64,000 nt of DNA from NCBI GenBank assembly GCA_002840835.1, contig PHCQ01000025.1, forward strand, positions 1-64,000, read 5' to 3'. The stretch's first letter is position 1, and every line of letters begins with the position of its first letter. This stretch comes from Betaproteobacteria bacterium HGW-Betaproteobacteria-16 (lineage in GTDB: Bacteria; Pseudomonadota; Gammaproteobacteria; Burkholderiales; Burkholderiaceae_C). The position numbers were made by a program, and so were the translations under genes. Shown piece after piece: positions 1-64,000 of this stretch. The notes below the pieces were generated by a model, which ran no database searches, was not told the DNA's origin, and saw only the letters and a program-made list of their open reading frames with translations.

Positions 1-1
1 C

Positions 2-1036
2 TTCACCTTCGCCGCGCTGGCCTCGCTGGGCCGCAGCATCAACTTCGACAGCAAGCGCTGCGAGGGCTACCGCAACTTCTGCAACAAGCTCTGGAACGCT
101 TCGCGCTTCGTGCTCATGAACTGTGAGGGGCAAGACTGCGGCCTGAAGGAACACACCAAAGAAGAATGCGCGGTGGGCCAACCCTTCCACGGCTACCTGA
201 GCTTCAGCCAGGCCGACCGCTGGATCAGCTCGGTGCTGCAGAAGGTGGAAGCCGAGGTGGCCAAGGGCTTCGCCGAGTACCGTCTGGACAACGTGGCCAA
301 TGCGATCTACGACTTCGTCTGGAACGAGTTCTGCGACTGGTACCTGGAAATCGCCAAGGTGCAGATCCAGACCGGTGACGAATCACAGCAGCGCGCCACG
401 CGCCGCACCCTCATTCGCACGTTGGAAGCCATCCTGCGCCTGGCGCACCCCGTCATTCCCTTCATCACCGAAGAGCTGTGGCAAAAGGTCGCCCCTGTGG
501 CCGGCCTGCCGGGTGAATCGGTCAGCGTGGCGCGCTACCCGGAAAGCCAGCCCAGCAAGATCGACGAAGCCGCCATCGCACACGTGGTCAAGCTGAAGTC
601 GCTTGTCGATGCTTGTCGCACCCTGCGCGGCGAAATGAACGTGTCGCCCGCCACGCGCCTGCCGCTGTACACCGTGGGCGACGCCGACTTCATGCGCGCC
701 GCCGGCCCGGTGCTGCAGGCCCTGGCCAAACTCAACGAGGTGCGGGTGTTTGACGACGAGGGCAGCTGGGCAGCGGCCGCCCAGGCCGCCCCGGTGGCGG
801 TGGTGGGTGAAGCCCGCTTGTGCCTGTTCATGGAGATCGACGTGGCGGCAGAAAAGGCCCGCCTGGGCAAGGAAGCTGCGCGACTTGAAGGTGAGATCGC
901 CAAGGCCAATGGCAAGCTCTCGAATGAAGCCTTCGTGGCCAAGGCACCGCCAGCAGTGATCGATCAGGAAAAGAAGCGCGTGGCAGACTTCACGGCCACC
1001 CTGGCCAAAGTGCGGGAACAGCTCGGGAGGTTGTGA
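2..1036 (+). CDS. valS: valine--tRNA ligase, C-terminal part (start lies before the window)
   Basis: This is the last 344 codons of a class I valyl-tRNA synthetase, which charges tRNA-Val in the cytoplasm. The reading frame is open from base 2, so the catalytic domain with its HIGH and KMSKS motifs lies outside the window. What is visible is the end of the catalytic core ([17 protein letters not shown]), the helical anticodon-binding domain ([17 protein letters not shown]) and the C-terminal coiled-coil tRNA arm, rich in Lys, Glu and Ala and ending KVREQLGRL. The gene ends in TGA and is followed directly by two tandem intergenic repeats. An internal ATG at 110 is not a start, because the homology continues upstream of it. 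Confidence 0.97.
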
Positions 1037-1180
1037 ACACCCCCCTGCGCCGCTGACGCAGCTTCCCCCCTCTCTCGCGCGCCCTTCAGGCGCTTGGAGG
1101 GGGACGGCACCTTGGGCCGGCGTAGCCGTCCCTTGCTGCCCCTTGATCAAGACACTTCGCGCCGGAGTTTGTTCGGCACT
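1037..1180 (+). repeat. dispersed 3'-UTR repeat, family A, tandem copy 1
   Basis: GC-rich element of about 141 bp that starts at the base after the valS stop codon (ACACCCCCCTGCGCCGCTG) and ends with ATCAAGACACTTCGCGCC. It contains short complementary arms and codes for nothing I can recognise. With copy 2 it fills the 327-base gap between valS and the next gene. Related copies occur near 3306, 27541 and, as the shorter family B, near 8606, 11541 and 27392. Each of the copies outside this pair begins just after a stop codon. Confidence 0.85.
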
Positions 1181-1318
1181 CCCCCCTGCGCCGCTGACGC
1201 GGCTTCCCCCCTCTCTGGCGCGCCTTTCAGGCGCTTGGAGGGGGGACGGCATCTTGGGTCGGCGTAGCCGTCCCTTGCTGCCCCTTGATCAAGACACTTC
1301 GCGCCAGAGCCTTCGTCT
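1181..1318 (+). repeat. dispersed 3'-UTR repeat, family A, tandem copy 2
   Basis: A direct repeat of the preceding element with a period of 141-142 bp and only scattered substitutions plus one extra G. It runs from CCCCCCTGCGCCGCTGACGC to GACACTTCGCGCCAGAG. The rest of the gap, to 1363, is unremarkable GC-rich sequence running into the end of the convergent dehydrogenase-like gene. Confidence 0.85.
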
Positions 1319-1363
1319 CGCTCCCCAGCGTCGTTGCGCGGTGCGCGGTGCGCGGGTTTGGCG

Positions 1364-2401
1364 TTACCGTTTCTGTACCGCCAGGGTTTCCCACTGAGAG
1401 GGCGTCATGGATGGCGGGCCTTCGGGGTCGGCGAAATCGAGGCTGTCAAGCGCCGAGAAGTCGCTCTGCGGTATGTCCCTGTGGATGGAGGGCGCCAGCG
1501 TTTCGTGAATGCGGTGGGCCACGTACCAGCTCGCCCTGAGCTTGGCTTCCCTTGTGTGGGAGCCCAGGCGAGGGGTCAGATGCAGATTGGGCGCCCCGTG
1601 CAAGGGCGTGCCCTCGGCGGCAAACTGGGGGCTCGCGCCGTCGAGCAGGCAGGCGTCAATGCGGCCGTCAGAAAGCGCCAGTGCCAGGGCTTCCGGCTCA
1701 AACAATGAAGATCGGCTCACGCCCACCCACAACTGCCCCGGTTTGCAGTGGCTGAGCATGCGCTCGTTGATCCAGCCCCGAAAACGTGAGGCGTAGACCA
1801 CCTGCAGCGACACCGCATCTGAACGGCCCAGCAGCTCGTGCACGGTGACGGGCTCGACGCCCAGCTTGTCCCAGAGCGGTGCAGCGTGATGCACGGCAGG
1901 GTCGTAGCCCACCAGCCGCACGCCCAGGCTGCGCAGCATGGGGGCGAGCGTGTGCGCCACCGGCGCCAGGCCCAGCAGGCCCACGGTGCTGCCCGCCAGC
2001 TCCCGCCCCATGCGGATCTGCGACAGCTTGCGTCCCAGCAAGGCGCTCACCATGCCTCTGCGGTACAGCATCAGCAAGCCGTACAGGATGTATTCCGCGT
2101 TCGAGCGCACCGTGGCACTGCGCGCCTGCACCACGCGCACCCCGCGGCGGGCACAGGCATCCAGATCGGTGTTGTCGCTGGAGACCTGCATGCGCGCCAC
2201 CACCTGCAGCTTGGGAGAAAAGTTCAGAAATTCCTGAGACACCACCACATGCGGCGGCAGCACGATCGCCCGGGTCTTGTAGGTGTGCTTGCGCAGTTCG
2301 ATGGGATCGTCGGCCAGCTCCGGCCTGAAGCTCACATCGTGCCGCTCCTGCAGCCAGGCAAGGGCTTCCGGAACCAGCGGATCGACCAGGAGCACTTCCA
2401 T
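1364..2401 (-). CDS. D-2-hydroxyacid dehydrogenase family protein with a degenerate active site
   Basis: 345 residues with the D-isomer-specific 2-hydroxyacid dehydrogenase fold: an N-terminal catalytic half, a Rossmann domain around residues 105-275, and a C-terminal return to the catalytic domain. The ATG at 2401 is chosen because the frame upstream of it runs into tusA and has no family similarity. The Arg of the active site is present (R230 in GVSRSSLFEPEAL). The nucleotide loop is GLLGLAPVA (141-149) rather than GxGxxG, the usual active-site Glu is not seen in LLDGASPQF (252-260), and the usual TPH histidine is Arg (TPR, 276-278). Family membership is clear, but dehydrogenase activity is doubtful. 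Substrate unknown. Confidence 0.8.
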   Translation of the reverse strand: MEVLLVDPLVPEALAWLQERHDVSFRPELADDPIELRKHTYKTRAIVLPPHVVVSQEFLNFSPKLQVVARMQVSSDNTDLDACARRGVRVVQARSATVRSNAEYILYGLLMLYRRGMVSALLGRKLSQIRMGRELAGSTVGLLGLAPVAHTLAPMLRSLGVRLVGYDPAVHHAAPLWDKLGVEPVTVHELLGRSDAVSLQVVYASRFRGWINERMLSHCKPGQLWVGVSRSSLFEPEALALALSDGRIDACLLDGASPQFAAEGTPLHGAPNLHLTPRLGSHTREAKLRASWYVAHRIHETLAPSIHRDIPQSDFSALDSLDFADPEGPPSMTPSQWETLAVQKR

Positions 2402-2441
2402 GGCAGGCGCTGTCGGTTGGGAGGAGGCAACCGTTGAGCGT

Positions 2442-2669
2442 TCAGCGGCGTTTGAGCACAGAAATGTGGTCAGCGCCCACCGTCTGCTGCTCGACCAGCT
2501 CATTGCCGGTTTGCTTGGCGAATGCCTGGAAGTCGCGCACCGAACCTGCGTCGGTGGAGATCACCCGGAGCACCTGCCCGGTGGTCATGTCGGCCAGCGC
2601 TTTCTTGGCTTTCAGAATGGGCAGCGGGCAGTTCAGGCCACGAGCATCGAGTTCTTTGTGGACTTGCAT
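2442..2669 (-). CDS. tusA: TusA-family sulfur carrier protein
   Basis: 75 residues, the normal size for TusA/SirA. The single CPxP motif (C14 in LNCPLPILKAKKAL) carries the persulfide in this family. Members pass sulfur from cysteine desulfurase to tRNA thiolation, to molybdenum cofactor formation or to other sulfur-handling enzymes. It lies 40 bp upstream of the dehydrogenase-like gene and 85 bp downstream of the NUDIX gene on the same strand, so co-transcription is possible. Which sulfur pathway it serves cannot be told from the sequence. The family assignment is firm. Confidence 0.93.
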   Translation of the reverse strand: MQVHKELDARGLNCPLPILKAKKALADMTTGQVLRVISTDAGSVRDFQAFAKQTGNELVEQQTVGADHISVLKRR

Positions 2670-2754
2670 GGGGTTTCCTTGATTGGCGTGATTCTAAGCG
2701 TCGCGGACTTTCAGTACACAAAGTGGGGATGCGCGCAGGCGACCACCACCGGCC

Positions 2755-3288
2755 TCAAGCGCCAGACGAAAAATCTTCCATGAACTGCGGCTCGTGCCCG
2801 CGGGAACGCAGCCAGTCGGCCAGCGCGAGCCCGGTACCTGCGCGCCAGCATTTCACCTGGTCGGGTGCCAACAACTTGTATTCGACCAGTTCGGGAGACA
2901 GCCGCACCTCACCCTGAGCCACCGCGTGGTAGGTGATGATGATCTGGTTCATGCGCTGGAAGTCGTGCACACCCACCAGTTTCAGCGCGTCCACCTGAAG
3001 GCTGGTCTCTTCCGCAATCTCGCGGCGAATGCCCTCCTCCGGCGTTTCACCAGCTTCCATGAACCCGGTGATCAGACCAAACATGCGGGAAGTCCAGGCC
3101 GCGTTGCGCGCCAGCAGCACCTGCCCATCCAGCTCCACGATCGCTGCCAGCACCGGCGTGGGGTTGTTCCAGTGCGTGAAGCCACAGCCCGCACAACGCA
3201 GGCGCTCCTTGAAGCCACCGTCTTCCTCTTCCCCCAGCATCGCCAGAGGCGAGGCACAAATCGGGCAATATTTGTAATCAGCACTCAT
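2755..3288 (-). CDS. NUDIX hydrolase with N-terminal zinc ribbon
   Basis: 177 residues. An N-terminal zinc ribbon uses C8, C11, C32 and C35 (CPIC and CAGC). It is followed by a NUDIX domain whose box spans residues 75-97 (GFMEAGETPEEGIRREIAEETSL). The catalytic REU-x-EE core is intact, but the usual Gly near the end is Ser. Zinc ribbon plus NUDIX is the layout of the NudC/NADH pyrophosphatase relatives and of ADP-ribose or ADP-sugar hydrolases, so a nucleoside-diphosphate derivative is the likely substrate. The exact substrate cannot be assigned. Confidence 0.9.
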   Translation of the reverse strand: MSADYKYCPICASPLAMLGEEEDGGFKERLRCAGCGFTHWNNPTPVLAAIVELDGQVLLARNAAWTSRMFGLITGFMEAGETPEEGIRREIAEETSLQVDALKLVGVHDFQRMNQIIITYHAVAQGEVRLSPELVEYKLLAPDQVKCWRAGTGLALADWLRSRGHEPQFMEDFSSGA

Positions 3289-3305
3289 GTCATTGCCTCA
3301 CTGAT

Positions 3306-3430
3306 CCGGCGCGAAATGCCTTTGTCAAGGGGCACCAAGGGTCCGGCTCCGCCGGCCCAAGGTGCCGTCCACCCTCCAAGCCGAAGGCGCCAGAGAGGGG
3401 GGAAGCCGCGAAGCGGCGCAGGGGGGTGTT
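3306..3430 (-). repeat. dispersed 3'-UTR repeat, family A, 3' of cysM
   Basis: Read on the minus strand, this begins about 9 nt after the cysM stop codon with AACACCCCCCTGCGCCGC and ends near CATTTCGCGCCGG. It contains the inverted pair GGCACC/GGTGCC around a CCGGC-GCCGG hairpin. It is a diverged copy of the element at 1037-1318 and has the same sense orientation relative to the gene it follows. Confidence 0.8.
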
Positions 3431-3435
3431 CCTGC

Positions 3436-4338
3436 TCACGCAGGAAACACGCCGGTGGAAAGATAGCGATCACCCCGGTCGCAGACCACGAACACGATGG
3501 TGGCGTTTTCCACCCGTTGTGCCAGTTGCAGGGCCACCCAGCAGGCGCCCGCAGCCGAAATGCCACCAAAGATGCCTTCTTCACGTGCCAGCTTGCGGCA
3601 CATCTCCTCAGCGTCGGACTGGCTCACGTAAACCAGTTCGTCCACGCGGGAAGCGTCGTAGATCTTGGGCAGGTATTCCTGAGGCCACTTGCGAATGCCC
3701 GGGATGCGGGACCCCTCGCTGGGCTGGGCTCCGATGATGCGGATGTTCTGGTTTTTCTCTTTCAGAAAACGCGACACGCCCGTGATGGTGCCGGTGGTGC
3801 CCATGGCGCTCACGAAGTGCGTGATACGCCCGCCCGTCTGCTCCCACAGTTCGGGGCCTGTGGTCTCGTAGTGGATGCGGGGGTTGTCTTCGTTGGCAAA
3901 CTGGTCGAGCACCCGGCCCTTGCCTTCTCGCGCCATCTTGTCGGCCAGGTCGCGAGCGGATTCCATGCCCCCGCTCTTGGGCGTGAGAATGAGCTCGGCG
4001 CCGAAGGCCTTCATGGTCTGCGCGCGTTCGATGGACAGGTCCTCCGGCATGATCAGCACCATGCGGTAGCCCTTGATGGCCGCGGCCATGGCCAGCGCAA
4101 TACCGGTGTTGCCCGAGGTTGCCTCGATCAGGGTGTCCCCAGGCCGTATTTCGCCACGCTCCTCGGCGCGCTGGATCATGGACAGCGCCGGACGGTCTTT
4201 CACCGATCCGGCCGGGTTGTTGCCTTCCAGTTTGCCCAGCAGCACATTGCCTCTGGCCGCGTTGTTGGCGGCACCCAGGCGTTGCAGGGCCACCAGTGGC
4301 GTCTTGCCAATGGCGTCTTCGATCGTTGGGTATTTCAT
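3436..4338 (-). CDS. cysM: cysteine synthase B (O-acetylserine sulfhydrylase)
   Basis: 300 residues, matching the CysM length. This PLP enzyme makes L-cysteine from O-acetylserine and sulfide or thiosulfate in the cytoplasm. The start is the ATG at 4338 (MKYPTIEDAIGKTPLV); the frame runs on upstream through the tRNA region without meaning. The PLP lysine is K47 in NNPAGSVKDRP, the substrate loop is TSGNTG (74-79), and the phosphate-binding loop is GTTGTITG. The NNPAGSVKDR context is typical of CysM rather than CysK. It diverges from tRNA-Leu, with about 37 bp between the tRNA and the start codon. Confidence 0.95.
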   Translation of the reverse strand: MKYPTIEDAIGKTPLVALQRLGAANNAARGNVLLGKLEGNNPAGSVKDRPALSMIQRAEERGEIRPGDTLIEATSGNTGIALAMAAAIKGYRMVLIMPEDLSIERAQTMKAFGAELILTPKSGGMESARDLADKMAREGKGRVLDQFANEDNPRIHYETTGPELWEQTGGRITHFVSAMGTTGTITGVSRFLKEKNQNIRIIGAQPSEGSRIPGIRKWPQEYLPKIYDASRVDELVYVSQSDAEEMCRKLAREEGIFGGISAAGACWVALQLAQRVENATIVFVVCDRGDRYLSTGVFPA

Positions 4339-4375
4339 ACGTTGCACTGTGCCATAATTTCGGATTCTCACACCT

Positions 4376-4462
4376 GCCGGAGTGGCGAAATTGGTAGACG
4401 CAGCAGATTCAAAATCTGCCGGTGGAGACACCGTGCCGGTTCGATTCCGGCCCCCGGCACCA
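4376..4462 (+). tRNA. tRNA-Leu(CAA)
   Basis: An 87-nt tRNA with an encoded CCA end. The anticodon loop TTCAAAA sits on the stem GCAGA/TCTGC and gives anticodon CAA. The long variable arm (CGGTG-GAGA-CACCG) marks a class II tRNA, as expected for leucine, and the T arm is GCCGG-TTCGATT-CCGGC. The acceptor strands GCCGGAG and CCCCGGC pair except at position 6:67, where A faces C. A rho-independent terminator follows within 10 nt. Confidence 0.97.
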
Positions 4463-4471
4463 GACCCTGAC

Positions 4472-4505
4472 AAGGCCGCACAGCTCAAGTTGTGCGGCCT
4501 TTTCT
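4472..4505 (+). terminator. rho-independent terminator of tRNA-Leu
   Basis: Perfect 11-bp stem AAGGCCGCACA / TGTGCGGCCTT around an 8-nt loop, followed by TTTTCT. It begins 10 nt after the tRNA CCA end and lies upstream of the antiporter gene. Confidence 0.92.
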
Positions 4506-4564
4506 GTTGATTGTGCTTTAACCTTTGCGCTGCCTGCAGCCTTTGGCCCACCCAGGAACCTGCC

Positions 4565-5539
4565 ATGTTGATGCCCTCACTCGCCATCCTCGCCGGCCTT
4601 GCCCTGCTGGTCTGGAGCGCTGACCGCTTTGTCGAAGGGGCGTCTGCCACGGCCAACCATTTCTCGGTCCCCCCGCTGCTGGTCGGCATGGTGATCGTGG
4701 GCTTTGGCACCTCGGCGCCTGAAATGGTGGTTTCGACAAATGCCGCCATGCAAGGCAACCCCGGCCTGGCCCTGGGCAACGGATGGGGTTCGAACATCGC
4801 CAACATCGCGCTGATCCTGGGCATCACGGCACTGGTCAACCCGATCACCGTGCACTCGGTCATCCTTCGCAAGGAACTGCCCATCCTGGCAGGCGTGACC
4901 GCGCTGGCCGGTGTGCTGGCCTGGAACGGCTCGCTCAGCCGCATGGATGGCGCCATCCTGCTCGGCGTGTTCGCGCTGCTCATGACCTGGTCGATTGTGG
5001 AAGGCATGCGAGGTGGCAACGACGCACTGGCATTTGAAACCTCGACCGAACTGCAAGCCCATGCCATGCCGCTGCCTCGCGCGCTGATGTGGCTGGCGGT
5101 GGGTTTGATCGTGCTGATCGCGAGTTCGCGGTTGCTGGTGTGGGGTGCGGTGGCGATTGCGCAGTCGCTGGGCGTGAGCGATCTCATCATTGGCCTGACT
5201 GTGGTGGCCGTGGGCACCTCGCTGCCGGAACTGGCCTCGTGCGTGGCGGCGGCCCGCAAAGGCGAGCATGACATAGCGCTGGGCAATGTGCTCGGGTCGA
5301 ACCTGTTCAACACGCTGGCCGTGGTGGGCATTGCCAGCGCCATTGCGCCGATGGAGGTGGCCACCGAGGTGCTCTCGCGCGACTTCACCGTGATGGCCGG
5401 CCTGACCCTTTTGCTGTTCGTCATGGGCTGGGGATGGCGCGGCAAACCCGGCCGGGTCAACCGCGTGGAGGGTGCGGTGCTGGTGGCGATCTACCTGGGA
5501 TACACGCTGTTGCTGATGCGCTCCATCGGCGTTCTTTGA
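4565..5539 (+). CDS. calcium/sodium antiporter, YrbG type
   Basis: 324 residues, an inner-membrane cation exchanger of the CaCA superfamily with about ten hydrophobic segments. The two inverted alpha repeats are visible: GTSAPEMVVS with GSNIANIALILG in the first half, and GTSLPELASC with GNVLGSNLFNTL in the second. They hold the acidic and polar residues that bind calcium. The start is taken as the ATG at 4565 (MLMPSLAILAG), with ATG 4571 an alternative; upstream codons in frame are not homologous. The last 49 bp overlap the end of the convergent SDR gene. Physiological ion not proven. Confidence 0.9.
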   Translation: MLMPSLAILAGLALLVWSADRFVEGASATANHFSVPPLLVGMVIVGFGTSAPEMVVSTNAAMQGNPGLALGNGWGSNIANIALILGITALVNPITVHSVILRKELPILAGVTALAGVLAWNGSLSRMDGAILLGVFALLMTWSIVEGMRGGNDALAFETSTELQAHAMPLPRALMWLAVGLIVLIASSRLLVWGAVAIAQSLGVSDLIIGLTVVAVGTSLPELASCVAAARKGEHDIALGNVLGSNLFNTLAVVGIASAIAPMEVATEVLSRDFTVMAGLTLLLFVMGWGWRGKPGRVNRVEGAVLVAIYLGYTLLLMRSIGVL

Positions 5540-6468
5540 GTTGGCGTGCTTTCGCGCAACCCCTCGCTGACTGACGGGTACCGCAGCTTCAGGCGAAGTT
5601 CATTTTTCATGCGGTGGTTCGTCAGACGGCGCGACTCGCTCATGAAGCTCAGCAGCATCAGCGACAGCTGTTCGCCTGCGCTGGCCCGGGCCACACGTGG
5701 CGGACGGGGCAGGCCATACAGGTCGGCAGCAAGATCAAAGTAGTCGCCCATCTTGAGCTGGGTGTCGTCGACCACATTGACATTGCGCTGCGGCCGCCCG
5801 CGCCAGAGTGCCAGCACACAGGCGCGAGCCAGGTCGTCGGCATGGATGTGGTTGGTATAGACGTCGTCTTCGGGCTGCAGCACCGGCGTGCCGCGCAACA
5901 GGCGCTCGCGCGGTGTGCCACCTGCACGATCCGGGGCGTAGATGCCGGGAATGCGCAGCACGGTGGTTCGCACACCGCTGGCGCGGCCCCAGCTGTGCAC
6001 GGCCGCCTCTGCGTCCACCCGTCGCCAGGCGCGCGGCGTCAATGGATGCGCCAGGGTCACCTCGCTCACCCACGCACCCTGCCGGTCGCCATACACACCG
6101 GTCGTGGACCCGTACACCACCGTGCGTGGCACGGAGCGCTGAGCCAGCGCTCGCGCGAGCGCCCGGGTGCGGGGGTCCAGCCGCCAGTCGGCCAGCTCGC
6201 CCGAAGGGGGTGGCGCCAGATGCAGCACGCGCGTGGCCAGGCCCGCCAGGCGTTGCAGGCTGCGCGGCTCATCCAGATTGCCCAGCAAAGGTGTGATGCC
6301 TTGTGCACGCAGGCCTGGCGCACGCTGAGACGACGATGTGAGCGCCAGCAGACGCACCCGCCGGCCCTGACCCAGCACGTGAGCGGCGCGCTGTCCCACG
6401 TCCCCACACCCGATGATCAACACCCGTTCACGTCTGAAGCGTGCGGGCAAAGCGCCAATAAGGCTCAT
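5491..6468 (-). CDS. NAD-dependent epimerase/dehydratase (SDR) family protein
   Basis: 325 residues starting at the ATG at 6468 (MSLIGALPARF). The Rossmann glycine motif is GCGDVG at residues 20-25, followed by YGSTTGVYGD and a conserved YAPDRAGGTPRERLL segment, as in YeeZ-like atypical extended SDR proteins. Members bind NAD(P) and resemble sugar epimerases, but few have known substrates. It is divergent from the 2Fe-2S reductase gene, with 82 bp between the start codons. The 3' end overlaps the antiporter gene tail to tail. Function beyond the family is unknown. Confidence 0.82.
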   Translation of the reverse strand: MSLIGALPARFRRERVLIIGCGDVGQRAAHVLGQGRRVRLLALTSSSQRAPGLRAQGITPLLGNLDEPRSLQRLAGLATRVLHLAPPPSGELADWRLDPRTRALARALAQRSVPRTVVYGSTTGVYGDRQGAWVSEVTLAHPLTPRAWRRVDAEAAVHSWGRASGVRTTVLRIPGIYAPDRAGGTPRERLLRGTPVLQPEDDVYTNHIHADDLARACVLALWRGRPQRNVNVVDDTQLKMGDYFDLAADLYGLPRPPRVARASAGEQLSLMLLSFMSESRRLTNHRMKNELRLKLRYPSVSEGLRESTPTQRTPMERISNSVYPR

Positions 6469-6550
6469 GCAATTTCCGAATTTGCGACAATGACGGGTTG
6501 CCAGGCGCCCGAACGTGCACTGGCGTGCCTGCAACCATTTTTCGTCCAGT

Positions 6551-7582
6551 ATGACATTCACCATCACCGTCGAGCCCAGCGGGCGCACATTCACCGCAGA
6601 GCCCAACGAGGCCATGCTGGCCGCCGGCATCCGGCAGGGTATCGGTCTTCCCTATGGTTGCAAGGACGGGGCTTGCGGCTCCTGCAAATGCAAGCTGCTG
6701 AGCGGCTCGGTGGTTCACGGGGTGCACCAGCCCAAGGCCCTGAGTGCCGACGAGGAGGCCGCGGGCTACGTGCTCACCTGTTGCGGGGTGGCGCACACCG
6801 ATGTGGTTCTGGAGTCCCGGCAGGTGACCGAGGCCGGCGCCTTTCCCATCAAGAAAATGCCGGTGCGCGTGAATTCGCTGGAGCGCGTGTCGCACGACGT
6901 GATCGTGCTGAACCTTCAGCTGCCGGCCAGCGACACCTTCCAGTACCACGCCGGCCAGTACGTGGAATTCCTGCTGCGCGACGGCGACCGCCGCAGCTAC
7001 TCGATGGCGAATGCACCGCACACCCAGGTCGGCCAGCCACGCATGGAACTGCATCTGCGCCACATGCCGGGCGGCAAGTTCACCGACCATGTCTTCAGCG
7101 CCATGAAGGAAAAGGACATTCTGCGTATTGAAGGGCCTTATGGCAGCTTCTTCCTGCGCGAAGACAGCGACAAACCCATGGTGTTGCTGGCCTCCGGCAC
7201 CGGGTTTGCGCCCATCAAGGCGCTGATCGAGCACATGCAGTTCAAGGGCATCAAGCGCGAGGCCACGCTGTACTGGGGCGGACGCCGCCCGGCCGATCTG
7301 TACCAGAGCGCGTGGATCGAAGCCCGCCTCGCCGAGATGCCCAATCTTCGTTATGTGCCGGTGGTCTCCGACGCCCTGCCTGAAGATGCCTGGACCGGCC
7401 GCACGGGTTTCGTTCACAAAGCCGTGCTGGAGGACTTTCCCGATCTGTCGGGTCATCAGGTCTACGCCTGCGGAGCGCCCATCGTCGTGGAATCGGCGCG
7501 CGCCGAATACAGCACGCTGGCGGGTCTGCCTCCTGAAGAGTTTTTTGCCGATTCGTTCACCACCGCTGCCGACAAACTGTGA
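6551..7582 (+). CDS. 2Fe-2S/FAD oxidoreductase (CDP-6-deoxy-delta-3,4-glucoseen reductase-like)
   Basis: 343 residues in three domains. An N-terminal plant-type 2Fe-2S ferredoxin has its cluster cysteines at 37, 42, 45 and 77 (GCKDGACGSCKC and LTCC). An FAD-binding barrel follows (RRSYSMAN), and then an NAD(P)H-binding domain (ASGTGFAPIKALIEH). Such proteins pass electrons from NAD(P)H to a partner oxygenase or dehydratase. Genomes of this group often call it CDP-6-deoxy-delta-3,4-glucoseen reductase, but no deoxysugar genes are nearby, so that name should be taken as family only. The start ATG at 6551 replaces a longer frame beginning at 6515. It is followed by a Bug protein gene after 45 bp. 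Confidence 0.88.
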   Translation: MTFTITVEPSGRTFTAEPNEAMLAAGIRQGIGLPYGCKDGACGSCKCKLLSGSVVHGVHQPKALSADEEAAGYVLTCCGVAHTDVVLESRQVTEAGAFPIKKMPVRVNSLERVSHDVIVLNLQLPASDTFQYHAGQYVEFLLRDGDRRSYSMANAPHTQVGQPRMELHLRHMPGGKFTDHVFSAMKEKDILRIEGPYGSFFLREDSDKPMVLLASGTGFAPIKALIEHMQFKGIKREATLYWGGRRPADLYQSAWIEARLAEMPNLRYVPVVSDALPEDAWTGRTGFVHKAVLEDFPDLSGHQVYACGAPIVVESARAEYSTLAGLPPEEFFADSFTTAADKL

Positions 7583-7627
7583 CGGTGGTTTTTGCCGCGC
7601 ACCCTTTCACCCCGAGGAGACAACACC

Positions 7628-8605
7628 ATGATGAAACGCCGCCAACTGCTTGCACAGAGCGCCCTGCTCGCCTCCAGCCTGGCACTGCCCGGACTGGGCC
7701 TGGCCCAGGGCAGCACCACCCGCATCATCGTGCCCTTCGCGGCCGGTGGCCCCATTGACGTGACGGCGCGGGTCCTTGCCGAGGCCGTCAAGGGATCGTT
7801 GGGTACCGTCATCGTGGACAACCGCGCTGGCGCTGGCGGGAACATCGGTGTGGGTGCTGCGGCCCGCTCGGCGCCCGACGGTCTGACGCTGGGCATCGCC
7901 ACCACCGCGTCGCACGGCATCAACCCCTGGCTGTTCAGCAAGCTCCCCTACGACCCGGTCAAGGACTTTGCACCCGTCACCCAGATGCTCCGCGTGCCCA
8001 ATGTGCTGGTGATCAACGCAGAAACGGCACAACGCCTGGGCATCAACAGCGTGGCCGACCTGATCCGCTATGGCAAGAGCAACCCGGGGAAGCTGAATTA
8101 CGGCTCCGGCGGCAACGGCAGCGCCGGTCACCTGGCGGGCGAGCTCTTCAAAAACCAGGCCGGCATTTTCGCGGTGCACATTCCCTACAACGGCGGCAAT
8201 CCGGCACAGGCCGCGCTGCTGGGCGGTCAGGTCGACTTCAACTTTGACAACCTCGCCACCGCAGCCGGCAACATCCGCGCCGGGCGACTCAAGGCGCTGG
8301 CGGTCACCACCGCGCAGCGCTCGGCTGTGATGCCCGACGTACCGACCGTTGCAGACACCTTGCCCGGCTTCGAGATCGACACCTGGTGGGGCTTGGTGGT
8401 GCCCAGCGGCGTGCCTGCGGACACCGTGGCCAAGCTCAACGCGGCTTTCACCGAAGCCTTGCGTTCGCCCGAAGTGAAAGCGCGCTTTGCGACACTGATG
8501 GCCGAACCCGCACCCAGCACGCCCGAAGCTTTCGGAGCCTTCATGAACAAGGAGCGCGCCAAGTACGAGCGCATGGTGAAGCTCAGCGGAGCGAAGGTGG
8601 ACTAA
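7628..8605 (+). CDS. Bug/TctC-family tripartite tricarboxylate transporter substrate-binding protein
   Basis: 325 residues. The N-terminus (MMKRRQLLAQSALLASS) has a twin-arginine-like start and a hydrophobic stretch ending ALPGLGLAQG, so it is exported to the periplasm. The mature part shows the Bug family signatures RIIVPFAAGGPIDVTAR, VDNRAGAGGNIG and YGSGGNGSAGHLAGE. A good ribosome site (GAGGAGA) precedes the ATG pair at 7628/7631. Bug proteins bind carboxylic or aromatic ligands for a TctAB permease, and many are orphans. No permease gene is near, so this is an orphan here and the ligand cannot be named. A family B repeat follows immediately after the TAA. Confidence 0.92.
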   Translation: MMKRRQLLAQSALLASSLALPGLGLAQGSTTRIIVPFAAGGPIDVTARVLAEAVKGSLGTVIVDNRAGAGGNIGVGAAARSAPDGLTLGIATTASHGINPWLFSKLPYDPVKDFAPVTQMLRVPNVLVINAETAQRLGINSVADLIRYGKSNPGKLNYGSGGNGSAGHLAGELFKNQAGIFAVHIPYNGGNPAQAALLGGQVDFNFDNLATAAGNIRAGRLKALAVTTAQRSAVMPDVPTVADTLPGFEIDTWWGLVVPSGVPADTVAKLNAAFTEALRSPEVKARFATLMAEPAPSTPEAFGAFMNKERAKYERMVKLSGAKVD

Positions 8606-8706
8606 CACCCCCGCCGCGCTGCGCGCGACCCCCTCAAGGGGGCGATACCAGTCGTCCGGCAAAGCCGGCCCGACGGTATCTCTGGATCAAGACACTTCGC
8701 GCCGGT
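8606..8706 (+). repeat. dispersed 3'-UTR repeat, family B, 3' of the Bug gene
   Basis: Starts at the base after the Bug stop codon with CACCCCCGCCGCGCTGCG, then ACCCCCTCAAGGGGGCGATACC, a CCGGCAAAGCCGG hairpin, and the same ATCAAGACACTTCGCGCCGG ending as family A. Most of it is palindromic. It reads in the sense direction of the gene it follows. Confidence 0.8.
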
Positions 8707-8747
8707 GAGCCCCATGCTCTCCCGGCCAGTGAGCTGCCTGCGGCGCT

Positions 8748-9350
8748 TCACTGATCCAACAGCAGCTTGACGTCGTTGGCCAGGGCTTGGGCGCCGCTGC
8801 CGTACCGGTTGTACAGCCGGATCCGGCCTTGCGGGTCGTACACGTAGCTGCCAGCCGAGTGGTCCATGGTGTAGCTGGTAGGCGTACTGCCCTCGACCTT
8901 TTTGTAGTAAATGCGAAACGACTTGGCCACGTCGGGCAGCGCTTCTGGTGCGGCGTACAAGGCAAGGAAAGTGGGATCGAAGCTTGCCATGTACTCTCGC
9001 ATGATCTCTGGCGTGTCTCGCTCGGGATCGACGCTCACGAACAGGCCCTGAAACCGGTCGCCATCGGCCCCCAGCAGGCGCTTGGCTTCGGCCATTTCAC
9101 TCATGGAGGTGGGGCACACGTCAGGACACTGGGTGAAGCCAAAAAAGACCACCACGACCTTGCCCTGAAAATCGGCCAGCGTGCGCGGCTGCCCATTGTG
9201 GTCGGTGAGCGAGAAACCGGTGGCGTAGTCGGCGCCCGTGATGTCGATGCCGGAGAACGCGGGCTTGCTGTCACAAGCCGCCAGGGTCAAGGAGAGTGCG
9301 CAGGCGCCTGCAAACAAGGTGCGGCGTCGGGTGAAATTGGGTATGCCCAT
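8748..9350 (-). CDS. SCO1/SenC copper chaperone lipoprotein (oxidase cluster copy)
   Basis: 200 residues. A lipobox (LTLAAC, C26) after a basic and hydrophobic N-terminus anchors it to the membrane facing the periplasm. The thioredoxin fold carries the copper-binding CPDVC motif (C75, C79) and the partner histidine H164 (TMDHSAGS), as in SCO proteins that metallate the CuA site of cytochrome oxidase subunit II. It is the last gene of the minus-strand oxidase assembly run, 54 bp after ctaB. A paralogue with the same motifs is at 56924-57583. Confidence 0.93.
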   Translation of the reverse strand: MGIPNFTRRRTLFAGACALSLTLAACDSKPAFSGIDITGADYATGFSLTDHNGQPRTLADFQGKVVVVFFGFTQCPDVCPTSMSEMAEAKRLLGADGDRFQGLFVSVDPERDTPEIMREYMASFDPTFLALYAAPEALPDVAKSFRIYYKKVEGSTPTSYTMDHSAGSYVYDPQGRIRLYNRYGSGAQALANDVKLLLDQ

Positions 9351-9404
9351 GGATGACTCAGCTCAGGTTTGCAGACAGCCCGCTTGCAGCGTGCTGGCGT
9401 GGCA

Positions 9405-10310
9405 TTACAGGTAGTGATCGATCAGCAGCGCGGCAAACAGCAGCGAGAGGTGGATCAGGGAAAAGCGGAAGGTCTTGCGCGCCAGGGCATCGGAATAGTC
9501 GCGCCACAGCGCAAAGGCGTAACCCGAAAACCCGATTCCCAGCACCACGGCAGAGACCAGATAGAACCAGCCACTCATGCGCATCATGAAAGGCATGAGA
9601 CAGGCGGCGAACAGCACGAAGGTGTAGAGCAGGATCTGCAAGCGGGTGAACTCCGAACCGTGCGTGACCGGCAGCATGGGCAGGCCCGACTTGCGGTAGT
9701 CCTCGACGCGGTACAGCGCCAGCGCCCAGAAGTGCGGCGGCGTCCACAGAAAGATGATCAGAAAGAGGATCAGCGATTCGGGTGAAACCACGCCCGTCAT
9801 GGCGACCCAGCCCAGCACTGGCGGCATGGCACCGGAGGCGCCGCCGATCACGATGTTCTGCGGCGTGAGCGGCTTGAGGATCACGGTGTAGATCACTGCA
9901 TAGCCCACAAAGGTGGCAAAGGTCAGCCACATGGTCAGCGGATTGACCCAGAAGTACAGCACAGCCGATCCCACTGCACAGAGCAACGCAGAAAAGCTGA
10001 GGGTTTGCAGGTTGGTCAGCTGGCCCTTGGCTGTGGGTCGCCAGGCCGTGCGCTTCATCTTCGCGTCGATGCGCTGCTCCACCACGCAGTTGAAGGCCGC
10101 TGCCGCCCCGGCAACCAGCCAGATACCGAAGCAGGCGATGGCTGCCAGCTGGACCTGGGCCCAGCTGGGTACGCCAGGCACGGCCAGGACCATGCCGATC
10201 AAGGCGCAGAAGACGATCAACTGGATCACGCGCGGTTTGGTCAGGGCATAGAACTGGCGCCACGTGGACGGCATTGCCCCAACGGCGGTGGAAGTAGGCG
10301 CGGCGCTCAT
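9405..10310 (-). CDS. ctaB: protoheme IX farnesyltransferase (heme O synthase)
   Basis: 301 residues of a UbiA-family prenyltransferase with about nine membrane segments. It adds the farnesyl group to heme B to make heme O, the precursor of heme A for the aa3 oxidase. The polyprenyl-diphosphate motif is visible in [15 protein letters not shown], and the second conserved loop in [19 protein letters not shown]. The start ATG at 10310 overlaps the stop of ctaA by 4 bp, indicating translational coupling; the longer upstream frame lies within ctaA and is a shadow. Confidence 0.95.
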
Positions 10311-11461
10311 CGGGACAACTTGGAAATATTGAATTGCGACATATGGAATTTGTCGTTGACCGAATGGCTGCCGGACAGCGCCCCCATGAGCACGATGACC
10401 ATCGCGGCCGCGCCACCCGTGTGGGCCACGGCAGCCACCAGCGGCCACTCCAGCACCACGTTGCTCAGGCCGCTGGCCAACTGCCACAGCGCGATCAGCA
10501 GCAGTGAGCTTGCCGTGCCCCGCATGCCGGGTACCGACCACAGACGCCGGGCCATCCAGAACAAGGCCAGCAACACCGCGTATGCAGCGAGCCGATGCAC
10601 ATAGTGAATGGCGGTGAGTGCCGGGAAGGCGATGGCGTCACCCGAGCGGTTCAGTCCCAGCTCACGCCACAGGGTGAAGCCTTCTCTGAAATGCATCACC
10701 GGCCACCAACTGCCCTGACAGGTGGGGAAATCGCGGCAAGCCAGCACCGCGTAGTTGGTGCTCACCCAGCCACCCAGCGCGATCTGCAGCCACACCAGCG
10801 CAAACACCAGCCAAAGCCAGAAACGCAGATTGCCCCCCAGCGGCACCGACATGGGTCCCCGGGGCTGGGCCAGCGTGTAGGCCACCGCCTGCGCCCGCAG
10901 CAGCGCCAGCAGCATCATGCCGCCCAGGAGGTGGAGGGTCACGATCGCAGGAAACAGCTTCATGGTCACGGTCAATGCCCCAAAAGCCCCTTGCACGCAC
11001 ACCCACACAAAGGTCAGAAACGGCCACCAGAACGACACCGTGACGTGCCGCCGCTCCACCCAGGTCACTGCCATGAGCACCATGATCAGCACGCCCACCG
11101 CGGTGGCCAGGTAGCGATGGATCATTTCGATCCAGGCCTTGGAGAAAGTCACCGGCCCGGTGGGCATGGCTTCCTGGGCAGCGGCAATGGACGCACTCGC
11201 GCCGACCGGGCTCACGCTACCATAACAACCCGGCCAGTCGGGGCATCCCAGACCCGAATCGGTGAGCCGTGTGAACGCACCGAACAGCACCAGGTCGAAG
11301 GTCAGAAACAAGGTGGCCAGGGTGAGCATCCGCAGACGGTGCGCGGGTGTGGCATGCCGACTGCGCAACCAAACCCAGGCCAGCGGCCCAACCGCAATCA
11401 CCACGCCCAGCAGCATGATCCGGGCAACGGGCGCGAGGTCGTAAAGGGATTGGGTGTCCAT
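10307..11461 (-). CDS. ctaA: heme A synthase, COX15/CtaA type
   Basis: 384 residues with about eight transmembrane segments. It converts heme O to heme A, acting after CtaB. Family features visible are [14 protein letters not shown] near the first helix, EMIHRYLA with a heme-ligand His, VTLHLLGGM, the mid-protein [13 protein letters not shown] and HYVHRLAAY. The start is the ATG at 11461 (MDTQSLYDL); the frame upstream runs through a repeat and is not coding. It overlaps ctaB by 4 bp at its 3' end. Confidence 0.95.
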
Positions 11462-11540
11462 GTCAGCGTTTCGGAACTCGGCGCCACGCGCAGCAAGTTG
11501 CGCCGGCACTCCTACCATTGGCAACGTAGGTGGGCAATGC

Positions 11541-11657
11541 CACCGGCGCGAAGTGCCCCGGTCCAGAGATACCGTGGAACCGGCTTCTCCGGGCCACTGG
11601 TATCGCCCTCTTGAGGGGGGATGCGGCTTCGCGCAGCGAGCAAGCAACGGGGGTGGA
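11541..11657 (-). repeat. dispersed 3'-UTR repeat, family B, 3' of the SCO-like membrane protein gene
   Basis: On the minus strand this starts about 2 nt after the stop codon of the gene at 11660-12331 (CCACCCCCGTTGC), continues with CCCCCCTCAAGAGGGCGATAC, and ends CACTTCGCGCCGGTGG. It therefore sits inside the oxidase operon, between that gene and ctaA, and leaves about 80 bp before the ctaA start. It has the sense orientation relative to the upstream gene. Confidence 0.8.
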
Positions 11658-11659
11658 CC

Positions 11660-12331
11660 TCATCTTCCGGCCTTGTCCCAAAACGCCGATGCCCGCAACA
11701 AGCGGTCCAGATCCCGCTTGGCCTGCTTGGGGTCCACTTCGGCAGGGAAGCGCATCATCCAGTTGCCCAGAGGGTCGACCACGTAGAGGTGGTCCTCGAT
11801 GCGCCGACCTTCCGCCGGTACCAGCCAGGCGGCCAGGGCATCGGCATCCACCAGCAACACCTCGGCCGCCGCAGTGGCCGTGCGCAGCGGTTCGGCGATC
11901 TCGGCCGATCCGGTGCGCAGCCAGACCCAGTCCAGCCGGTCCTTCTCGCGCCCCAGTGTTTCCCGGAGCTGGCGCTGCAGGTACAGATGCGTCTGACAGC
12001 CTTCGTTGCACGCGCTGTCGGCCACGCTGATGAGCAGCCACTGATCCTTCAGAGCGGTCAATGGCACCGGTTCTCCCTTCGCATTGACCCCCATCAGAGC
12101 CGGTATCGGGCGCTGCGGATCGATCAGTTCACCATAGTTGCGCCGACCGTCGGGCCGGATCACGTAGTAGGTGAAGTACGAAGCGATCACCGGAGCCGCA
12201 CAGACCAGGAACAACAGCAACATCTTCCAGCGCCCGCTTCGTGTGCTGGCTGCTTCGCTTGTGCTGGCGGCATCCAGCCTCGGCATGCTGTGCACGGTCA
12301 AAGTCAAGGGTTCGTCAGGTGTCTGAGACAT
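11660..12331 (-). CDS. SCO-like membrane protein of the cytochrome oxidase cluster
   Basis: 223 residues starting at the ATG at 12331 (MSQTPDEPLTL). One hydrophobic segment (about residues 34-51, MLLLFLVCAAPVIASYFTYY) precedes a periplasmic domain with a thioredoxin-like outline (WLLISVADSACNEGCQTHLY, VDPLGNWMMRF). The CNEGC pair sits where SCO proteins carry CxxxC, so copper or redox work in oxidase assembly is plausible, though unproven. It overlaps the SURF1 gene by 17 bp. Genes of this type occupy the same place in other betaproteobacterial cox clusters. Confidence 0.82.
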   Translation of the reverse strand: MSQTPDEPLTLTVHSMPRLDAASTSEAASTRSGRWKMLLLFLVCAAPVIASYFTYYVIRPDGRRNYGELIDPQRPIPALMGVNAKGEPVPLTALKDQWLLISVADSACNEGCQTHLYLQRQLRETLGREKDRLDWVWLRTGSAEIAEPLRTATAAAEVLLVDADALAAWLVPAEGRRIEDHLYVVDPLGNWMMRFPAEVDPKQAKRDLDRLLRASAFWDKAGR

Positions 12332-13046
12332 GGAGACTGCGCTTTCGGCGGGGGGAAATGAACTGGAACCAGACGTACAGGAAACCTGCGAGAGCGCACA
12401 AACCAAACCACTGGAACGCGTACCCGTGGTGCTTTTGCACGCCGGCGGCAACAACGGGCCACTCCCGTCGCAAACCATCGTCGGCCTCTCCTGCCTGGAC
12501 AACCGACAGGGCCAGCAAGGGCACACCCCATTCCTGGGTAAGCGCCTCAAGGTCGACATTTTGCCGGATCAGACCGGTGCCCGCCTGCCCGAGTTCGTAT
12601 AGCTTGCCCGGCGGCGGGGCCAAGCGACCTTCCACGCCAACCGCACCCCCGGGGGTCACAACCTCGGGCACACGGGTGCGATCCTCGAAGTCTCTGGGCG
12701 CCCAGCCCCGCTGTACCAGCACCGCCTGCGCGCTGCCTGCCAGGCGAAGTGGCGTGATCACGTAGAAGCCCGGGCGTCCTTCCATCTGGCGGTTGTCCAG
12801 AAAAAGAGTGGCATTGGGCACCCATTCACCAGAGAGTCGCACCGCACGGTGCAAGCCGGCGTCTGGATCGGCCATCTTCAGCACATCGGCTTCGTTCCAG
12901 GCGGGCAGCGTGGCACGCTCGTCGATGCTGGCCTGAAGGTCCCGCTTCTGGGCCGCACGGTCGAGCTGCCAGAGACCGAGAGCAGCGGTTGCGGCCATGG
13001 TCACCGATGTGGCCATGGTCACCAGCCAGAATCGACTTCCATTCAC
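12315..13046 (-). CDS. SURF1-family cytochrome oxidase assembly protein
   Basis: 243 residues with the SURF1 layout: a transmembrane helix at each end (about residues 8-25 and 212-231) and a periplasmic loop between. Conserved landmarks are LGLWQLDRAAQKRDL, LDNRQMEGRPGFYVITPL, VQRGWAPRD and the C-terminal HHGYAFQWFGLCALA. SURF1 helps place heme A in subunit I. It lies upstream of, and overlaps, the SCO-like gene, and is divergent from the DUF2909 gene with 45 bp between the start codons. Confidence 0.93.
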   Translation of the reverse strand: MNGSRFWLVTMATSVTMAATAALGLWQLDRAAQKRDLQASIDERATLPAWNEADVLKMADPDAGLHRAVRLSGEWVPNATLFLDNRQMEGRPGFYVITPLRLAGSAQAVLVQRGWAPRDFEDRTRVPEVVTPGGAVGVEGRLAPPPGKLYELGQAGTGLIRQNVDLEALTQEWGVPLLALSVVQAGEADDGLRREWPVVAAGVQKHHGYAFQWFGLCALAGFLYVWFQFISPRRKRSLHVSDT

Positions 13047-13091
13047 AGGTCGCCCTCACGCCTTGATGGCCAAACATCGATAATCGCATGC

Positions 13092-13337
13092 ATGAAGTAT
13101 CTGGTCCTTGCAGGTTTTGTGGCGATCATCGGCAGCCTCGCCGTGGCGTTGGTGTTCATGTTGCGCGGCGACCGGGGAGCCGGGGAAGATGCCACCAACC
13201 CGGATGCGCCCCGGAACAACCACATGGCACGTGCGCTGGCGTTCCGGGTCGGCTTCTCCATCTTGTTGTTTGTGGTGGTGTTGATCAGCTACTGGATGGG
13301 CTGGATCCAGCCCACCGGACTGCCACTGAAAGGCTGA
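13092..13337 (+). CDS. DUF2909 twin-transmembrane protein
   Basis: 81 residues starting at the ATG at 13092 (MKYLVLAGFVAIIGSLAVAL). Two hydrophobic helices (about residues 4-23 and 53-69) flank a short polar loop (RGDRGAGEDATNPDAPRNN). The twin-helix form with MARALAFRVGFSILLF is the DUF2909 pattern found beside cox genes in betaproteobacteria. It is the only plus-strand gene in the oxidase block and faces coxC across a bidirectional terminator. Function unknown; a role in oxidase assembly is a guess from position. Confidence 0.87.
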   Translation: MKYLVLAGFVAIIGSLAVALVFMLRGDRGAGEDATNPDAPRNNHMARALAFRVGFSILLFVVVLISYWMGWIQPTGLPLKG

Positions 13338-13374
13338 AGCCGGTCAAGCCCGAGACCCGTTGAAATACGCCCAA

Positions 13375-13405
13375 GAAAAAAAAGCGCCAGCAGGCGCTTT
13401 TTTTC
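13375..13405. terminator. bidirectional rho-independent terminator between DUF2909 and coxC
   Basis: Stem GCGCC-AGCA-GGCGC, extended by a run of A on the left and a run of T on the right, giving a U-tract on either strand. It lies between the convergent DUF2909 gene (ends 13337) and coxC (ends 13447). Confidence 0.9.
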
Positions 13406-13446
13406 TTGAGGCACGATGCAGGCGATCCGCCTGCCCGGCGGCCACA

Positions 13447-14328
13447 TCACATCCAGTACACAAGGATGTACAGACCGAGCCAGACCACGTCCACGAAGTG
13501 CCAGTACCAGGCAGCACCCTCGAAGCCAAAGTGGCTCTTGGCGGTGAAGTGCCCCTTCTGCAGGCGCAGGGTGATGAACAGCAGCATCAACATGCCCACA
13601 AACACGTGGAACCCGTGAAAACCGGTCAGCATGAAGAAGGTCGAGCCAAAGATGCCGGAAGACAGCTTGAGGTTCAGATCCGAATACGCGTGGTAGTACT
13701 CATAACCCTGCACACACAGGAAGATCACGCCGAGCAGCACGGTCATCCACATGAATGCAATGGTCTTGCCCCGGTTGCCCACTTGCAGGGCATGGTGGGC
13801 AATGGTCAGCGTCACACCTGAAGTCAGCAGCAGCGCGGTGTTGATGGTGGGCAACCAGAATGGGCCCATGGTCTGGAACGGCTCGACGATGCCCGCAGGC
13901 GAAGCGGTGGCGCCAACCTGTGCACTGGGCCAGATGGCAGAAAAGTCAGGCCAGATGATCGAGTTCTCGAAATCGCCCAGACTTGGAACCGACTGCACCC
14001 GGGCCCACCACAGGGCGGTGAAGAACGCGCCGAAGAACATCACCTCCGAGAAGATGAACCAGCTCATGCTCCAGCGGTAGGACAGGTCGATCTTGTGACC
14101 GTACATGCCACCTTCGCTCTCACTGACCGCATCGCGGAACCACTGGAACAGCACGACCAGCCAGAAGGCCAGGCCAAATGCCAGCGAATAGGCGCCCCAG
14201 CCCGCGCCATTGACCCACTGACCCGCGCCAAGGATGACGAAAAACAGACCGATAGCGGCCATCACGGGATGACGTGAGGGGCCGGGGACGTAATAGTAGG
14301 GCGTCGTACCGTGGGATGCTGCTGACAT
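13447..14328 (-). CDS. coxC: cytochrome c oxidase subunit III
   Basis: 293 residues with seven hydrophobic helices. Subunit III is part of the aa3-type oxidase in the inner membrane and stabilises proton pumping. Diagnostic stretches are WFIFSEVMFFGAFFTALWW, GFHGFHVFVGMLML and the C-terminal GAAWYWHFVDVVWLGLYILVY. The start at 14328 (MSAASHGTTPYYYVPGPSRHP) has an AGGAGTGA ribosome site 4-11 nt upstream. It is 59 bp downstream of the DUF2970 gene. Confidence 0.96.
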   Translation of the reverse strand: MSAASHGTTPYYYVPGPSRHPVMAAIGLFFVILGAGQWVNGAGWGAYSLAFGLAFWLVVLFQWFRDAVSESEGGMYGHKIDLSYRWSMSWFIFSEVMFFGAFFTALWWARVQSVPSLGDFENSIIWPDFSAIWPSAQVGATASPAGIVEPFQTMGPFWLPTINTALLLTSGVTLTIAHHALQVGNRGKTIAFMWMTVLLGVIFLCVQGYEYYHAYSDLNLKLSSGIFGSTFFMLTGFHGFHVFVGMLMLLFITLRLQKGHFTAKSHFGFEGAAWYWHFVDVVWLGLYILVYWM

Positions 14329-14387
14329 GCTCACTCCTAAATGCAAAGCGCTTGTTTGAATGTCTGAAAATGAAAACGATGGCCGGA

Positions 14388-14609
14388 TCAACCGGCCGAA
14401 CCTGAGGCCACAACCCAGTTCACGAGAAAGATGAGGCCCAGCACAAACAGGAACGCCATCAACACACCCACGGCAATGATGTGCAGCGGGTTGAGCTTGG
14501 CGATGTCGTCCTGGTAGTCAGCATTGCGCCGCACGCCCAGAAAGCCCCACAACACCGCCTTGACGGTCCCCGTCCAGGAGCCCTTGCGCTTGTGAATGGG
14601 CTGGTTCAT
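14388..14609 (-). CDS. DUF2970 small membrane protein
   Basis: 73 residues starting at the ATG at 14609 (MNQPIHKRKGSW). A charged N-terminus (VLWGFLGVRRNADYQDD) is followed by one transmembrane helix (about residues 47-67). This is the DUF2970 pattern found between ctaG and coxC in betaproteobacteria. Its ATG overlaps the ctaG stop by 4 bp, so translation is probably coupled. Likely an oxidase accessory protein; no biochemical role is known to me. Confidence 0.88.
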   Translation of the reverse strand: MNQPIHKRKGSWTGTVKAVLWGFLGVRRNADYQDDIAKLNPLHIIAVGVLMAFLFVLGLIFLVNWVVASGSAG

Positions 14610-15214
14610 ACGGAACCTGCCGCTTTCACTGCCACACCGTCGGCCACCGGCACATCCACCGGCGCCGCGGGCACCTTGCCTCCGACTTCGAAGAAGGTGT
14701 AGGAGAGCGTGATCGTGGTGACGTCTTTGGGCAGTCGCGGATCGATCACGAAAGCCACGGGCCAGGCCTTCTTTTCGCCAGCTTCCAGGGTGTACTGGGT
14801 GAAGCAGAAGCACTCCAGCTTGTTGAAGTGGCTGGCCGACTGCCGGGGCGCATAGCTGGGAATGGCCTGCGCCGCCATGGTGCGGTTCTGGACGTTTTGA
14901 AACTCGTACATCACCGTGGTGAGTTCGCCAGGGTGCACCTGCAGCGAACGCACTTCAGGCTTGAAATGCCAGGGGCCGCGCACATTGACATCGAATTCGA
15001 CCGTGATGGTGCGCGACTCATCGACCTGCGTGTTCGCCGGCAGCGAAGGACGGACACCTGGCACCTCGCGTTCGGACAGTGCGAGGATGTTGATGCCAGT
15101 GACCTCGCAAATGGCACGGTAGATCGGTACCAGCGCGTAGCCGAAGGCAAACATACCCAGCGCGATCACGCCGAGCTTGCCCACCATCTTGAAATTTTCG
15201 CGCTTCAGTCCCAT
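14606..15214 (-). CDS. ctaG: cytochrome c oxidase assembly protein CtaG/Cox11
   Basis: 202 residues: an N-terminal membrane anchor (about residues 12-32) and a periplasmic immunoglobulin-like domain. The copper-binding CFCF motif is present (C135 and C137, in KLECFCFTQ). Cox11/CtaG delivers copper to the CuB site of subunit I. It lies between the small assembly protein gene and the DUF2970 gene in the oxidase operon. Confidence 0.95.
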   Translation of the reverse strand: MGLKRENFKMVGKLGVIALGMFAFGYALVPIYRAICEVTGINILALSEREVPGVRPSLPANTQVDESRTITVEFDVNVRGPWHFKPEVRSLQVHPGELTTVMYEFQNVQNRTMAAQAIPSYAPRQSASHFNKLECFCFTQYTLEAGEKKAWPVAFVIDPRLPKDVTTITLSYTFFEVGGKVPAAPVDVPVADGVAVKAAGSV

Positions 15215-15248
15215 GCGTTGTGCTCAGTAACGATTGTGTCCAGGGGTC

Positions 15249-15362
15249 TCAGCCACCGAGGTACATCATCTTGCCCATGAATCCCAGAAAGAACACCAGT
15301 GCCACAGACGCCAGGATCAGCCCCAGGCGCAGGTTGTTCTTCTTTTGTTCGGGCGATTTCAT
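15249..15362 (-). CDS. cytochrome oxidase small assembly protein (37 aa)
   Basis: 37 residues (MKSPEQKKNNLRLGLILAS and onward), a basic N-terminus plus one transmembrane helix. The start at 15362 has a GGAG ribosome site about 10 nt upstream. An in-frame ATG at 15389 overlaps the coxA stop in a TGATG and would give a 46-residue product. Short proteins of this form are annotated between coxA and ctaG in many betaproteobacteria. It is probably translated with coxA and needed for oxidase assembly, which is inferred from position. Confidence 0.82.
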   Translation of the reverse strand: MKSPEQKKNNLRLGLILASVALVFFLGFMGKMMYLGG

Positions 15363-15388
15363 TGCTGTGGCTCCGGTCAATGCGGCCA

Positions 15389-17008
15389 TCAGCCAACGAT
15401 CCTGGTGGCGGTCGCATCCAGCTTGGGAGGCGTCTCGAAGGTGTGGAACGGCGCCGGCGAAGGCACTTCCCACTCCAGCCCTTCGGCTCCTTCCCATGGC
15501 TTTTGCGCAGCCTTGGGTCCCTTGCCGGCCATGGCGGGCAGGATCACGGCAACAAAGAAGTAAACCTGAGCAATGCCGAAGGCAAAGCCCCCGATGGACG
15601 CAATCGCATTGAAGTCGGCGAACTGCATGGGGTAGTCGGCGTAGCGGCGAGGCATGCCAGCCAAGCCCAGGAAGTGCATGGGGAAGAAGGTGATGTTGAA
15701 CGAGATCATCGACCACCAGAAGTGGATCTTGCCGCGCGTTTCGCTGTACATCACGCCGGTCCACTTGGGCAACCAGTAATAGATGCCGGCAAACATCGCA
15801 AACAGCGAACCGGCCACCAACACGTAATGGAAGTGCGCCACCACGTAATAGGTGTCCTGCATCTGGATGTCGATGGGTGCCACCGACAGGATCAACCCGG
15901 TGAAGCCACCGATGGTGAACACGAAGATGAAGCCGACGGCCCACATCATCGGGGTCTCGAAAGTCATCGAACCCTTCCACATGGTCGCGATCCAGTTGAA
16001 GATCTTCACGCCCGTGGGCACGGCGATCAGCATGGTCGAGTACATGAAGAACAGCTGTCCCGTGACCGGCATACCGGTGGTGAACATGTGGTGTGCCCAC
16101 ACGACGAAGGACAGGATGGCAATCGACCCGGTGGCGTACACCATGGATGCGTAGCCGAACAGCTTCTTGCGCGCGAAAGCGGGCACAACCTGGCTCACGA
16201 TGCCGAAGGCCGGCAGGATCATGATGTAGACCTCGGGGTGGCCGAAGAACCAGAAGATGTGCTGGTACATCACCGGATCACCGCCGCCAGCGGGGTTGAA
16301 GAAGCTGGTGCCGAAGTGGCGGTCGGTCAGCGTCATGGTGATGGCGCCGGCCAGCACAGGCATCACGGCGATCAGCAGGTAGGCGGTGATCAGCCAGGTC
16401 CAGCAGAACATCGGCATCTTCATCAGCGTCATGCCGGGGGCGCGCATGTTCAGGATGGTGACGATGATGTTGATCGAACCCATGATGGACGAAGCGCCCA
16501 GGATGTGCATGGCAAAAATGCCGGCGTCCATCGACGGGCCCATCTGCAGCGTCAGTGGTGCGTAGAGCGTCCAGCCGGCGGCGGGGGCGCCACCAGGCAT
16601 GAAGAACGAGGCCACCAGCATGATGGCCGCAGGAATCATCAGCCAGAAGCTGAAGTTGTTCATGCGCGCAAAGGCCATGTCACCGGCACCGATCTGCAGC
16701 GGGATCATCCAGTTCGCGAAGCCCACGAAGGCCGGCATGATGGCGCCGAACACCATGATCAGGCCGTGCATGGTGGTGAGCTGGTTGAACAGGCCGGGGT
16801 TGACCAGTTGCAGGCCGGGCTGGAACAGCTCGGCGCGGATCAGCAGTGCCAGCACCCCCCCCACCATGAGCATGGTGAAGGCGAACAGCAGGTACAGCGT
16901 GCCGATGTCTTTGTGGTTGGTGGCGTAGACCCACCGCCGCCAGCCGGAGGGGGCATGGTGATCGTGGTCGTGATCGTGCGCATCGTGGTGGTCAAGAACT
17001 GCACTCAT
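15389..17008 (-). CDS. coxA: cytochrome c oxidase subunit I (aa3 type)
   Basis: 539 residues with 12 membrane helices, the heme a/heme a3-CuB catalytic subunit that reduces O2 to water and pumps protons. Ligands visible: H81 and H394 for heme a, H392 for heme a3, and H257, H306 and H307 for CuB. Y261 (GHPEVY) is the cross-linked tyrosine, with the A1-type E259 beside it. The N-terminus is strikingly His- and Asp-rich (DHHDAHDHDHDHH, residues 6-18), which might bind metal. It lies 41 bp downstream of coxB. Confidence 0.98.
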   Translation of the reverse strand: MSAVLDHHDAHDHDHDHHAPSGWRRWVYATNHKDIGTLYLLFAFTMLMVGGVLALLIRAELFQPGLQLVNPGLFNQLTTMHGLIMVFGAIMPAFVGFANWMIPLQIGAGDMAFARMNNFSFWLMIPAAIMLVASFFMPGGAPAAGWTLYAPLTLQMGPSMDAGIFAMHILGASSIMGSINIIVTILNMRAPGMTLMKMPMFCWTWLITAYLLIAVMPVLAGAITMTLTDRHFGTSFFNPAGGGDPVMYQHIFWFFGHPEVYIMILPAFGIVSQVVPAFARKKLFGYASMVYATGSIAILSFVVWAHHMFTTGMPVTGQLFFMYSTMLIAVPTGVKIFNWIATMWKGSMTFETPMMWAVGFIFVFTIGGFTGLILSVAPIDIQMQDTYYVVAHFHYVLVAGSLFAMFAGIYYWLPKWTGVMYSETRGKIHFWWSMISFNITFFPMHFLGLAGMPRRYADYPMQFADFNAIASIGGFAFGIAQVYFFVAVILPAMAGKGPKAAQKPWEGAEGLEWEVPSPAPFHTFETPPKLDATATRIVG

Positions 17009-17049
17009 GGTCGATTCCTTTGAGACTCAATGTGTTTGGGGCAACCAGG

Positions 17050-18267
17050 TCACTGGCGGGCAGACTGCACGACAGCAGGCTGCACGATCTGGGCGGTCTG
17101 GTTGGACCAGTTGTTCTTGGCATAGGTGATCACGGCGGCCAGCTCGGTGTCGGAAAGCTGCTTCCACGAAGGCATGGCTCCCCCGGCTGCGCCATTGAGC
17201 ATCACGGTGATCATCTTGTTGTGGTCTGCGTCGGTGACCAGCGCCGAACCGTCCAGCGGCTTGATGGGGCCGGCACCCTTGCCGCTGGCCTGGTGGCAGG
17301 CTACACAGTTGGCGGCATAAACCGATTCACCGCGCTTGACCAGATCGGCCAGTTGCCAGACCTTGCTTGGGTCGTCAGCGGCTGCGGCCATGGCTTTTTG
17401 CTGATCTGCCACCCAGGCCGAGTAGTCCGTTGTCGACAGCACCTTGACGTGGATGGGCATGTAGGCGTGTTCCTTGCCGCAAAGCTCGGCGCACTGGCCG
17501 TAGAAGTCGCCGGTCTGTTCGGCGCGGAACCAGGTGTCGCGCACGAAGCCGGGGATCGCGTCCTGCTTCACCCCGAAGGCGGGCACCATCCAGGCATGGA
17601 TCACATCGTTGGCCGTGGTGATGATGCGGATCTTCTTGCCCACCGGCACCACCAGGGGGTTGTCCACCTTGAGCAGGTAGTCGTCGGTGGCCTCAGGGCT
17701 GCCGCTGTTGGACATCACGCGATGATTGTTGTCGAGCGTGGAGAGGAATCCGATGCCTTCGCCTTCGCCCTTGATGTAGTCGTAGCCCCATTTCCACTGC
17801 ATGCCCGTGGCCTTGATGGTCAGGTCGGCGTTGGTCGTGTCTTTCTGGGCCACCAGCACCTTGGTCGCTGGCAAGGCCATGCCGATCACGATCAGCAGGG
17901 GCACGATGGTCCAGCCCAGCTCCACCCAGATGGGCTCGGCGAGCACCTGCGACTTGTGGCCGACCGACTTGCGGTGCTTGAGGATGGAATAGAACATCAC
18001 CCCGAACACCACGATGAAAATGACGGCACAGATGCCCATCATGAACCAGTGCAGCCAGTGCTGTTCTTCGGCAATGCGGGTGGCAGGCGGGGCAAAGTTG
18101 AGCTGATTGACCGCCGGTCCACCGGGCAGGTCGTTGACGCGCTGGGCCGCAGCGGTCAGCCACACGCCAGCACTCAACGTCAACCCTGTCAACGCGGCTC
18201 TTGCCGCGCCGAGCTTGTGCCGCATGGAAACTTTTGCACCCGGACCCATCGTTTTCGTCTTACTCAC
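17050..18267 (-). CDS. coxB: cytochrome c oxidase subunit II with fused C-terminal cytochrome c domain
   Basis: 405 residues. Two membrane helices (about 72-94 and 115-136) lead to a periplasmic cupredoxin domain with the CuA ligands H224, C259, C263, H267 and M270 (QCAELCGKEHAYM). A fused class I cytochrome c domain follows, with heme motif CVACH (321-325), as in caa3-like oxidases. The start is taken as the GTG at 18267, which has a GAGG/GGCGGA ribosome site; ATG codons at residues 7 and 15 are alternatives. A perfect FNR-type palindrome lies 23-36 nt upstream. Confidence 0.95.
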   Translation of the reverse strand: MSKTKTMGPGAKVSMRHKLGAARAALTGLTLSAGVWLTAAAQRVNDLPGGPAVNQLNFAPPATRIAEEQHWLHWFMMGICAVIFIVVFGVMFYSILKHRKSVGHKSQVLAEPIWVELGWTIVPLLIVIGMALPATKVLVAQKDTTNADLTIKATGMQWKWGYDYIKGEGEGIGFLSTLDNNHRVMSNSGSPEATDDYLLKVDNPLVVPVGKKIRIITTANDVIHAWMVPAFGVKQDAIPGFVRDTWFRAEQTGDFYGQCAELCGKEHAYMPIHVKVLSTTDYSAWVADQQKAMAAAADDPSKVWQLADLVKRGESVYAANCVACHQASGKGAGPIKPLDGSALVTDADHNKMITVMLNGAAGGAMPSWKQLSDTELAAVITYAKNNWSNQTAQIVQPAVVQSARQ

Positions 18268-18289
18268 TTTTCCGCCTCGAATATAAGTA

Positions 18290-18303
18290 TTGATTTATAT
18301 CAA
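18290..18303. promoter_or_regulatory. FNR/Anr-type palindrome upstream of coxB
   Basis: TTGAT-TTAT-ATCAA, a perfect match to the FNR/Anr consensus TTGAT-N4-ATCAA, centred about 30 nt upstream of the coxB start codon. FNR-type regulators commonly repress aa3 oxidase operons when oxygen is low. A site this close to the gene fits repression better than activation. Confidence 0.72.
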
Positions 18304-18365
18304 TGCCGATTAGAACAAACTTTCCAGCCCCGATCCACTCGGGATTCCATCTGCCAGCCCCACGC

Positions 18366-18848
18366 TCAACCTTCGCGAAGGGCCTGACGCAACTCTCTTG
18401 CAAGCACAGGCCGTAGATCGGCGCGAACAAACCGCCCCAACCTGACCGAACGCCCGTCACCCGCTACTTCAACCAAGGCGTGCCCGCTGACAGGCTGCAC
18501 ACGCACCCGGCCAGCAGCAAATTCACTCCTGTGAATCCTCCCTGCGGACTCCACTTCCACCACCAGCCGGCCTTGATGGAGACTGATTCGCTCTCCATCG
18601 GTGGCGTGCCTCGCGGTCGCAAGAAACGCTGCGCCAAGCGCCAGCAGCTCCAATGCAGCAAAAGGCAATACCAGCACAGCGCCCTGAAACCAGAAAAACG
18701 CCGCCACAGCCAAAGACAGTGCGCTCAACCCCGCAAACACCCACGCCAGCTGGGCTGGCGCCACCGAACAGTTGCGGCGCAAGGACCAATGCCATCCGGC
18801 ATCAGACACCGAGGCCAACTGGAACCCATCGCTCACTGGATTCAACAT
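18366..18848 (-). CDS. DUF2244 membrane protein
   Basis: 160 residues starting at the ATG at 18848 (MLNPVSDGFQLASVSD) behind a GAGGTGG ribosome site. Two closely spaced hydrophobic segments lie around residues 34-76, followed by a soluble C-terminal half (GERISLHQGRLVVEVE). This is the DUF2244 pattern, often found directly upstream of coxB, as here (98 bp). Function is unknown; association with the oxidase is inferred from context. Confidence 0.85.
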   Translation of the reverse strand: MLNPVSDGFQLASVSDAGWHWSLRRNCSVAPAQLAWVFAGLSALSLAVAAFFWFQGAVLVLPFAALELLALGAAFLATARHATDGERISLHQGRLVVEVESAGRIHRSEFAAGRVRVQPVSGHALVEVAGDGRSVRLGRFVRADLRPVLARELRQALREG

Positions 18849-18918
18849 CCACCACCTCAAAAAGGCCGCGTCCGACCGAAGCCACGCACGTTGGCGCTGG
18901 GAATATGCCCAGAAGTTT

Positions 18919-18932
18919 TTGACAATCGTCAA
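18919..18932. promoter_or_regulatory. FNR-like perfect palindrome upstream of the DUF2244 gene
   Basis: TTGAC-AATC-GTCAA, perfectly symmetric and matching the Crp/FNR outline TTG-N8-CAA, with C/G instead of T/A at the fifth position. It lies about 77 nt upstream of the DUF2244 start at the head of the oxidase cluster. Confidence 0.45.
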
Positions 18933-19044
18933 TTGTAGCGAGGTCAAACCGGGCTTCTCCTGACGAAACCGCCACATCCCAGTCGGACAAGGTGGTATGG
19001 CAGACCCTCGCTCAGGCAAGTGGCCATGCCAGCGGCGGGCAGCC

Positions 19045-19914
19045 TCAGCGCCGGGCCGATCGCAACATGGCGCGCATTTCGTCGACCGAGACCGTCTGGC
19101 TCGGCTTTGCTGCGGGTTTGGGCAGTGGCTTGAATGCGTGCCCGTAGATGATCTCGAATGTCAGCAGCAGGCGCCCGTCCTGGTCGCGGGGCAAACCGGC
19201 TTCGATCGCCGCTTTCAACTGATCGTGCCAACCACGTCCTCGCAAGCCCCGGAAGCGAGCGCTCTGGAGGTTGCGGCCAAGCCCGCGAAGATCGGCCAGC
19301 AAAGGTGCCGCGCCACTGTACGAGAGGGTGATGCGCTCCATGTCCATGACCGGTTCGGCAAATCCACTGTGCACCAGCATGTCGCCCCAGTCGTGCATGT
19401 CCGTGAACGCGTGGGCCGGGTCCGGCCATCCGGCCTGGTGGTACACCTGCCGCAGCTCGCGCAGGCTGTCCGGGCCGAGGCACGAGAACATCAGGAATCC
19501 GTCTGTGGCGATGTGATCGAACCACCTGCGCAGCAATGTCTGAGGCAGGGGTTCGAAGTGCAGGGCCATGTTGGCCCACAGCATGCCGACGACGGCGTCC
19601 GGGGCTGCAGCAACCACCTGCCGACTGCGTGCCCACTGTGCCGGATTCCAGAATGCTTTTGCCGGATTTCGCGTCGCTTCCAGCGCCTGGGACAAATGTC
19701 GGGCGCTCACATGGCACCGGGCTTGCGGCAGCCATTCCCTCACTTTGCGGTGCCCCTCCAGACCTCCGTTCACCGGCTCCCAATGCAACCAGCTGGCGGG
19801 CTTTTCCCGAAACCAGGGCAGACGCTGCGCCATGCGCGACGCCACTTCCTCATGCAACCAGGGGCTTTCCGTCCGCACGCCTGCCACCCATCGGTGGGCC
19901 GCAACAATGTCCAT
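19045..19914 (-). CDS. BioC-like methyltransferase-fold protein with a degenerate SAM site
   Basis: About 289 residues from an ATG at 19914 (MDIVAAHRWVAGVRT). The frame is open to 19998 and the start is uncertain because no strong ribosome site is seen. The body resembles class I methyltransferases of the BioC group (SPWLHEEVASRMAQRLPWF; later LWANMALHFEPLPQTLLRRWFDHIATDGFLMFSCLGPDSL). The glycine-rich SAM-binding motif that should follow the first strand is replaced by WLHWEPVNGGLEGHRKV, which lacks GxGxG. It may be a divergent malonyl-ACP O-methyltransferase for biotin or a non-catalytic relative. No other bio genes are near. Confidence 0.7.
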   Translation of the reverse strand: MDIVAAHRWVAGVRTESPWLHEEVASRMAQRLPWFREKPASWLHWEPVNGGLEGHRKVREWLPQARCHVSARHLSQALEATRNPAKAFWNPAQWARSRQVVAAAPDAVVGMLWANMALHFEPLPQTLLRRWFDHIATDGFLMFSCLGPDSLRELRQVYHQAGWPDPAHAFTDMHDWGDMLVHSGFAEPVMDMERITLSYSGAAPLLADLRGLGRNLQSARFRGLRGRGWHDQLKAAIEAGLPRDQDGRLLLTFEIIYGHAFKPLPKPAAKPSQTVSVDEMRAMLRSARR

Positions 19915-20079
19915 TCCAGGCACGGCAATTTCGGGGGAGGAGGTGGTGCTCAAAACGGCGCGGCGATGGAGGAATTCGGGTGGGAGCCAACCGGGCAACG
20001 AATGCGGTCAAGCTTTGTGGATGCGCAAACTGACAGGGGCAGAGCCTCGCAGCATGCGGCCCGTCAGTATATTGGCGCG

Positions 20080-20811
20080 ATGCGTTTCCCGCTCTCACTG
20101 CAGGCAGACTGGCTTCCTTCCATTTGTGAGGTGTGCGGAGGCTGGCCGTCGCAACCGATCTGTGTGGCATGCACCCAGCGATTTGCTGCGCCGCGGTTGC
20201 GTTGCGCTTGCTGCGCGGCACCCATGGCCGTGGACACCGGTCGCTGCGGCAGTTGCATCACGCGGATCGAGCCTCCGGCTGTGGGGCAATGTGTGGTCGC
20301 CGTGGACTATGCCTACCCCTGGGACCACATCGTGGCCCAGTTCAAATTCCAGCAGCAACCCGGCTGGGCACAGCCCATGGCGGCCCTGATGTTGCGCACA
20401 CCAAGGGCTCGCCAATTGCTGTCTGACTGCGATGCACTCGTTCCCGTACCACTCACACCGGCACGGCTGGCCATGCGCGGCTACAACCAATCCTGGGAGC
20501 TGGTCAAAGCACTGCGTCAGCAAGCAATGCGCACCCAGGCACAGGTGGCACCCCCGCTCAGGCAGGCCTTGTTGCGCACAGGCGAAACACCAGACCAGCA
20601 CAGCCTGTCGCGCGACGAACGCATGCGCAACCTGCGCGGCGTGTTCCTGGTGAATCCGCCCGAATTGCCGGGATTGGCAGGATCACACGTGCTGCTGGTG
20701 GACGACGTCACCACCACCGGGGCCACGCTTCAGGCGGCAGGGCAAGCCTTGCTGGCAGCGGGCGCCCAACGGGTCAGTGCATTGGTGTTTGCCCGCACGC
20801 CTGCGGCGTAG
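20080..20811 (+). CDS. comF: ComF-family phosphoribosyltransferase-like protein
   Basis: 243 residues starting at the ATG at 20080 (MRFPLSLQADWLPS). An N-terminal double zinc-finger region has CxxC pairs at C16/C19, C28/C31, C42/C45 and C56/C59. It is followed by a phosphoribosyltransferase domain with the PRPP loop VLLVDDVTTTGATL. ComF proteins act in DNA uptake in competent bacteria; GntX in E. coli is a relative. It is divergent from the BioC-like gene, an arrangement I believe is common in this group. Natural competence of the host is not shown by this alone. Confidence 0.9.
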   Translation: MRFPLSLQADWLPSICEVCGGWPSQPICVACTQRFAAPRLRCACCAAPMAVDTGRCGSCITRIEPPAVGQCVVAVDYAYPWDHIVAQFKFQQQPGWAQPMAALMLRTPRARQLLSDCDALVPVPLTPARLAMRGYNQSWELVKALRQQAMRTQAQVAPPLRQALLRTGETPDQHSLSRDERMRNLRGVFLVNPPELPGLAGSHVLLVDDVTTTGATLQAAGQALLAAGAQRVSALVFARTPAA

Positions 20812-20933
20812 GACGGACATCAGCGTGTGGCAGACAAAGGCTCACACGATCGTCCTGAACATCGGGGCATGCAGAGAAGACATGCCAATTCACCTCTCCT
20901 TCCTCACGCCGGGCGTTATCATCCCGCCTCCTG

Positions 20934-20959
20934 CCGGTGGGCATCCATCTGCCCACCGG
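20934..20959. other. perfect 10-bp hairpin in the comF-trmL gap
   Basis: CCGGTGGGCA-TCCATC-TGCCCACCGG, with no T-tract after it. The 190-bp gap holds nothing else that I recognise. It might be a weak terminator for comF or a leader structure for trmL. Confidence 0.4.
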
Positions 20960-21001
20960 GCATCGCCGACGCGGTCCCCGTCCCGCAACTGTTGATCTGA
21001 C

Positions 21002-21475
21002 ATGTTCCACGTGGTTCTGGTTGCACCCGAAATTCCGCCCAACACTGGAAATGTGATCCGGCTTTGTGCCAACACGGGCTGTGTGCTGCATCTGATCGAA
21101 CCGCTGGGGTTCTCCATGGACGACAAGCAGATGCGGCGCGCAGGCCTGGACTACCACGAGTACGCAGAAGTTCGCCGGCACAGCGACTGGGACAGTTTTC
21201 TGCAAAACGAAAGTCCACAACCGCACCGCATGTTTGCACTCACGACGCACGGTCAACACAATGTTTTCGACACCATGTTCCGACCCGGTGACTGGCTGGT
21301 TTTTGGCTCGGAAACCCAGGGGCTCTCTGACGCGGTTCGCAACCAGTTTCCGTTTCCCCAGCGGCTCAGGTTGCCCATGAAGCAGGGGCAGCGGAGCCTG
21401 AACCTGTCCAATGCGGTGGCAGTGGTGGTGTTCGAGGCATGGCGGCAGCAAGACTTTGGAACAACGCCAGCGTGA
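21002..21475 (+). CDS. trmL: tRNA (cytidine(34)-2'-O)-methyltransferase
   Basis: 157 residues, a minimal SPOUT methyltransferase without extra domains, as in TrmL. It uses SAM to methylate the 2'-O of the wobble base in certain tRNA-Leu species. Visible motifs are EIPPNTGNVIRLCANTGC at the start, the SAM-binding knot segment LVFGSETQGLS, and the C-terminal LNLSNAVAVVVFEAWRQ. The start ATG at 21002 begins MFHVVLVAP. Interestingly, tRNA-Leu(CAA), a usual target, lies in the same window at 4376. Confidence 0.93.
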   Translation: MFHVVLVAPEIPPNTGNVIRLCANTGCVLHLIEPLGFSMDDKQMRRAGLDYHEYAEVRRHSDWDSFLQNESPQPHRMFALTTHGQHNVFDTMFRPGDWLVFGSETQGLSDAVRNQFPFPQRLRLPMKQGQRSLNLSNAVAVVVFEAWRQQDFGTTPA

Positions 21476-21620
21476 AAAGCGTCACCTTTTTCATGGGGTG
21501 CCCCCCTCACGCCCGAGGGCCAGGGTGCGGCACAATTGGGGACTGTCTTTTGAGTGGCTCAGGTCAACCCAGGAGCTGCGGCGAGACAAGCGCGATCCAT
21601 CCGATCGCCCGGAGAACCCA

Positions 21621-21944
21621 TTGATCACCACCATTGCCCGAATCATCCGGGTTTCCCTTAAGCCGGGCTTTAGAAAGTCCAGAACAGCTTCGCTGAAAGA
21701 CCTTGCCGCGATCCGCAAGGCGCTCCTGCTCGCATTCGAAGACTGCCTCAACCTGCCGGCGCAACGCCTGCGCCTGAAGATCGAAAACGCCAAGACCCCG
21801 CGCGAGCTCTGGATGCTGCGCAACGACATCTACCAGGTGATTTCCCAGCAGCACGACCAGGGCATTGCGGCAGAGCGCATCAACGGGCTGGTCAGGGTGT
21901 TTGAAGGCTGGCTTGATCCCAAGCAGATCAACCACATCAAGTAG
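21621..21944 (+). CDS. conserved-looking small protein of unknown function (TTG start)
   Basis: About 107 residues. I choose a TTG start at 21621 because a GGAGAA ribosome site lies 5-10 nt upstream and the frame before it has no protein-like character. The product starts LITTIARIIRVSLKPGF and is rich in charged amphipathic helix, with many Arg, Lys, Leu and Glu (QRLRLKIENAKTPRELWMLRNDIYQVIS). It ends VFEGWLDPKQINHIK. There is no signal peptide or membrane segment. I do not recognise the family. It follows trmL on the same strand after 145 bp. The helical C-terminal half could make protein or RNA contacts, but this is speculation. Confidence 0.6.
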   Translation: MITTIARIIRVSLKPGFRKSRTASLKDLAAIRKALLLAFEDCLNLPAQRLRLKIENAKTPRELWMLRNDIYQVISQQHDQGIAAERINGLVRVFEGWLDPKQINHIK

Positions 21945-21977
21945 CTTGCCACCGCGCAGGCGGGAACAGGCCCCGCT

Positions 21978-22433
21978 TTATGGGTAGCGCCGCACCAGCG
22001 ACTCGGCCACACACACGGGCTTTTCAACACCTTCGCGCTCCACGCGCACAGCCCAGGTCATCTGCACACCATCGTTGTCGATCGGCTCACTAGCCAGCAA
22101 GGTCATGCGGGCGCGCAACCGGCTGCCGACCGGCACGGGCGCGGTGAACCGAACCTTGTTCAGGCCGTAATTGACGCCCATGCGCGACTGCGTCACGTTC
22201 ATGGACGACTCGAAGAACACTGGCAACAGCGACAAGGTCAGAAAGCCGTGGGCGATGGGTGCACCGAACGGACCCTGCTTTGCCCGTTCGACATCCACGT
22301 GGATCCATTGCTGATCGCCCGTGGCCTGCGCAAACAGGTTGACCTGTTCCTGGGTGATGGTCACCCAGTCGCTGACGGCCACTTCCTGGCCCACACATGC
22401 GGCCAGATCGGCCAAGGTTTCGAAGGTTTTCAT
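21978..22433 (-). CDS. MaoC-family hydratase (hotdog fold)
   Basis: 151 residues starting at the ATG at 22433 (MKTFETLADLAACVG). The single MaoC/R-hydratase domain shows the catalytic Asp/His region FAQATGDQQWIHVD followed by GPFGAPIAHGFLTLSLLP. Such enzymes hydrate trans-2-enoyl-CoA to (R)-3-hydroxyacyl-CoA, as used in fatty acid breakdown or polyhydroxyalkanoate supply. It lies 88 bp downstream of the ParA-like gene on the same strand. The acyl-CoA substrate is not determined by sequence. Confidence 0.92.
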   Translation of the reverse strand: MKTFETLADLAACVGQEVAVSDWVTITQEQVNLFAQATGDQQWIHVDVERAKQGPFGAPIAHGFLTLSLLPVFFESSMNVTQSRMGVNYGLNKVRFTAPVPVGSRLRARMTLLASEPIDNDGVQMTWAVRVEREGVEKPVCVAESLVRRYP

Positions 22434-22521
22434 GCCGGGCACTCTAACGCCTGGCGGCGACAGCGGCTGTCTGCGTCGGGACAGGCAGGCTCGATGCGCG
22501 CGGCACGGCACCGCGTCGACA

Positions 22522-23139
22522 TCACTTCGCCAGCCACTGGCAGATGCCCTGCCACTGCTGCAGATCCTTTTCCACCCGGCCCGGGGCCACATCAAACAGC
22601 GTGAGTCCACGCGCTGCGAGGTGGATGTAGTTCTGTGTGTCTCGCAGATGCCCCAGAACAGGCAGGCCCAGGCCTCCCACGAACTCCTGCAGCTTGTCGG
22701 CCGCAATGGTGCGCCCATCCACACGCATGCCCACGATGCCGATCTTGAGTTTGTCTGCGTGGCGGAACTCGGCAATCTCGTCGAGGAAGCTGCGCGTGGC
22801 GTAGATGTCGAAGATGCTGGGCTGCAGGGGCACGATCACCTTGTCGGCCATGCGCATCACGTCCTTGAAGCGCCAGCCGTGCAGGCCGGCAGGCGTATCG
22901 AGCACCACATGGGTGACGTCTTTGGGCGGCCGGGCAATCAGGTCTTGCGACACTTCCCAGGTGCGGATCGGGCGGGCTGCCTCCGGGCGAAGCTGCAGCC
23001 ACAGACGCGACGACTGCTGGCGATCGGCATCGCCCAGCATCACCGCATGACCCTGGCTGGCAAAGTAGCCGGCGATGTTGGTGGACAGCGTGGATTTGCC
23101 CACGCCGCCCTTGGGATTGGCAACCACCACGATGGGCAT
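22522..23139 (-). CDS. ParA/MinD-type P-loop ATPase
   Basis: 205 residues with a deviant Walker A motif (KGGVGKST, residues 10-17), the switch region LGDADRQQSS, and THVVLDTPAGL. This is a short, single-domain ParA of the orphan type, without an N-terminal DNA-binding domain. No parB or centromere-like repeats are seen nearby, so it may place a protein cargo in the cell rather than segregate the chromosome. The cargo is unknown. The family assignment is firm. Confidence 0.9.
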   Translation of the reverse strand: MPIVVVANPKGGVGKSTLSTNIAGYFASQGHAVMLGDADRQQSSRLWLQLRPEAARPIRTWEVSQDLIARPPKDVTHVVLDTPAGLHGWRFKDVMRMADKVIVPLQPSIFDIYATRSFLDEIAEFRHADKLKIGIVGMRVDGRTIAADKLQEFVGGLGLPVLGHLRDTQNYIHLAARGLTLFDVAPGRVEKDLQQWQGICQWLAK

Positions 23140-23197
23140 GACGACCTCCTCGGGACAGGGAAATGAACGCTATGTTACTTCCCTGCCAATTGCACGG

Positions 23198-23947
23198 TCA
23201 CCCCCACGCATCCCAGAGCAGCTTGATCCCGGTCAGCAACATGCCCGCATAGATCAGGCGGTAGAACAGTTTCGGCTTGATGCGGTGAGCGATTCGCACG
23301 CCCACCCAGACCCCGATCGGCGCAAATGGCAGCAGCACCAGCGAGGTGGTCATGTTGCGCAGGTCCAGCAGCCCCAGCCAGGCATAGGGCACCCACTTGG
23401 CGATGTTGATGAAAAAGAAAAAGAACGCCATGGTGCCGGTGAACAACAGCGGGGACAGGCGCATGGGGATGATGTAGGCGTTGATGGGCGGCCCGCCGGC
23501 GTGCGCCACGAAACTGGTGAATCCGGAAGCGGCGGTGAGCAACGCACCCACCCAACGGGGCGGCGGGACCGAATCGGGCCTGGGCGGAAACAGCAGCCTC
23601 TGCGCCAGAAACACCAGGGTGAATGCACCCACGATCCCGGCCACCACGCGCGCGTCCAGCATCTTGAACAGCAGGGTGCCGATCACGATGCCCAGCAGCC
23701 CGAACGGCAGCAGAAACTTCAGCAAGCGACGATCCACGTTGTTGCGGAAAGCGGCCATGCCCAACAGGTCCATGACCAGCAGCACCGGCATGAGGATCGC
23801 TGCGGCCTGAGGCACGGTGACCGCCAGCGCCATCATGGGCACGGCCAGCGACCCGAAGCCGGCGCCGAAGCCGCTCTTGCTGATGCCGAGCAGCAGCACG
23901 GCGGGAATCGCCACCAGATAGAAGACCGGGTCGGTGATCAGGGGCAT
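23198..23947 (-). CDS. TauE/SafE-family membrane permease
   Basis: 249 residues with about eight transmembrane helices and the two-repeat layout of the sulfite exporter TauE/SafE family (GISKSGFGAGFGSLAVPMMAL in the first half, TSFVAHAGGPPINAYI in the second). Members export sulfite, sulfoacetate or other organic anions; the substrate cannot be told here. It precedes the ParA-like gene by 58 bp and is divergent from the TRIC-type channel gene with 62 bp between the start codons. Confidence 0.9.
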   Translation of the reverse strand: MPLITDPVFYLVAIPAVLLLGISKSGFGAGFGSLAVPMMALAVTVPQAAAILMPVLLVMDLLGMAAFRNNVDRRLLKFLLPFGLLGIVIGTLLFKMLDARVVAGIVGAFTLVFLAQRLLFPPRPDSVPPPRWVGALLTAASGFTSFVAHAGGPPINAYIIPMRLSPLLFTGTMAFFFFFINIAKWVPYAWLGLLDLRNMTTSLVLLPFAPIGVWVGVRIAHRIKPKLFYRLIYAGMLLTGIKLLWDAWG

Positions 23948-24009
23948 TTCAGAAACGGATCAAAAAATGAAGGACCCGAAAAGCACAAGGGCTCGGGGAC
24001 AATGAGGCG

Positions 24010-24648
24010 ATGCAAAACGTTCAATTCTGGGGCGAGACGCTGAGGCTGGTGGTTGAAATCGCTGCCACCGTGGCGTTTGCGATGTCTGGCGTGATGGAGG
24101 CCGCACGCAAGAAGCTGGACGCCGTCGGCGTGTGCGTGGTTGGTTTCCTCGCGGCGTTTGGCGGCGGCACACTGCGCGATCTGTTGCTGGACCAGCGCCC
24201 TTTCTTCTGGGTTCGCCATGTGGAGATGCTCTGGGGTGTGCTGGCCTTGTGTGTACTGGCGATGGCGTTCATGCGGGGCCGCCATTTTGCGCCCACGGCC
24301 AAAGCCATCCAGTGGCCCGACGCGCTGGGCCTGGGCCTGTTTGCGGCCACGGGCGTCCATCAGGCCCTGCTGCTGGAGCTTCCGGCGCTGGTGGCCGTGC
24401 TCATGGGCCTGATCACCGGCGTGTTTGGCGGCGTGCTGCGCGACGTGGTGTGCAATGAAATCCCCACCGCATTTCACGACCACCGCCCGTACGCCGTCTG
24501 CGCCTTTGCCGGTGGCTGGGTCTATGTAGGCTTGTGGCACATGGAGGCGCCCGGGTGGCTGGCGCTGGTGGCCTGTGTGGTGGCAACGGCAGGCCTGCGA
24601 GGCCTGGCACTCTGGCGCAACTGGCAGTTGCCCGCCTGGCGACACTGA
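24010..24648 (+). CDS. TRIC-type cation channel family protein (UPF0126/YicG-like)
   Basis: 212 residues with seven hydrophobic helices arranged as two repeats, each with the glycine-rich motif of this family: AAFGGGTLRDLLL (about 49-60) and TGVFGGVLRDVVC. Bacterial members form trimeric cation-conducting channels, though the older name is UPF0126. Start MQNVQFWGETLRL at 24010. Its physiological ion is not established. It is followed by a convergent lipoprotein gene. Confidence 0.9.
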   Translation: MQNVQFWGETLRLVVEIAATVAFAMSGVMEAARKKLDAVGVCVVGFLAAFGGGTLRDLLLDQRPFFWVRHVEMLWGVLALCVLAMAFMRGRHFAPTAKAIQWPDALGLGLFAATGVHQALLLELPALVAVLMGLITGVFGGVLRDVVCNEIPTAFHDHRPYAVCAFAGGWVYVGLWHMEAPGWLALVACVVATAGLRGLALWRNWQLPAWRH

Positions 24649-24669
24649 TCCGGACCGACCGCCGGTCCG

Positions 24670-25545
24670 TCAGGGCTGGCTCGGAAATTCGGTCACTGGC
24701 GCTGCGGCAGCGCCGGAAAACTCGGCCCCCATCACGTCCTCGGTACGCCAGCCGCGATCCAGATCAATGCCGGTGACTTCCCACGCATGGGCCTTGAGCC
24801 GAAGTGGCCCGCGCACCCGCTCCAGAAAACGCACCGGGAACAGGTACGGCCCAACCCGGCGGTAGTCCAGAAACGTCGTGTCCACATGGGCGCCCTGTGT
24901 GGTCTCGAAGCCGTTGAGGGTCTGGTGGATGCGATACAGGCGGTAGTTGTCTGCATCAATCCACAACACCGCCTGGTCGTTCGCCGCCTCTCCGAAACCG
25001 GGTTTCATGTCCACCAGCAGCCGGTGGTAGCGCACGCCCTTCTCTGTTTCGTCCGACAAGCGGGTCATGCGCTGCGCGCGATCGAGAAAAAAGGTGGGCC
25101 CGAAGTGAAACATGCGGAACGCATCAGAGGTCATGGCGGTGGCGCGCAGCTTCACGGCGTCGGTTTCCGGCACGCCGTTGTATTGGACCTTGAGGCTCTG
25201 AGGCATGCGCACCACCTGCTTGACGCCATCAGGGCCTGTGTGGCGCACGGCGTAAACGCCCTCGCTCGGCCGGTAGCGTTCTTGCGAAGCCACGCGGAAG
25301 CCGGCATCGGTGACCACGGGCTGGATGCGCTGGATCAAACGGTACCAGCGACCGTCGGTGGCAAAGTTGATGTCGCCCGGGTGTTTGCGCAAATCACCGC
25401 CATGCACAGCCAGGCTGCGGTCAAACACCTGCCGCGCAGACAGACCTTCGGTTTGCTCGCTCGCCGCAGGCACTTGTGGAAAGGGTGCGCAACCCACCAG
25501 TGCCAGGGAACTGGCGAACGCAAACGAGGCAATCAGATGGTGCAT
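24670..25545 (-). CDS. lipoprotein of unknown function
   Basis: 291 residues starting at the ATG at 25545 (MHHLIASFAFASSLALVGC), with a lipobox cysteine at C19, so it is probably anchored to a membrane and faces the periplasm. The mature protein is mostly beta-strand in character, with long runs such as VLWIDADNYRLYRIHQTL and DTTFLDYRRVGPYLFPVRF. These resemble LolA/LolB-like or outer-membrane lipoprotein-sorting folds that wrap a hydrophobic ligand. I cannot name the family with confidence. No operon partner is evident, as its neighbours converge or are over 100 bp away. Confidence 0.72.
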   Translation of the reverse strand: MHHLIASFAFASSLALVGCAPFPQVPAASEQTEGLSARQVFDRSLAVHGGDLRKHPGDINFATDGRWYRLIQRIQPVVTDAGFRVASQERYRPSEGVYAVRHTGPDGVKQVVRMPQSLKVQYNGVPETDAVKLRATAMTSDAFRMFHFGPTFFLDRAQRMTRLSDETEKGVRYHRLLVDMKPGFGEAANDQAVLWIDADNYRLYRIHQTLNGFETTQGAHVDTTFLDYRRVGPYLFPVRFLERVRGPLRLKAHAWEVTGIDLDRGWRTEDVMGAEFSGAAAAPVTEFPSQP

Positions 25546-25663
25546 GGCGGGGGTGTCCGGGAAACTGTGATCTGGCAATCTAAACCCAGAACCCTCGCAA
25601 GCAGGGCGCAGTTGCACAAAGCACCCCGGGCGCGAGGGGCCATGCCCCCACGGCAGCGCAAAC

Positions 25664-26866
25664 TCAGACCTTTTCGATCACCAGCGCAATGCCCTGTCCC
25701 ACGCCAATGCACATGGTGCACAGTGCGTAGCGTCCACCTGTGGCGTGCAGGCGGTTCAGCGCGGTGGTGGCCAGGCGCGCACCGCTGGCGCCGAGCGGAT
25801 GACCCAGCGCAATCGCGCCGCCCCAGGCGTTGACACGTTGATCATCGTCGGGCAGGCCGAGCATGCGCAACACCGCCAGGCCTTGTGCTGCAAAAGCCTC
25901 GTTGAGTTCGATCACGTCCATCTGTGCCAGCGACAGGCCAGTGAGCGCCAGCACTTTCTGTGTGGCCGGTGCCGGGCCAATGCCCATGATGCGCGGTGCC
26001 ACGCCTGCCGTGGCCATGCCGACGATGCGCCCGCGCGGCGTCAGGCCGTTCTTCGCTGCCGTGGCTTCATCGGCCAGCAACAGGGCGCATGCGCCATCGT
26101 TCACGCCGCTGGCGTTGCCTGCGGTCACGGTGCCATCGGGACGCACCACCCCTTTGAGCTTCGCGAGCGACTCCAGCGTGGTGGCACGGGGGTGCTCGTC
26201 GGTGTCCACCACCAGGGGATCGCCCTTCTTCTGCGCAATGCTCACCGGCGTGATCTCGCGCGCCAGATGCCCGGCCTGCTGCGCGGCCACGGCCTTCTGC
26301 TGGCTGGCCAAGGCCATGCGGTCCTGAGCCTCGCGCTCGATCTTGAATTCGGTGGCCACGTTCTCTGCCGTCTCCGGCATGGAGTCCACGCCGTACTGCG
26401 CCTTCATCAACTTGTTGACAAAACGCCAGCCGATGGTGGTGTCGTAGACCGCATTGGCGCGGCTGAAGGCGCTCTCCGCCTTGGGCATGACAAAGGGCGC
26501 GCGGCTCATGCTTTCCACCCCGCCAGCGATCATGAGCGTGGCCTCGCCCGACTTGATGGCGCGCGCAGCCGTGCCCAACGCGTCCAGACCCGAACCACAC
26601 AGACGGTTGATGGTGGCCCCGGGCACTTCCCTCGGAAGGCCCGCCAGCAGGCTGCTCATGTGGGCGACGTTGCGGTTGTCTTCGCCGGCCTGGTTGGCGC
26701 AACCAAAGATCACGTCGGTCACGGCAGCCCAGTCCACGTTCGGGTTGCGCTGCATGAGCGCCTTCAAGGGAATGGCGCCCAGATCGTCGGTGCGGACGCT
26801 GGAGAGTGCGCCACCGTAACGACCAATAGGGGTGCGGATCGCGTCGCAGATGAATGCTTCGTTCAT
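25664..26866 (-). CDS. pcaF: acetyl-CoA acyltransferase, 3-oxoadipyl-CoA thiolase-like
   Basis: 400 residues, starting at the ATG at 26866 (MNEAFICDAIRTPIGRYGG) behind a GGAGA site. This degradative thiolase has acyl-acceptor C90 (NRLCGSGLDAL), general-base H356 (GHPLGASGAR) and C386 in the CxGxGxG motif. Length and the N-terminal FICDAIRTPIGRYGGALSSVRTDDL match PcaF/PaaJ enzymes, which split 3-oxoadipyl-CoA into succinyl-CoA and acetyl-CoA at the end of the beta-ketoadipate and phenylacetate pathways. No other pathway genes are adjacent, so the substrate is inferred from resemblance. The symbol is given on that basis. Confidence 0.85.
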   Translation of the reverse strand: MNEAFICDAIRTPIGRYGGALSSVRTDDLGAIPLKALMQRNPNVDWAAVTDVIFGCANQAGEDNRNVAHMSSLLAGLPREVPGATINRLCGSGLDALGTAARAIKSGEATLMIAGGVESMSRAPFVMPKAESAFSRANAVYDTTIGWRFVNKLMKAQYGVDSMPETAENVATEFKIEREAQDRMALASQQKAVAAQQAGHLAREITPVSIAQKKGDPLVVDTDEHPRATTLESLAKLKGVVRPDGTVTAGNASGVNDGACALLLADEATAAKNGLTPRGRIVGMATAGVAPRIMGIGPAPATQKVLALTGLSLAQMDVIELNEAFAAQGLAVLRMLGLPDDDQRVNAWGGAIALGHPLGASGARLATTALNRLHATGGRYALCTMCIGVGQGIALVIEKV

Positions 26867-26956
26867 GGGATGTCTCCTGGATTTGCTGGTGTACCTGAGG
26901 GTGAACTGTACCCAAGCCCGGGGCCGGGGTTCGCTGCCTGCGAGACAATCCCTTCC

Positions 26957-27391
26957 ATGTTCAGTCCCACCCAAGCCGATGTGCGCCGCTTTTTCTGTGC
27001 GGTGCATGCCAAGTCCACCCTAGACCAGCCCATGGAGGCCATTGAGACACTGGCCTCGCAGTGGATCGCCGAGCACCCCGAATACCACGGTGAATTGGGC
27101 GACGTGGACGCCGCGCTGTCCCGCATGGGCACAGCGGCACCAGAAACCGACAACCCGTTCCTGCACCTGTCCATGCACCTGTCCATCAGCGAGCAGTGCA
27201 GCATTGACCAGCCCCCAGGGATTCGCCAGGCGGTGGAACTGCTGACCGCCCGCCGAGGTGACTTGCACAAGGCACATCACGAGGTGATGGAATGTCTGGG
27301 GCGCATGCTCTGGGAGAGCCAGCGTTCGGGGCGTCCGCCCGATGGGCAGGCCTACATCGAGCACGTGCGGCAGCGTGCCACACGAGACTGA
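26957..27391 (+). CDS. DUF1841 family protein
   Basis: 144 residues, starting at the ATG at 26957 (MFSPTQADVRRFFCAVH). It is a soluble, mostly helical protein with the DUF1841 landmarks WIAEHPEYHGEL, NPFLHLSMHLSISEQ, DQPPGIRQA and AHHEVMECLGRMLWE. The HLSMHLSI and AHHEVME segments put several histidines and acids where they could bind a metal, but that is conjecture. It is divergent from the thiolase (91 bp). A family B repeat starts right after the TGA. Function unknown. Confidence 0.88.
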   Translation: MFSPTQADVRRFFCAVHAKSTLDQPMEAIETLASQWIAEHPEYHGELGDVDAALSRMGTAAPETDNPFLHLSMHLSISEQCSIDQPPGIRQAVELLTARRGDLHKAHHEVMECLGRMLWESQRSGRPPDGQAYIEHVRQRATRD

Positions 27392-27494
27392 ACACCCCCG
27401 CAGCGCTTCGCGCTACCCCCTCAAGGGGGCGATACCAGTGGCCCGGCAAAGCCGGTTCCACGGCATCTCTGGACTGAGGCGCTTCGCTCCGGAG
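27392..27494 (+). repeat. dispersed 3'-UTR repeat, family B, 3' of the DUF1841 gene
   Basis: Begins at the base after the DUF1841 stop codon with ACACCCCCGCAGCGCTTC, then ACCCCCTCAAGGGGGCGATACC, a CCGGCAAAGCCGG hairpin, and an ending that departs a little from other copies (GCGCTTCGCTCCGG). It is followed head-to-head by the family A copy belonging to the convergent cytochrome gene. Confidence 0.8.
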
Positions 27495-27540
27495 ACTGAA
27501 GCGAAAAACGCGCCTGCGTTGGTCGCAAGACCCGCAACGA

Positions 27541-27661
27541 AAGAAGTGCCCCCCTCCAGGGGCATCAAGGGTCCGGCTTTGCCGGCCCGAGATGCCGTCC
27601 CCCCTCCAAGCCGAAGGCGCCAGAGAGGGGGGAAGCTGCGTCAGCAGCGCAGGGGGGTGTG
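27541..27661 (-). repeat. dispersed 3'-UTR repeat, family A, 3' of the diheme cytochrome gene
   Basis: On the minus strand this starts a few nt after the cytochrome stop codon with ACACCCCCCTGCGCTGCTG, carries GGCATCT/AGATGCC-type inverted arms around CCGGCAAAGCCGG, and ends GCACTTCTTTCG. Together with the copy at 27392 it fills the space between two convergent genes, each gene having its own sense-oriented copy. Confidence 0.8.
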
Positions 27662-27663
27662 CC

Positions 27664-28332
27664 CTATTTGAAGCGGGACTGCGGCACGACCTTGAGTTCA
27701 CCTTCGACGGTGGACAGGTACTTGGCGATGGCACGCATTTCGGCTGGGGAATACTGCTTGGCGATGCCGGCCATGATGCCGTTGGAGCGGCCCACGAAGT
27801 TGTTGCCTTCGACCGTGTAGGACTTCAGGGCGACGAACAGATAGTCGGCGTGCTGGCCGCCGAGCTTGGGGTAGCTGGGGTCAATGGGCTTGCTGAAGTT
27901 GGCGCCGTGGCAGGACGCGCAAGCACCCTTTTCAATCAAGGCAGCCACTTCCACGCTGGCGGCACGAGGTGCCTCCGGTGCGGTTGTGTCGGCGTGGGAA
28001 GCGTAAAAAACCGCAAGGTCGGCCATGTCCTGCTCAGTCAACGAACCGGCAATGCCGCGCATGGTGGGATGCTTGCGGTCGCCCTTTTTATAGGCGGCCA
28101 GCGAGGTGGCGATGAACTTCTCGGACTGGCCGGAAATCTTGGGCACCTTGTGGATTTCCGGGAAACTGTTCTGGTAGCCGGGGATGCTGTGGCACCCGAT
28201 GCACATTTCGGCTTTGCTCTTGCCAGCTTCCACATCACCCGTGATGCCCTGGGCTTGGGCGGCGAGGGCAGCCGCAGAAAAGGTCGCAGCGGCGACAAGG
28301 GAACGGACGGTCATGGGGAACAGTTGGTTCAT
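27664..28332 (-). CDS. diheme cytochrome c (cytochrome c4-like)
   Basis: 222 residues including a signal peptide (MNQLFPMTVRSLVAAATFSAAALAAQA; the ATG at 28314, residue 7, is an alternative start). Two class I cytochrome c domains have heme motifs CIGCH (44-48) and CASCH (138-142), the repeated fold of cytochrome c4. Cytochrome c4 shuttles electrons in the periplasm to terminal oxidases such as the aa3 or cbb3 type. A perfect FNR-type palindrome lies 25-38 nt upstream of the start codon, so oxygen-dependent control is likely. Confidence 0.92.
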   Translation of the reverse strand: MNQLFPMTVRSLVAAATFSAAALAAQAQGITGDVEAGKSKAEMCIGCHSIPGYQNSFPEIHKVPKISGQSEKFIATSLAAYKKGDRKHPTMRGIAGSLTEQDMADLAVFYASHADTTAPEAPRAASVEVAALIEKGACASCHGANFSKPIDPSYPKLGGQHADYLFVALKSYTVEGNNFVGRSNGIMAGIAKQYSPAEMRAIAKYLSTVEGELKVVPQSRFK

Positions 28333-28356
28333 TTTGCAAGCACAATGAAATGTCAA

Positions 28357-28370
28357 TTGATCAAAATCAA
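28357..28370. promoter_or_regulatory. FNR/Anr-type palindrome between the cytochrome c and MoxR genes
   Basis: TTGAT-CAAA-ATCAA, a perfect match to TTGAT-N4-ATCAA. It lies in the 139-bp divergent gap, centred about 31 nt before the cytochrome start and 108 nt before the MoxR start. A TTGACA hexamer reading toward the cytochrome abuts it (28351-28356), and a TATATA reading toward MoxR lies at 28379-28384. Either or both genes could be targets. Confidence 0.68.
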
Positions 28371-28471
28371 CGGGCGATTATATAGACCCGGTGATCAGCC
28401 AAGACTTGTTGTCCCGCTCATTCCGCTCGCCCATGACAGGGCATGTCCCGCCATTCCGTTGAGAAACCTCC

Positions 28472-29314
28472 ATGAAATTCCAAGGCTCAGAGAACTACGT
28501 CGCCACCCAGGACCTGATGCTGGCGGTCAACGCCGCCATCACGCTCAAGCGCCCGTTGCTGGTCAAAGGCGAGCCCGGCACCGGTAAAACCATGCTCGCG
28601 GAGGAGGTGGCGCAGGCCCTGAACGTGCCGCTGCTGCAATGGCACATCAAGAGCACCACCAAGGCGCAACAAGGCCTGTACGAATACGACGCCGTGAGCC
28701 GCCTGCGCGACTCGCAACTGGGTGACGAAAAGGTCAAGGACATCCACAACTACATCGTCAAGGGCGTGCTGTGGCAGGCCTTCACCGCCGACCAGCCGGT
28801 GGCCCTGCTGATCGACGAAATCGACAAGGCCGACATCGAATTTCCGAACGACCTGCTGCGCGAACTCGACCGCATGGAGTTCTATTGCTACGAGACCCGC
28901 GAGCTGGTGCGCGCCAAACACCGCCCGCTGGTGTTCATCACATCGAACAACGAAAAGGAACTGCCAGACGCCTTCCTGCGCCGCTGCTTCTTCCACTACA
29001 TCAAGTTCCCTGACGCCGAGACCATGCACAGGATCGTGGACGTGCACTTCCCCGACCTCAAGCAAGACCTGCTGAAGGCCGCAATGAAGACCTTCTACGA
29101 CGTGCGCAACCTGCCCGGCCTGAAGAAGAAACCCAGCACCAGCGAACTGCTGGACTGGCTCAAGCTGCTGATGGCCGAGGACATTCCGCTCGAAGCCCTG
29201 CAAAGCGCGGACAGCAAGGTGAGTATTCCGCCACTGGTCGGTGCACTGTTGAAGAACGAACAGGACACGACTCTGTTTGAAAAGCTGGTGTTCATGAACC
29301 AGAGGAACCGTTGA
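28472..29314 (+). CDS. MoxR-family AAA+ ATPase
   Basis: 280 residues with Walker A GEPGTGKT (33-40), Walker B LLIDEIDKAD (112 onward) and the sensor region HRPLVFITSNNEKELPDAFLRRC. MoxR ATPases act with VWA-domain partners as chaperones that mature or activate metalloenzymes and other complexes. Here the VWA partner is encoded 630 bp downstream, with a GNAT gene in between. The gene overlaps the GNAT gene start by 4 bp, so the three are probably one operon. The client protein is unknown. Confidence 0.94.
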   Translation: MKFQGSENYVATQDLMLAVNAAITLKRPLLVKGEPGTGKTMLAEEVAQALNVPLLQWHIKSTTKAQQGLYEYDAVSRLRDSQLGDEKVKDIHNYIVKGVLWQAFTADQPVALLIDEIDKADIEFPNDLLRELDRMEFYCYETRELVRAKHRPLVFITSNNEKELPDAFLRRCFFHYIKFPDAETMHRIVDVHFPDLKQDLLKAAMKTFYDVRNLPGLKKKPSTSELLDWLKLLMAEDIPLEALQSADSKVSIPPLVGALLKNEQDTTLFEKLVFMNQRNR

Positions 29315-29919
29315 AAGTCCGCGTCATGGCTTTTGTCGAACCCGTCATCCTTCGTGCCAACGGCATTGCTCTGATGCCCCTGTCGCTGGACCATGAAGCC
29401 GGCCTGCGCGCCGCTGCCGCCGATGGCGAGCTGTGGAAGCTGCGCGTGACCTCGGTGCCCGAGCCCGAGCAGACGCGCGCCTACATCGAAACCGCGCTGC
29501 AGATGCGCAATGAAGGCCATCGCTTCGCCTTCGCCGTGACCGAAGAAGCCACCGGCAAGGTGCTGGGTTGCACCAGCTACCACGACATCATTCCAGCAGT
29601 GAAGCGGGTGGAAATCGGCTGGACCTGGTACGCGAAAAGCACGCAGCGCACCCATGTGAACACCACCTGCAAGCTGCTCATGATGGGCCACGCCTTCGAC
29701 ACCCTGGGCTGCCAGGTGGTGGGCTGGCGCACCGACAACTACAACTTCGCCTCCCAGAAAGCCATCGAACGACTGGGTGCGAAAAAAGACGGCGTGATTC
29801 GCGGCCACGCGCTGCGCCGCGACGGCACCATCCGCGACACGGTGATGTACAGCATGCGTGCGGGCGAATGGCCGGAGGCCAAGGCGCAGCTGCTGTATTT
29901 GCTGGCGCGTCACTCGTGA
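29311..29919 (+). CDS. GNAT-family N-acetyltransferase
   Basis: 202 residues. The TTG at 29311 is preferred because an AGAGGAA ribosome site lies 5 nt upstream and it overlaps the MoxR stop by 4 bp; the ATG at 29326 is the alternative. The body is a RimJ/RimL-type acetyltransferase (MPLSLDHEAGLRAAA, YHDIIPAVKRVEIGWTWYAKS, and the acetyl-CoA region THVNTTCKLLMMGHAF), ending with a typical AIERLGAKKDGVIRGHALRRDG stretch. Its place between MoxR and VWA genes is unusual and suggests it acetylates a member or client of that pair, but this is inference from position only. Confidence 0.88.
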   Translation: MKVRVMAFVEPVILRANGIALMPLSLDHEAGLRAAAADGELWKLRVTSVPEPEQTRAYIETALQMRNEGHRFAFAVTEEATGKVLGCTSYHDIIPAVKRVEIGWTWYAKSTQRTHVNTTCKLLMMGHAFDTLGCQVVGWRTDNYNFASQKAIERLGAKKDGVIRGHALRRDGTIRDTVMYSMRAGEWPEAKAQLLYLLARHS

Positions 29920-29944
29920 AACCACCCTGCGACAGGGGATCCCC

Positions 29945-31132
29945 ATGCTGATCGACTTCTTCTACACCCTGCGTTCGGCCAAGCTGCCGGTGTCGGTCAA
30001 GGAATACCTGGTGCTGCTGGAGGCCTTGCAGGCCAACGTGGTGGGACCGACCAACCCCGAAGCCTGCAGCATGGACGACTTCTACTTCCTCGCCCGCACG
30101 TCGCTGGTGAAGGACGAGAAGCACTTCGACAAGTTCGACCGCGCCTTCGCCGCCTACTTCAAGGGCGTGGAGATGATTGCGGATTTCACCAAGCCCATCC
30201 CGGCCGACTGGCTGCGCCAGGAGATGGAGCGCATCCTTTCTGACGAGCAGAAGGCCAATGCGCCGAAGATGGACTGGGACGAGCTGATGGAGACGCTGAA
30301 GAAGCGGCTCGAAGAGCAGAAGGAACGGCACGAAGGCGGCAGCAAGTGGATCGGCACGGGTGGCACCTCTCCGTTCGGCAACAGCGGTCAGAACCCGCAG
30401 GGCATCCGCATTGGCGGCAAGGGCGGGAACAAGACGGCGGTGAAGGTGTGGGACCAGCGTGCCTACCGCGACTACGACGACACGCAGGAACTGGGCACGC
30501 GCAACATCAAGGTGGCGCTGCGCCGCCTGCGCAAGTTCGCGCGCCAGGGCAACGAGCTGGAACTGGACCTGCCCGACACCATCCGATCCACCGCGGCCAA
30601 TGCCGGCTGGCTGGACATCAAGATGATTCCGGAGCGGCACAACAACGTGAAGGTGCTGCTGCTGATGGACGTGGGCGGCACCATGGACGAGCACATCCAG
30701 CGGGTGGAGGAACTGTTCAGCGCGGTCAAGACCGAGTTCAAGCACCTGGAGTTCTATTACTTCCACAACTGCGTCTACGACTACATGTGGAAGAACAACC
30801 GGCGCCGCTTTGCCGAGAAGTTCGAGACCTGGGACATCATCCGCAAGTACAACAAGGACTACAAGCTGATCTTCGTGGGCGACGCGACCATGAGCCCGTA
30901 TGAAATCCTGCAGCCCGGCGGCAGCGTGGAATACAACAACGAAGAAGCCGGGGCCGAGTGGTTACAGCGGCTCACAAATGCGTTTCCGAAGTTTGCGTGG
31001 ATCAATCCGGAACCCCAGGGCGTGTGGCAGTATCGACAGAGCATCAGCGTCATCCAGCAACTCATGAGCCAGCGCATGTTCCCGCTGACCTTGAAGGGCC
31101 TGGAAGACACGATGCGCATGCTGTCGAAATAA
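29945..31132 (+). CDS. VWA-domain protein (CoxE-like), partner of the MoxR ATPase
   Basis: 395 residues starting at the ATG at 29945 (MLIDFFYTLRSAKLPVSVKEYL). A helical N-terminal half leads into a Gly-rich linker (GTGGTSPFGNSGQNPQG, about 137-153). A von Willebrand factor A domain follows, with metal site DVGGTM (D242-T246) and later VGDATMSPYEI. The order matches CoxE-like proteins that work with MoxR ATPases to insert metals or mature enzymes. It lies 25 bp after the GNAT gene, in the same direction. Confidence 0.92.
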   Translation: MLIDFFYTLRSAKLPVSVKEYLVLLEALQANVVGPTNPEACSMDDFYFLARTSLVKDEKHFDKFDRAFAAYFKGVEMIADFTKPIPADWLRQEMERILSDEQKANAPKMDWDELMETLKKRLEEQKERHEGGSKWIGTGGTSPFGNSGQNPQGIRIGGKGGNKTAVKVWDQRAYRDYDDTQELGTRNIKVALRRLRKFARQGNELELDLPDTIRSTAANAGWLDIKMIPERHNNVKVLLLMDVGGTMDEHIQRVEELFSAVKTEFKHLEFYYFHNCVYDYMWKNNRRRFAEKFETWDIIRKYNKDYKLIFVGDATMSPYEILQPGGSVEYNNEEAGAEWLQRLTNAFPKFAWINPEPQGVWQYRQSISVIQQLMSQRMFPLTLKGLEDTMRMLSK

Positions 31133-31139
31133 CCACTGA

Positions 31140-33173
31140 ATGAATCTGCTCCCCCCCCGCTGTGTGCGACCCACACAGCTGTTGCTGCTGGCCGCGTTGG
31201 GCTTGGTCCCCCTGTGGACACGGGCCCAGGCGCAGCCTGTGGAATCGACCGAGCCTGCCACCGAAGCCCCGGCCCGCGCGGCTGAGGGGGCGGGTGAAAC
31301 TGCATCGCCTGCATCCACGGCAGCACCAGCGAGTGAGGCCACACCGAACCGTGCCAACCGCCCGCCACGGCCGCCGGCAGAACCTCGTTTTGACATCCTG
31401 CTGAAAACCGCCGAGGACGAACTGTCAGATTTCCTGTCGCGCAACCTCGAACTGCGGCGCTACCAGCGCCTGCGCGACCTTGATGACAACGAGCTCGGAC
31501 GCCTGCTGGCCAACGCCCCCGCCAACCTGCGCGATCTGCTGGGCACCCGCGGCTATTTCGAACCGGTGATCGACATCGTGCTGACACCCTCGGCGCCGGG
31601 CGCCACCACCCATCCACTGGGCACGGTGACAATCCAGGTCGACGCGGGACCCGTGACCCGGATTGCTTCGTCGAACGTGTACTTCAAGGGCGATATTGCC
31701 GAATCAGCCGCAGCCGCCAAGCAGCGGGAAACCATTCGCTCGAACAGCGAAAAGGCAACCGGACTGGCCTTTTCACAACCCACCTGGGACCGCGTCAAAT
31801 CCGGCGCATTGCGCGGACTCACCGCACAGCGCTACCCACGCGGCCGCATCGCCAACAGCCTGGCCGACATCGACACCACCACGAAAAGCGCGCATCTCCA
31901 CGTCGAGCTCGAATCGGGTCCACCGGTTCAGATCGGTGACATCCGGGTGGAGGGCGCAGAGCGCTACGACGCCGTCAGCATCGAGCGCATGGCGCACCTC
32001 GCCGGCCTGACCCCGGGCAGCGACTACGACCTGGAAAAACTGCAGGCCGCACAGCAGCGTGTGGCAGACAGCGGCTACTACGGATCGGTGTTTGCCTATG
32101 TGGACCTGGACACCGGCGAAGCCGCAGCACCCGTGGTGGTGCAGGTGCGAGAGAACCTGAAACAGAAACTGACCCTGGGCGTGGGTGGCAGCACCGACAA
32201 CGGCCCGCGTCTGTCGGCCGAACATTCCAACCTGCGCGTGCCGGGCCTGGGCTGGCGCGCCAGCAGCAAGCTGCAGTACGAACGCAACGACCAGCTGCTG
32301 TCCACCGACTGGAGCGCACCCCTGCAAGCGGATGGCTGGCGCTGGCGCACCGGCGCGCGCGCCGCCCGCCAGGTCGACGACTTCACCACCACCACCAGCC
32401 AGCGCTTCACGATCGGCGAGTCGCAAGAGACACCCGACCTGGACCGCACGCGATACGTGCAGTACGACCGCGCCGTGGCGGAGAACCCGGTGCTGCGCCT
32501 GGCCGAAGGCGAGGACGCCAAAGAAGCGATTTCCGCCAATGTGGGCTGGACACGACGCAGTTTTGACAGCGTGCCCTTTCCCAACAGCGGCTACGGACTC
32601 GGCGTCACCCTCGGCGTGGGCACCACCCTGGGATCCGCTCGGCGCCCCTTCCTGCGCACCGAGGTGCGTTGGCTGGGCTACCTGCCACTGGATGCCGTGG
32701 AGCGGCTGGCCACGTCGGTGCTTGCACCCGCTGACAGCCCCGCCACCACCGGGCGCGCAGGCCGGCTGGCCTTGCGCGTGCAAGGGGGTGCCGTCACGGC
32801 GGCCGACGACGCGCCCCTGCCACGCACCCTGCTCTTTCTCGCCGGTGGCGACAACAGCGTGCGCGGCTACGGCCTGCGCGACATCGGCATTCCGCAGGCT
32901 GACGGCGGCGTGGCACCCGGGCGCTACATGGCCGTGGGCAGCCTGGAATGGCAACGGCCCATCTGGCGCGACGGCGTGCGCACCCCCTGGGAAAGCGTGG
33001 TGTTTGTGGACGCAGGCGCCGTGGCTGACAAAGAGACCGACCTGCGTGCCAAGGTGGGCGTGGGCGCGGGCGTCCGGTACAACAGCCCGGTGGGCCCGCT
33101 GCAGGTCGACCTGGCCTATGGCGTCGATACCAAACGCCTGCGACTGCACCTCAGTGTCGGCTTCAGCTTCTGA
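31140..33173 (+). CDS. tamA: TamA, Omp85-family outer-membrane translocation protein
   Basis: 677 residues. A signal peptide (to about residue 31) is followed by an unusual Ala/Pro/Glu-rich linker (about 32-80), then POTRA domains (for example IQVDAGPVTRIASSNVYFKGD and VQIGDIRVEGAERYD) and a C-terminal 16-strand barrel with the Omp85 motifs GGDNSVRGYG and GAGVRYNSPVGPLQVDLAYG. TamA works with TamB to move lipids or assemble outer-membrane proteins. It starts 7 bp after the VWA gene, so transcriptional linkage is possible, and tamB follows after 14 bp. Confidence 0.94.
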   Translation: MNLLPPRCVRPTQLLLLAALGLVPLWTRAQAQPVESTEPATEAPARAAEGAGETASPASTAAPASEATPNRANRPPRPPAEPRFDILLKTAEDELSDFLSRNLELRRYQRLRDLDDNELGRLLANAPANLRDLLGTRGYFEPVIDIVLTPSAPGATTHPLGTVTIQVDAGPVTRIASSNVYFKGDIAESAAAAKQRETIRSNSEKATGLAFSQPTWDRVKSGALRGLTAQRYPRGRIANSLADIDTTTKSAHLHVELESGPPVQIGDIRVEGAERYDAVSIERMAHLAGLTPGSDYDLEKLQAAQQRVADSGYYGSVFAYVDLDTGEAAAPVVVQVRENLKQKLTLGVGGSTDNGPRLSAEHSNLRVPGLGWRASSKLQYERNDQLLSTDWSAPLQADGWRWRTGARAARQVDDFTTTTSQRFTIGESQETPDLDRTRYVQYDRAVAENPVLRLAEGEDAKEAISANVGWTRRSFDSVPFPNSGYGLGVTLGVGTTLGSARRPFLRTEVRWLGYLPLDAVERLATSVLAPADSPATTGRAGRLALRVQGGAVTAADDAPLPRTLLFLAGGDNSVRGYGLRDIGIPQADGGVAPGRYMAVGSLEWQRPIWRDGVRTPWESVVFVDAGAVADKETDLRAKVGVGAGVRYNSPVGPLQVDLAYGVDTKRLRLHLSVGFSF

Positions 33174-33187
33174 CCGCGCCCCACCAG

Positions 33188-36100
33188 ATGAACGCGCCCC
33201 ATCCGCCCGACGACCACATCGCGCCGCCCGCTGCAGCGAACGGGCGCAAGCGGCCACGTAGCCGGTGGTGGCTGGCGCTGTGGCTGCCCGGCGCGCTGGT
33301 GGGCCTGGTGCTGGCAGCAGGTGTGGTGCTGTGGGTTTGGGCGGCCACGCCGGGCTCCCTGGCGCAGACGCTGGCCTGGGCACAGAGCTGGACAAAAGAC
33401 CGCGCTGACAGCGTGGGCCAGCTCGATATTCAGCAGGTGCAGGGCAGCCTGCGCACCGGGGGGCGCATTGGTGATCTGAGCTGGTCGCTGGATGGATTGA
33501 GTGTTCAGGCACGCGGCGTGCGCATCGACTGGAACAACGCCCTCTGGCTCAACGCCCTCATGGGCCGGGGCGTGCACCTGCAAGGGCTGGCGATCGAGGA
33601 ACTGCGGGTCAACGACCAGCGCCCCCCTGATCCCGCAACAGCCGAACCTTCAGCGCCGCTACAGGAGCTCAACCTGCCCATGCCGGTGAGTCTGCCCTGG
33701 TCGGTGGATCGCTTCACGCTGGAAGGCAACGCTGCGCTCACGCTGGGTGGCGCCAAGGGGCTGTACCGCTATGGCCCGGTGCTGGTGGAAGGCACGCCTG
33801 CTTTGCCAGACACAGACAGCGCGCACTCCGGCACCAGCACACACCAGCTCGTGCTCGACGCCCTTGAATTCGCTGGCGGGCGCTACCGCGCACAGCTCAC
33901 ACTGGGCGGCGCAGCACCCATGCCCCTGGCACTTGATCTGCAGGGCGAGTTGGAAACCACCGTGCCCGGCGCCGAAGCTGCCGCCACCGCTGAAACCACG
34001 GGCAGCACCCGTGCCATCACTCTGCAGGCTTCGGCCACGGCCCGCGGCACGCTGGGCGGTGCAGACGCCGTGCTCGACATCACCGCACAGGTACAAAGCG
34101 CCCCAGGCACCACCGCAGAAGCCAGCACCGCCCCGGCACTGGAGGCCGTCGCACGCGTGATGCCGTGGGCGACCCAGCCCCTGCTCAGTGCCAATGCCAC
34201 CACGCAGGCGCTGGATCTGGCCATGCTCTGGCCGCAGGCGCCATCGACCTCGCTATCTGGCTCGTTGAAGGCCGAGCCCGACGGCGACACCTGGCGCGCC
34301 AGGCTCGACCTCACCAACGCCAACAGCGGCCCGGCCGACCAGCAGCGCCTTCCCATGGAGCGCCTGCAGATGGACCTGACCCAGGCCGGCACACGCTGGA
34401 CCGTGCAGCGCCTGGAAGCACAATTGGCCGGCGGGCAACTGCAGGGCACCGCGCAGGCCGACGTGACCACAGAAGCGAACACCACCCAGGTAACCAACTG
34501 GCAGGGGGCGCTGCAGGCCACCAACATCCAACCCTCACTGCTGTGGAGCGAACTGGCCGGCGGTGCGCTGGGTGGCGAATTCAGCGCCCGTGCTGTGGAG
34601 GGCAATGCGCAGGCGATCGACCTTCAGGCACGCGTACAGCCCGCAACCCGCCAGCCTCGCAGCAACGCGAGCAAAGATAGCCAGGCGCTGAACGAGCTGC
34701 GTCTGGAGGAACTGCGCCTGCAAGGCCGCTGGACGCCCGCCGCCGGCACGCCCACCCAAGGCGTGCTTGATCTGCAAACCGCGCGTCTGGCCATGGCCGG
34801 TGCCACCCTGAACACACAAGGCCAGCTGGACACAGCTGCCCTTACCTACACCGGCCAGTTCGACGCCCAACTGCCCGGCGCCAGCGCCCAATGGAAAGGC
34901 ACACTGGCCCACGCACAAGGCAATGGTGCCGCCACCATGCAACTCAGCGACGCCACCCGTGCGCTGGCATGGCTGCGCGGCCTGCAGACCCTGCCCGTCG
35001 TGGGGCCGCCGCTGAAGGCGTTTCTGGACACCCAACCCGGCCTCGCGGCCACCGGCAGTGCCCGCCTGGAAGCGAAGTGGCAAGGCGGCCTGGGTGCCAT
35101 GGGCTATCCCGCTCCGGCGGGCCGAACTGAATCCACCCCTGCGCCTTCGCCCCGCGTGCAGGCTTCGCTGGCGGTGCCCCGGCTGCAGGTGCAGACCGAT
35201 GCCATCGGCACGGCCACGCTCAGCGACCTGCGCTTGCAGGCCCAGGGCGGCCTGAACGACCTGCAGCTCGAACTCAACGGCACCGCCACCCGCGCTCCCT
35301 GGCGTGCCAACCTGCAAAGCAGTGGCCAGCTCACCCAGAGCAACGGCGCCTGGCAAAACGGCCTGCTGGCACTGAGCCGCTTGCAGTTGCGTGTGGACCA
35401 GCCCGAGCAGGCCACCGCCGCGTCGAGCTGGACCCTGCAAGCCGCCCAACCGATCCGCCTTCAATGGGAAAGCGATGCCCAGGGCCTTGCCCTGAACGTA
35501 GGCGCGGGCCAACTGCAGGTGCGACCCGACAACGCGGTGGCCCGCAACGGCACGGCAACCGCCACCGCACCCACGCTGGCCTGGGAAAGCCTGGTGTGGC
35601 GTGCGGGCGCCCTGCAGAGCAAAGGTCAGGTGCGCGGCCTGCCCCTCTCGTGGGTGGACAGCCTGAGCGCGGTCGATGCCAGCGGGCAGCCACCCCTGCG
35701 CGCCGCCGGCTTGGGTGGCGACCTGGTGTTCGACGGCCAGTGGGACGTGCTCTTGCCCAGCGACCCAGCCCAGCCCTTGCGGCTGAACGCCTCGCTGCAG
35801 CGCACCAGCGGCGACTTGCTGCTGTTGAGCGACCGCAGCGTGGCCATGGCCAGCGCCACCCAGGCGAATGCCACCAGCGCGAACTCCCAGGGCCGCAGCA
35901 CCGTCACCATCCCCGCCACCAACGGAACCAATGGCAGCCAGCCCGTGGCCGCAGGCGTGCGCGAGGCGAGCATCGACATCGGCGTGCAAGGCCGCACCGT
36001 GCAGGCGCGCCTGCGCTGGAACAGTGCACAACTGGGCGAAGCCAGCGCTGATCTTTCCACCGAACTCGCCGCACCCGCCGCTGTCGGCACCCCAGCCATT

Positions 36101-37459
36101 GAAGATGCCCTGGAGCGCTGGTGGCCCGCCAGCGCGCCGGTCAGTGGCACCGCCAGCGCGCGGCTGCCCCAGGTGGGCGTGTGGTCTGCCCTGGCACCGC
36201 CCGGCTGGCGCGTACGCGGCACCCTGGCCGCCGACGCCACCTTGAGCGGCACCCGCGGCGCCCCCGAATGGCGCGGCAACCTGCAGGCCGACGACCTCGC
36301 CGTGCGCTCCGTGGTGGACGGCTTCTTTTTCTCGGGCGGGCAGCTGCGCGCCTCGCTGGAAGGCGAACGCGTCACCATCGAACGCTTCAGCCTCAATGGC
36401 CCGCGCGGCGCCGAAAGGGGCGGCACCCTCACCGCCACCGGCACGGCCGAGTGGCGGCGGGTGGAAGGCAGCGCCCTGCGCCAGCCCTTCATCAACCTCA
36501 CCGTTACCACAGACCGGTTGCGTGTGGCGTCCCGCGCCGACCGCAGGCTCACTATTTCCGGGGAAGTAACCGCCGCCCTGGCCGGCCCGCAACTGCAATT
36601 GCGCGGTCGGCTCAAGGCAGACTCGGCCCTGTTTGTATTGCCGGACGAGAGCACGCCCAGCCTGAGCAGCGACGTGATCGTGCGCACCACCCGCACGCTG
36701 GAGGTGCAACCCACCCTGGCCGAACGCGTGAAGGCCGACGTGTCGGTGGACCTGGACCTGGGCGAAGAATTCATGGTGCGCGGCCAGGGCCTGGAAACCC
36801 GGCTGGCCGGCGCGCTCAACGTGCGCAGCACCCCGGGCACGCCCACGCCCCGCATCACCGGCGAAGTGCGCACCGTCAGCGGCACCTACCGCGCCTACGG
36901 CCAGCAGCTCAACATCGAGACCGGCGCCCTGCGCTTCACCGGCCCGTACGACAACCCGTCGCTCGACATTTTGGCCGAGCGCAAACTGCCCGAAACCACC
37001 GGCCAGCGCGTGGGCGTGCAGATCACCGGCAGCGCACAGGTGCCCCGCGTGCGCCTGTTCTCAGACCCCGAGTTGCCCGACAGCGAAAAACTCGCCTGGC
37101 TGGTACTGGGCCGCCCCGCCACTGCCGCAGGCGCTCAGGTGTTCGTTCTGCAGCAGGCCGCCCGCGCCCTGCTCACAGGCAACCAGGACATGGCCGACAG
37201 CGAGCTCGCCAAGACCTTTGGCCTGGACGAAGTCGGCTTCCAGGGTGAAACCACCGCCGCCGACGGCAGCACCACCGAAGCCGCCTTCACTTTGGGCAAG
37301 CGCCTCTCAGACGACTTGTACCTGAGCTACGAACACAGCCTCTCCAGCGCCATGAGCACCGTCTCCATGTTCTACGACCTGTCGCGCCGACTCACGTTGC
37401 GGGCGCGGGCGGGGACGGAGAACGCGGTGGATTTGATTTTTACGGTGCAGTACGACTGA
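33188..37459 (+). CDS. tamB: TamB, translocation and assembly module / intermembrane lipid-transfer protein
   Basis: 1423 residues. A single N-terminal transmembrane helix (about residues 25-50, after a basic stretch NGRKRPRSRWW) anchors it in the inner membrane. The rest is a long, repetitive beta-rich stretch forming the hydrophobic groove seen in TamB/YhdP-like proteins. The C-terminal DUF490 region ends in a barrel-like segment (SMFYDLSRRLTLRARAGTENAVDLIFTVQYD). It partners TamA, which is encoded 14 bp upstream. The central part is low-complexity in Ala, Gln, Leu and Thr, so fine domain limits are not visible. Confidence 0.94.
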   Translation: MNAPHPPDDHIAPPAAANGRKRPRSRWWLALWLPGALVGLVLAAGVVLWVWAATPGSLAQTLAWAQSWTKDRADSVGQLDIQQVQGSLRTGGRIGDLSWSLDGLSVQARGVRIDWNNALWLNALMGRGVHLQGLAIEELRVNDQRPPDPATAEPSAPLQELNLPMPVSLPWSVDRFTLEGNAALTLGGAKGLYRYGPVLVEGTPALPDTDSAHSGTSTHQLVLDALEFAGGRYRAQLTLGGAAPMPLALDLQGELETTVPGAEAAATAETTGSTRAITLQASATARGTLGGADAVLDITAQVQSAPGTTAEASTAPALEAVARVMPWATQPLLSANATTQALDLAMLWPQAPSTSLSGSLKAEPDGDTWRARLDLTNANSGPADQQRLPMERLQMDLTQAGTRWTVQRLEAQLAGGQLQGTAQADVTTEANTTQVTNWQGALQATNIQPSLLWSELAGGALGGEFSARAVEGNAQAIDLQARVQPATRQPRSNASKDSQALNELRLEELRLQGRWTPAAGTPTQGVLDLQTARLAMAGATLNTQGQLDTAALTYTGQFDAQLPGASAQWKGTLAHAQGNGAATMQLSDATRALAWLRGLQTLPVVGPPLKAFLDTQPGLAATGSARLEAKWQGGLGAMGYPAPAGRTESTPAPSPRVQASLAVPRLQVQTDAIGTATLSDLRLQAQGGLNDLQLELNGTATRAPWRANLQSSGQLTQSNGAWQNGLLALSRLQLRVDQPEQATAASSWTLQAAQPIRLQWESDAQGLALNVGAGQLQVRPDNAVARNGTATATAPTLAWESLVWRAGALQSKGQVRGLPLSWVDSLSAVDASGQPPLRAAGLGGDLVFDGQWDVLLPSDPAQPLRLNASLQRTSGDLLLLSDRSVAMASATQANATSANSQGRSTVTIPATNGTNGSQPVAAGVREASIDIGVQGRTVQARLRWNSAQLGEASADLSTELAAPAAVGTPAIEDALERWWPASAPVSGTASARLPQVGVWSALAPPGWRVRGTLAADATLSGTRGAPEWRGNLQADDLAVRSVVDGFFFSGGQLRASLEGERVTIERFSLNGPRGAERGGTLTATGTAEWRRVEGSALRQPFINLTVTTDRLRVASRADRRLTISGEVTAALAGPQLQLRGRLKADSALFVLPDESTPSLSSDVIVRTTRTLEVQPTLAERVKADVSVDLDLGEEFMVRGQGLETRLAGALNVRSTPGTPTPRITGEVRTVSGTYRAYGQQLNIETGALRFTGPYDNPSLDILAERKLPETTGQRVGVQITGSAQVPRVRLFSDPELPDSEKLAWLVLGRPATAAGAQVFVLQQAARALLTGNQDMADSELAKTFGLDEVGFQGETTAADGSTTEAAFTLGKRLSDDLYLSYEHSLSSAMSTVSMFYDLSRRLTLRARAGTENAVDLIFTVQYD

Positions 37460-37480
37460 GCTGGCTTCATCGCACCGAGC

Positions 37481-37519
37481 AAAAAATATGGGGTGATCTG
37501 CATCAGCAGACCACCCCAT
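37481..37519. terminator. strong hairpin between tamB and azoR, probably a bidirectional terminator
   Basis: Stem ATGGGGTG-a-TCTGC / GCAGA-c-CACCCCAT with loop ATCA, one internal mismatch and otherwise complete pairing. The A6 run on its left becomes a U-tract on the minus strand, so it suits azoR best, and may also stop tamB read-through. Confidence 0.75.
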
Positions 37520-37569
37520 TTACCGTTCAATGGAGAAACTCCTCAGAGCCACTCGGCCATTCAAGAGAC

Positions 37570-38214
37570 TCAAGCCACCTGAGCAACCGCCGCCTGGTTC
37601 GCCGCCACGCCAGTGTGCGCACGCAGCTCACCCTCAGCCGTGGTCAGCGCCTGCGCCTTGGCATCCGGCCCCATGGCCACGCCTTCGGCGCGCACAAAGC
37701 GCACGTCGGTGATGCCGAAGAAGCCAAATACAGTCTGCAAATAGCTTTCCTGGTGTTCCATGGCGCGGCCGGCTTCGCTGGTGGAGTACACGCCGCCGCG
37801 GGTGATGGCGACGATCACGGTCTTGCCGCCTGCGAGGCCTTTGGGGCCTTGCTCGGTGTAGGTGAAGGTGCGGCCGGCCTGGGCCACGCGGTCGATCCAG
37901 GCCTTGAGCTGGGTGGGGATGGTGAAGTTGTACAGCGGGGCGCCGATGACGATCACGTCGGCAGCCAGGAACTGGCTCACCAGTTGTTCAGACAGGGCGT
38001 TTTCCTGGCGCTGGGTTTCGGTGGCGGCGGCCTGACCGGTGCGAAAGCCGAGCGCGTCTGCGCTGAGGTGTGGCGGTGTGTTCCTGGCCAGGTCCAGGTG
38101 CTCCACCTGGGTGCCGGGGTTGGCGGCTTGCCAGGCGGCCACAGCCTGGGCGGTGAGCTGGCGGGAAACGGACTGGTCGCCGGTGATGGCGGAATCGATG
38201 TGAAGCAGTTTCAT
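37570..38214 (-). CDS. azoR: FMN-dependent NADH-azoreductase
   Basis: 214 residues starting at the ATG at 38214 ([20 protein letters not shown]). The flavodoxin-like fold has the FMN phosphate loop [12 protein letters not shown], the [19 protein letters not shown] segment and ITRGGVY, as in AzoR. The enzyme reduces quinones and azo compounds with NADH and is thought to guard against electrophile stress. It is divergent from a LysR gene, a frequent arrangement in which the regulator controls the reductase in response to such compounds. Confidence 0.94.
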
Positions 38215-38378
38215 GTGGGTTCTCCGAATGGGTTGAGAAGCGGGGCCACCGCAACGAGCGGCGTTGAATAGATTGTGATTTCCAGGCCAATCCTTGATAA
38301 GCCGGCAACTTCGAGACAAATCGTTCCAAAATCAGGACAATCAGCCCAACCAACCCCTTCCAGATGCAAAGGACGCCC

Positions 38379-39305
38379 ATGCAAGACCTGAACGACATGC
38401 TGCTGTTTGCAGAGGTGGTGGAGCGCGGCGGCTTTGCGGCGGCGGGCCGGGCCCTGGGCATGCCCAAGTCGCGGCTGTCGCGCCGGGTGGCGGGGCTGGA
38501 GGCGCAGTTGGGTGTGCGGCTCCTGCAGCGCACCACGCGCAAGCTCTCGTTGACCGAGGTGGGTGAAACCTTTCTGCGCCACTGCCAGGCCATGCGCGAA
38601 TCGGCACAGGCCGCGGCCGACGTGGTGGCCAATGCGCAGACCGAGCCGCGCGGCACGATCCGGGTGGTGTGCCCGGTCACGCTGGCGCAGACGGTGCTGG
38701 CCGACGTGATGCCGATCTACCTGGCGCGGCACCCGCAAATGCGCGTGGAGATGGAGGTGAACAACCGGGTGGTGGATCTGGTGAAGGAAGGCGTGGACGT
38801 GGCCTTGCGCGTGCGCCTGTCGCTGGAGGAAAGCGGCAGCCTGGTCATTAAGCGGCTGGACGACGCCCGCTCCGTGCTGGTGGCCAGCCCGGCGCTGCTG
38901 GAACGCCAGGGTACGCCGGTCACCCTGGAAGAAGCCAGCCAGCTAGACAGCGTGGCGATGTCGGCCACAGATGGGCAGGTCAGCGTCCGTCTGACGCACA
39001 CCCAGAGCCGGGAGGCCATGCTGCAGTACCGGCCACGCTACATCGCCGACGATCTGCTCACCCTGAAGCGCGCCGTGCTGGGCGGCAGCGGCATGTGCTG
39101 GCTGCCAGACTACATGTGCGAAGACGAGTTGCGCGACGGCCGCCTGGTGCGTCTGCTGCCGGAATGGTCCATGCCGGTGGGCGTGGTGCACGCGGTGTTT
39201 CCTTCCCGCCGGGGTCTGTCACCGGCGGTGCGCAGCTTTCTGGACTTTCTGGGCGAATACGTGCCGGTGTGCGGCAACCTGCTGCGTCAGGCACCACCAC
39301 CCTAG
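38379..39305 (+). CDS. LysR-family transcriptional regulator
   Basis: 308 residues. The start is the ATG at 38379 (MQDLNDMLLFAEVVERGGF) because an AAAGGA ribosome site lies 5 nt upstream; the ATG at 38364 is less well placed. The N-terminal winged helix-turn-helix is clear (FAAAGRALGMPKSRLSRRVAGLEAQLGVRLLQRTTRKLSLTE), followed by the two-lobed effector-binding domain. It is divergent from azoR across 164 bp, so azoR is the likely target. A weak GATTG-N12-CAATC inverted repeat in the gap (38271-38292) could be part of its site, but the match is poor. Confidence 0.93.
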   Translation: MQDLNDMLLFAEVVERGGFAAAGRALGMPKSRLSRRVAGLEAQLGVRLLQRTTRKLSLTEVGETFLRHCQAMRESAQAAADVVANAQTEPRGTIRVVCPVTLAQTVLADVMPIYLARHPQMRVEMEVNNRVVDLVKEGVDVALRVRLSLEESGSLVIKRLDDARSVLVASPALLERQGTPVTLEEASQLDSVAMSATDGQVSVRLTHTQSREAMLQYRPRYIADDLLTLKRAVLGGSGMCWLPDYMCEDELRDGRLVRLLPEWSMPVGVVHAVFPSRRGLSPAVRSFLDFLGEYVPVCGNLLRQAPPP

Positions 39306-39348
39306 GCGACACAGAGCGGCCCCGTACAATGCGGGCTCTCCATTTTTC

Positions 39349-39423
39349 GCCGCCATAGTTCAATGGATAGAACGAGCGCCTCCTAAGCGCTAGATACAGG
39401 TTCGATTCCTGTTGGTGGTACCA
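39349..39423 (+). tRNA. tRNA-Arg(CCU)
   Basis: A 75-nt tRNA with an encoded CCA. The anticodon stem AGCGC/GCGCT holds the loop CTCCTAA, giving anticodon CCU, which reads AGG. The T arm is ACAGG-TTCGATT-CCTGT. The acceptor strands GCCGCCA and TGGTGGT pair with G-U wobbles at 1:72 and 4:69. A terminator follows at 39428. Confidence 0.95.
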
Positions 39424-39427
39424 AATC

Positions 39428-39467
39428 AAAAGCCGGAAAGGTCCAAAGCCGTCCGGCTTTTTGTTTT
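39428..39467 (+). terminator. rho-independent terminator after tRNA-Arg
   Basis: Arms AAAGCCGG and CCGGCTTT about 16 nt apart, followed by TTTGTTTTT. It starts within 6 nt of the tRNA end. Confidence 0.85.
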
Positions 39468-39489
39468 TGGGTCGCCGCAAGGGGTCAGA

Positions 39490-39903
39490 TCACCGGCGCG
39501 TTTTCGGAACCGGTGCCGCAGGCTGTGGATCGCGCCCCTTCTTGGAGACAGGCACATCCGTCGGGCCGCTGGGACTGTCCTTCTTGGTGGAGCGACCGCT
39601 CGAGCCGGGTACATTTTGCGCTCGCTGCTCGGCATCCAGGCCGGGCGTGGCCCGCATGTCGGTGTCAACCTGGCCGTTTTCAATGTCCTTGGCGGCTTGC
39701 ACCATGACGCGGCGGGGCTTGCCATCGGTCATCTGCGTGTTCTGGTCGCGCTCGTGTGGCAGTTGCAGGTGTTCTTCGTCAGCTTCGGCCGGTTTTGAGC
39801 CTGGGGCACGGGGGGTGCGGCTGACCATGTTGGCCGGGCTGGGTGGCTGCTTGCTGGGCAGGTCAGAGGGCTTGTGGGGCGGCGGAACGGGTGGTTTTGA
39901 CAT
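39490..39903 (-). CDS. small disordered protein of unknown function
   Basis: 137 residues starting at the ATG at 39903 behind a GAGGAG ribosome site. It is rich in Pro, Lys, Arg, Asp and Gln, lacks hydrophobic core segments, and is probably unstructured throughout (MSKPPVPPPHKPSDLPSKQ; RSTKKDSPSGPTDVPVSKK). A central segment, LQLPHERDQNTQMTDGKPRRVMVQ, looks like the conserved core of a short betaproteobacterial family whose members often contain LPHERD. No signal peptide or membrane helix. The role is unknown; the strong ribosome site and coding bias make it a real gene. Confidence 0.72.
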   Translation of the reverse strand: MSKPPVPPPHKPSDLPSKQPPSPANMVSRTPRAPGSKPAEADEEHLQLPHERDQNTQMTDGKPRRVMVQAAKDIENGQVDTDMRATPGLDAEQRAQNVPGSSGRSTKKDSPSGPTDVPVSKKGRDPQPAAPVPKTRR

Positions 39904-40079
39904 CGGGTGGGACTCCTCTATTCAGGGTGGTGCGATGAGCGGGTGGGAGCGACACGGCCCATGCGGCGAGGATCGACTCGCCCTCCCCCGCCACGGGCCC
40001 GCCCAAGCCAGAGCCCCATTCTGCGGGAGTCGAAGTTCTGAAATGTCAGCCGCCCCAACCAGGCGTTTGACCCATGCCT

Positions 40080-41333
40080 TCAGCGCAGCATGGCGTATCC
40101 CACGCCAATCGCGGCAAACAGGCCCACCACATCGGCGAACAGTGCACACGCCAGCGCATGCCGCGTGTGCTTCACCCCCACACTGCCGAAGTACACGGCC
40201 AGCACGTAGAAAGTGGTCTCTGTGGAACCCTGCACGATGGCGGCGAGGCGCCCGGCGAACGAGTCCACGCCATGCACCTGCATCACGTCGATCATGAGCC
40301 CGCGCGCACCGGCGCCAGACAGCACCTTCATCAAGCCCACCGGCAGCGCGGGCAGGAAGTCGGTGTCCAGCCCCAGGGCGGACACGCCGGCTCCTATGAC
40401 CGCCAGCAGGTAGTCCATGCAACCGGCCGCGCGGAACAGGCCGATGGCAATCAAGATGGCGATGAGGTAGGGGACGATCTGGATGGCCACGCCGAAGCCT
40501 TCCTTGGCCCCCTCGATGAAGGCATCGTAGGCGTTGATGCGGCGCCACGCGGCGGCCAGCAGAAACAGTATCACGATGCCCAGAATGGCCACCGCGCCGG
40601 TGGTACCGGCGATGCGCGCGGCCTGTTCGGCCGGCAGGCGGGCCAGTGCAGCCACAGCCGCCGCCAGCAGGCCGCCCACGGCCAGCACCGGTACCAGAAA
40701 ACGCGCACGCCACAGCGGCAGGCGCTGGGCCACGGCCACGGCCAGCACACCGGCCAGCAGCGCCGTGAACGTCACCAGCAGGGTGGGCAGAAAGATGTCG
40801 GCCGCGTTGAAATCCGCGCCCAGCCCCTGCTTGACTGCCATGCTCTGGCGAATGGCAATCACCGAGGTGGGAATGAGCGTTAGGCCCGCCGTGTTCATGA
40901 CCACGAACATGATCTGCGCCTGGCTGGCCGTGCCGGCCGGCTCGGTGTTGAGGCTCTGCAGTTCCTGCATGGCCTTCAGGCCCAGGGGCGTGGCGGCGTT
41001 GTCCAGCCCCAGCAGGTTGGCGGATATGTTCATGGTCATGGCGCCCTGCGCGGGGTGGCCTTGCGGCACGCCGGGGAACAGGCGCCGCAGCAGCGGGCCG
41101 GCCGCGCGGGCCAGCAGTTCGATCATGCCGGCGCGCTCGCCCACGCGCATCAGCCCCAGCCACAGAGCCATGATGCCGGCCAGGCCCAGGGAAATCTCGA
41201 AGCCGGTGCGGGCGCTGTCAAACAGAGCTTTGAGCAGCGCCTGGAAGATCGCGTCGTCGCCCAACAACCAGCGCGCCGCCGCGGTGGTGAATGCGACGAG
41301 GAAGAAACCGATCCAGATCCAGTTCAGCGCCAT
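40080..41333 (-). CDS. nucleoside-recognition (SpmA/SpmB-like) membrane protein
   Basis: 417 residues starting at the ATG at 41333 (MALNWIWIGFFLVAFTTAA). About ten hydrophobic helices contain two copies of the Gate (nucleoside recognition) domain, one per half, so it looks like SpmA and SpmB joined in one chain. Landmarks are MTMNISANLLGLDNAATPLGLKAM and GSTETTFYVLAVYFGSVGVK. In spore formers, SpmA/B are needed for core dehydration; in non-sporulating proteobacteria the role is unknown. Its start lies 34 bp after the DUF3482 GTPase gene on the same strand. Confidence 0.88.
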   Translation of the reverse strand: MALNWIWIGFFLVAFTTAAARWLLGDDAIFQALLKALFDSARTGFEISLGLAGIMALWLGLMRVGERAGMIELLARAAGPLLRRLFPGVPQGHPAQGAMTMNISANLLGLDNAATPLGLKAMQELQSLNTEPAGTASQAQIMFVVMNTAGLTLIPTSVIAIRQSMAVKQGLGADFNAADIFLPTLLVTFTALLAGVLAVAVAQRLPLWRARFLVPVLAVGGLLAAAVAALARLPAEQAARIAGTTGAVAILGIVILFLLAAAWRRINAYDAFIEGAKEGFGVAIQIVPYLIAILIAIGLFRAAGCMDYLLAVIGAGVSALGLDTDFLPALPVGLMKVLSGAGARGLMIDVMQVHGVDSFAGRLAAIVQGSTETTFYVLAVYFGSVGVKHTRHALACALFADVVGLFAAIGVGYAMLR

Positions 41334-41367
41334 GGAGGAAGATGGTAGCCGCAGGGCGCTCGGCGGT

Positions 41368-42762
41368 TCAGTCGAGCATGCCTTCGACACGCTGTGCGAC
41401 GGTCTGGCGCAAGGCTTCGCGGCGGCCATCGGTATCGGCCGGGCTCCCGTGGGCCAGTTCCCATTCGGGGTGGCTGCGGGCGGGGGCCAGTTCGGTCAGC
41501 AGGGATTTCAGGTCGGCACGGTAGCTGTCGCCGGGTGCCAGCCGCACCGCCAGGGGTTCCAGTGCCGCGTGGCCCCGCGCCTGCAGGTGCTGGCAGAGTT
41601 GCAGCAGGCCGTCGGCCAGCACGGCGAGCACGTCGTCTTGCAGGGTGAGTTCTTCGATGCGCATCACGCGGTTGCGCAGCTTGCGCGGCAACTGGCCCCA
41701 GCCCTGCCCCACCACCCCGCCAATGGCCGCGCCCAGCACGGTGCCGGTGCCCAGCGACAGGCCGGCCAGGGCGATGTCCAGCGTGAGACCCACCGCCGCA
41801 CCGGCGGCCGCGCCCTGGCCCAGCAGGCGGCCCACGCTGGCCAGGGCCTCCGGGTTGAACAGGTCGGTGGCCCAGCGCCCGCTGGCCCAGGCCATCACGT
41901 CGAGGTGCGCGTCGTCTCTGGCAAAGCCGTGCAGGGCCAGCAGGTCGTTCACGGCCAGCTGCAGGCTTTGCACCAGCTCGGCACGGAAGGCGGCCACAAA
42001 GGCGCTGCGGGCTGCTGCGTCAGCCAGGGTGTCGCCGGGCGCTTCGCGGCGCATGGCTGCGGCGCTGATGAGGGCGTCTGCCACGCGGCGGGCGCTGGCG
42101 GTGCGGCGCGCCTGCGCCTGCTGGTCCAGCTCGGCCAGCACGGCTTGCAGCGTGGGGCGGTGGTCGCGCAGCAGCACGCCCAGGTCTTCGTAGAGCTGGC
42201 GCTCTGAGCCCACGAAGGGCGCCACCGCATCAAAGCGCACGGCGGCGTGCAGTCCGTAGGCGGCCAGCAGTTCGCGCCATTCGGGTTCACGGCCGCCTTC
42301 GGCGCGCACGAAGTTGAGCACCGGCATGATAGGTCGCGCGCAACCGGTGAGCACCTCGATTTCGCTGCGGTACTTCGGCAGCACGGGCTCACGGCAGTCG
42401 ATCACGACGATCGCGGCGTCGGCGTCCAGCAGTTGCCGCAGCACCTTGGCTTCCTGTTCGAACACCCCGTGCGCTTCCGGGCCGTCCAGCAAGGCTCGTA
42501 CGCGCTGGGGCGGCGTGAGCGCGTCAGACATCTGCTTCAGGTGGTGCTGCAGCGCCACCGAGTCTTCCAGGCCGGGTGTGTCGAAATAGCGCACCCGGGT
42601 GACGCCGTCGACCTGCAGGCCAATGGCTTCCACGTGGCGGGTGGTGCCGGGCCGATCAGACACTTCGCCGAAGCGCGCCTGGCGCGTGAGCGTGCGCAGC
42701 AGCGAGGTTTTGCCGGCGTTGGTGTGGCCCACCACGGCAATGCGGATGGCTTTCAGGGTCAT
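41368..42762 (-). CDS. DUF3482 GTPase-domain protein
   Basis: 464 residues starting at the ATG at 42762 (MTLKAIRIAVVGHTNAGKT), which overlaps the stop of the DUF2868 gene by 4 bp. An Era-like GTPase domain has G1 GHTNAGKTS (12-20), G2 around T40-T41 and G3 DTPG (61-64). The G4 position reads NFVR, not NKxD, so guanine specificity may be altered. The C-terminal DUF3482 part contains a glycine/alanine-rich hydrophobic stretch (GQGAAAGAAVGLTLDIALAGLSLGTG) that could insert in a membrane. Translational coupling to DUF2868 suggests the two act together. Function unknown. Confidence 0.87.
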   Translation of the reverse strand: MTLKAIRIAVVGHTNAGKTSLLRTLTRQARFGEVSDRPGTTRHVEAIGLQVDGVTRVRYFDTPGLEDSVALQHHLKQMSDALTPPQRVRALLDGPEAHGVFEQEAKVLRQLLDADAAIVVIDCREPVLPKYRSEIEVLTGCARPIMPVLNFVRAEGGREPEWRELLAAYGLHAAVRFDAVAPFVGSERQLYEDLGVLLRDHRPTLQAVLAELDQQAQARRTASARRVADALISAAAMRREAPGDTLADAAARSAFVAAFRAELVQSLQLAVNDLLALHGFARDDAHLDVMAWASGRWATDLFNPEALASVGRLLGQGAAAGAAVGLTLDIALAGLSLGTGTVLGAAIGGVVGQGWGQLPRKLRNRVMRIEELTLQDDVLAVLADGLLQLCQHLQARGHAALEPLAVRLAPGDSYRADLKSLLTELAPARSHPEWELAHGSPADTDGRREALRQTVAQRVEGMLD

Positions 42763-44201
42763 GTGGTGCCCGTTTGCAGGCTTGCTGCGTCGCTGGCCAG
42801 CCATTGGGCGGCGTCGGCTGGTGTGGCACAGACGTGCACGGCAGACAGCTCGCTGGCTTTGAGCCAGTCAGACCAACGCCCAGGCTTGTCGCCTTCGATC
42901 AGTTCACCGCCCGGCCCGCGCCCCAGTGGCAGCAACGCGCAGCGGTGGGTGTGGCTGCAGAGTTGCCGCAGGAAGCGTTCGGCGCCCCGGTCCGGGCTGG
43001 CCGCTGCGGCGCACACGAACACGGCGTCTACCGCGGGCGCAGATGCCAGCGTGGTCAACAGGTGCAGGCGCTCGGGCATGGTGCCGGCCACCGTGTGCAC
43101 GGCATGCACCTGCGCCGCCAGCGCCGCCGGGGGCCAGACCATTTCAGACGGCAGTTCAAACCCGATCAGGACCCGGCCCACGGCCTCACCGGGCGCTCTG
43201 GGCCGGAACGCTTGCGGGCCTCCCACACGCGGTGGTGCGTGTTCGGCGTCCACCACCTGGGGTGGGTCCATGGCCTGGAATCGGGTGAGCAACTGGCGAA
43301 AGTACGGATCACTCTTGTCCAGCGACAGCCGCATGGCCCGCCGCTGCCACACCAGCACGCACACCGCCAAGGCGATCAACCGGGGCAGCAGGCCGTAGAA
43401 CAAGGCGCTGGCCAGCAGCCACCAGGCCATGGCCTGCGCGCCCTGAGCGCTGGGCTGCGCGTTCACGGTCACCGCATCCGGCACCGGAAAACCCAGCGCA
43501 CGCGGCAGCCAGCCGGTGACCTGCAAAAAGCCCTCAAAAAAGGCGGGGGTCAGGATGGTGGTTTCCCAGGTGAGCGACCAAGATTGAAAGGCAAACAGCA
43601 TCAACAAGCTGGCCAGCACCAGCGCGAACGCCAGTGCCCACAACAGGTGGCTGAGCGCACCAAACACCCACAGCCCCAGCCGGTGTTCTCGCAGCACCGC
43701 GTTGACGCCGCGCAGCAGGCTCATCGCTTGGGGTCCATGCAGGCCGGGCAGGCGCGCGGCCAGGCCCAACGCCAGCTTGCCCAACGACCATGGTCCCGCA
43801 GCTTCGGTCGATCCGGCTGATGTCAGTGCCCACAGCACCCACACCAGCAAGGCCAACACCGGCACGCCCAACATGGCCACGAAGGCGAAGGCCGCGTTCA
43901 CCGATTGACCGGTGCCCAGCGCACGGGTGAGCAAACCACCCGCCAGCAAAAAGGCCAGCAGGCCCAGCAGGCCGCCCGCCACCCACAGGCCGGTGCGCAG
44001 CCGCGCCCATTCGTCCACCAGCCCCAGCCGCTGGGCCAGCAGGCGTGCGCGCTCCAGCAATCGGCCCTGGTCACTGGTGTGGCGGGCGTGCGCCAGCGCC
44101 ATTTCACCGGCATCGTCCAGCGCGCCGCCCGCCTCAATGGCCTGCACGGCGTGCGCCAGGGCCAGGTCGCGAAATTCGGCGGGTTCGGGGCGGGTGCTCA
44201 C
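42759..44201 (-). CDS. DUF2868 membrane protein
   Basis: About 480 residues. I choose the GTG at 44201 (VSTRPEPAEFRDLALAHAV), which has a GGAG site 10 nt upstream; a TTG at 44249 would add 16 residues. Four to five transmembrane helices in the middle (for example GLWVAGGLLGLLAFLLAGGLL and FGALSHLLWALAFALVLAS) are followed by a soluble C-terminal domain. The family, DUF2868, is found beside DUF3482 GTPases, as here (4-bp overlap). Function unknown; together they may form a membrane-bound GTPase system. Confidence 0.85.
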   Translation of the reverse strand: MSTRPEPAEFRDLALAHAVQAIEAGGALDDAGEMALAHARHTSDQGRLLERARLLAQRLGLVDEWARLRTGLWVAGGLLGLLAFLLAGGLLTRALGTGQSVNAAFAFVAMLGVPVLALLVWVLWALTSAGSTEAAGPWSLGKLALGLAARLPGLHGPQAMSLLRGVNAVLREHRLGLWVFGALSHLLWALAFALVLASLLMLFAFQSWSLTWETTILTPAFFEGFLQVTGWLPRALGFPVPDAVTVNAQPSAQGAQAMAWWLLASALFYGLLPRLIALAVCVLVWQRRAMRLSLDKSDPYFRQLLTRFQAMDPPQVVDAEHAPPRVGGPQAFRPRAPGEAVGRVLIGFELPSEMVWPPAALAAQVHAVHTVAGTMPERLHLLTTLASAPAVDAVFVCAAAASPDRGAERFLRQLCSHTHRCALLPLGRGPGGELIEGDKPGRWSDWLKASELSAVHVCATPADAAQWLASDAASLQTGTT

Positions 44202-44331
44202 AAACAGCGGTCTCCGGTGGCAGAAATGGGTAAAAGGGGGCAGCGGCAATGCTACCCGGCGGAGCAGACTCGCTTGCCGTTGATCGACCGGCGTGGGGGC
44301 GTTGTCGAAATGAGAAGGTCTGGCTCGTCGT

Positions 44332-44356
44332 GGTGTTGACAGCCCATCTCAACACC
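44332..44356. promoter_or_regulatory. inverted repeat just upstream of the VOC gene
   Basis: GGTGTTGA-N9-TCAACACC, 8-bp perfect arms, ending 16 nt before the ATG at 44373 and just before the GAAAGGAA ribosome site. It could be an operator or a leader hairpin. The rest of the 171-bp gap upstream shows nothing else distinct. Confidence 0.45.
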
Positions 44357-44372
44357 CTAGAAAGGAATTCCC

Positions 44373-44801
44373 ATGCCTCAACTCTGTGCCTACCTGTCTT
44401 TCAACGGCACCTGTGCCGAAGCCATGACGTTCTATGCCCAGGTGCTTGACGCCAAGCTCGAAGCCCTGATGACCTACGGGCAGATGCCCGACGGCGAGCC
44501 GGTACCGCCCGAGCATGCAGACAAGATCATGCACGCCTACCTGGTGCACCCGGACTTCGCACTCATGGCCGGCGACGCCATGCCAGGCGTGCCCTTTGAC
44601 GGCATGAAGGGCGTGATGATGGCCATCACCTACCCCACAGCGGCCGAGGCCGAGCGCATCTTCAAGGCCCTGGCCGACGGCGGCAGCGTGCAGATGCCGC
44701 TGGGCGAAACCTTCTGGGCCGAGCGCTTCGGCATGCTGACCGACCGGTACGGCACGGCCTGGGCGGTGAATGGCGGGCCTAGGGAGATGCCGAAGGACTG
44801 A
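44373..44801 (+). CDS. VOC-superfamily (PhnB-like glyoxalase/dioxygenase fold) protein
   Basis: 142 residues starting at the ATG at 44373 behind GAAAGGAA. A single PhnB-type VOC domain with typical wording: LCAYLSFNGTCAEAMTFYAQVL at the start, IMHAYLVHPDFALMAGDAMPG in the middle, and LGETFWAERFGMLTDRYGTAWAVN at the end. The fold is shared by glyoxalases, dioxygenases and resistance proteins, and PhnB itself has no known reaction. Metal ligands are not certain. It is probably monocistronic, between two convergent or divergent neighbours. Confidence 0.9.
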   Translation: MPQLCAYLSFNGTCAEAMTFYAQVLDAKLEALMTYGQMPDGEPVPPEHADKIMHAYLVHPDFALMAGDAMPGVPFDGMKGVMMAITYPTAAEAERIFKALADGGSVQMPLGETFWAERFGMLTDRYGTAWAVNGGPREMPKD

Positions 44802-44819
44802 ACGAGACTTTGCCAGTGA

Positions 44820-46427
44820 TTAGCGCGAGCGCAAGGTTCGGCTCAGCAGGATCACCGGCAACAGCCCCACCAGCACCAGCGTGAGCGCGGGCAGTGCGGC
44901 TTCTCCCAGGCGCTCGTCACGCGCGAGCTGGTAAGTGACCACGGCCAGGGTGTCGCTGTTGAAGGGACGCAGCACCAGGGTGGCGGGCAGTTCCTTCATC
45001 ACGTCCACAAACACCAGCAGCGCGGCCGCTGCTGTGGAGCGCTTGAGCAGCGGCCAATGCACGCGCAGGGCCAGGCCCAGGCCGGTGGTGCCGAGCATGC
45101 GGGCGGAATCGTCGAGGCTGGCGGGAATGCGGGCGTAGCCGCTCTGCATGGACTGCAGGGCCACGGCGGTGAAGCGCACCAGGTAGGCCCAGACGATGCC
45201 GAGCGCGGTGGCGGTGACGAGGTAACCCACTCGCGTGTCCGGCTGCATGGCCTGCACCCAGCCGATCGGCAGCAGAATGCCGACCACGATCACCGCACCG
45301 GGCACGGCGTAGCCCAGGCTGGCGAGCTGCACCACGCCACGCGTGAGCGGGCCGGGCCGGGCGCGCAAGGCGAACGCCAATGCCAGCGCAACGGCGGTGG
45401 CCAGCGCAGCACTCAGACCGGCCAACCACACGCTGTTGCGTGACCACTGCACGAAGCTGCTCCAGGGCAGGTCGTCCCAGCCGCCGATGAGCGGGCGCAA
45501 CATAAACAGCACCGGCAGCAGAAAGCCGAAGGCGATGGGCAAGCTGCACACCACCACGGCCCATGCGGCACGGCCGCCGCGCAGGCGCACGGGCTGTGCC
45601 TCTGCGCTGCCGGCGCGCTGGCCGCGCAGCGTGGCAAAGCGCATGCGGCGCTGGGCCCGGTGTTCCAGCCACAACAGCAGGGCCACCAGGGCCAGCAGCA
45701 TGGTGGCGAGTTGCGCGGCGGCCAGCGGCATGTCCATCGACAACCAGGCCTTGTAGATGCCGGCGGTGAAGGTCTGGATGCCGAAGTAGCTGGCCACGCC
45801 GAAGTCGGCCAGGGTTTCCATGAGCGCGAGCGCCACACCGGCCGCCACGGCCGGGCGGGCCAGTGGCAGGGCCACTTCGCGGATGCGGCGGGCCAGTGGG
45901 GCGCCCAGCAGGCGCGCCGCTTCCATGAGCTGGGACGCGCGTTCGGCCAGCGCGGTGCGCGCCAGCAGGTACACGTAGGGGTACAACGAAAAGGTGAACA
46001 CCCAGACCGCGCCCGGCGTGTTGCGGATCTCCGGGAACACGCGCCCGGTCAGCCCAAAGCTCTCGCGCAGCCACACCTGCAACGGGCCGCTGAACTGCAA
46101 AAAATCCGTGTAAGCGTAGGCCACCACATAGGCCGGCATGGCCAGGGGCAGCAGCAGCGCCCATTCAAAGAGGCGTCGCCCCGGAAAGTCGAATAGCGTG
46201 ACGGCGCTGGCCGTGGCCATGCCCACCACCGCCACCCCCACCGCCACCGCCAGGCACAGCCACACGGTGGTGAACACGTATTCGGGCAGCACGGTCTGGG
46301 CCATCTGGCTCAGCACTTGGCGCGCCTCCGCGTCAAACTGGAACCACGAGGCGCCCAATGACAACACCGGCAGCGTGAGCATCAGCGCGAGCAGGAGCAA
46401 CAGGGCCGGGGCCAACCAACGCAGCAT
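44820..46427 (-). CDS. fbpB: iron(III) ABC transporter permease (FbpB-like)
   Basis: 535 residues starting at the ATG at 46427 (MLRWLAPALLLLL). About twelve transmembrane helices form two fused permease halves, each with an EAA loop that docks the ATPase: EAARLLGAPLARRIREVALPLARPAVAAG and DSARMLGTTGLGLALRVHWPLLKRS. This is the FbpB/SfuB layout for ferric-iron import from periplasmic binding protein across the inner membrane. The ATPase is encoded divergently at 46632. No periplasmic binding protein gene is present, so that must lie elsewhere. Confidence 0.9.
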   Translation of the reverse strand: MLRWLAPALLLLLALMLTLPVLSLGASWFQFDAEARQVLSQMAQTVLPEYVFTTVWLCLAVAVGVAVVGMATASAVTLFDFPGRRLFEWALLLPLAMPAYVVAYAYTDFLQFSGPLQVWLRESFGLTGRVFPEIRNTPGAVWVFTFSLYPYVYLLARTALAERASQLMEAARLLGAPLARRIREVALPLARPAVAAGVALALMETLADFGVASYFGIQTFTAGIYKAWLSMDMPLAAAQLATMLLALVALLLWLEHRAQRRMRFATLRGQRAGSAEAQPVRLRGGRAAWAVVVCSLPIAFGFLLPVLFMLRPLIGGWDDLPWSSFVQWSRNSVWLAGLSAALATAVALALAFALRARPGPLTRGVVQLASLGYAVPGAVIVVGILLPIGWVQAMQPDTRVGYLVTATALGIVWAYLVRFTAVALQSMQSGYARIPASLDDSARMLGTTGLGLALRVHWPLLKRSTAAAALLVFVDVMKELPATLVLRPFNSDTLAVVTYQLARDERLGEAALPALTLVLVGLLPVILLSRTLRSR

Positions 46428-46554
46428 GGTCTCAGTGGATGGAATGGAAAGAACTTGAAAAGAGAAACAGCGGTCGCCGGGCACGACGCATCGCCAGGTT
46501 GCGCCGGGGACCGCATCATGGCACGACGGCCAGCCCCTGCCCTGTTCGGGTCCA

Positions 46555-46568
46555 TTGACCCACATCAA
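46555..46568. promoter_or_regulatory. FNR-like site in the fbpB-fbpC divergent gap
   Basis: TTGAC-CCAC-ATCAA matches nine of the ten fixed bases of the FNR/Anr consensus. It lies 64-77 nt upstream of fbpC and about 128 nt upstream of fbpB. Confidence 0.4.
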
Positions 46569-46571
46569 CAC

Positions 46572-46597
46572 AAATGAGAATTGTAGTTATCTACAAT
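46572..46597. promoter_or_regulatory. possible Fur box in the fbpB-fbpC divergent gap
   Basis: AAATGAGAATTGTAGTTATCTACAAT resembles the A/T-rich NATAAT-type repeats of Fur sites (AATGAGAATTG, TTATC). It includes the perfect inverted repeat ATTGTAG-TTAT-CTACAAT at 46580-46597. It lies 35-60 nt before the fbpC start, where a Fur repressor would block transcription. The match is partial. Confidence 0.5.
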
Positions 46598-46631
46598 CAG
46601 AACCCCACCGTTCGGAAACCCGGGATTCACC

Positions 46632-47759
46632 ATGTTCCTCAACGTCTCGCAACTCAGTGTGCGCTACCCCGGCCTCTCGCAGGCTGCGGTGGATGGCGTC
46701 TCGCTCGGTCTGCGCGCAGGCGACATCGGTGTGCTGATCGGCCCCTCGGGCTGCGGCAAGACCACGCTGTTGCGCGCGGTGGCCGGGCTGGAGCGGGCCA
46801 GCGCCGGCAGCATTTCCCTCGACGGCGAAACCGTGAGCGGCATGAGCGACGGCCAGCAACACCACATGCCGGCCGAACAACGGCGCATCGGCATGGTGTT
46901 TCAGGACTACGCGCTGTTCCCGCACCTGAACGTGGGCAAGAACATCGCTTTCGGCATCGACCGCCTGCCCCGCGCCGAGCGCGATACCCGTGTGGCCGAG
47001 GTGCTCAAACTGGTGGGGCTGGACGACATGCAGGCCCGGTTCCCGCACGAGCTCTCTGGTGGCCAGCAGCAACGCGTGGCCCTGGCCCGTGCGCTCGCCC
47101 CCCGCCCCCGGCTGCTGCTGCTGGACGAACCGTTTTCCAACCTGGACGTGGACCTGCGTGAGCGACTGGCGCACGAGGTGCGCGGCATCCTGAAAGCCGC
47201 CAACGCCACCGCGCTGTTCGTCACCCACGACCAGCTGGAGGCGTTTGCCATTGGAGACGTGATCGGTGTGATGCACGAAGGCCATCTGCACCAGTGGGAA
47301 GACGCCTATGCGCTCTACCACCGCCCGGCCACGCGCTTTGTGGCCGAGTTCATCGGGCATGGCGTGTTCGCGCCCGCCCAGATCCGGCAGGACGGCAACG
47401 AAGTCTCGGTGCAGACGCCGCTGGGCGCGCTGCAGGACATGGACGAATGCCCGCTGCCCACCGCCTACGACGCCGGTTTGTGCGACGTGCTGCTGCGGGC
47501 CGACGACATCGTGCACGACGACCATGCGCCAGTGAAGGCGCAGATCCTGCGCAAGGCCTTCCGGGGTTCGGAATTCCTGTACACGCTGCGCCTGGCCAGT
47601 GGTGAAGTGCTCATGACACACGTGCCTTCGCACCACAACCACGCGGTGGGCGAATGGATCGGCATCCGCGCCGAGGTGGACCATGTGGTGACGTTTGCGC
47701 GCGGCGGGGCGGCGATGTCACCGCCGGCGCCGGCCGTGGTACGGGGCCTGGTGGGCTGA
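46632..47759 (+). CDS. fbpC: iron(III) ABC transporter ATP-binding protein (FbpC-like)
   Basis: 375 residues. The nucleotide-binding domain has Walker A GPSGCGKTT (37-45), signature LSGGQQQR, Walker B LLLLDEPFSNLD and switch VTHDQLE. A C-terminal TOBE-type regulatory domain follows (ADDIVHDDHAPVKAQIL). It energises the permease encoded divergently at 44820-46427 for ferric-iron import. The start ATG at 46632 (MFLNVSQLSVRYPGLS) follows the putative Fur box. It is convergent with the acylase gene, with a CCCCTGCC/GGCAGGGG inverted pair at 47767-47807 between them. Confidence 0.92.
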   Translation: MFLNVSQLSVRYPGLSQAAVDGVSLGLRAGDIGVLIGPSGCGKTTLLRAVAGLERASAGSISLDGETVSGMSDGQQHHMPAEQRRIGMVFQDYALFPHLNVGKNIAFGIDRLPRAERDTRVAEVLKLVGLDDMQARFPHELSGGQQQRVALARALAPRPRLLLLDEPFSNLDVDLRERLAHEVRGILKAANATALFVTHDQLEAFAIGDVIGVMHEGHLHQWEDAYALYHRPATRFVAEFIGHGVFAPAQIRQDGNEVSVQTPLGALQDMDECPLPTAYDAGLCDVLLRADDIVHDDHAPVKAQILRKAFRGSEFLYTLRLASGEVLMTHVPSHHNHAVGEWIGIRAEVDHVVTFARGGAAMSPPAPAVVRGLVG

Positions 47760-47825
47760 GGAGTCTCCCCTGCCCACTCGTCCCTCGCCGGAGCGTGTTG
47801 GCAGGGGTAGCGCAGCAGGCGCGGC

Positions 47826-50312
47826 TCAGGGCCTGAGCGTCAACCGATGGCTGTACGCCGGCGGGTCCATGCGCAAAGGCCGGTACTGCACCGTTGCCCA
47901 TTCCGCACTCATGTCCCGGTAGCGCTCAGAGAACACCAGACCGCTCTGCCCCGTCTGGTAGATGAAACGCGAGTTCTCCAGATCGCCCAGGTCGTACAGC
48001 GCACGCAGCGACGGGCCGTGGCGGTTGGCGAAGGGTTCCTTGGCGTGGTTCGCGTGGAAATGCCCCATGTTGACGGTGAAGCGGTCGCCACCCGTGGGCA
48101 CGCGCACGTCGAACACCTTGGCCAGCGGTCCCACGTTGCTGAACGGTTTGTGGGCAGACAGCGCGGGATGGGCCGCGCCCCACTGCCAGGCCGACACGTC
48201 ATTGCCCTGCCAGGTGGCGATGCGGGTGAGCGAGCGCTCCAGTGCCTGACCGCTGGCCACAGCGCAGCCGGCGGCGCCACACCAGGCGGTGTCGTTGCGC
48301 GCCAGGATGCCTTCAATGGCGGGACGGAACACGCGCCGGCCGTACATGCCCATGAGGCGTTCCTCGCCCAGCCGGCCGCCGATGACGCCCCGGGTGAACT
48401 CGTCGGTCCACACCGCAAAGATGAGCGCGCCAGCGCTGTCGGCACGCAGTTCGCCGTTGAAGGTGGTGAGCGCCGACTGCGCGGCATCGGCCAGCGGATG
48501 GCCGACCGGTGCTCCCAGCAGGTGCGGCAGCAGCACCCGGGCCGACTCGGACACCACATCGGCGTGGATGGCACTTTGTGAGGCCAGATCGTGCTGCTCG
48601 CGAGAGGCCAGCAAGGCATCGATGCGATCCTTGCGGTACGGAATTTCCCAGTCCTGGGTGATGAAATGCGGGTAGTCGGCGTCATGCACGCGCTGGTTGG
48701 CGGTGGACAGCCAGCCGGCGGCGGTGATGGTGTCGTGATCGACCTCGGGCGTGTCGGCGTAGGGCAGCCAGCCTTGCCAGTCGTAGCGGGCGTCCCAGCC
48801 AGGAGAAGGCGCCACGCCCATGATGTCGTTGTCGGGGTGGCGCAGGGGCACGCGGCCGGTGGCTTTGAAGGCGACCTGGCCGGCCGTGTCGGCCATCACC
48901 ACGTTCTGCATGGGCGCATGGAAATCTTCGTAGGCAGCCATCAGCTCGGCCACCGACTGCGCGCGGTTGCTGCGCACACCCGCCATGACGGCCCGGTTGT
49001 CGGTGTCAAGCGCGGTCCATCGCAGCGACAACACATAGCGGCTGGTGTCGATCAAGGCCTGGTGCGAGGCCTGTGCGTCGCTCATCACCGGGCCGTGGCG
49101 GGTGTGGCGCACGGTGTGCACAACATCGGGTTGACCCTTGACGCGGATGGTTTCCTGGCGGGTGGTGAAGTCGGCCCAGCCCTCGGGCGTCTGATAGCGC
49201 GCAGGGTTCGCAGGGTCGATGCGCTCCAGGTAGAGGTCCTGCACGTCGGGCGCGGTGTTGGTGAAGCCCCAGGCCACTTGGCGCGTGCGACCCAGGAGGA
49301 TGAAAGGCAGGCCGGGCACGCTGGCGCCGGCCACGTCCAGGCCCGGCGCCTTCAGGCGCGCGAAGTACCAGATGGCCGGCGCGCTGAGCGAGAGGTGGGG
49401 GTCGTTAGCGACGATAGGCTTGCCACTGGCGGTGCGTTCGCCGGCAATCACCCAGTTGTTACTGCCCTTGCCGTCGACGGTGCCCAGGTTGTTGCTGAAG
49501 TCATTGGCCCAGTTGGCGAGGTCGCTCTGGAATGCGGCGGTCAGCACATTGCCCGGTAGTTGGGGCAAGGTGTCGCTGGGTGCCCGCGACTGGGTGGTGG
49601 CCGCGCGGTACACGCCCAGATCGGCGTACAGGCGGGCCAGGTCGGCGCGGGCCACCGGGCGTTCGCCGGGGTACGGTGGCAGGAATTGCCAAAGCGCCTC
49701 GGTGTCGAGCACCTGCAACGCGCTCAGCCGCGTGAATTCGTTGCCCATGTTGCCACCCAGATCCAGCGCCATCATGATGGCCCAGCCCACGCTGTCGACC
49801 GCCGTCCAGGCCTGGCCGGAATCGCCACCCGGGCGTGTGCCCAGCACATGGAACTCCGGCGGCAGAGCCTGTGTGCTGCTGGCGTAAAACGCGTTGATGC
49901 CATCGGCATAAGCCTGCACCGCCTGCTGCGCATCGGGCGGCAAGGCCGCCAGTTGGCGTTGCGCTGCCTCCATCACGCCCAGGGTGCGCAGCAGCTTGTC
50001 GGTCTCCAGCGTGGCTTCGCCCAGGATCTCGGACAGCTGCCCGTGCATCACACGGCGGTTGAATTCCAGTTGCCAGCCGCGCTCCTGCGCGTGCACATAG
50101 CCCAGCGCAAACCAGGCGTCACGCTCGCTGGCGGCTTCGATATGCGTCACGTCGGCGTCGTCGCGCGACACCTGCACCGGCTGCGTGAGGCCAGGCGCGA
50201 CAAGGTCGCCGTCCAGAACCGGCAAGCTGCGGTACACGTAAACGCCCAGCGCAGCGGCCAAGGCCAGCACCAGCCCCAAGGCACCCAGCCCCGTGCGACG
50301 CATCCACTTCAT
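47826..50312 (-). CDS. penicillin acylase-family N-terminal-nucleophile hydrolase
   Basis: 828 residues starting at the ATG at 50312 (MKWMRRTGLGALGLVLAL), with a hydrophobic export or anchor segment (about 8-27). The chain should self-cleave before S284 (GKG-SNNWVIAG), which becomes the N-terminal catalytic serine of the beta chain. An alpha-chain motif (ERDAWFALGYVHAQERGWQLEF) and a beta-chain segment GLPFILLGRTRQVAWGFTN are present. Family members hydrolyse amides such as penicillins or N-acyl-homoserine lactones. Substrate unknown. It is the last gene of the minus-strand run that starts with the copper genes, 100 bp after the PepSY gene, so it may be separate. Confidence 0.92.
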   Translation of the reverse strand: MKWMRRTGLGALGLVLALAAALGVYVYRSLPVLDGDLVAPGLTQPVQVSRDDADVTHIEAASERDAWFALGYVHAQERGWQLEFNRRVMHGQLSEILGEATLETDKLLRTLGVMEAAQRQLAALPPDAQQAVQAYADGINAFYASSTQALPPEFHVLGTRPGGDSGQAWTAVDSVGWAIMMALDLGGNMGNEFTRLSALQVLDTEALWQFLPPYPGERPVARADLARLYADLGVYRAATTQSRAPSDTLPQLPGNVLTAAFQSDLANWANDFSNNLGTVDGKGSNNWVIAGERTASGKPIVANDPHLSLSAPAIWYFARLKAPGLDVAGASVPGLPFILLGRTRQVAWGFTNTAPDVQDLYLERIDPANPARYQTPEGWADFTTRQETIRVKGQPDVVHTVRHTRHGPVMSDAQASHQALIDTSRYVLSLRWTALDTDNRAVMAGVRSNRAQSVAELMAAYEDFHAPMQNVVMADTAGQVAFKATGRVPLRHPDNDIMGVAPSPGWDARYDWQGWLPYADTPEVDHDTITAAGWLSTANQRVHDADYPHFITQDWEIPYRKDRIDALLASREQHDLASQSAIHADVVSESARVLLPHLLGAPVGHPLADAAQSALTTFNGELRADSAGALIFAVWTDEFTRGVIGGRLGEERLMGMYGRRVFRPAIEGILARNDTAWCGAAGCAVASGQALERSLTRIATWQGNDVSAWQWGAAHPALSAHKPFSNVGPLAKVFDVRVPTGGDRFTVNMGHFHANHAKEPFANRHGPSLRALYDLGDLENSRFIYQTGQSGLVFSERYRDMSAEWATVQYRPLRMDPPAYSHRLTLRP

Positions 50313-50412
50313 GTTGTTGTCTCCATTCGTGCGGCCGCGTCTCACCGACACCGGTGGCGCTGGTCCAGCCGGCATCGTAGCGGGGAAACACCGGCGCGCG
50401 AGATGACTGCGC

Positions 50413-52017
50413 CTACGCAGGTCGGTTCACCCCTGTTGAGCTTGTCGCCTCGGCAACACGGCCACCGCCTTGCCCTTTCAGAGATCGCAATTTGAGACCC
50501 AGTCTGCGCCAACCGATGACGATGCCGGTCACGCTCAGCAAGGTCCCGCCCGCACTCAACACGATCAACAGCAAGTCCCACAAGGGGCGGCGTTCGAGCA
50601 AAGGCAGCCAGTCCCAGCTGTGCAACAGAGCGAACAGCCAGCGACTGGTGCGTCTGCCCACATCGCTGCGCCCCACCACCGCACCTGTGTGCAGGTCCAC
50701 ATGCACCCAGCTGGCCTGCGCGTCTTCGAACACCACTCGCAGGATGGGCAACGGCCGCTCGTTGCCGCCTGTCATGGTGTGGGCCGCACGGTCGTAGTAG
50801 TGAAAGTCGTATTCGGTCAGCCGATCGATGCGCTCCACAGGGGCGTCCAGCAGGCGGGCAGCGGCGTCTCGCAGGGCGGCTTCATCCACAGACACAGGCA
50901 GGCTACTGCGGGCGTCCAGCACCTGTGGGCGTCCCGCCGGACCTGCAACCTGAACGGTGACCACCCCCAGCACCGGCGCCCAGCGCAATTCACGCACGGC
51001 GCCACCCACCTGAACCAGCAAAGCCGACGGCGCGGCGTGATCAGGTGCCAGGTCCAGCGCCATGCCCTGCAAGGCGCTCATCTGCAACGGTGCAGCGCCC
51101 ACATCGAACACCCGCCAGGGGTTCATGGACATCAGCCCGCTGAAGATCCAGGTGAAGGTGATCAAAGCGAACAGCAAGCCGGAAATGTGATGCCAGCGCA
51201 TCATGCGGCCCAGGTAGGGTGAGCGCGACCCGCTGCGGTAAGGTCGCCGAAAGCGCCAGCGCATCACACCCACCACGGTACCGACCAGCGTGACCGCAAT
51301 GCCGGCGATGGACAGCCCGTTCACGATGTCCGTCCAGTAGGGGTCAAATCTGTTGCCGCGGAACGGATACAGCCAGTGGATCCAGGCGCCGGCGTAGTTC
51401 CAGAGGCGTTCGGTTCGTGTGGCGTCGCGCACCACCTCACCGGTGAGGCTGGAAATGTAGAGGTGGGTGCTGTCTTCGTCCGACAATGCCACGCGGTGCA
51501 ACGGCCGGTGCGCGTCCAGTCCCCGGGAATGCGTGAAGGCGTCTTCCTGCACCGTGCCCGCGTACGCCAAGCCGGCAGCGGTGCCAGATTGTCCGGCGTA
51601 CGCCGCTGCGGAGGCCAGCGCCAAAGCGGCGTCGACCTTCTCCAGGCGCTGACCCGTGACCGCGTCTATGACCACGGTGCCGCTGCCGGGTGGCGTGCGC
51701 CTTCGACCGGTTCCGGTCGCGGCCTGTGCCTCTGGCAACGCCAGATACACAGGCTCGCCTCCACGGGCAGCCGACAGCCGCAGGTCCCTCAGCGGCCCTC
51801 GCAGACCGGCGGCTTCCAGCGCTTGCCGGGGCGTCAGCAGCCGGGACCCATCCCCCAGTGGGGGCAGGTGCTGAAGGCGCTCGGCCTGCGTGAGCTTGGG
51901 GTAGCCCACATACATCATCACCACGCCCGAGACAAACCACATGGCGAAGAAAGCGCACAGCACCACACCCAGCCACCGGTGTGTCAGGTAGAGCCAGCGT
52001 TTGAGGTGCAGGCGCAT
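50413..52017 (-). CDS. PepSY-domain membrane protein
   Basis: 534 residues starting at the ATG at 52017 (MRLHLKRWLYLTHRWLGVV). Four or five transmembrane helices hold paired histidines (LTHRWLG, MRWHHISGLL, LLHSWDWLP) that resemble heme or metal ligands of PepSY-type reductases. Two PepSY domains flank the central helices. It begins 10 bp after the TonB receptor gene. In this setting PepSY proteins are thought to reduce metal, usually Fe or Cu, at the inner membrane after uptake. Which metal here is inferred from the neighbouring copper genes. Confidence 0.88.
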   Translation of the reverse strand: MRLHLKRWLYLTHRWLGVVLCAFFAMWFVSGVVMMYVGYPKLTQAERLQHLPPLGDGSRLLTPRQALEAAGLRGPLRDLRLSAARGGEPVYLALPEAQAATGTGRRRTPPGSGTVVIDAVTGQRLEKVDAALALASAAAYAGQSGTAAGLAYAGTVQEDAFTHSRGLDAHRPLHRVALSDEDSTHLYISSLTGEVVRDATRTERLWNYAGAWIHWLYPFRGNRFDPYWTDIVNGLSIAGIAVTLVGTVVGVMRWRFRRPYRSGSRSPYLGRMMRWHHISGLLFALITFTWIFSGLMSMNPWRVFDVGAAPLQMSALQGMALDLAPDHAAPSALLVQVGGAVRELRWAPVLGVVTVQVAGPAGRPQVLDARSSLPVSVDEAALRDAAARLLDAPVERIDRLTEYDFHYYDRAAHTMTGGNERPLPILRVVFEDAQASWVHVDLHTGAVVGRSDVGRRTSRWLFALLHSWDWLPLLERRPLWDLLLIVLSAGGTLLSVTGIVIGWRRLGLKLRSLKGQGGGRVAEATSSTGVNRPA

Positions 52018-52027
52018 CACGCCTCCG

Positions 52028-54223
52028 TCAGAACGCGACACGCAGGGTCAGGTCGGCCGTGCGCGGCGCGCCCAGGTAGGCCATGGTGCTGCCCACATTG
52101 GCTGCGTACAGGCGGTCGGTGGCGTTGCGCAGGCGTGCGGTCAACTGGGCGTTGCGGTTGATCTGATAGCTCAGGCCCAGATCGACCAGCGTGTAGCCGG
52201 ACCATTGCAAGGTGTTGGCTGCGTTGGCATACACAGAGCCCACACGGCGCACGCCCATGCTCGCCAGCCACTGCGGCGTGATGGCGTAAGAGGTCCAGAG
52301 ATTCAACACCGTTTTCGGCGTGTTGGTGGGCGTCTTGCCAGCCAGTGACACGCCCCCCTGGTTGAAAGCCTCAAACTGCGCATCGACGTAGCTGAGGTTG
52401 CCCTGAACGGACCATCGCGCGGTCGGCTGCAAGCCCATGCTGGCCTCGATGCCCCTGGACGACTGTTCACCCACCAACACAGTCAGGCTGCTGTTGTTCG
52501 GGTCCTGTGTGGCGATGTTTTTGCGGGTGATGTGAAACGCCGCCAGGGTGGCATTGCCCTTGCCCGCCCAGAAATTCAGCTTGCTGCCCACCTCGACCTG
52601 ACGGCCGGTGGTGAGGTCGCTGTTGTCGCGCACGTTGGCGAAGGTCGCGGTGCTCAGGATGCCCGCCGGTGGATCGGCGGCCGTGGCGAACTGACCATAC
52701 AGACTGGCTTCGGGTGTGACGCTCCACACCAGGCCAATGCGCCCGGTGGTCGGGCTGTAGGTGCGCGAATAGCTGGCCGGGTTGGCGGCCGTGATTTCGC
52801 GGCGGTTGGTGAGGTTCAGCTCGATGCGTTCGTGGCGCAGCGCCGTCACCAGGTTGAGGCTGGGTGCGAGTGCGGTGCGGTTTTCCGCATACAGGGCCAC
52901 GGTGCGCACCTCGTTGTCGCGGTCTGGGCGGAAGCCGGGCTGCATGCCGGGAATGTCGAAGAAGCGCTCGGTTTCAAACTGATAGGGATCGACCGTGCTC
53001 ACCGTGGTGGAAAGGCTGTTCGGGAAGCGGGTCTGCTCATTGCGGCTCACATCAAGGCCAAAAGCCCAGTCGCTGCGCTGCCCGGCGAGCTGGCCCTTGT
53101 AGGTGGCATCAAGCCGATTGCCCACCAGGCGTTGGTCATGGCGTTGCAGCAGCGTGTTCGAGCGAACCACCGCCGTGTTCGTGCTGTTGAACACGTATGT
53201 CTCCACGTTGCGGTAGTCGCGCAGTGCGTCGTATGCATACAGGGTGTTTTTCAACTGCAGGCTGTCGCTGATCTTCCAGTCGGTGATGGAGCGCAGCCAA
53301 TGCACACGCTGTGCATAGATGCCGTCAGCGCTGTTGTAGTTCTTGAAACGGGTGCTTTCGTCGATGCGCAAGGTGCCTTGCACCGGATTCAGCAATGGGG
53401 TGCCCCAGTAAGGCCGGTCCACCTGTTCGTCCTGAAATTCGTAGGCCAGCGTGTGGCTCACACCACCACCCAAATCCGAGAGCAGCGATGTCGCGAGTTG
53501 CGTGGCCTCGCGGTCGGACCCTTCAGTCCAGACACCCCCCTGGCGGTGGTTGATGTCGAACCGCAGGTAGTGATCACCGCTGCCACTATCGTCCCCTGCG
53601 ATGCGGCGGTTCAGGCCGGCAGAGACTTCCCTGAGGCTGTCGCTGCCCAGCCGCACCTGCGCCTCGCTCAGGCTGTACCGCACCGGCAGCTTGGTGATGA
53701 CGTTGATGGTGCCGCCGACGGCACCTGCACCATTCAGAAAACTCGATGGCCCGCCAATCACTTCCACCCGGTCGTAGATCCAGCTGTCCACCGGGCGTGC
53801 CGCGATCGTGTACTGCACATGGATGCCGTTGAACAACTGCGAAAGCGAGGTGCTGCCAAAGCCTCGGTACTGCACGCCAATGCTGCCGGGCGCGTCATGC
53901 GCCGTCACGCCGGGCACGGCGCGCAGTGCCTCCTGCGTGTTCTGCGCACCGCGCGCATCGATGGTGGGTCGGTCCACCACCGTCAGCGCGGCAGGCGTCT
54001 GGCGCGTCGTCAGGCCCAGGCGGCTGCCGGTTTCGACCGGTACATCCAGCAGCAGGCGGCCGTTCGGCTGCTCTTGCTGATCCCGAATTTCGATGGTGGC
54101 CAGCGTGCCAGCACCGTCAGGTGCTGTTTGGGCAAGTGCAACCGGGCTGAACAGGACAGAGACAGCGGTCGACAGAGCCAGGCTCAGCGGGGATGCGGGG
54201 AAAGGAAGTTTTGAGTGAATCAT
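52028..54223 (-). CDS. TonB-dependent outer-membrane receptor, siderophore-receptor type
   Basis: About 731 residues from the ATG at 54223 (MIHSKLPFPASPLSLAL; a TTG at 54247 would add eight). A signal peptide ends near VALAQT. The plug domain shows RQTPAALTVVDRPTID, EALRAVPGVTAHDAPGS, YRGFGSTSLSQLFNGI and IEVIGGPSSF-type wording, and the barrel ends in a C-terminal Phe (LTLRVAF). By form it fits FhuA-type siderophore receptors, but it sits directly after a PCuAC gene and before PepSY, within a copper set. Copper or copper-chelate uptake is therefore the more likely role. Ligand unproven. Confidence 0.88.
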   Translation of the reverse strand: MIHSKLPFPASPLSLALSTAVSVLFSPVALAQTAPDGAGTLATIEIRDQQEQPNGRLLLDVPVETGSRLGLTTRQTPAALTVVDRPTIDARGAQNTQEALRAVPGVTAHDAPGSIGVQYRGFGSTSLSQLFNGIHVQYTIAARPVDSWIYDRVEVIGGPSSFLNGAGAVGGTINVITKLPVRYSLSEAQVRLGSDSLREVSAGLNRRIAGDDSGSGDHYLRFDINHRQGGVWTEGSDREATQLATSLLSDLGGGVSHTLAYEFQDEQVDRPYWGTPLLNPVQGTLRIDESTRFKNYNSADGIYAQRVHWLRSITDWKISDSLQLKNTLYAYDALRDYRNVETYVFNSTNTAVVRSNTLLQRHDQRLVGNRLDATYKGQLAGQRSDWAFGLDVSRNEQTRFPNSLSTTVSTVDPYQFETERFFDIPGMQPGFRPDRDNEVRTVALYAENRTALAPSLNLVTALRHERIELNLTNRREITAANPASYSRTYSPTTGRIGLVWSVTPEASLYGQFATAADPPAGILSTATFANVRDNSDLTTGRQVEVGSKLNFWAGKGNATLAAFHITRKNIATQDPNNSSLTVLVGEQSSRGIEASMGLQPTARWSVQGNLSYVDAQFEAFNQGGVSLAGKTPTNTPKTVLNLWTSYAITPQWLASMGVRRVGSVYANAANTLQWSGYTLVDLGLSYQINRNAQLTARLRNATDRLYAANVGSTMAYLGAPRTADLTLRVAF

Positions 54224-54265
54224 GGCTATCAAGTTGTTGATGAGCAAGATGGAAAAAGTGGTTGC

Positions 54266-54757
54266 TCAGTGCTTGTGTGCTTTGTCGGCACCGGCGCTGC
54301 GAGGCGTCTGCACCCAGACCATCACTTCGCGCTCACCGGCGCGCTCAAAGGTCAGGGTGATGGGAAAACGCTCACCATCTTTCAGCGGCTGTTGCAGATC
54401 CAGCAACATGAGGTGATGACCGTCGTGGCTGCTGTGGCGCAGTGGCATATCGCTCTTGGGAGGCAGCTCAAGAGCCGGCACGGGGCGCATGCGCCTCACC
54501 TCGCCGTCCGTCCGCATACGGTGGATCTCCACCTTGCCAGCGCGCGGCGTTCGGGCAGAGAGCAGTCGGTCGCCCTGCTCGCCGTTGTTCTTGATGCCAC
54601 GAAAATACACAGCACCCGTTTTCAGGCCAGGCCGGCTGGGCGTGGCATAGGGGTGGTCTATGCGCAGATCGCCAGCCTTGAAGTCGTGAGCTGTGGCACC
54701 GCCACAGAGCGCCATCGCCAAGACGGCCATGGGTATGTGCTTCAGCATTCGGAACAT
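54266..54757 (-). CDS. PCuAC periplasmic copper chaperone (copy near the TonB receptor)
   Basis: 163 residues with a signal peptide (MFRMLKHIPMAVLAMALCGGATA). The PCuAC fold has the copper-binding set of His and Met (EIHRMRTDGEVRRMR and later GHHLMLLDL) and a basic, His-containing tail (DKAHKH). PCuAC delivers Cu(I) to CuA of oxidase subunit II alongside SCO. It lies 22 bp after the Crp-like regulator gene and 42 bp before the TonB receptor gene. Confidence 0.9.
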   Translation of the reverse strand: MFRMLKHIPMAVLAMALCGGATAHDFKAGDLRIDHPYATPSRPGLKTGAVYFRGIKNNGEQGDRLLSARTPRAGKVEIHRMRTDGEVRRMRPVPALELPPKSDMPLRHSSHDGHHLMLLDLQQPLKDGERFPITLTFERAGEREVMVWVQTPRSAGADKAHKH

Positions 54758-54779
54758 TCGGCTACTCCAGTAAAAAATC

Positions 54780-55394
54780 TCAGCTCAACCGAGTTCGTGC
54801 TTCATGCGTGACGAGCGGAAAGACGGCACAGCGGGCAGGCCCCGATCGGCGCGAGCGCGGTGGCAACAGTCGGGCCAGCGCCCGGCACACGGTCTCGGTC
54901 TTCGCGTCCACGACGCTGGCGAGTTCGCGCAACCGGGGCAGGCTGGCGCGGATGGTGTCAGCATGCGCAGTGCCACCCAGAACACCCAGGGCACTTTCAT
55001 GACCCAGCAACCGCAACACATGAGCCACCCGCTGCGGCACTGGCCCGGTGCGAAGTGCCGCAATGTCGAGGCTTCGACACTGCAACTGCATCACAGCCTG
55101 CTGCAACAGGCTTTCCCGGGTTGCCAGACTGTCGAGCACAACCGGCTCCAAACGTGCGGGGGTGATCGCGCTGGCACCCAGCCGGTAAGGCTGGTCGCAG
55201 AGCGCTTCAAGGCCCACCAGGTCGCCAGGCAGGGCCAGTTGCACGGGGTGAGAGACATCAGGGTCGACACCCTGAGGACGATCCAGACAAACAATGCCAT
55301 AGGCGACGCGCCACAGCGGACCGAGGTCGCCTGGCAACCACACGGTGTCGGCGCGGGCGAACACCCGCGCACCATCCAGATGAACACAAGACAT
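54780..55394 (-). CDS. Crp/Fnr-family regulator within the copper gene set
   Basis: 204 residues starting at the ATG at 55394, chosen for an AGGAGCT ribosome site; the long frame upstream is not homologous. A cupin-like sensing domain (ADTVWLPGDLGPLWRVAYGIVCL, then ALPGDLVGLEAL, 55-65) is followed by a winged helix-turn-helix (RLRELASVVDAKTETVCRALARLL, about 154-177). Five cysteines are scattered (3, 36, 66, 106, 170), without the spacing of FNR iron-sulfur ligands. It follows the second DUF2946 gene after a 106-bp gap. It may control this operon, but that is inference. Confidence 0.87.
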   Translation of the reverse strand: MSCVHLDGARVFARADTVWLPGDLGPLWRVAYGIVCLDRPQGVDPDVSHPVQLALPGDLVGLEALCDQPYRLGASAITPARLEPVVLDSLATRESLLQQAVMQLQCRSLDIAALRTGPVPQRVAHVLRLLGHESALGVLGGTAHADTIRASLPRLRELASVVDAKTETVCRALARLLPPRSRRSGPARCAVFPLVTHEARTRLS

Positions 55395-55500
55395 GAAGAG
55401 CTCCTGATCTGACGCAAGACAGAACCGACCCGACCAAGGACCGCGCCGGGTGGCAAGACAAGCAGTGGCGCGGTGGGATGCCGGCACTGCCTGCGGGAGG

Positions 55501-55890
55501 TCAGGCCAGGAGCGGGGGCCCGCGCGCTGCGGGTTGGGGCGCTGCGCAGGAAAGCGGCGCAAGAGCAATGAGATCGGGGATGGAACGGCGGCCGGGCTGG
55601 ACCCCCACGGCCGGCAGACTCGGTATCAACGGTGCGAAGCGCTCGGCCGCCAGGTTGCAATGGCCACAGTCATTGAGCGCATGGTCCAGGTCGCCAATAT
55701 CGGTGGCAGCACCTTGCGCACCGGTGTTCTCCAGTTGCACCCATTGCCTCCCGGCGCTGGAGCAGATTTCCACCCAGTCGCCCGCCACACGCGTGGAAGC
55801 CAGCGAGCGCGAGATCGCCGGCGCGAGCGTGGCCAGCAGCATTGCGCCCAGCAGGGCACGCGCAAGGAGGCGCATCAGGCGGACCGACAT
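55501..55890 (-). CDS. DUF2946 family protein (second copy)
   Basis: 129 residues. A hydrophobic N-terminus (MSVRLMRLLARALLGAMLLATLAPA) looks like a signal or membrane segment. The family pattern is C43 (EICSSAGRQWV) followed by a CxxC (C75, C78 in NDCGHCN) and the terminal RGPPLLA. DUF2946 proteins occur beside copper-uptake genes. In Bordetella, as I recall, one such protein (CruR) is an upstream ORF that adjusts expression of a TonB-receptor operon to copper. It is followed by a 106-bp gap before the Crp-like gene. Role here inferred. Confidence 0.75.
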   Translation of the reverse strand: MSVRLMRLLARALLGAMLLATLAPAISRSLASTRVAGDWVEICSSAGRQWVQLENTGAQGAATDIGDLDHALNDCGHCNLAAERFAPLIPSLPAVGVQPGRRSIPDLIALAPLSCAAPQPAARGPPLLA

Positions 55891-55917
55891 GGGCTTGTCA
55901 GATCAGGCGAAGCCGGC

Positions 55918-56355
55918 TCAGCGCAGACCGTCGAGGTAGAGCTGGCTCAGCTGGGTGAACTGCTCCGCGCTCATGATCCTGCGCACGGCCTCCACACAGC
56001 GCTCACGCCCTTTGAAGTGCTCGATTTCGGCCTCGGCGATCTGCTTCATCAGCGCTTCGCGCTCGGCCGCAGGCTTGTTGTCCAGCATCGCCATGCGCAA
56101 CTCCCCGCGCAATGCCAGGATTTTTTTCTGCACCGCCACGCGGCCCGGCATGGCCTGCTTGCGGTAGTTCTCCAGCGCCTGTATCTGCTCGGCCGTGAGC
56201 TTCAGGTCGGCCTCGTGTTTCATGGTCAGCGGCATCAGCTCGACCACGGGAATGGCACCATCGCCAGGCACCGATTTGGCCGAGACAAGGCCGCTGCCCA
56301 GCACCAGCACAAGCGCGAGTGCAGCAGGACGGAAAAATCTGGAATACACATTCAT
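55918..56355 (-). CDS. Spy/CpxP-like LTxxQ periplasmic protein
   Basis: 145 residues with a signal peptide (MNVYSRFFRPAALALVLVLGSGLVSA). The mature part is a helical hairpin with the LTxxQ signature (LTAEQIQALENYRKQ) repeated in weaker form near the end (MSAEQFTQLSQLYL), plus a KKILALRGELRMAMLDN amphipathic stretch. Such proteins are periplasmic chaperones or heavy-metal sensors. It lies between PCuAC and DUF2946 genes, which suggests a role in metal stress. The start has a GGGAGA site. Confidence 0.78.
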   Translation of the reverse strand: MNVYSRFFRPAALALVLVLGSGLVSAKSVPGDGAIPVVELMPLTMKHEADLKLTAEQIQALENYRKQAMPGRVAVQKKILALRGELRMAMLDNKPAAEREALMKQIAEAEIEHFKGRERCVEAVRRIMSAEQFTQLSQLYLDGLR

Positions 56356-56386
56356 GTTGAATCTCCCAGTGAGGGTAAACAGAGGA

Positions 56387-56881
56387 TCAGTGTTTGTGGC
56401 CCATGCCGGGTTTCATGTCGGCATCCGGCTTCATCGGCATGGCCTTGTTGCCGCCGCCCAGCGCGGTCACGGGTGCCTTGACTTCCTGTGTGAAGCGCTG
56501 CTTGGCGGCGTCTTCAAAGACCAGCGTGAGGGGCACGCTCTCGCCGCCCTTGAGCGGCTGCTTCAGGTCCATCAGCATCACGTGAAAACCGCCGGGCTTG
56601 AGCTCCGTGGTGCGGCCGGCCGCCAGGTCCAGACCCGGGATCTGGCGCATCTTCATGACGTCGTTTTCCATCGCCATTTCGTGGATTTCCACCACGCCGG
56701 CGACGGGCGATTCGACCGCCACCAGACGGGCGTTGGCCGAGGGGGTGAGGCGCATGAAGGCGCCCGAGGCCTTTTGCGTGGCCACGGTGCCGCGCACCCA
56801 GGCGTCTTCGACCTTGACGGTGGTTTGTGCCCAGGCACCGGCGGTGACGGCGAGCAACGAAGCGATAAGCAGTTTTTTCAT
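56387..56881 (-). CDS. PCuAC periplasmic copper chaperone (SCO-linked copy)
   Basis: 164 residues with a signal peptide (MKKLLIASLLAVTAGAWA) and an AGGAG ribosome site. The core carries the PCuAC motif with EIHEMAMENDVMKMR and GGFHVMLMDLKQPLKGGE. The C-terminus is Met- and His-rich (NKAMPMKPDADMKPGMGHKH), typical of chaperones that take up Cu(I) or Cu(II). It lies 42 bp downstream of a SCO gene, the usual partner in loading CuA. A second PCuAC is encoded at 54266. Confidence 0.93.
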   Translation of the reverse strand: MKKLLIASLLAVTAGAWAQTTVKVEDAWVRGTVATQKASGAFMRLTPSANARLVAVESPVAGVVEIHEMAMENDVMKMRQIPGLDLAAGRTTELKPGGFHVMLMDLKQPLKGGESVPLTLVFEDAAKQRFTQEVKAPVTALGGGNKAMPMKPDADMKPGMGHKH

Positions 56882-56923
56882 GGGAACTCCTGTTGAGAAA
56901 CGTTGAAAGAGGAAAAAGAAACT

Positions 56924-57583
56924 TCAGACCGGCTTTTCGGCCAGCAGCTGCCGGATGTCGGCCGTGTAGTCGTCGACCGTCTGTTCATGGCGCAAGGCCA
57001 CACGGAGTCGGCCTTCGCGGTCGAACAGGTAGCTCAGCGCGGTGTGGTCCATGGTGTAGGTGCTGCCGGTCGGGACCTTCTTGAAATAGACCCGGAATTC
57101 GTCGGCCGCAGCCCTGATCTGTTCAGGGCTGCCCGTGAGCGCCATGAACGAGGGATCGAAAGCCGCCATGTACTCGCGCAGCAGCTCGGGCGTGTCGCGC
57201 TCCGGGTCCACCGTGATGAAAATCACCTGCAGCTGCGCAGCGTCGGCGCCGAGCTGCTGCTTCACGGCAGCGGCCCGTGAGAGGGCCGTGGGGCACACAT
57301 CGGGACACTGCACGAAACCGAAATACAGCATCACCACCTGGCCGCGGTAGTCGGCCAGCGTACGTGGCTGGCCGTTGAAATCGGTCAGCGCGAACTGGCG
57401 CCCGTAGGTGGCGCCGGTGATGTCGATGCCCTTGAACACCGGGGCTCTCGCGCCTGGCGAAGTCTGGTCACAGCCCGCCAGCAGGCCACTGACGCCCAGG
57501 GCCAACCCGCCCAGCCACAAGGTGGCCGCACGGCGCAGGGGATCGGCGGGCACGCCCGCACAAGAAACTGGAAAACGAGGCAT
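56924..57583 (-). CDS. SCO1/SenC copper chaperone (copper operon copy)
   Basis: 219 residues. A lipobox-like GLLAGC near residue 38 follows a hydrophobic segment. The thioredoxin fold has CPDVC and the partner His in TYTMDHTALS. It resembles the SCO protein at 8748 but differs in the N-terminus and in the tail (DYTADIRQLLAEKPV). A GGGAGG ribosome site precedes the ATG at 57583. It sits between DUF2946 and PCuAC genes, so it probably handles copper under limitation, while the other copy serves the oxidase operon. Confidence 0.93.
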   Translation of the reverse strand: MPRFPVSCAGVPADPLRRAATLWLGGLALGVSGLLAGCDQTSPGARAPVFKGIDITGATYGRQFALTDFNGQPRTLADYRGQVVMLYFGFVQCPDVCPTALSRAAAVKQQLGADAAQLQVIFITVDPERDTPELLREYMAAFDPSFMALTGSPEQIRAAADEFRVYFKKVPTGSTYTMDHTALSYLFDREGRLRVALRHEQTVDDYTADIRQLLAEKPV

Positions 57584-57648
57584 GGGGCCTCCCGAACATC
57601 AGGGAACACACGCAGCACCCACGAACGGGGTGTGCAACCGTGGTGAGC

Positions 57649-58032
57649 TCAGGCGGCGAGTGGAGGCGCGCGGGCCAGGCCAGAGGCCCAGGTGCCGCGC
57701 AGAGCGACGGTGCGGAAATAGACGGGGAGCGTTTCGGCCTGCTGCTGCAACGGCCCGGCGCTGGCCGAAACCGGCGGCAGCCCGGCTGCACCACCGTGCA
57801 CGCTGCACCAGGGGCAGTCCATGCTGCCGGAGGTCATGGGGCTCTCACCTTCGGCCGGGTCGGCGTCGATCTGGACCCACACCATGCCGCTGACGCTGCA
57901 CACCTGCACCCAGCCGTCGCGGTCCGAAGACGCCACGACCGCCTGCGCCACGGTGGGCGCCAGCGCACCCAGCACCATGGCGAGCATGGCCAGCCAGGCG
58001 GTGAGTCGACGATGGGCGCGAGCGTACGGCAT
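57649..58032 (-). CDS. DUF2946 family protein (first copy, head of the copper set)
   Basis: 127 residues. A hydrophobic segment (about 11-33) precedes C45 (WVQVCSVSGMVWV) and a CxxC (C73, C76 in MDCPWCSVHGG), and the chain ends RAPPLAA. It shares the C...CxxC arrangement and the terminal RxPP pattern with the copy at 55501. It is the first gene of the minus-strand set and is 126 bp from the divergent GST gene. The start at 58032 has no strong ribosome site, so the N-terminus is uncertain. A copper-responsive leader role is possible, by analogy only. Confidence 0.75.
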   Translation of the reverse strand: MPYARAHRRLTAWLAMLAMVLGALAPTVAQAVVASSDRDGWVQVCSVSGMVWVQIDADPAEGESPMTSGSMDCPWCSVHGGAAGLPPVSASAGPLQQQAETLPVYFRTVALRGTWASGLARAPPLAA

Positions 58033-58158
58033 CGGCGCAGTTTAGCAGCCTGCCAGGGCCCGGCTGATGCTGTTGCCTGCGCGACGCCCACAGGCCATGC
58101 CGGGCCGATACGATGCAGAACCCAAGCACCCGCTTCCATCAGCCCCCGGAGACAACCC

Positions 58159-58812
58159 ATGCTCAAGCTTTGTGGCTTCGCCGCCAGCAACTACTACAAC
58201 AAGGTCAAACTCGCCCTGCTCGAAAAAGGCGTGCCGTTTGAAGAAGAACTCGCCTGGGTCGGCGAAACCGACAAGACCGCCAGCCCGCTGGGCAAGGTGC
58301 CCTACCTCAAGACCGACGCCGGCCCGCTGTCGGAATCCACAGTGATCCTCGAGTACATCGAGGAAGCCTTCCCGCAGAACCCGCTGATGCCTGCCGACGC
58401 CTTTGCTGCGGCCAAGGTGCGCGAACTGGTGCGCTACCTGGAGTTGCACCTCGAACTGGTGGCTCGCAACCTGTACCCCGAAGCCTTCTTCGGCGGCAAG
58501 GTGAGCGACGCGGCCAAAGAAAAAGTGGGTCAGCAACTGGAGAAGAACATCGCCGCCTTCGCAACGCTGGCCCGGTTCTCGCCCTTCATCGCTGGCGACA
58601 GCTTCACCCTGGCCGACTGCGCCGCCGCCGTGCACCTGCCGCTGGTGAGCGGGGCCACCAAGATCATCTACGGCAAAGACTACCTGGCCGATCTGCCGGT
58701 GCGCGACTACCTGAAACGGCTGGGTGAGCGACCCACGGTGCAGCAGGTGAACGCCGACCGCAAGACCAACACCGAACTCATGCTGCAACGCGCCCGCGCC
58801 GCCAAGAGCTGA
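58159..58812 (+). CDS. glutathione S-transferase
   Basis: 217 residues starting at the ATG at 58159 (MLKLCGFAASNYYNKVKL) behind CGGAGA. An N-terminal thioredoxin-like domain holds the glutathione site (PLGKVPYLKTDAGPLSESTVILEYIEE) and a helical C-terminal domain follows. The short KLCGFAASNYYNK start may place Ser or Cys as the catalytic residue, as in beta- or zeta-like classes. It is divergent from the copper set and 24 bp upstream of the hydrolase-monooxygenase gene, so the two may be co-transcribed. Confidence 0.92.
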   Translation: MLKLCGFAASNYYNKVKLALLEKGVPFEEELAWVGETDKTASPLGKVPYLKTDAGPLSESTVILEYIEEAFPQNPLMPADAFAAAKVRELVRYLELHLELVARNLYPEAFFGGKVSDAAKEKVGQQLEKNIAAFATLARFSPFIAGDSFTLADCAAAVHLPLVSGATKIIYGKDYLADLPVRDYLKRLGERPTVQQVNADRKTNTELMLQRARAAKS

Positions 58813-58836
58813 AGCAACAGGCAGCGCGCCCTACCC

Positions 58837-61254
58837 ATGCCCTCGGCGCCTCACACCACCATTGCACCGCCGAAGGGCTGGGCGGAGGCCTTCATTGCCG
58901 GCTTGCTGCGCGCGACCCTGCGTACCTTGCTCAAGCCGGTGTTCTCGCCTCGCTGGTCCATCCCGTTCCAGCGGCGCTGGCTGGAAGGCCTGTCGCGCAT
59001 TGCGCTGGTGCCGCGCTCGGTGCGCGTCACGCCCGGCGAAGTGGCCGGTGTGCCCGGTGAATGGCTGCGCCATGGCGACGCACCGCCGGCCCGCGCAGGC
59101 CATGTGCTCTACCTGCATGGCGGCGCCTATTGCGTGGGCAGCGCGGCCACCCACCGGGCGCTCACGGCGCGGCTGGCGCAGACCACCGGCCTGCCCGTGT
59201 TCGCGGCGAACTACCGGCTGGCGCCTGAACACCCTTTTCCCGCCGCACTCGACGATGCGCTGGCGGCGTACCGCGCGTTGCGCGAGCGCGGCCCGGTGGT
59301 GGTGGGCGGCGATTCGGCCGGTGGCGGACTGAGCCTGTCGCTGACGCTGGCACTGCGCGAAGCGGGAGAACCCCTGCCCGATGGCTTGCTGCTGCTGTCT
59401 CCCCTGGCCGACATGGAGCCCGATCACATGCCCGAAGAGCCGCCGGGCGAGGCCATGTTGAGCGCGGCCTGGGCCGAGGCCTGCATGCGGCACTACCTGG
59501 GCGATGCGTCCAGCGCGCCTGACGCCAGACGCTGGATGACCTCGCCGCTGAAGGCCGATCTCCGCGGCCTGCCACCGACGTTGATCCAGGCCGGCACCGA
59601 CGAGATGTTGCACGACCAGGCATTGGCACTGCACGCCGCGCTGACGGCGGCAGGCGTGAGCAGCCGGTGCGAAATCACACCCGGTCGCTGGCATGTGTTC
59701 CAGTTGCACGGCGGCGCGCTGCGCAGTGCGGACGAGGCCATCGAGCGACTCGGGCGCTTCACGCGCGAGTCGCTGGACGAGGCCAACGCCAATGGGGCCG
59801 CCCCGCGCCACAGCGAGCACGAGGTGGTGATCATGGGCGGCGGCATGTCGGGTGTGTGCATGGGCATCCAGCTGCAGCGCGCCGGCATGCACGATTTCGT
59901 GATTCTTGAAAAACAGCCCGGCATGGGCGGCACCTGGTGGGACAACACCTACCCCGGGGCGCACGTGGATGTACCTTCGCCGGTGTATTCCTTTTCTTTC
60001 GCGCCCAATCCGGACTGGAGCCGCCGCTTTGCATCGGCCCAGGAAATCCAGGCCTATGTGCAAGGCCTGGCGGCGAAGCACCACCTGGGCGCTCGCACCC
60101 GCCTGGGTTCCCTACTGACCGAAGCGCGCTTTGACGAGGGCACCGGCCACTGGCACTTTCGCACTGCACGGGGCGACACGTTGCGATCGCGCTTCTTCGT
60201 GTGCAGCACCGGCCCGCTGAACCAGCCCCGCTGGCCCGACATTCCCGGGCTGGACCAGTTCACCGGTCAGCGCCTGCATTCGGCTCGCTGGGATCACGGC
60301 GTATCGCTGACAGGCCGACGTGTCGCGGTGATCGGCACCGGCTCCACCGCTTCACAACTGGTGGCGCCCATTGCGGCGCAGGCGGCTCGGCTGCTGGTGT
60401 TCCAGCGCACGGCCAACTGGGTGCTGCCCCGGCTGGATCGCCCGTACAACGCGCTGGACCACCTGCTCGCCCGCTTCCCGCCTTACGCGGCTGCCGTGCG
60501 ATGGACCTGGACGCAGGTGCTGGAATGGGGCCGACGTGGCTTTGACGAAGGTACCGTGGCGCGCAAAGGCATGCTGCGAACGGCACGCCACCAACTTGAG
60601 CACCAGGTGCCCGACCCCACCTTGCGCCATCAGCTCGTGCCTACCTATCCGCTGGGCTGCAAACGCATCATCTATTCCAATGACTTCTATCCGGCGCTGG
60701 GCGAGCCGCACGTCACCCTGGTCACGGCAGGCATCGAACGCGTCACGCCCCACGGCATTCGCACGGTGGATGGTGAAGAGCACCCAGTTGACGTGCTGGT
60801 GTGTGCCACCGGCTTCGACACGGTGCGCTTGCTGTCGTCGGTCGAAGTCACCGGGCTGGCTGGGCGAACACTGCGCGAAGCCTGGGCCCAGGGGCCGGAG
60901 GCTTACCATGGCGTGACCGTGGCGGGCTTTCCCAACATGTTCCTCATGCTCGGACCCAACACCGGCACCGGCCACACTTCCACCCTGCTGTTCATCGAAC
61001 CCGAAGTGCAACACGCGATTGCCTGCATGCAGCGGGTGAAAAAGCTAGGTTCACGCTGGATCGATGTGCGGGCCGACGTGATGGCCACGCACAACCAGCA
61101 GCTGCAGCGACGGTTGGCGGGTTCTGTGTGGACCCATTGCCGCAGCTGGTACCGCATGGAAGGCGGGCGTGTGGTGGCGCTGTTTCCGGGGTTCACGGCG
61201 GAATACGTGCGCGCGGTGCGCCAACCCGCCGAACAGGACTACACCCTGGGTTGA
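58837..61254 (+). CDS. fusion protein: alpha/beta hydrolase + Baeyer-Villiger-type flavin monooxygenase
   Basis: 805 residues in one open frame. Residues 1 to about 315 form an HSL-type alpha/beta hydrolase: oxyanion HGG (94-96), nucleophile S160 in GDSAGG, D255 (GTDEM) and H286 (RWHVFQ). From about 325 on is a class B flavin monooxygenase: FAD loop GGGMSG (334-339), GGTWWDNTYPG, the exact type I BVMO fingerprint FTGQRLHSARWD (475-486) and the NADPH loop GTGSTAS (500-506). BVMO enzymes turn ketones into esters or lactones that the hydrolase half could cleave. The substrate is unknown. The single intact frame argues against a sequencing join. Confidence 0.92.
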   Translation: MPSAPHTTIAPPKGWAEAFIAGLLRATLRTLLKPVFSPRWSIPFQRRWLEGLSRIALVPRSVRVTPGEVAGVPGEWLRHGDAPPARAGHVLYLHGGAYCVGSAATHRALTARLAQTTGLPVFAANYRLAPEHPFPAALDDALAAYRALRERGPVVVGGDSAGGGLSLSLTLALREAGEPLPDGLLLLSPLADMEPDHMPEEPPGEAMLSAAWAEACMRHYLGDASSAPDARRWMTSPLKADLRGLPPTLIQAGTDEMLHDQALALHAALTAAGVSSRCEITPGRWHVFQLHGGALRSADEAIERLGRFTRESLDEANANGAAPRHSEHEVVIMGGGMSGVCMGIQLQRAGMHDFVILEKQPGMGGTWWDNTYPGAHVDVPSPVYSFSFAPNPDWSRRFASAQEIQAYVQGLAAKHHLGARTRLGSLLTEARFDEGTGHWHFRTARGDTLRSRFFVCSTGPLNQPRWPDIPGLDQFTGQRLHSARWDHGVSLTGRRVAVIGTGSTASQLVAPIAAQAARLLVFQRTANWVLPRLDRPYNALDHLLARFPPYAAAVRWTWTQVLEWGRRGFDEGTVARKGMLRTARHQLEHQVPDPTLRHQLVPTYPLGCKRIIYSNDFYPALGEPHVTLVTAGIERVTPHGIRTVDGEEHPVDVLVCATGFDTVRLLSSVEVTGLAGRTLREAWAQGPEAYHGVTVAGFPNMFLMLGPNTGTGHTSTLLFIEPEVQHAIACMQRVKKLGSRWIDVRADVMATHNQQLQRRLAGSVWTHCRSWYRMEGGRVVALFPGFTAEYVRAVRQPAEQDYTLG

Positions 61255-61267
61255 CCAGCCCTTGCCG

Positions 61268-63436
61268 CTACCTCACCAGCTCTAAGCCGACGAAGATGGA
61301 GCGGCCCGCGCCCGGCTCATAAAAGCGCCCGTTGCCTTCATTGACGATGACCGAACCCACATGCTTGCGGTCGGTGAGGTTGTCGATGCGCACGAACTCG
61401 CGCCATGTCCAGTCACCCCGCTTCTGCTCAAAGCGCACGCCCAGGTTGAACAAGGTGCTGGCGCCAGCGAATTCGGTGTTGCGGTCGTTCACCGCCATGC
61501 GGCCGGTGTGGCGCGCGTCCAGCGTGACCGTGCTGCCGGCCCAGCCGGTGTCCCACAGCACCTGCACCGCCGCCTGGTGTTTCGAGAGCCCGGGCATCCG
61601 GTTGCCTGCGGCCACGGGCAACGTGGGCGCCAGGCATGGCGTGCCCGCGCAGGCCAGGAAGCCGTCGCGGTAGCGCGCGTCCAGCCAGGTGTAGGCCGGG
61701 CTGATGACCAGCGGCCCCCAGGCGAAATCGGCCGCGAGCTCCAGACCATGCCGGCGTGTGCGGCCGGCGTTCTGGAAGGTGGACCGGCCGCCGCTGTTGC
61801 TCAGCACCACGATTTCGTCTTCGGTGCGGGTGTCGAACAAGGTGGCACTCCAGGAGCCCCAGCCATGGCGGCCGCGCAGGCCCGCTTCCGCGCTGCGGCT
61901 GGTGGCAGCCGACAGGTTCTGGTTCAGCCCGGTCAGGCCCGACGGCCGGTACGCCACTTCATTGAGCGTGGGCGTTTCCAGCCCTCGACCGAAGCTGGCA
62001 AAGGCCTGCACCTGGTCAGAGAGCGCATGTCGCACCCCAAGCACCGGGCTGGTGCCGCTGAAACGCACGGAGCCGCTGTCGTCCGGGTTGCCGGGGCGGA
62101 TGTAGCGGTCGCTGGATTCGAAGCGCACGCGCGAGTGCCGCAATCCGGCGGTGAGGGTCCAGTCCGGGGTGGCCCATTCGGCCTGGGCATAGGGGTCGAG
62201 TGTGCTGGCGCGGTTGGTTTCGTCCCGGCGCAGACGCCCCTGCACACCCAGCGTGCTGCCGACGAAATTCTCAAACCCCAGCCGGTCTTCGCTCTGTCGG
62301 TCGCCCGCCAGACCAGCTGTGACGGTGAGCTGGCCACCGCCGTAATTCCGGTCGAGCCGCCAACGCGCGTTCCAGCCGCTGTAGTCGCGGTCGAGGTCGA
62401 TCAGGCCGCCAGCGCTGCCAGGCGGTATCTGCGCGCCGGTGGGCACGGCCAGAAACTGGCGCACCGCACGCTGACCGGTGTAGCCCATGAGTTCGACGCG
62501 GTGCCCCCCGCCCAGCGCCTGCTCCCATGCCAGGCCGAACTGGCTTTGCGACACGCTCTTGCGGGTGTTGAAGTTGATGGCCGCCGCGTTGGTCTGTTGC
62601 GGGTCTTCATCGAACTCGGCGCGGGTCAGGCCCAGCGGGTCCAGCGCCTGGCTTGTCTGGCGGTTGAACACCAGCGTGGTGCGGCCGCCTTCGTGCGCGC
62701 GGCTGAGCTTGAGGTTGCCGGTGCTGCGCGACGCGGCCGACTGCGCACGCGCGCCATCGGTTTCGAAGGTGCTGCCGTCCAGCGTGTACGACCAGCCGCG
62801 CTCGCCCTCCTTGCCGGTCTGACCGGTGAGCTGGCTGGAAAAGCGCCACAGGCCATCGGACCCTGCCGCCAAGCCGGTGCGCCACTCGCCGGGTCGTTGA
62901 CCGTCCTGCGTGTAGAGCGCGATCACGCCGCCGGCCGACGCGCCGTACAACGCCGAATACGGCCCCCGCACGATCTCGATGCGGTCGGCACTGCCAATGG
63001 GAAAATTCGCCGCCTGGCCCTGCCCGTCTGGCGCACTGGCCGGAATGCCATCGACGAACAGGCGCACACCCCGCACGCCGAAGGGTGATCGCGCGCCAAA
63101 GCCGCGCACCGAAATCTGCAGATCCTGCGCGTAGTTCTGGCGGTTGCGCACCACCAGCCCCGGCACCCGGCCCAAGCCTTCAGACAGGTTGATCTGCAAC
63201 TGGCCGGCCCGCAGTTCCTCGCCATCGACCACGTCCACCGATCCCGGCGAGCGCCAGCGTTCCTCGAAGCTGCCCTGCCCGGTGATGACCACCGGCGCGA
63301 GGGCGCCGGCGGTGTCACTGTTGTCGATGGAGGACTGGGCGTGTAGCGCCGTGGCACTCACGCACAGGCCACAGGCCACGGCCAGTCCATGAGGGCGCGG
63401 GATCAAAAACGGACTACTTCTTTGGCCGAATGGCAT
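61268..63436 (-). CDS. TonB-dependent outer-membrane receptor
   Basis: 722 residues starting at the ATG at 63436 (MPFGQRSSPFLIPRPHG), with a signal peptide ending near LHAQSS. The plug shows ELRAGQLQINLSEGLGRVPGLV, RGFGARSPFGVRGVRLFVDGIPA and IVRGPYSALYGASAGG, and a 22-strand barrel follows, ending LGVRFEQ and SIFVGLELVR. It belongs to the general receptor group rather than the siderophore group. Its start overlaps the end of the dehydrogenase gene by 23 bp, so both are probably one transcript. Ligand unknown; import of the dehydrogenase's substrate or its metal or cofactor is possible. Confidence 0.9.
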   Translation of the reverse strand: MPFGQRSSPFLIPRPHGLAVACGLCVSATALHAQSSIDNSDTAGALAPVVITGQGSFEERWRSPGSVDVVDGEELRAGQLQINLSEGLGRVPGLVVRNRQNYAQDLQISVRGFGARSPFGVRGVRLFVDGIPASAPDGQGQAANFPIGSADRIEIVRGPYSALYGASAGGVIALYTQDGQRPGEWRTGLAAGSDGLWRFSSQLTGQTGKEGERGWSYTLDGSTFETDGARAQSAASRSTGNLKLSRAHEGGRTTLVFNRQTSQALDPLGLTRAEFDEDPQQTNAAAINFNTRKSVSQSQFGLAWEQALGGGHRVELMGYTGQRAVRQFLAVPTGAQIPPGSAGGLIDLDRDYSGWNARWRLDRNYGGGQLTVTAGLAGDRQSEDRLGFENFVGSTLGVQGRLRRDETNRASTLDPYAQAEWATPDWTLTAGLRHSRVRFESSDRYIRPGNPDDSGSVRFSGTSPVLGVRHALSDQVQAFASFGRGLETPTLNEVAYRPSGLTGLNQNLSAATSRSAEAGLRGRHGWGSWSATLFDTRTEDEIVVLSNSGGRSTFQNAGRTRRHGLELAADFAWGPLVISPAYTWLDARYRDGFLACAGTPCLAPTLPVAAGNRMPGLSKHQAAVQVLWDTGWAGSTVTLDARHTGRMAVNDRNTEFAGASTLFNLGVRFEQKRGDWTWREFVRIDNLTDRKHVGSVIVNEGNGRFYEPGAGRSIFVGLELVR

Positions 63437-64000
63437 CGGCCGTACCCTGAATGAAAGCTTTGATTTTCTGGACGTCATCGTTGCTGAGTTTTCCGGTGAA
63501 GTCAGGCATGCCACGCTCGGTAGCCGGGCCCTTGAAGACAAACTTGTCGAGGTTCTGGATGAATGAAGTGTCCATGTATCCGAGGTTGGGAATGTTGCCT
63601 CCCCGGTCCACGCCCGGCACGCCGTGGCAGAACACGCAGTTGCTCACATACAGCGCGGTGCCGGCCGGCACATGCGCCGGGTCGTATTTCACGCCCTCCA
63701 CCAGTTTGCCCAGCTGGTAGGCCACGTGCGCCGGTGGCTGCGCATTGCCCCCCACTGCAAAGGTGTACACCGTGCCGGGGCCCGTGCGATCGGTGGCACG
63801 CTGGGCCAGGCCGTACACGCCGCCCCAGCCCACCGCGATGGACACGTACTGCTTGCCGTCGACCAGGTAGGTGGAAGGAGCGGCGATCACACCGGTGCCG
63901 GTGGGTGCTTCCCACAGCTGCTCGCCGGTGGTGGCGTTGTAGGCGATGAAGCGCCCGTCGGCCGTACCCTGGAACACCAGGTTGCCGGCGGTGGTGAGCG
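63414..64000 (-). CDS. PQQ-dependent quinohemoprotein alcohol dehydrogenase, C-terminal part (start beyond the window)
   Basis: About 195 codons are visible and the frame is open to the window edge. The last blades of the PQQ propeller domain (LVFQGTADGRFIAYNATTGEQLWEAPTGTGV) are followed by a cytochrome c domain with heme motif CVFCH and GPATERGMPDFTGKL with its Met ligand. This is the layout of type II quinohemoprotein alcohol dehydrogenases, periplasmic enzymes that oxidise alcohols and pass electrons to the respiratory chain. The Ca- or lanthanide-binding region is outside the window. Its 3' end overlaps the TonB receptor gene. Confidence 0.93.
   Translation of the reverse strand, partial: LTTAGNLVFQGTADGRFIAYNATTGEQLWEAPTGTGVIAAPSTYLVDGKQYVSIAVGWGGVYGLAQRATDRTGPGTVYTFAVGGNAQPPAHVAYQLGKLVEGVKYDPAHVPAGTALYVSNCVFCHGVPGVDRGGNIPNLGYMDTSFIQNLDKFVFKGPATERGMPDFTGKLSNDDVQKIKAFIQGTADAIRPKK

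Follow-up and report, generated by a model that had tools for sequence, protein, structure and literature searches.

A single-chain protein joining an HSL-type hydrolase to a Baeyer-Villiger monooxygenase, a candidate bifunctional enzyme of ketone catabolism

The window, a 64,000-nucleotide stretch of contig PHCQ01000025.1 of Betaproteobacteria bacterium HGW-Betaproteobacteria-16, was found to carry a gene in which an HSL-type alpha/beta-hydrolase is followed in the same chain by a type I Baeyer-Villiger monooxygenase (BVMO), with a glutathione S-transferase (GST) gene upstream (Table 1). The fusion gene starts with ATG, has zero internal stops and is surrounded by an open frame of 813 codons. 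The single 805-codon frame claimed by the initial annotation was borne out, as the plus strand is uninterrupted from 58837 to 61254.

Table 1. Coordinates (window positions) of the fusion gene, its features and the adjoining GST gene.
Feature	Position	Strand	Basis or remark
GST gene	58159..58812	+	start chosen by eye; 24 bp upstream of fusion
Hydrolase-BVMO fusion gene	58837..61254	+	single frame, 805 aa plus stop
HSL-type alpha/beta-hydrolase half, residues 1-312	58837..59772	+	Abhydrolase_3 90-289; EstD11/EstE5 fold, model residues 12-315
HGG oxyanion loop, residues 94-96	59116..59124	+	invariant in 22/22 rows
Catalytic Ser160 in GDSAGG	59314..59316	+	invariant in 22/22 rows
Catalytic Asp255	59599..59601	+	invariant in alignment
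Catalytic His286	59692..59694	+	invariant in alignment
Short linker, residues 313-325	59773..59811	+	secondary structure of model; alignment
Type I BVMO half, residues 326-805	59812..61251	+	Pfam, PDB sequence matches, fold comparison
BVMO1 motif GGTWWDNTYPGAHVD, residues 364-378, D378 = PAMO D66	59926..59970	+	PAMO alignment; 22/22 rows
BVMO2 fingerprint FTGQRLHSARWD, residues 475-486	60259..60294	+	22/22 rows
Arg610 = PAMO R337, K609 = K336 directly before	60664..60666	+	PAMO alignment; invariant

The N-terminal half was assigned by its Pfam Abhydrolase_3 match (E 1.8e-53; 181.9 bits compared to a gathering score of 25) and by a PDB sequence search, in which residues 37-312 matched EstD11-type HSL esterases. 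The HGG motif, GDSAG nucleophile, Asp and His that mark HSL/Abhydrolase_3 esterases were all present, and the triad (S160, D255 and H286) and HGG oxyanion loop named by the initial annotation were right, with the loop at H94-G95-G96 and S160 within GDSAGG. The score against the NCBIfam model of GESAG-motif HSL proteins (193.6 bits) was below the curated cut-off of 430.

For the C-terminal half, Pfam detected FMO-like (residues 383-535, E 1.8e-12) and Pyr_redox_3 (331-528) domains, and residues 326-538 and 581-727 matched phenylacetone monooxygenase (PAMO) by PDB sequence search, with cyclohexanone monooxygenase (CHMO) and steroid monooxygenase similar. The fingerprint FxGxxxHxxxW[P/D] is present as F475xG477xxxH481xxxW485D486, in agreement with the initial annotation, which had placed an FxGxxxHxxxW-D motif here. 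The BVMO1 pattern, [A/G]GxWxxxx[F/Y]P[G/M]xxxD, is likewise satisfied at residues 364-378. Residues D378, R524, K609 and R610 align with D66, R217, K336 and R337 of PAMO. Both of the Rossmann loops that had been claimed exist and flank these motifs; the first is GxGxxG (334-339), but the second (500-505) is GxGxxA, one letter off that consensus. The NCBIfam model for the neopentalenolactone D synthase PtlE gave 212 bits, below its curated cut-off of 1100.

An AlphaFold2 model of the 805-residue chain, built from a 42-row alignment, had a pLDDT of 90.4 and a pTM of 0.90, and the fusion is confidently predicted to adopt a two-domain fold. By VIA-align, residues 12-315 superimposed on EstD11/EstE5 with Z about 41 and an rmsd of 1.8-2.1. 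For residues 324-805 the match was to PAMO/CHMO, with about 475 residues aligned at an rmsd of 2.3 and Z about 40-41; BVMOs were also top-ranked by Foldseek. In the model, the hydrolase ends in a long helix (296-318), and residue 325 already opens the first Rossmann strand. The linker is therefore very short, consisting of the tail of this helix and a few residues before the strand.

The claim that the frame yields one protein was examined with respect to internal start and frameshift, and neither was supported. A codon scan detected no ATG, GTG or TTG codon between residues 296 and 329; the first candidates after residue 296 are V330, V331 and M333, and an internal translation start is unlikely since these lie within the first Rossmann strand. 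A frameshift or assembly artefact was ruled out by single matches that span both halves in eight same-genus genomes (own included); in two of the seven others, G005 and G007, this match lies on a single contig. The fusion is also present in public records that carry no MAG label, those of Arenimonas metalli (L059) and Methyloversatilis sp. XJ19-49 (L053). Judged from the sequences of its relatives, the fusion is real and old and no assembly artefact. Plasmid carriage had no support, as 0 of the 274 plasmid records with a match contained at least 80% of the query in one place.

A homology search for this exact domain order, as suggested in the initial annotation, recovered intact relatives in the same genus, Methyloversatilis and Arenimonas at 60-89% identity. 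Among 60 related genomes, the match ran through both halves in eight, the window's own included (G000, G019, G018, G007, G005, G017, G010 and G023), and was cut in G020 and in G006 (in the latter across two contigs); all fusion-bearing genomes of this set belong to its 36 same-genus genomes. At L144 (G004:C159) the fusion gene is in pieces in different frames, representing either a broken gene or an assembly error. Eleven rows of the window's fusion type were detected in 299 genomes of the family at E <=1e-100 (G489, G000, G431, G528, G395, G340, G298, G357 and G478, with G600 and G382 incomplete), together with a fusion of a third kind (G617) described below. Among the 300 genomes of the order (E <=1e-35), G000 and G298 had full-length matches and G244 a fusion of the third kind. 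At E <=1e-100, a match through both halves was found only in G000 among 369 genomes of the class and only in G000 and G298 among 398 genomes of the phylum. Within the best 79 of 104 candidate loci from a named genome collection, the top 15 rows (L047-L061) were all fusions, from Hydrogenophaga (2), Methyloversatilis (3), Arenimonas (3) and Burkholderiales/Pseudomonadota MAGs (7). The closest of these was a Hydrogenophaga MAG, 89% identical, and the window thus probably derives from Hydrogenophaga or a near neighbour of it.

Conservation was assessed across 22 aligned rows; besides the window these comprise 21 sequences 60-89% identical to it, some of them near-copies of one another. All 22 keep the triad, oxyanion, BVMO1, BVMO2 and CKR residues. 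Nei-Gojobori dN/dS was 0.115 for the hydrolase and 0.094 for the BVMO when compared to the 89% relative (L060). Five other pairs gave 0.19-0.50 and 0.17-0.28, respectively, the most distant (Arenimonas L059) having 0.50 and 0.28; these five estimates are rough, as dS was 0.7-1.2. Both halves were shown by these comparisons of coding sequence to be under constraint.

To place the fusion among its relatives, 212 loci chosen by match to the query were classified, with duplicates included and L001-L011 and L136-L144 set aside. Hydrolase-BVMO fusions accounted for 28 of the loci and fusions in the reversed order, BVMO-hydrolase, for seven (L127:4742-7213 in G038, L163, L170, L171, L172, L173 and L193). 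Unfused same-strand neighbours within 1.3 kb were found as BVMO then hydrolase at 37 loci and as hydrolase then BVMO at five; at the Williamsia loci about 1 kb separates BVMO and hydrolase. Seven loci had no BVMO. At 128 a BVMO stood without detected hydrolase; this figure is too high, since many flanks spanned just 1.5 kb and at L145 and L146, both scored as alone, the BVMO does have an annotated hydrolase gene as neighbour. In G022 a 941-aa open frame had hinted at a fusion but proved to be two neighbouring frames (L126).

The hydrolase-first fusions other than L128 formed one 22-row clade in both the BVMO tree (SH-aLRT 100) and the hydrolase tree (support 100/96), the former being a quick tree of 98 of 185 rows in which 45 of 132 unfused rows were drawn at random, without L158 and L159. 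In both trees the seven BVMO-first fusions clustered with the adjacent-gene locus L175, apart from the window's clade. The third kind, L128:3121-6807 (G244) and L236:1826-5137 (G617), combines the same hydrolase family with a distant BVMO subtype that is 27-28% identical; L128, the one of the two included in the trees, is a very long branch. On the simplest reading, hydrolase and BVMO would have been joined at least three separate times, once in the opposite order. That the same two kinds of enzyme were apparently joined several times suggests teamwork between them.

Two BVMO-only relatives, L158/G573 (L238) and L159/G362 (L237), are 63-66% identical to the BVMO half and nested within the fusion clade. 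No hydrolase was detected in their fetched flanks, and no close stand-alone hydrolase in either genome (best 39-40% identity; G573 is 79% complete). The nearest outgroup rows, L020 and L021, also had no hydrolase in 16-kb stretches. A constraint tree with the 22 hydrolase-first fusions as a clade excluding both BVMO-only rows cost 18.3 log units with a p-AU of 0.074. As a clean fusion clade is not rejected at 0.05, loss of the hydrolase half by these two relatives is likely, not proven; as they have no hydrolase in the fetched flanks and no close stand-alone one, the pairing is not obligatory.

The GST gene was found beside six of 23 distinct other fusion loci (L047/L143, L060, L136, L137, L138 and L144) and was absent beside the remaining 17 (L048-L059, L061 and L139-L142). 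GST is thus probably no necessary part of the fusion locus, and the detoxification setting that the initial annotation had drawn from it did not hold up, this neighbour being lineage-limited. Adjoining the GST-fusion pair on the minus strand (56387-57583) are copper-chaperone genes of the SCO1/SenC and PCu(A)C types, side by side; the latter recurs at L060, L136, L137, L138, L140 and L144. Downstream on the opposite strand are a TonB-dependent receptor and a PQQ alcohol dehydrogenase that carries a cytochrome domain (window 61268-64000; L260:2418-4547, minus strand), which are possibly related metabolically to the fusion. Among the loci listed for the window's fusion clade, the other neighbours vary by lineage, name no substrate and appear by eye to be in many cases housekeeping-like.

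Neighbours of the other arrangements were examined as well. At the unfused locus L251 an AraC-type regulator is divergent from BVMO, hydrolase and SDR genes (regulator, hydrolase and SDR Pfam-tested), and L253 appears to follow this order, its regulator being identified by eye. At L252 and L255 an SDR follows the BVMO-hydrolase pair, the hydrolases having been detected as L211 and L183. Beside the BVMO-first fusions were an AraC-type regulator (L246), an SDR (L245) and a GMC oxidoreductase (L247, and by eye L248); no such regulator, SDR or GMC oxidoreductase was found by matches and by eye at the fused loci L249 and L250.

Each half resembles known enzymes. The BVMO half has a fold in common (residues 324-805) with PAMO (1w4x), Thermocrispum CHMO (5m0z) and steroid monooxygenase (4aos), and has both signatures, the catalytic Asp and Arg and, by the PAMO alignment, the NADPH-site Arg524 and Lys609. 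It differs in its length (about 480 compared to about 540 residues), in identity (about 31-32%) and in the hydrolase fused in front. Residues 12-315 similarly have the fold, HGG, GDSAG, Asp and His of the HSL esterases EstD11 (7at0), EstE5 (3fak) and Aes72 (9izt) at 33-41% identity; these three stand alone, whereas the hydrolase of the window is tethered to a BVMO. By description, the mycobacterial BVMOs MymA and EthA are comparable but unfused. The HSL-like LipR is presumably encoded in the mymA operon, which would bring a BVMO and an HSL-like gene together as in the fusion. MymA, EthA and Rv0565c are reported to prefer linear substrates (PMC9044951). Also by description (PMC12753306), the BVMO SadD and esterases SadA/SadB and the secondary-alcohol pathway of Pseudomonas fluorescens DSM 50106 carry out the two reactions in series, with separate proteins, unlike the fusion. 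A Caballeronia plasmid operon considered as an unfused model was rejected, as its alpha/beta hydrolase had no match to the hydrolase half at E 1e-4; this operon is a functional parallel only.

According to PMC6304351, PMC12753306 and PMC4192553, a BVMO converts a ketone to an ester that an esterase cleaves to alcohol and acid, and this sequence of ketone, ester, and acid plus alcohol lies at the heart of the subterminal oxidation of alkanes and 2-ketones. We consider it probable (roughly 0.75) that the fusion is a bifunctional catabolic enzyme carrying out both steps in one chain, with both halves active, the BVMO acting first and the hydrolase on the same molecule. The C-terminal flavin half would use FAD, NADPH and O2 to insert oxygen beside the ketone carbonyl, giving an ester or lactone, and the N-terminal serine-hydrolase half would open this product to a carboxylic acid and an alcohol. 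The natural substrate may be a ketone, linear or cyclic, that arises in the breakdown of secondary alcohols or alkane-type compounds. Fusion would set a 1:1 dose of the two activities and hold the hydrolase near the site of ester formation. The functional coupling proposed in the initial annotation is supported by the fusions in both orders, the neighbouring unfused genes and the nearby alcohol-oxidoreductase-type genes. A stronger version, in which the two active sites are held in fixed mutual position and the ester passes directly from flavin to serine site with little bulk ester, this arrangement having arisen on three or more occasions and with either domain first, is doubtful; tethering alone is no proof of the channelling of a toxic ester inferred in the initial annotation, and in two close relatives the hydrolase half is absent.

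BVMOs and HSL esterases are frequently promiscuous. This general promiscuity, together with the same-strand GST 24 bp upstream that is kept at six of 23 other fusion loci, would fit a general detoxification protein whose halves act on different molecules, a carboxylesterase and a BVMO, each of broad specificity, being co-made alongside GST. We regard this as unlikely, as GST is missing at 17 of the 23 loci, and the both-order fusions and BVMO-hydrolase-SDR clusters suggest a single pathway. It is more improbable still that the hydrolase acts first, opening an acylated precursor to free a keto compound for oxidation by the BVMO. Reaction order cannot be read from sequence, and the hydrolase is N-terminal here and upstream in the five unfused loci; other fusions, however, reverse the domain order, which is uninformative on reaction order, and the BVMO-esterase pathways described in PMC6304351, PMC12753306 and PMC4192553 start with the BVMO. 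Least probable of all is that one half is no longer catalytic and has turned into a structural or regulatory appendage: the hydrolase half does evolve more rapidly between the most distant sequences compared, and two relatives lack it, but triad and flavin-site residues are invariant in 22 of 22 rows.

For the preferred reading, a BVMO and a hydrolase acting in series in one chain, neither enzyme family is new and the two-step chemistry is established; what appears new here is the natural tethering. Among the papers listed from openly licensed PMC, none dealt with a natural fusion of BVMO and hydrolase, whichever came first, though such a negative carries little weight. For biocatalysis, cascades of a BVMO with esterases or dehydrogenases are put together artificially. 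Nature supplies ready-made BVMO-esterase fusions in both orders, alongside relatives that are unfused or appear to have lost one half and can serve as controls, and the gain from tethering is thus directly testable.
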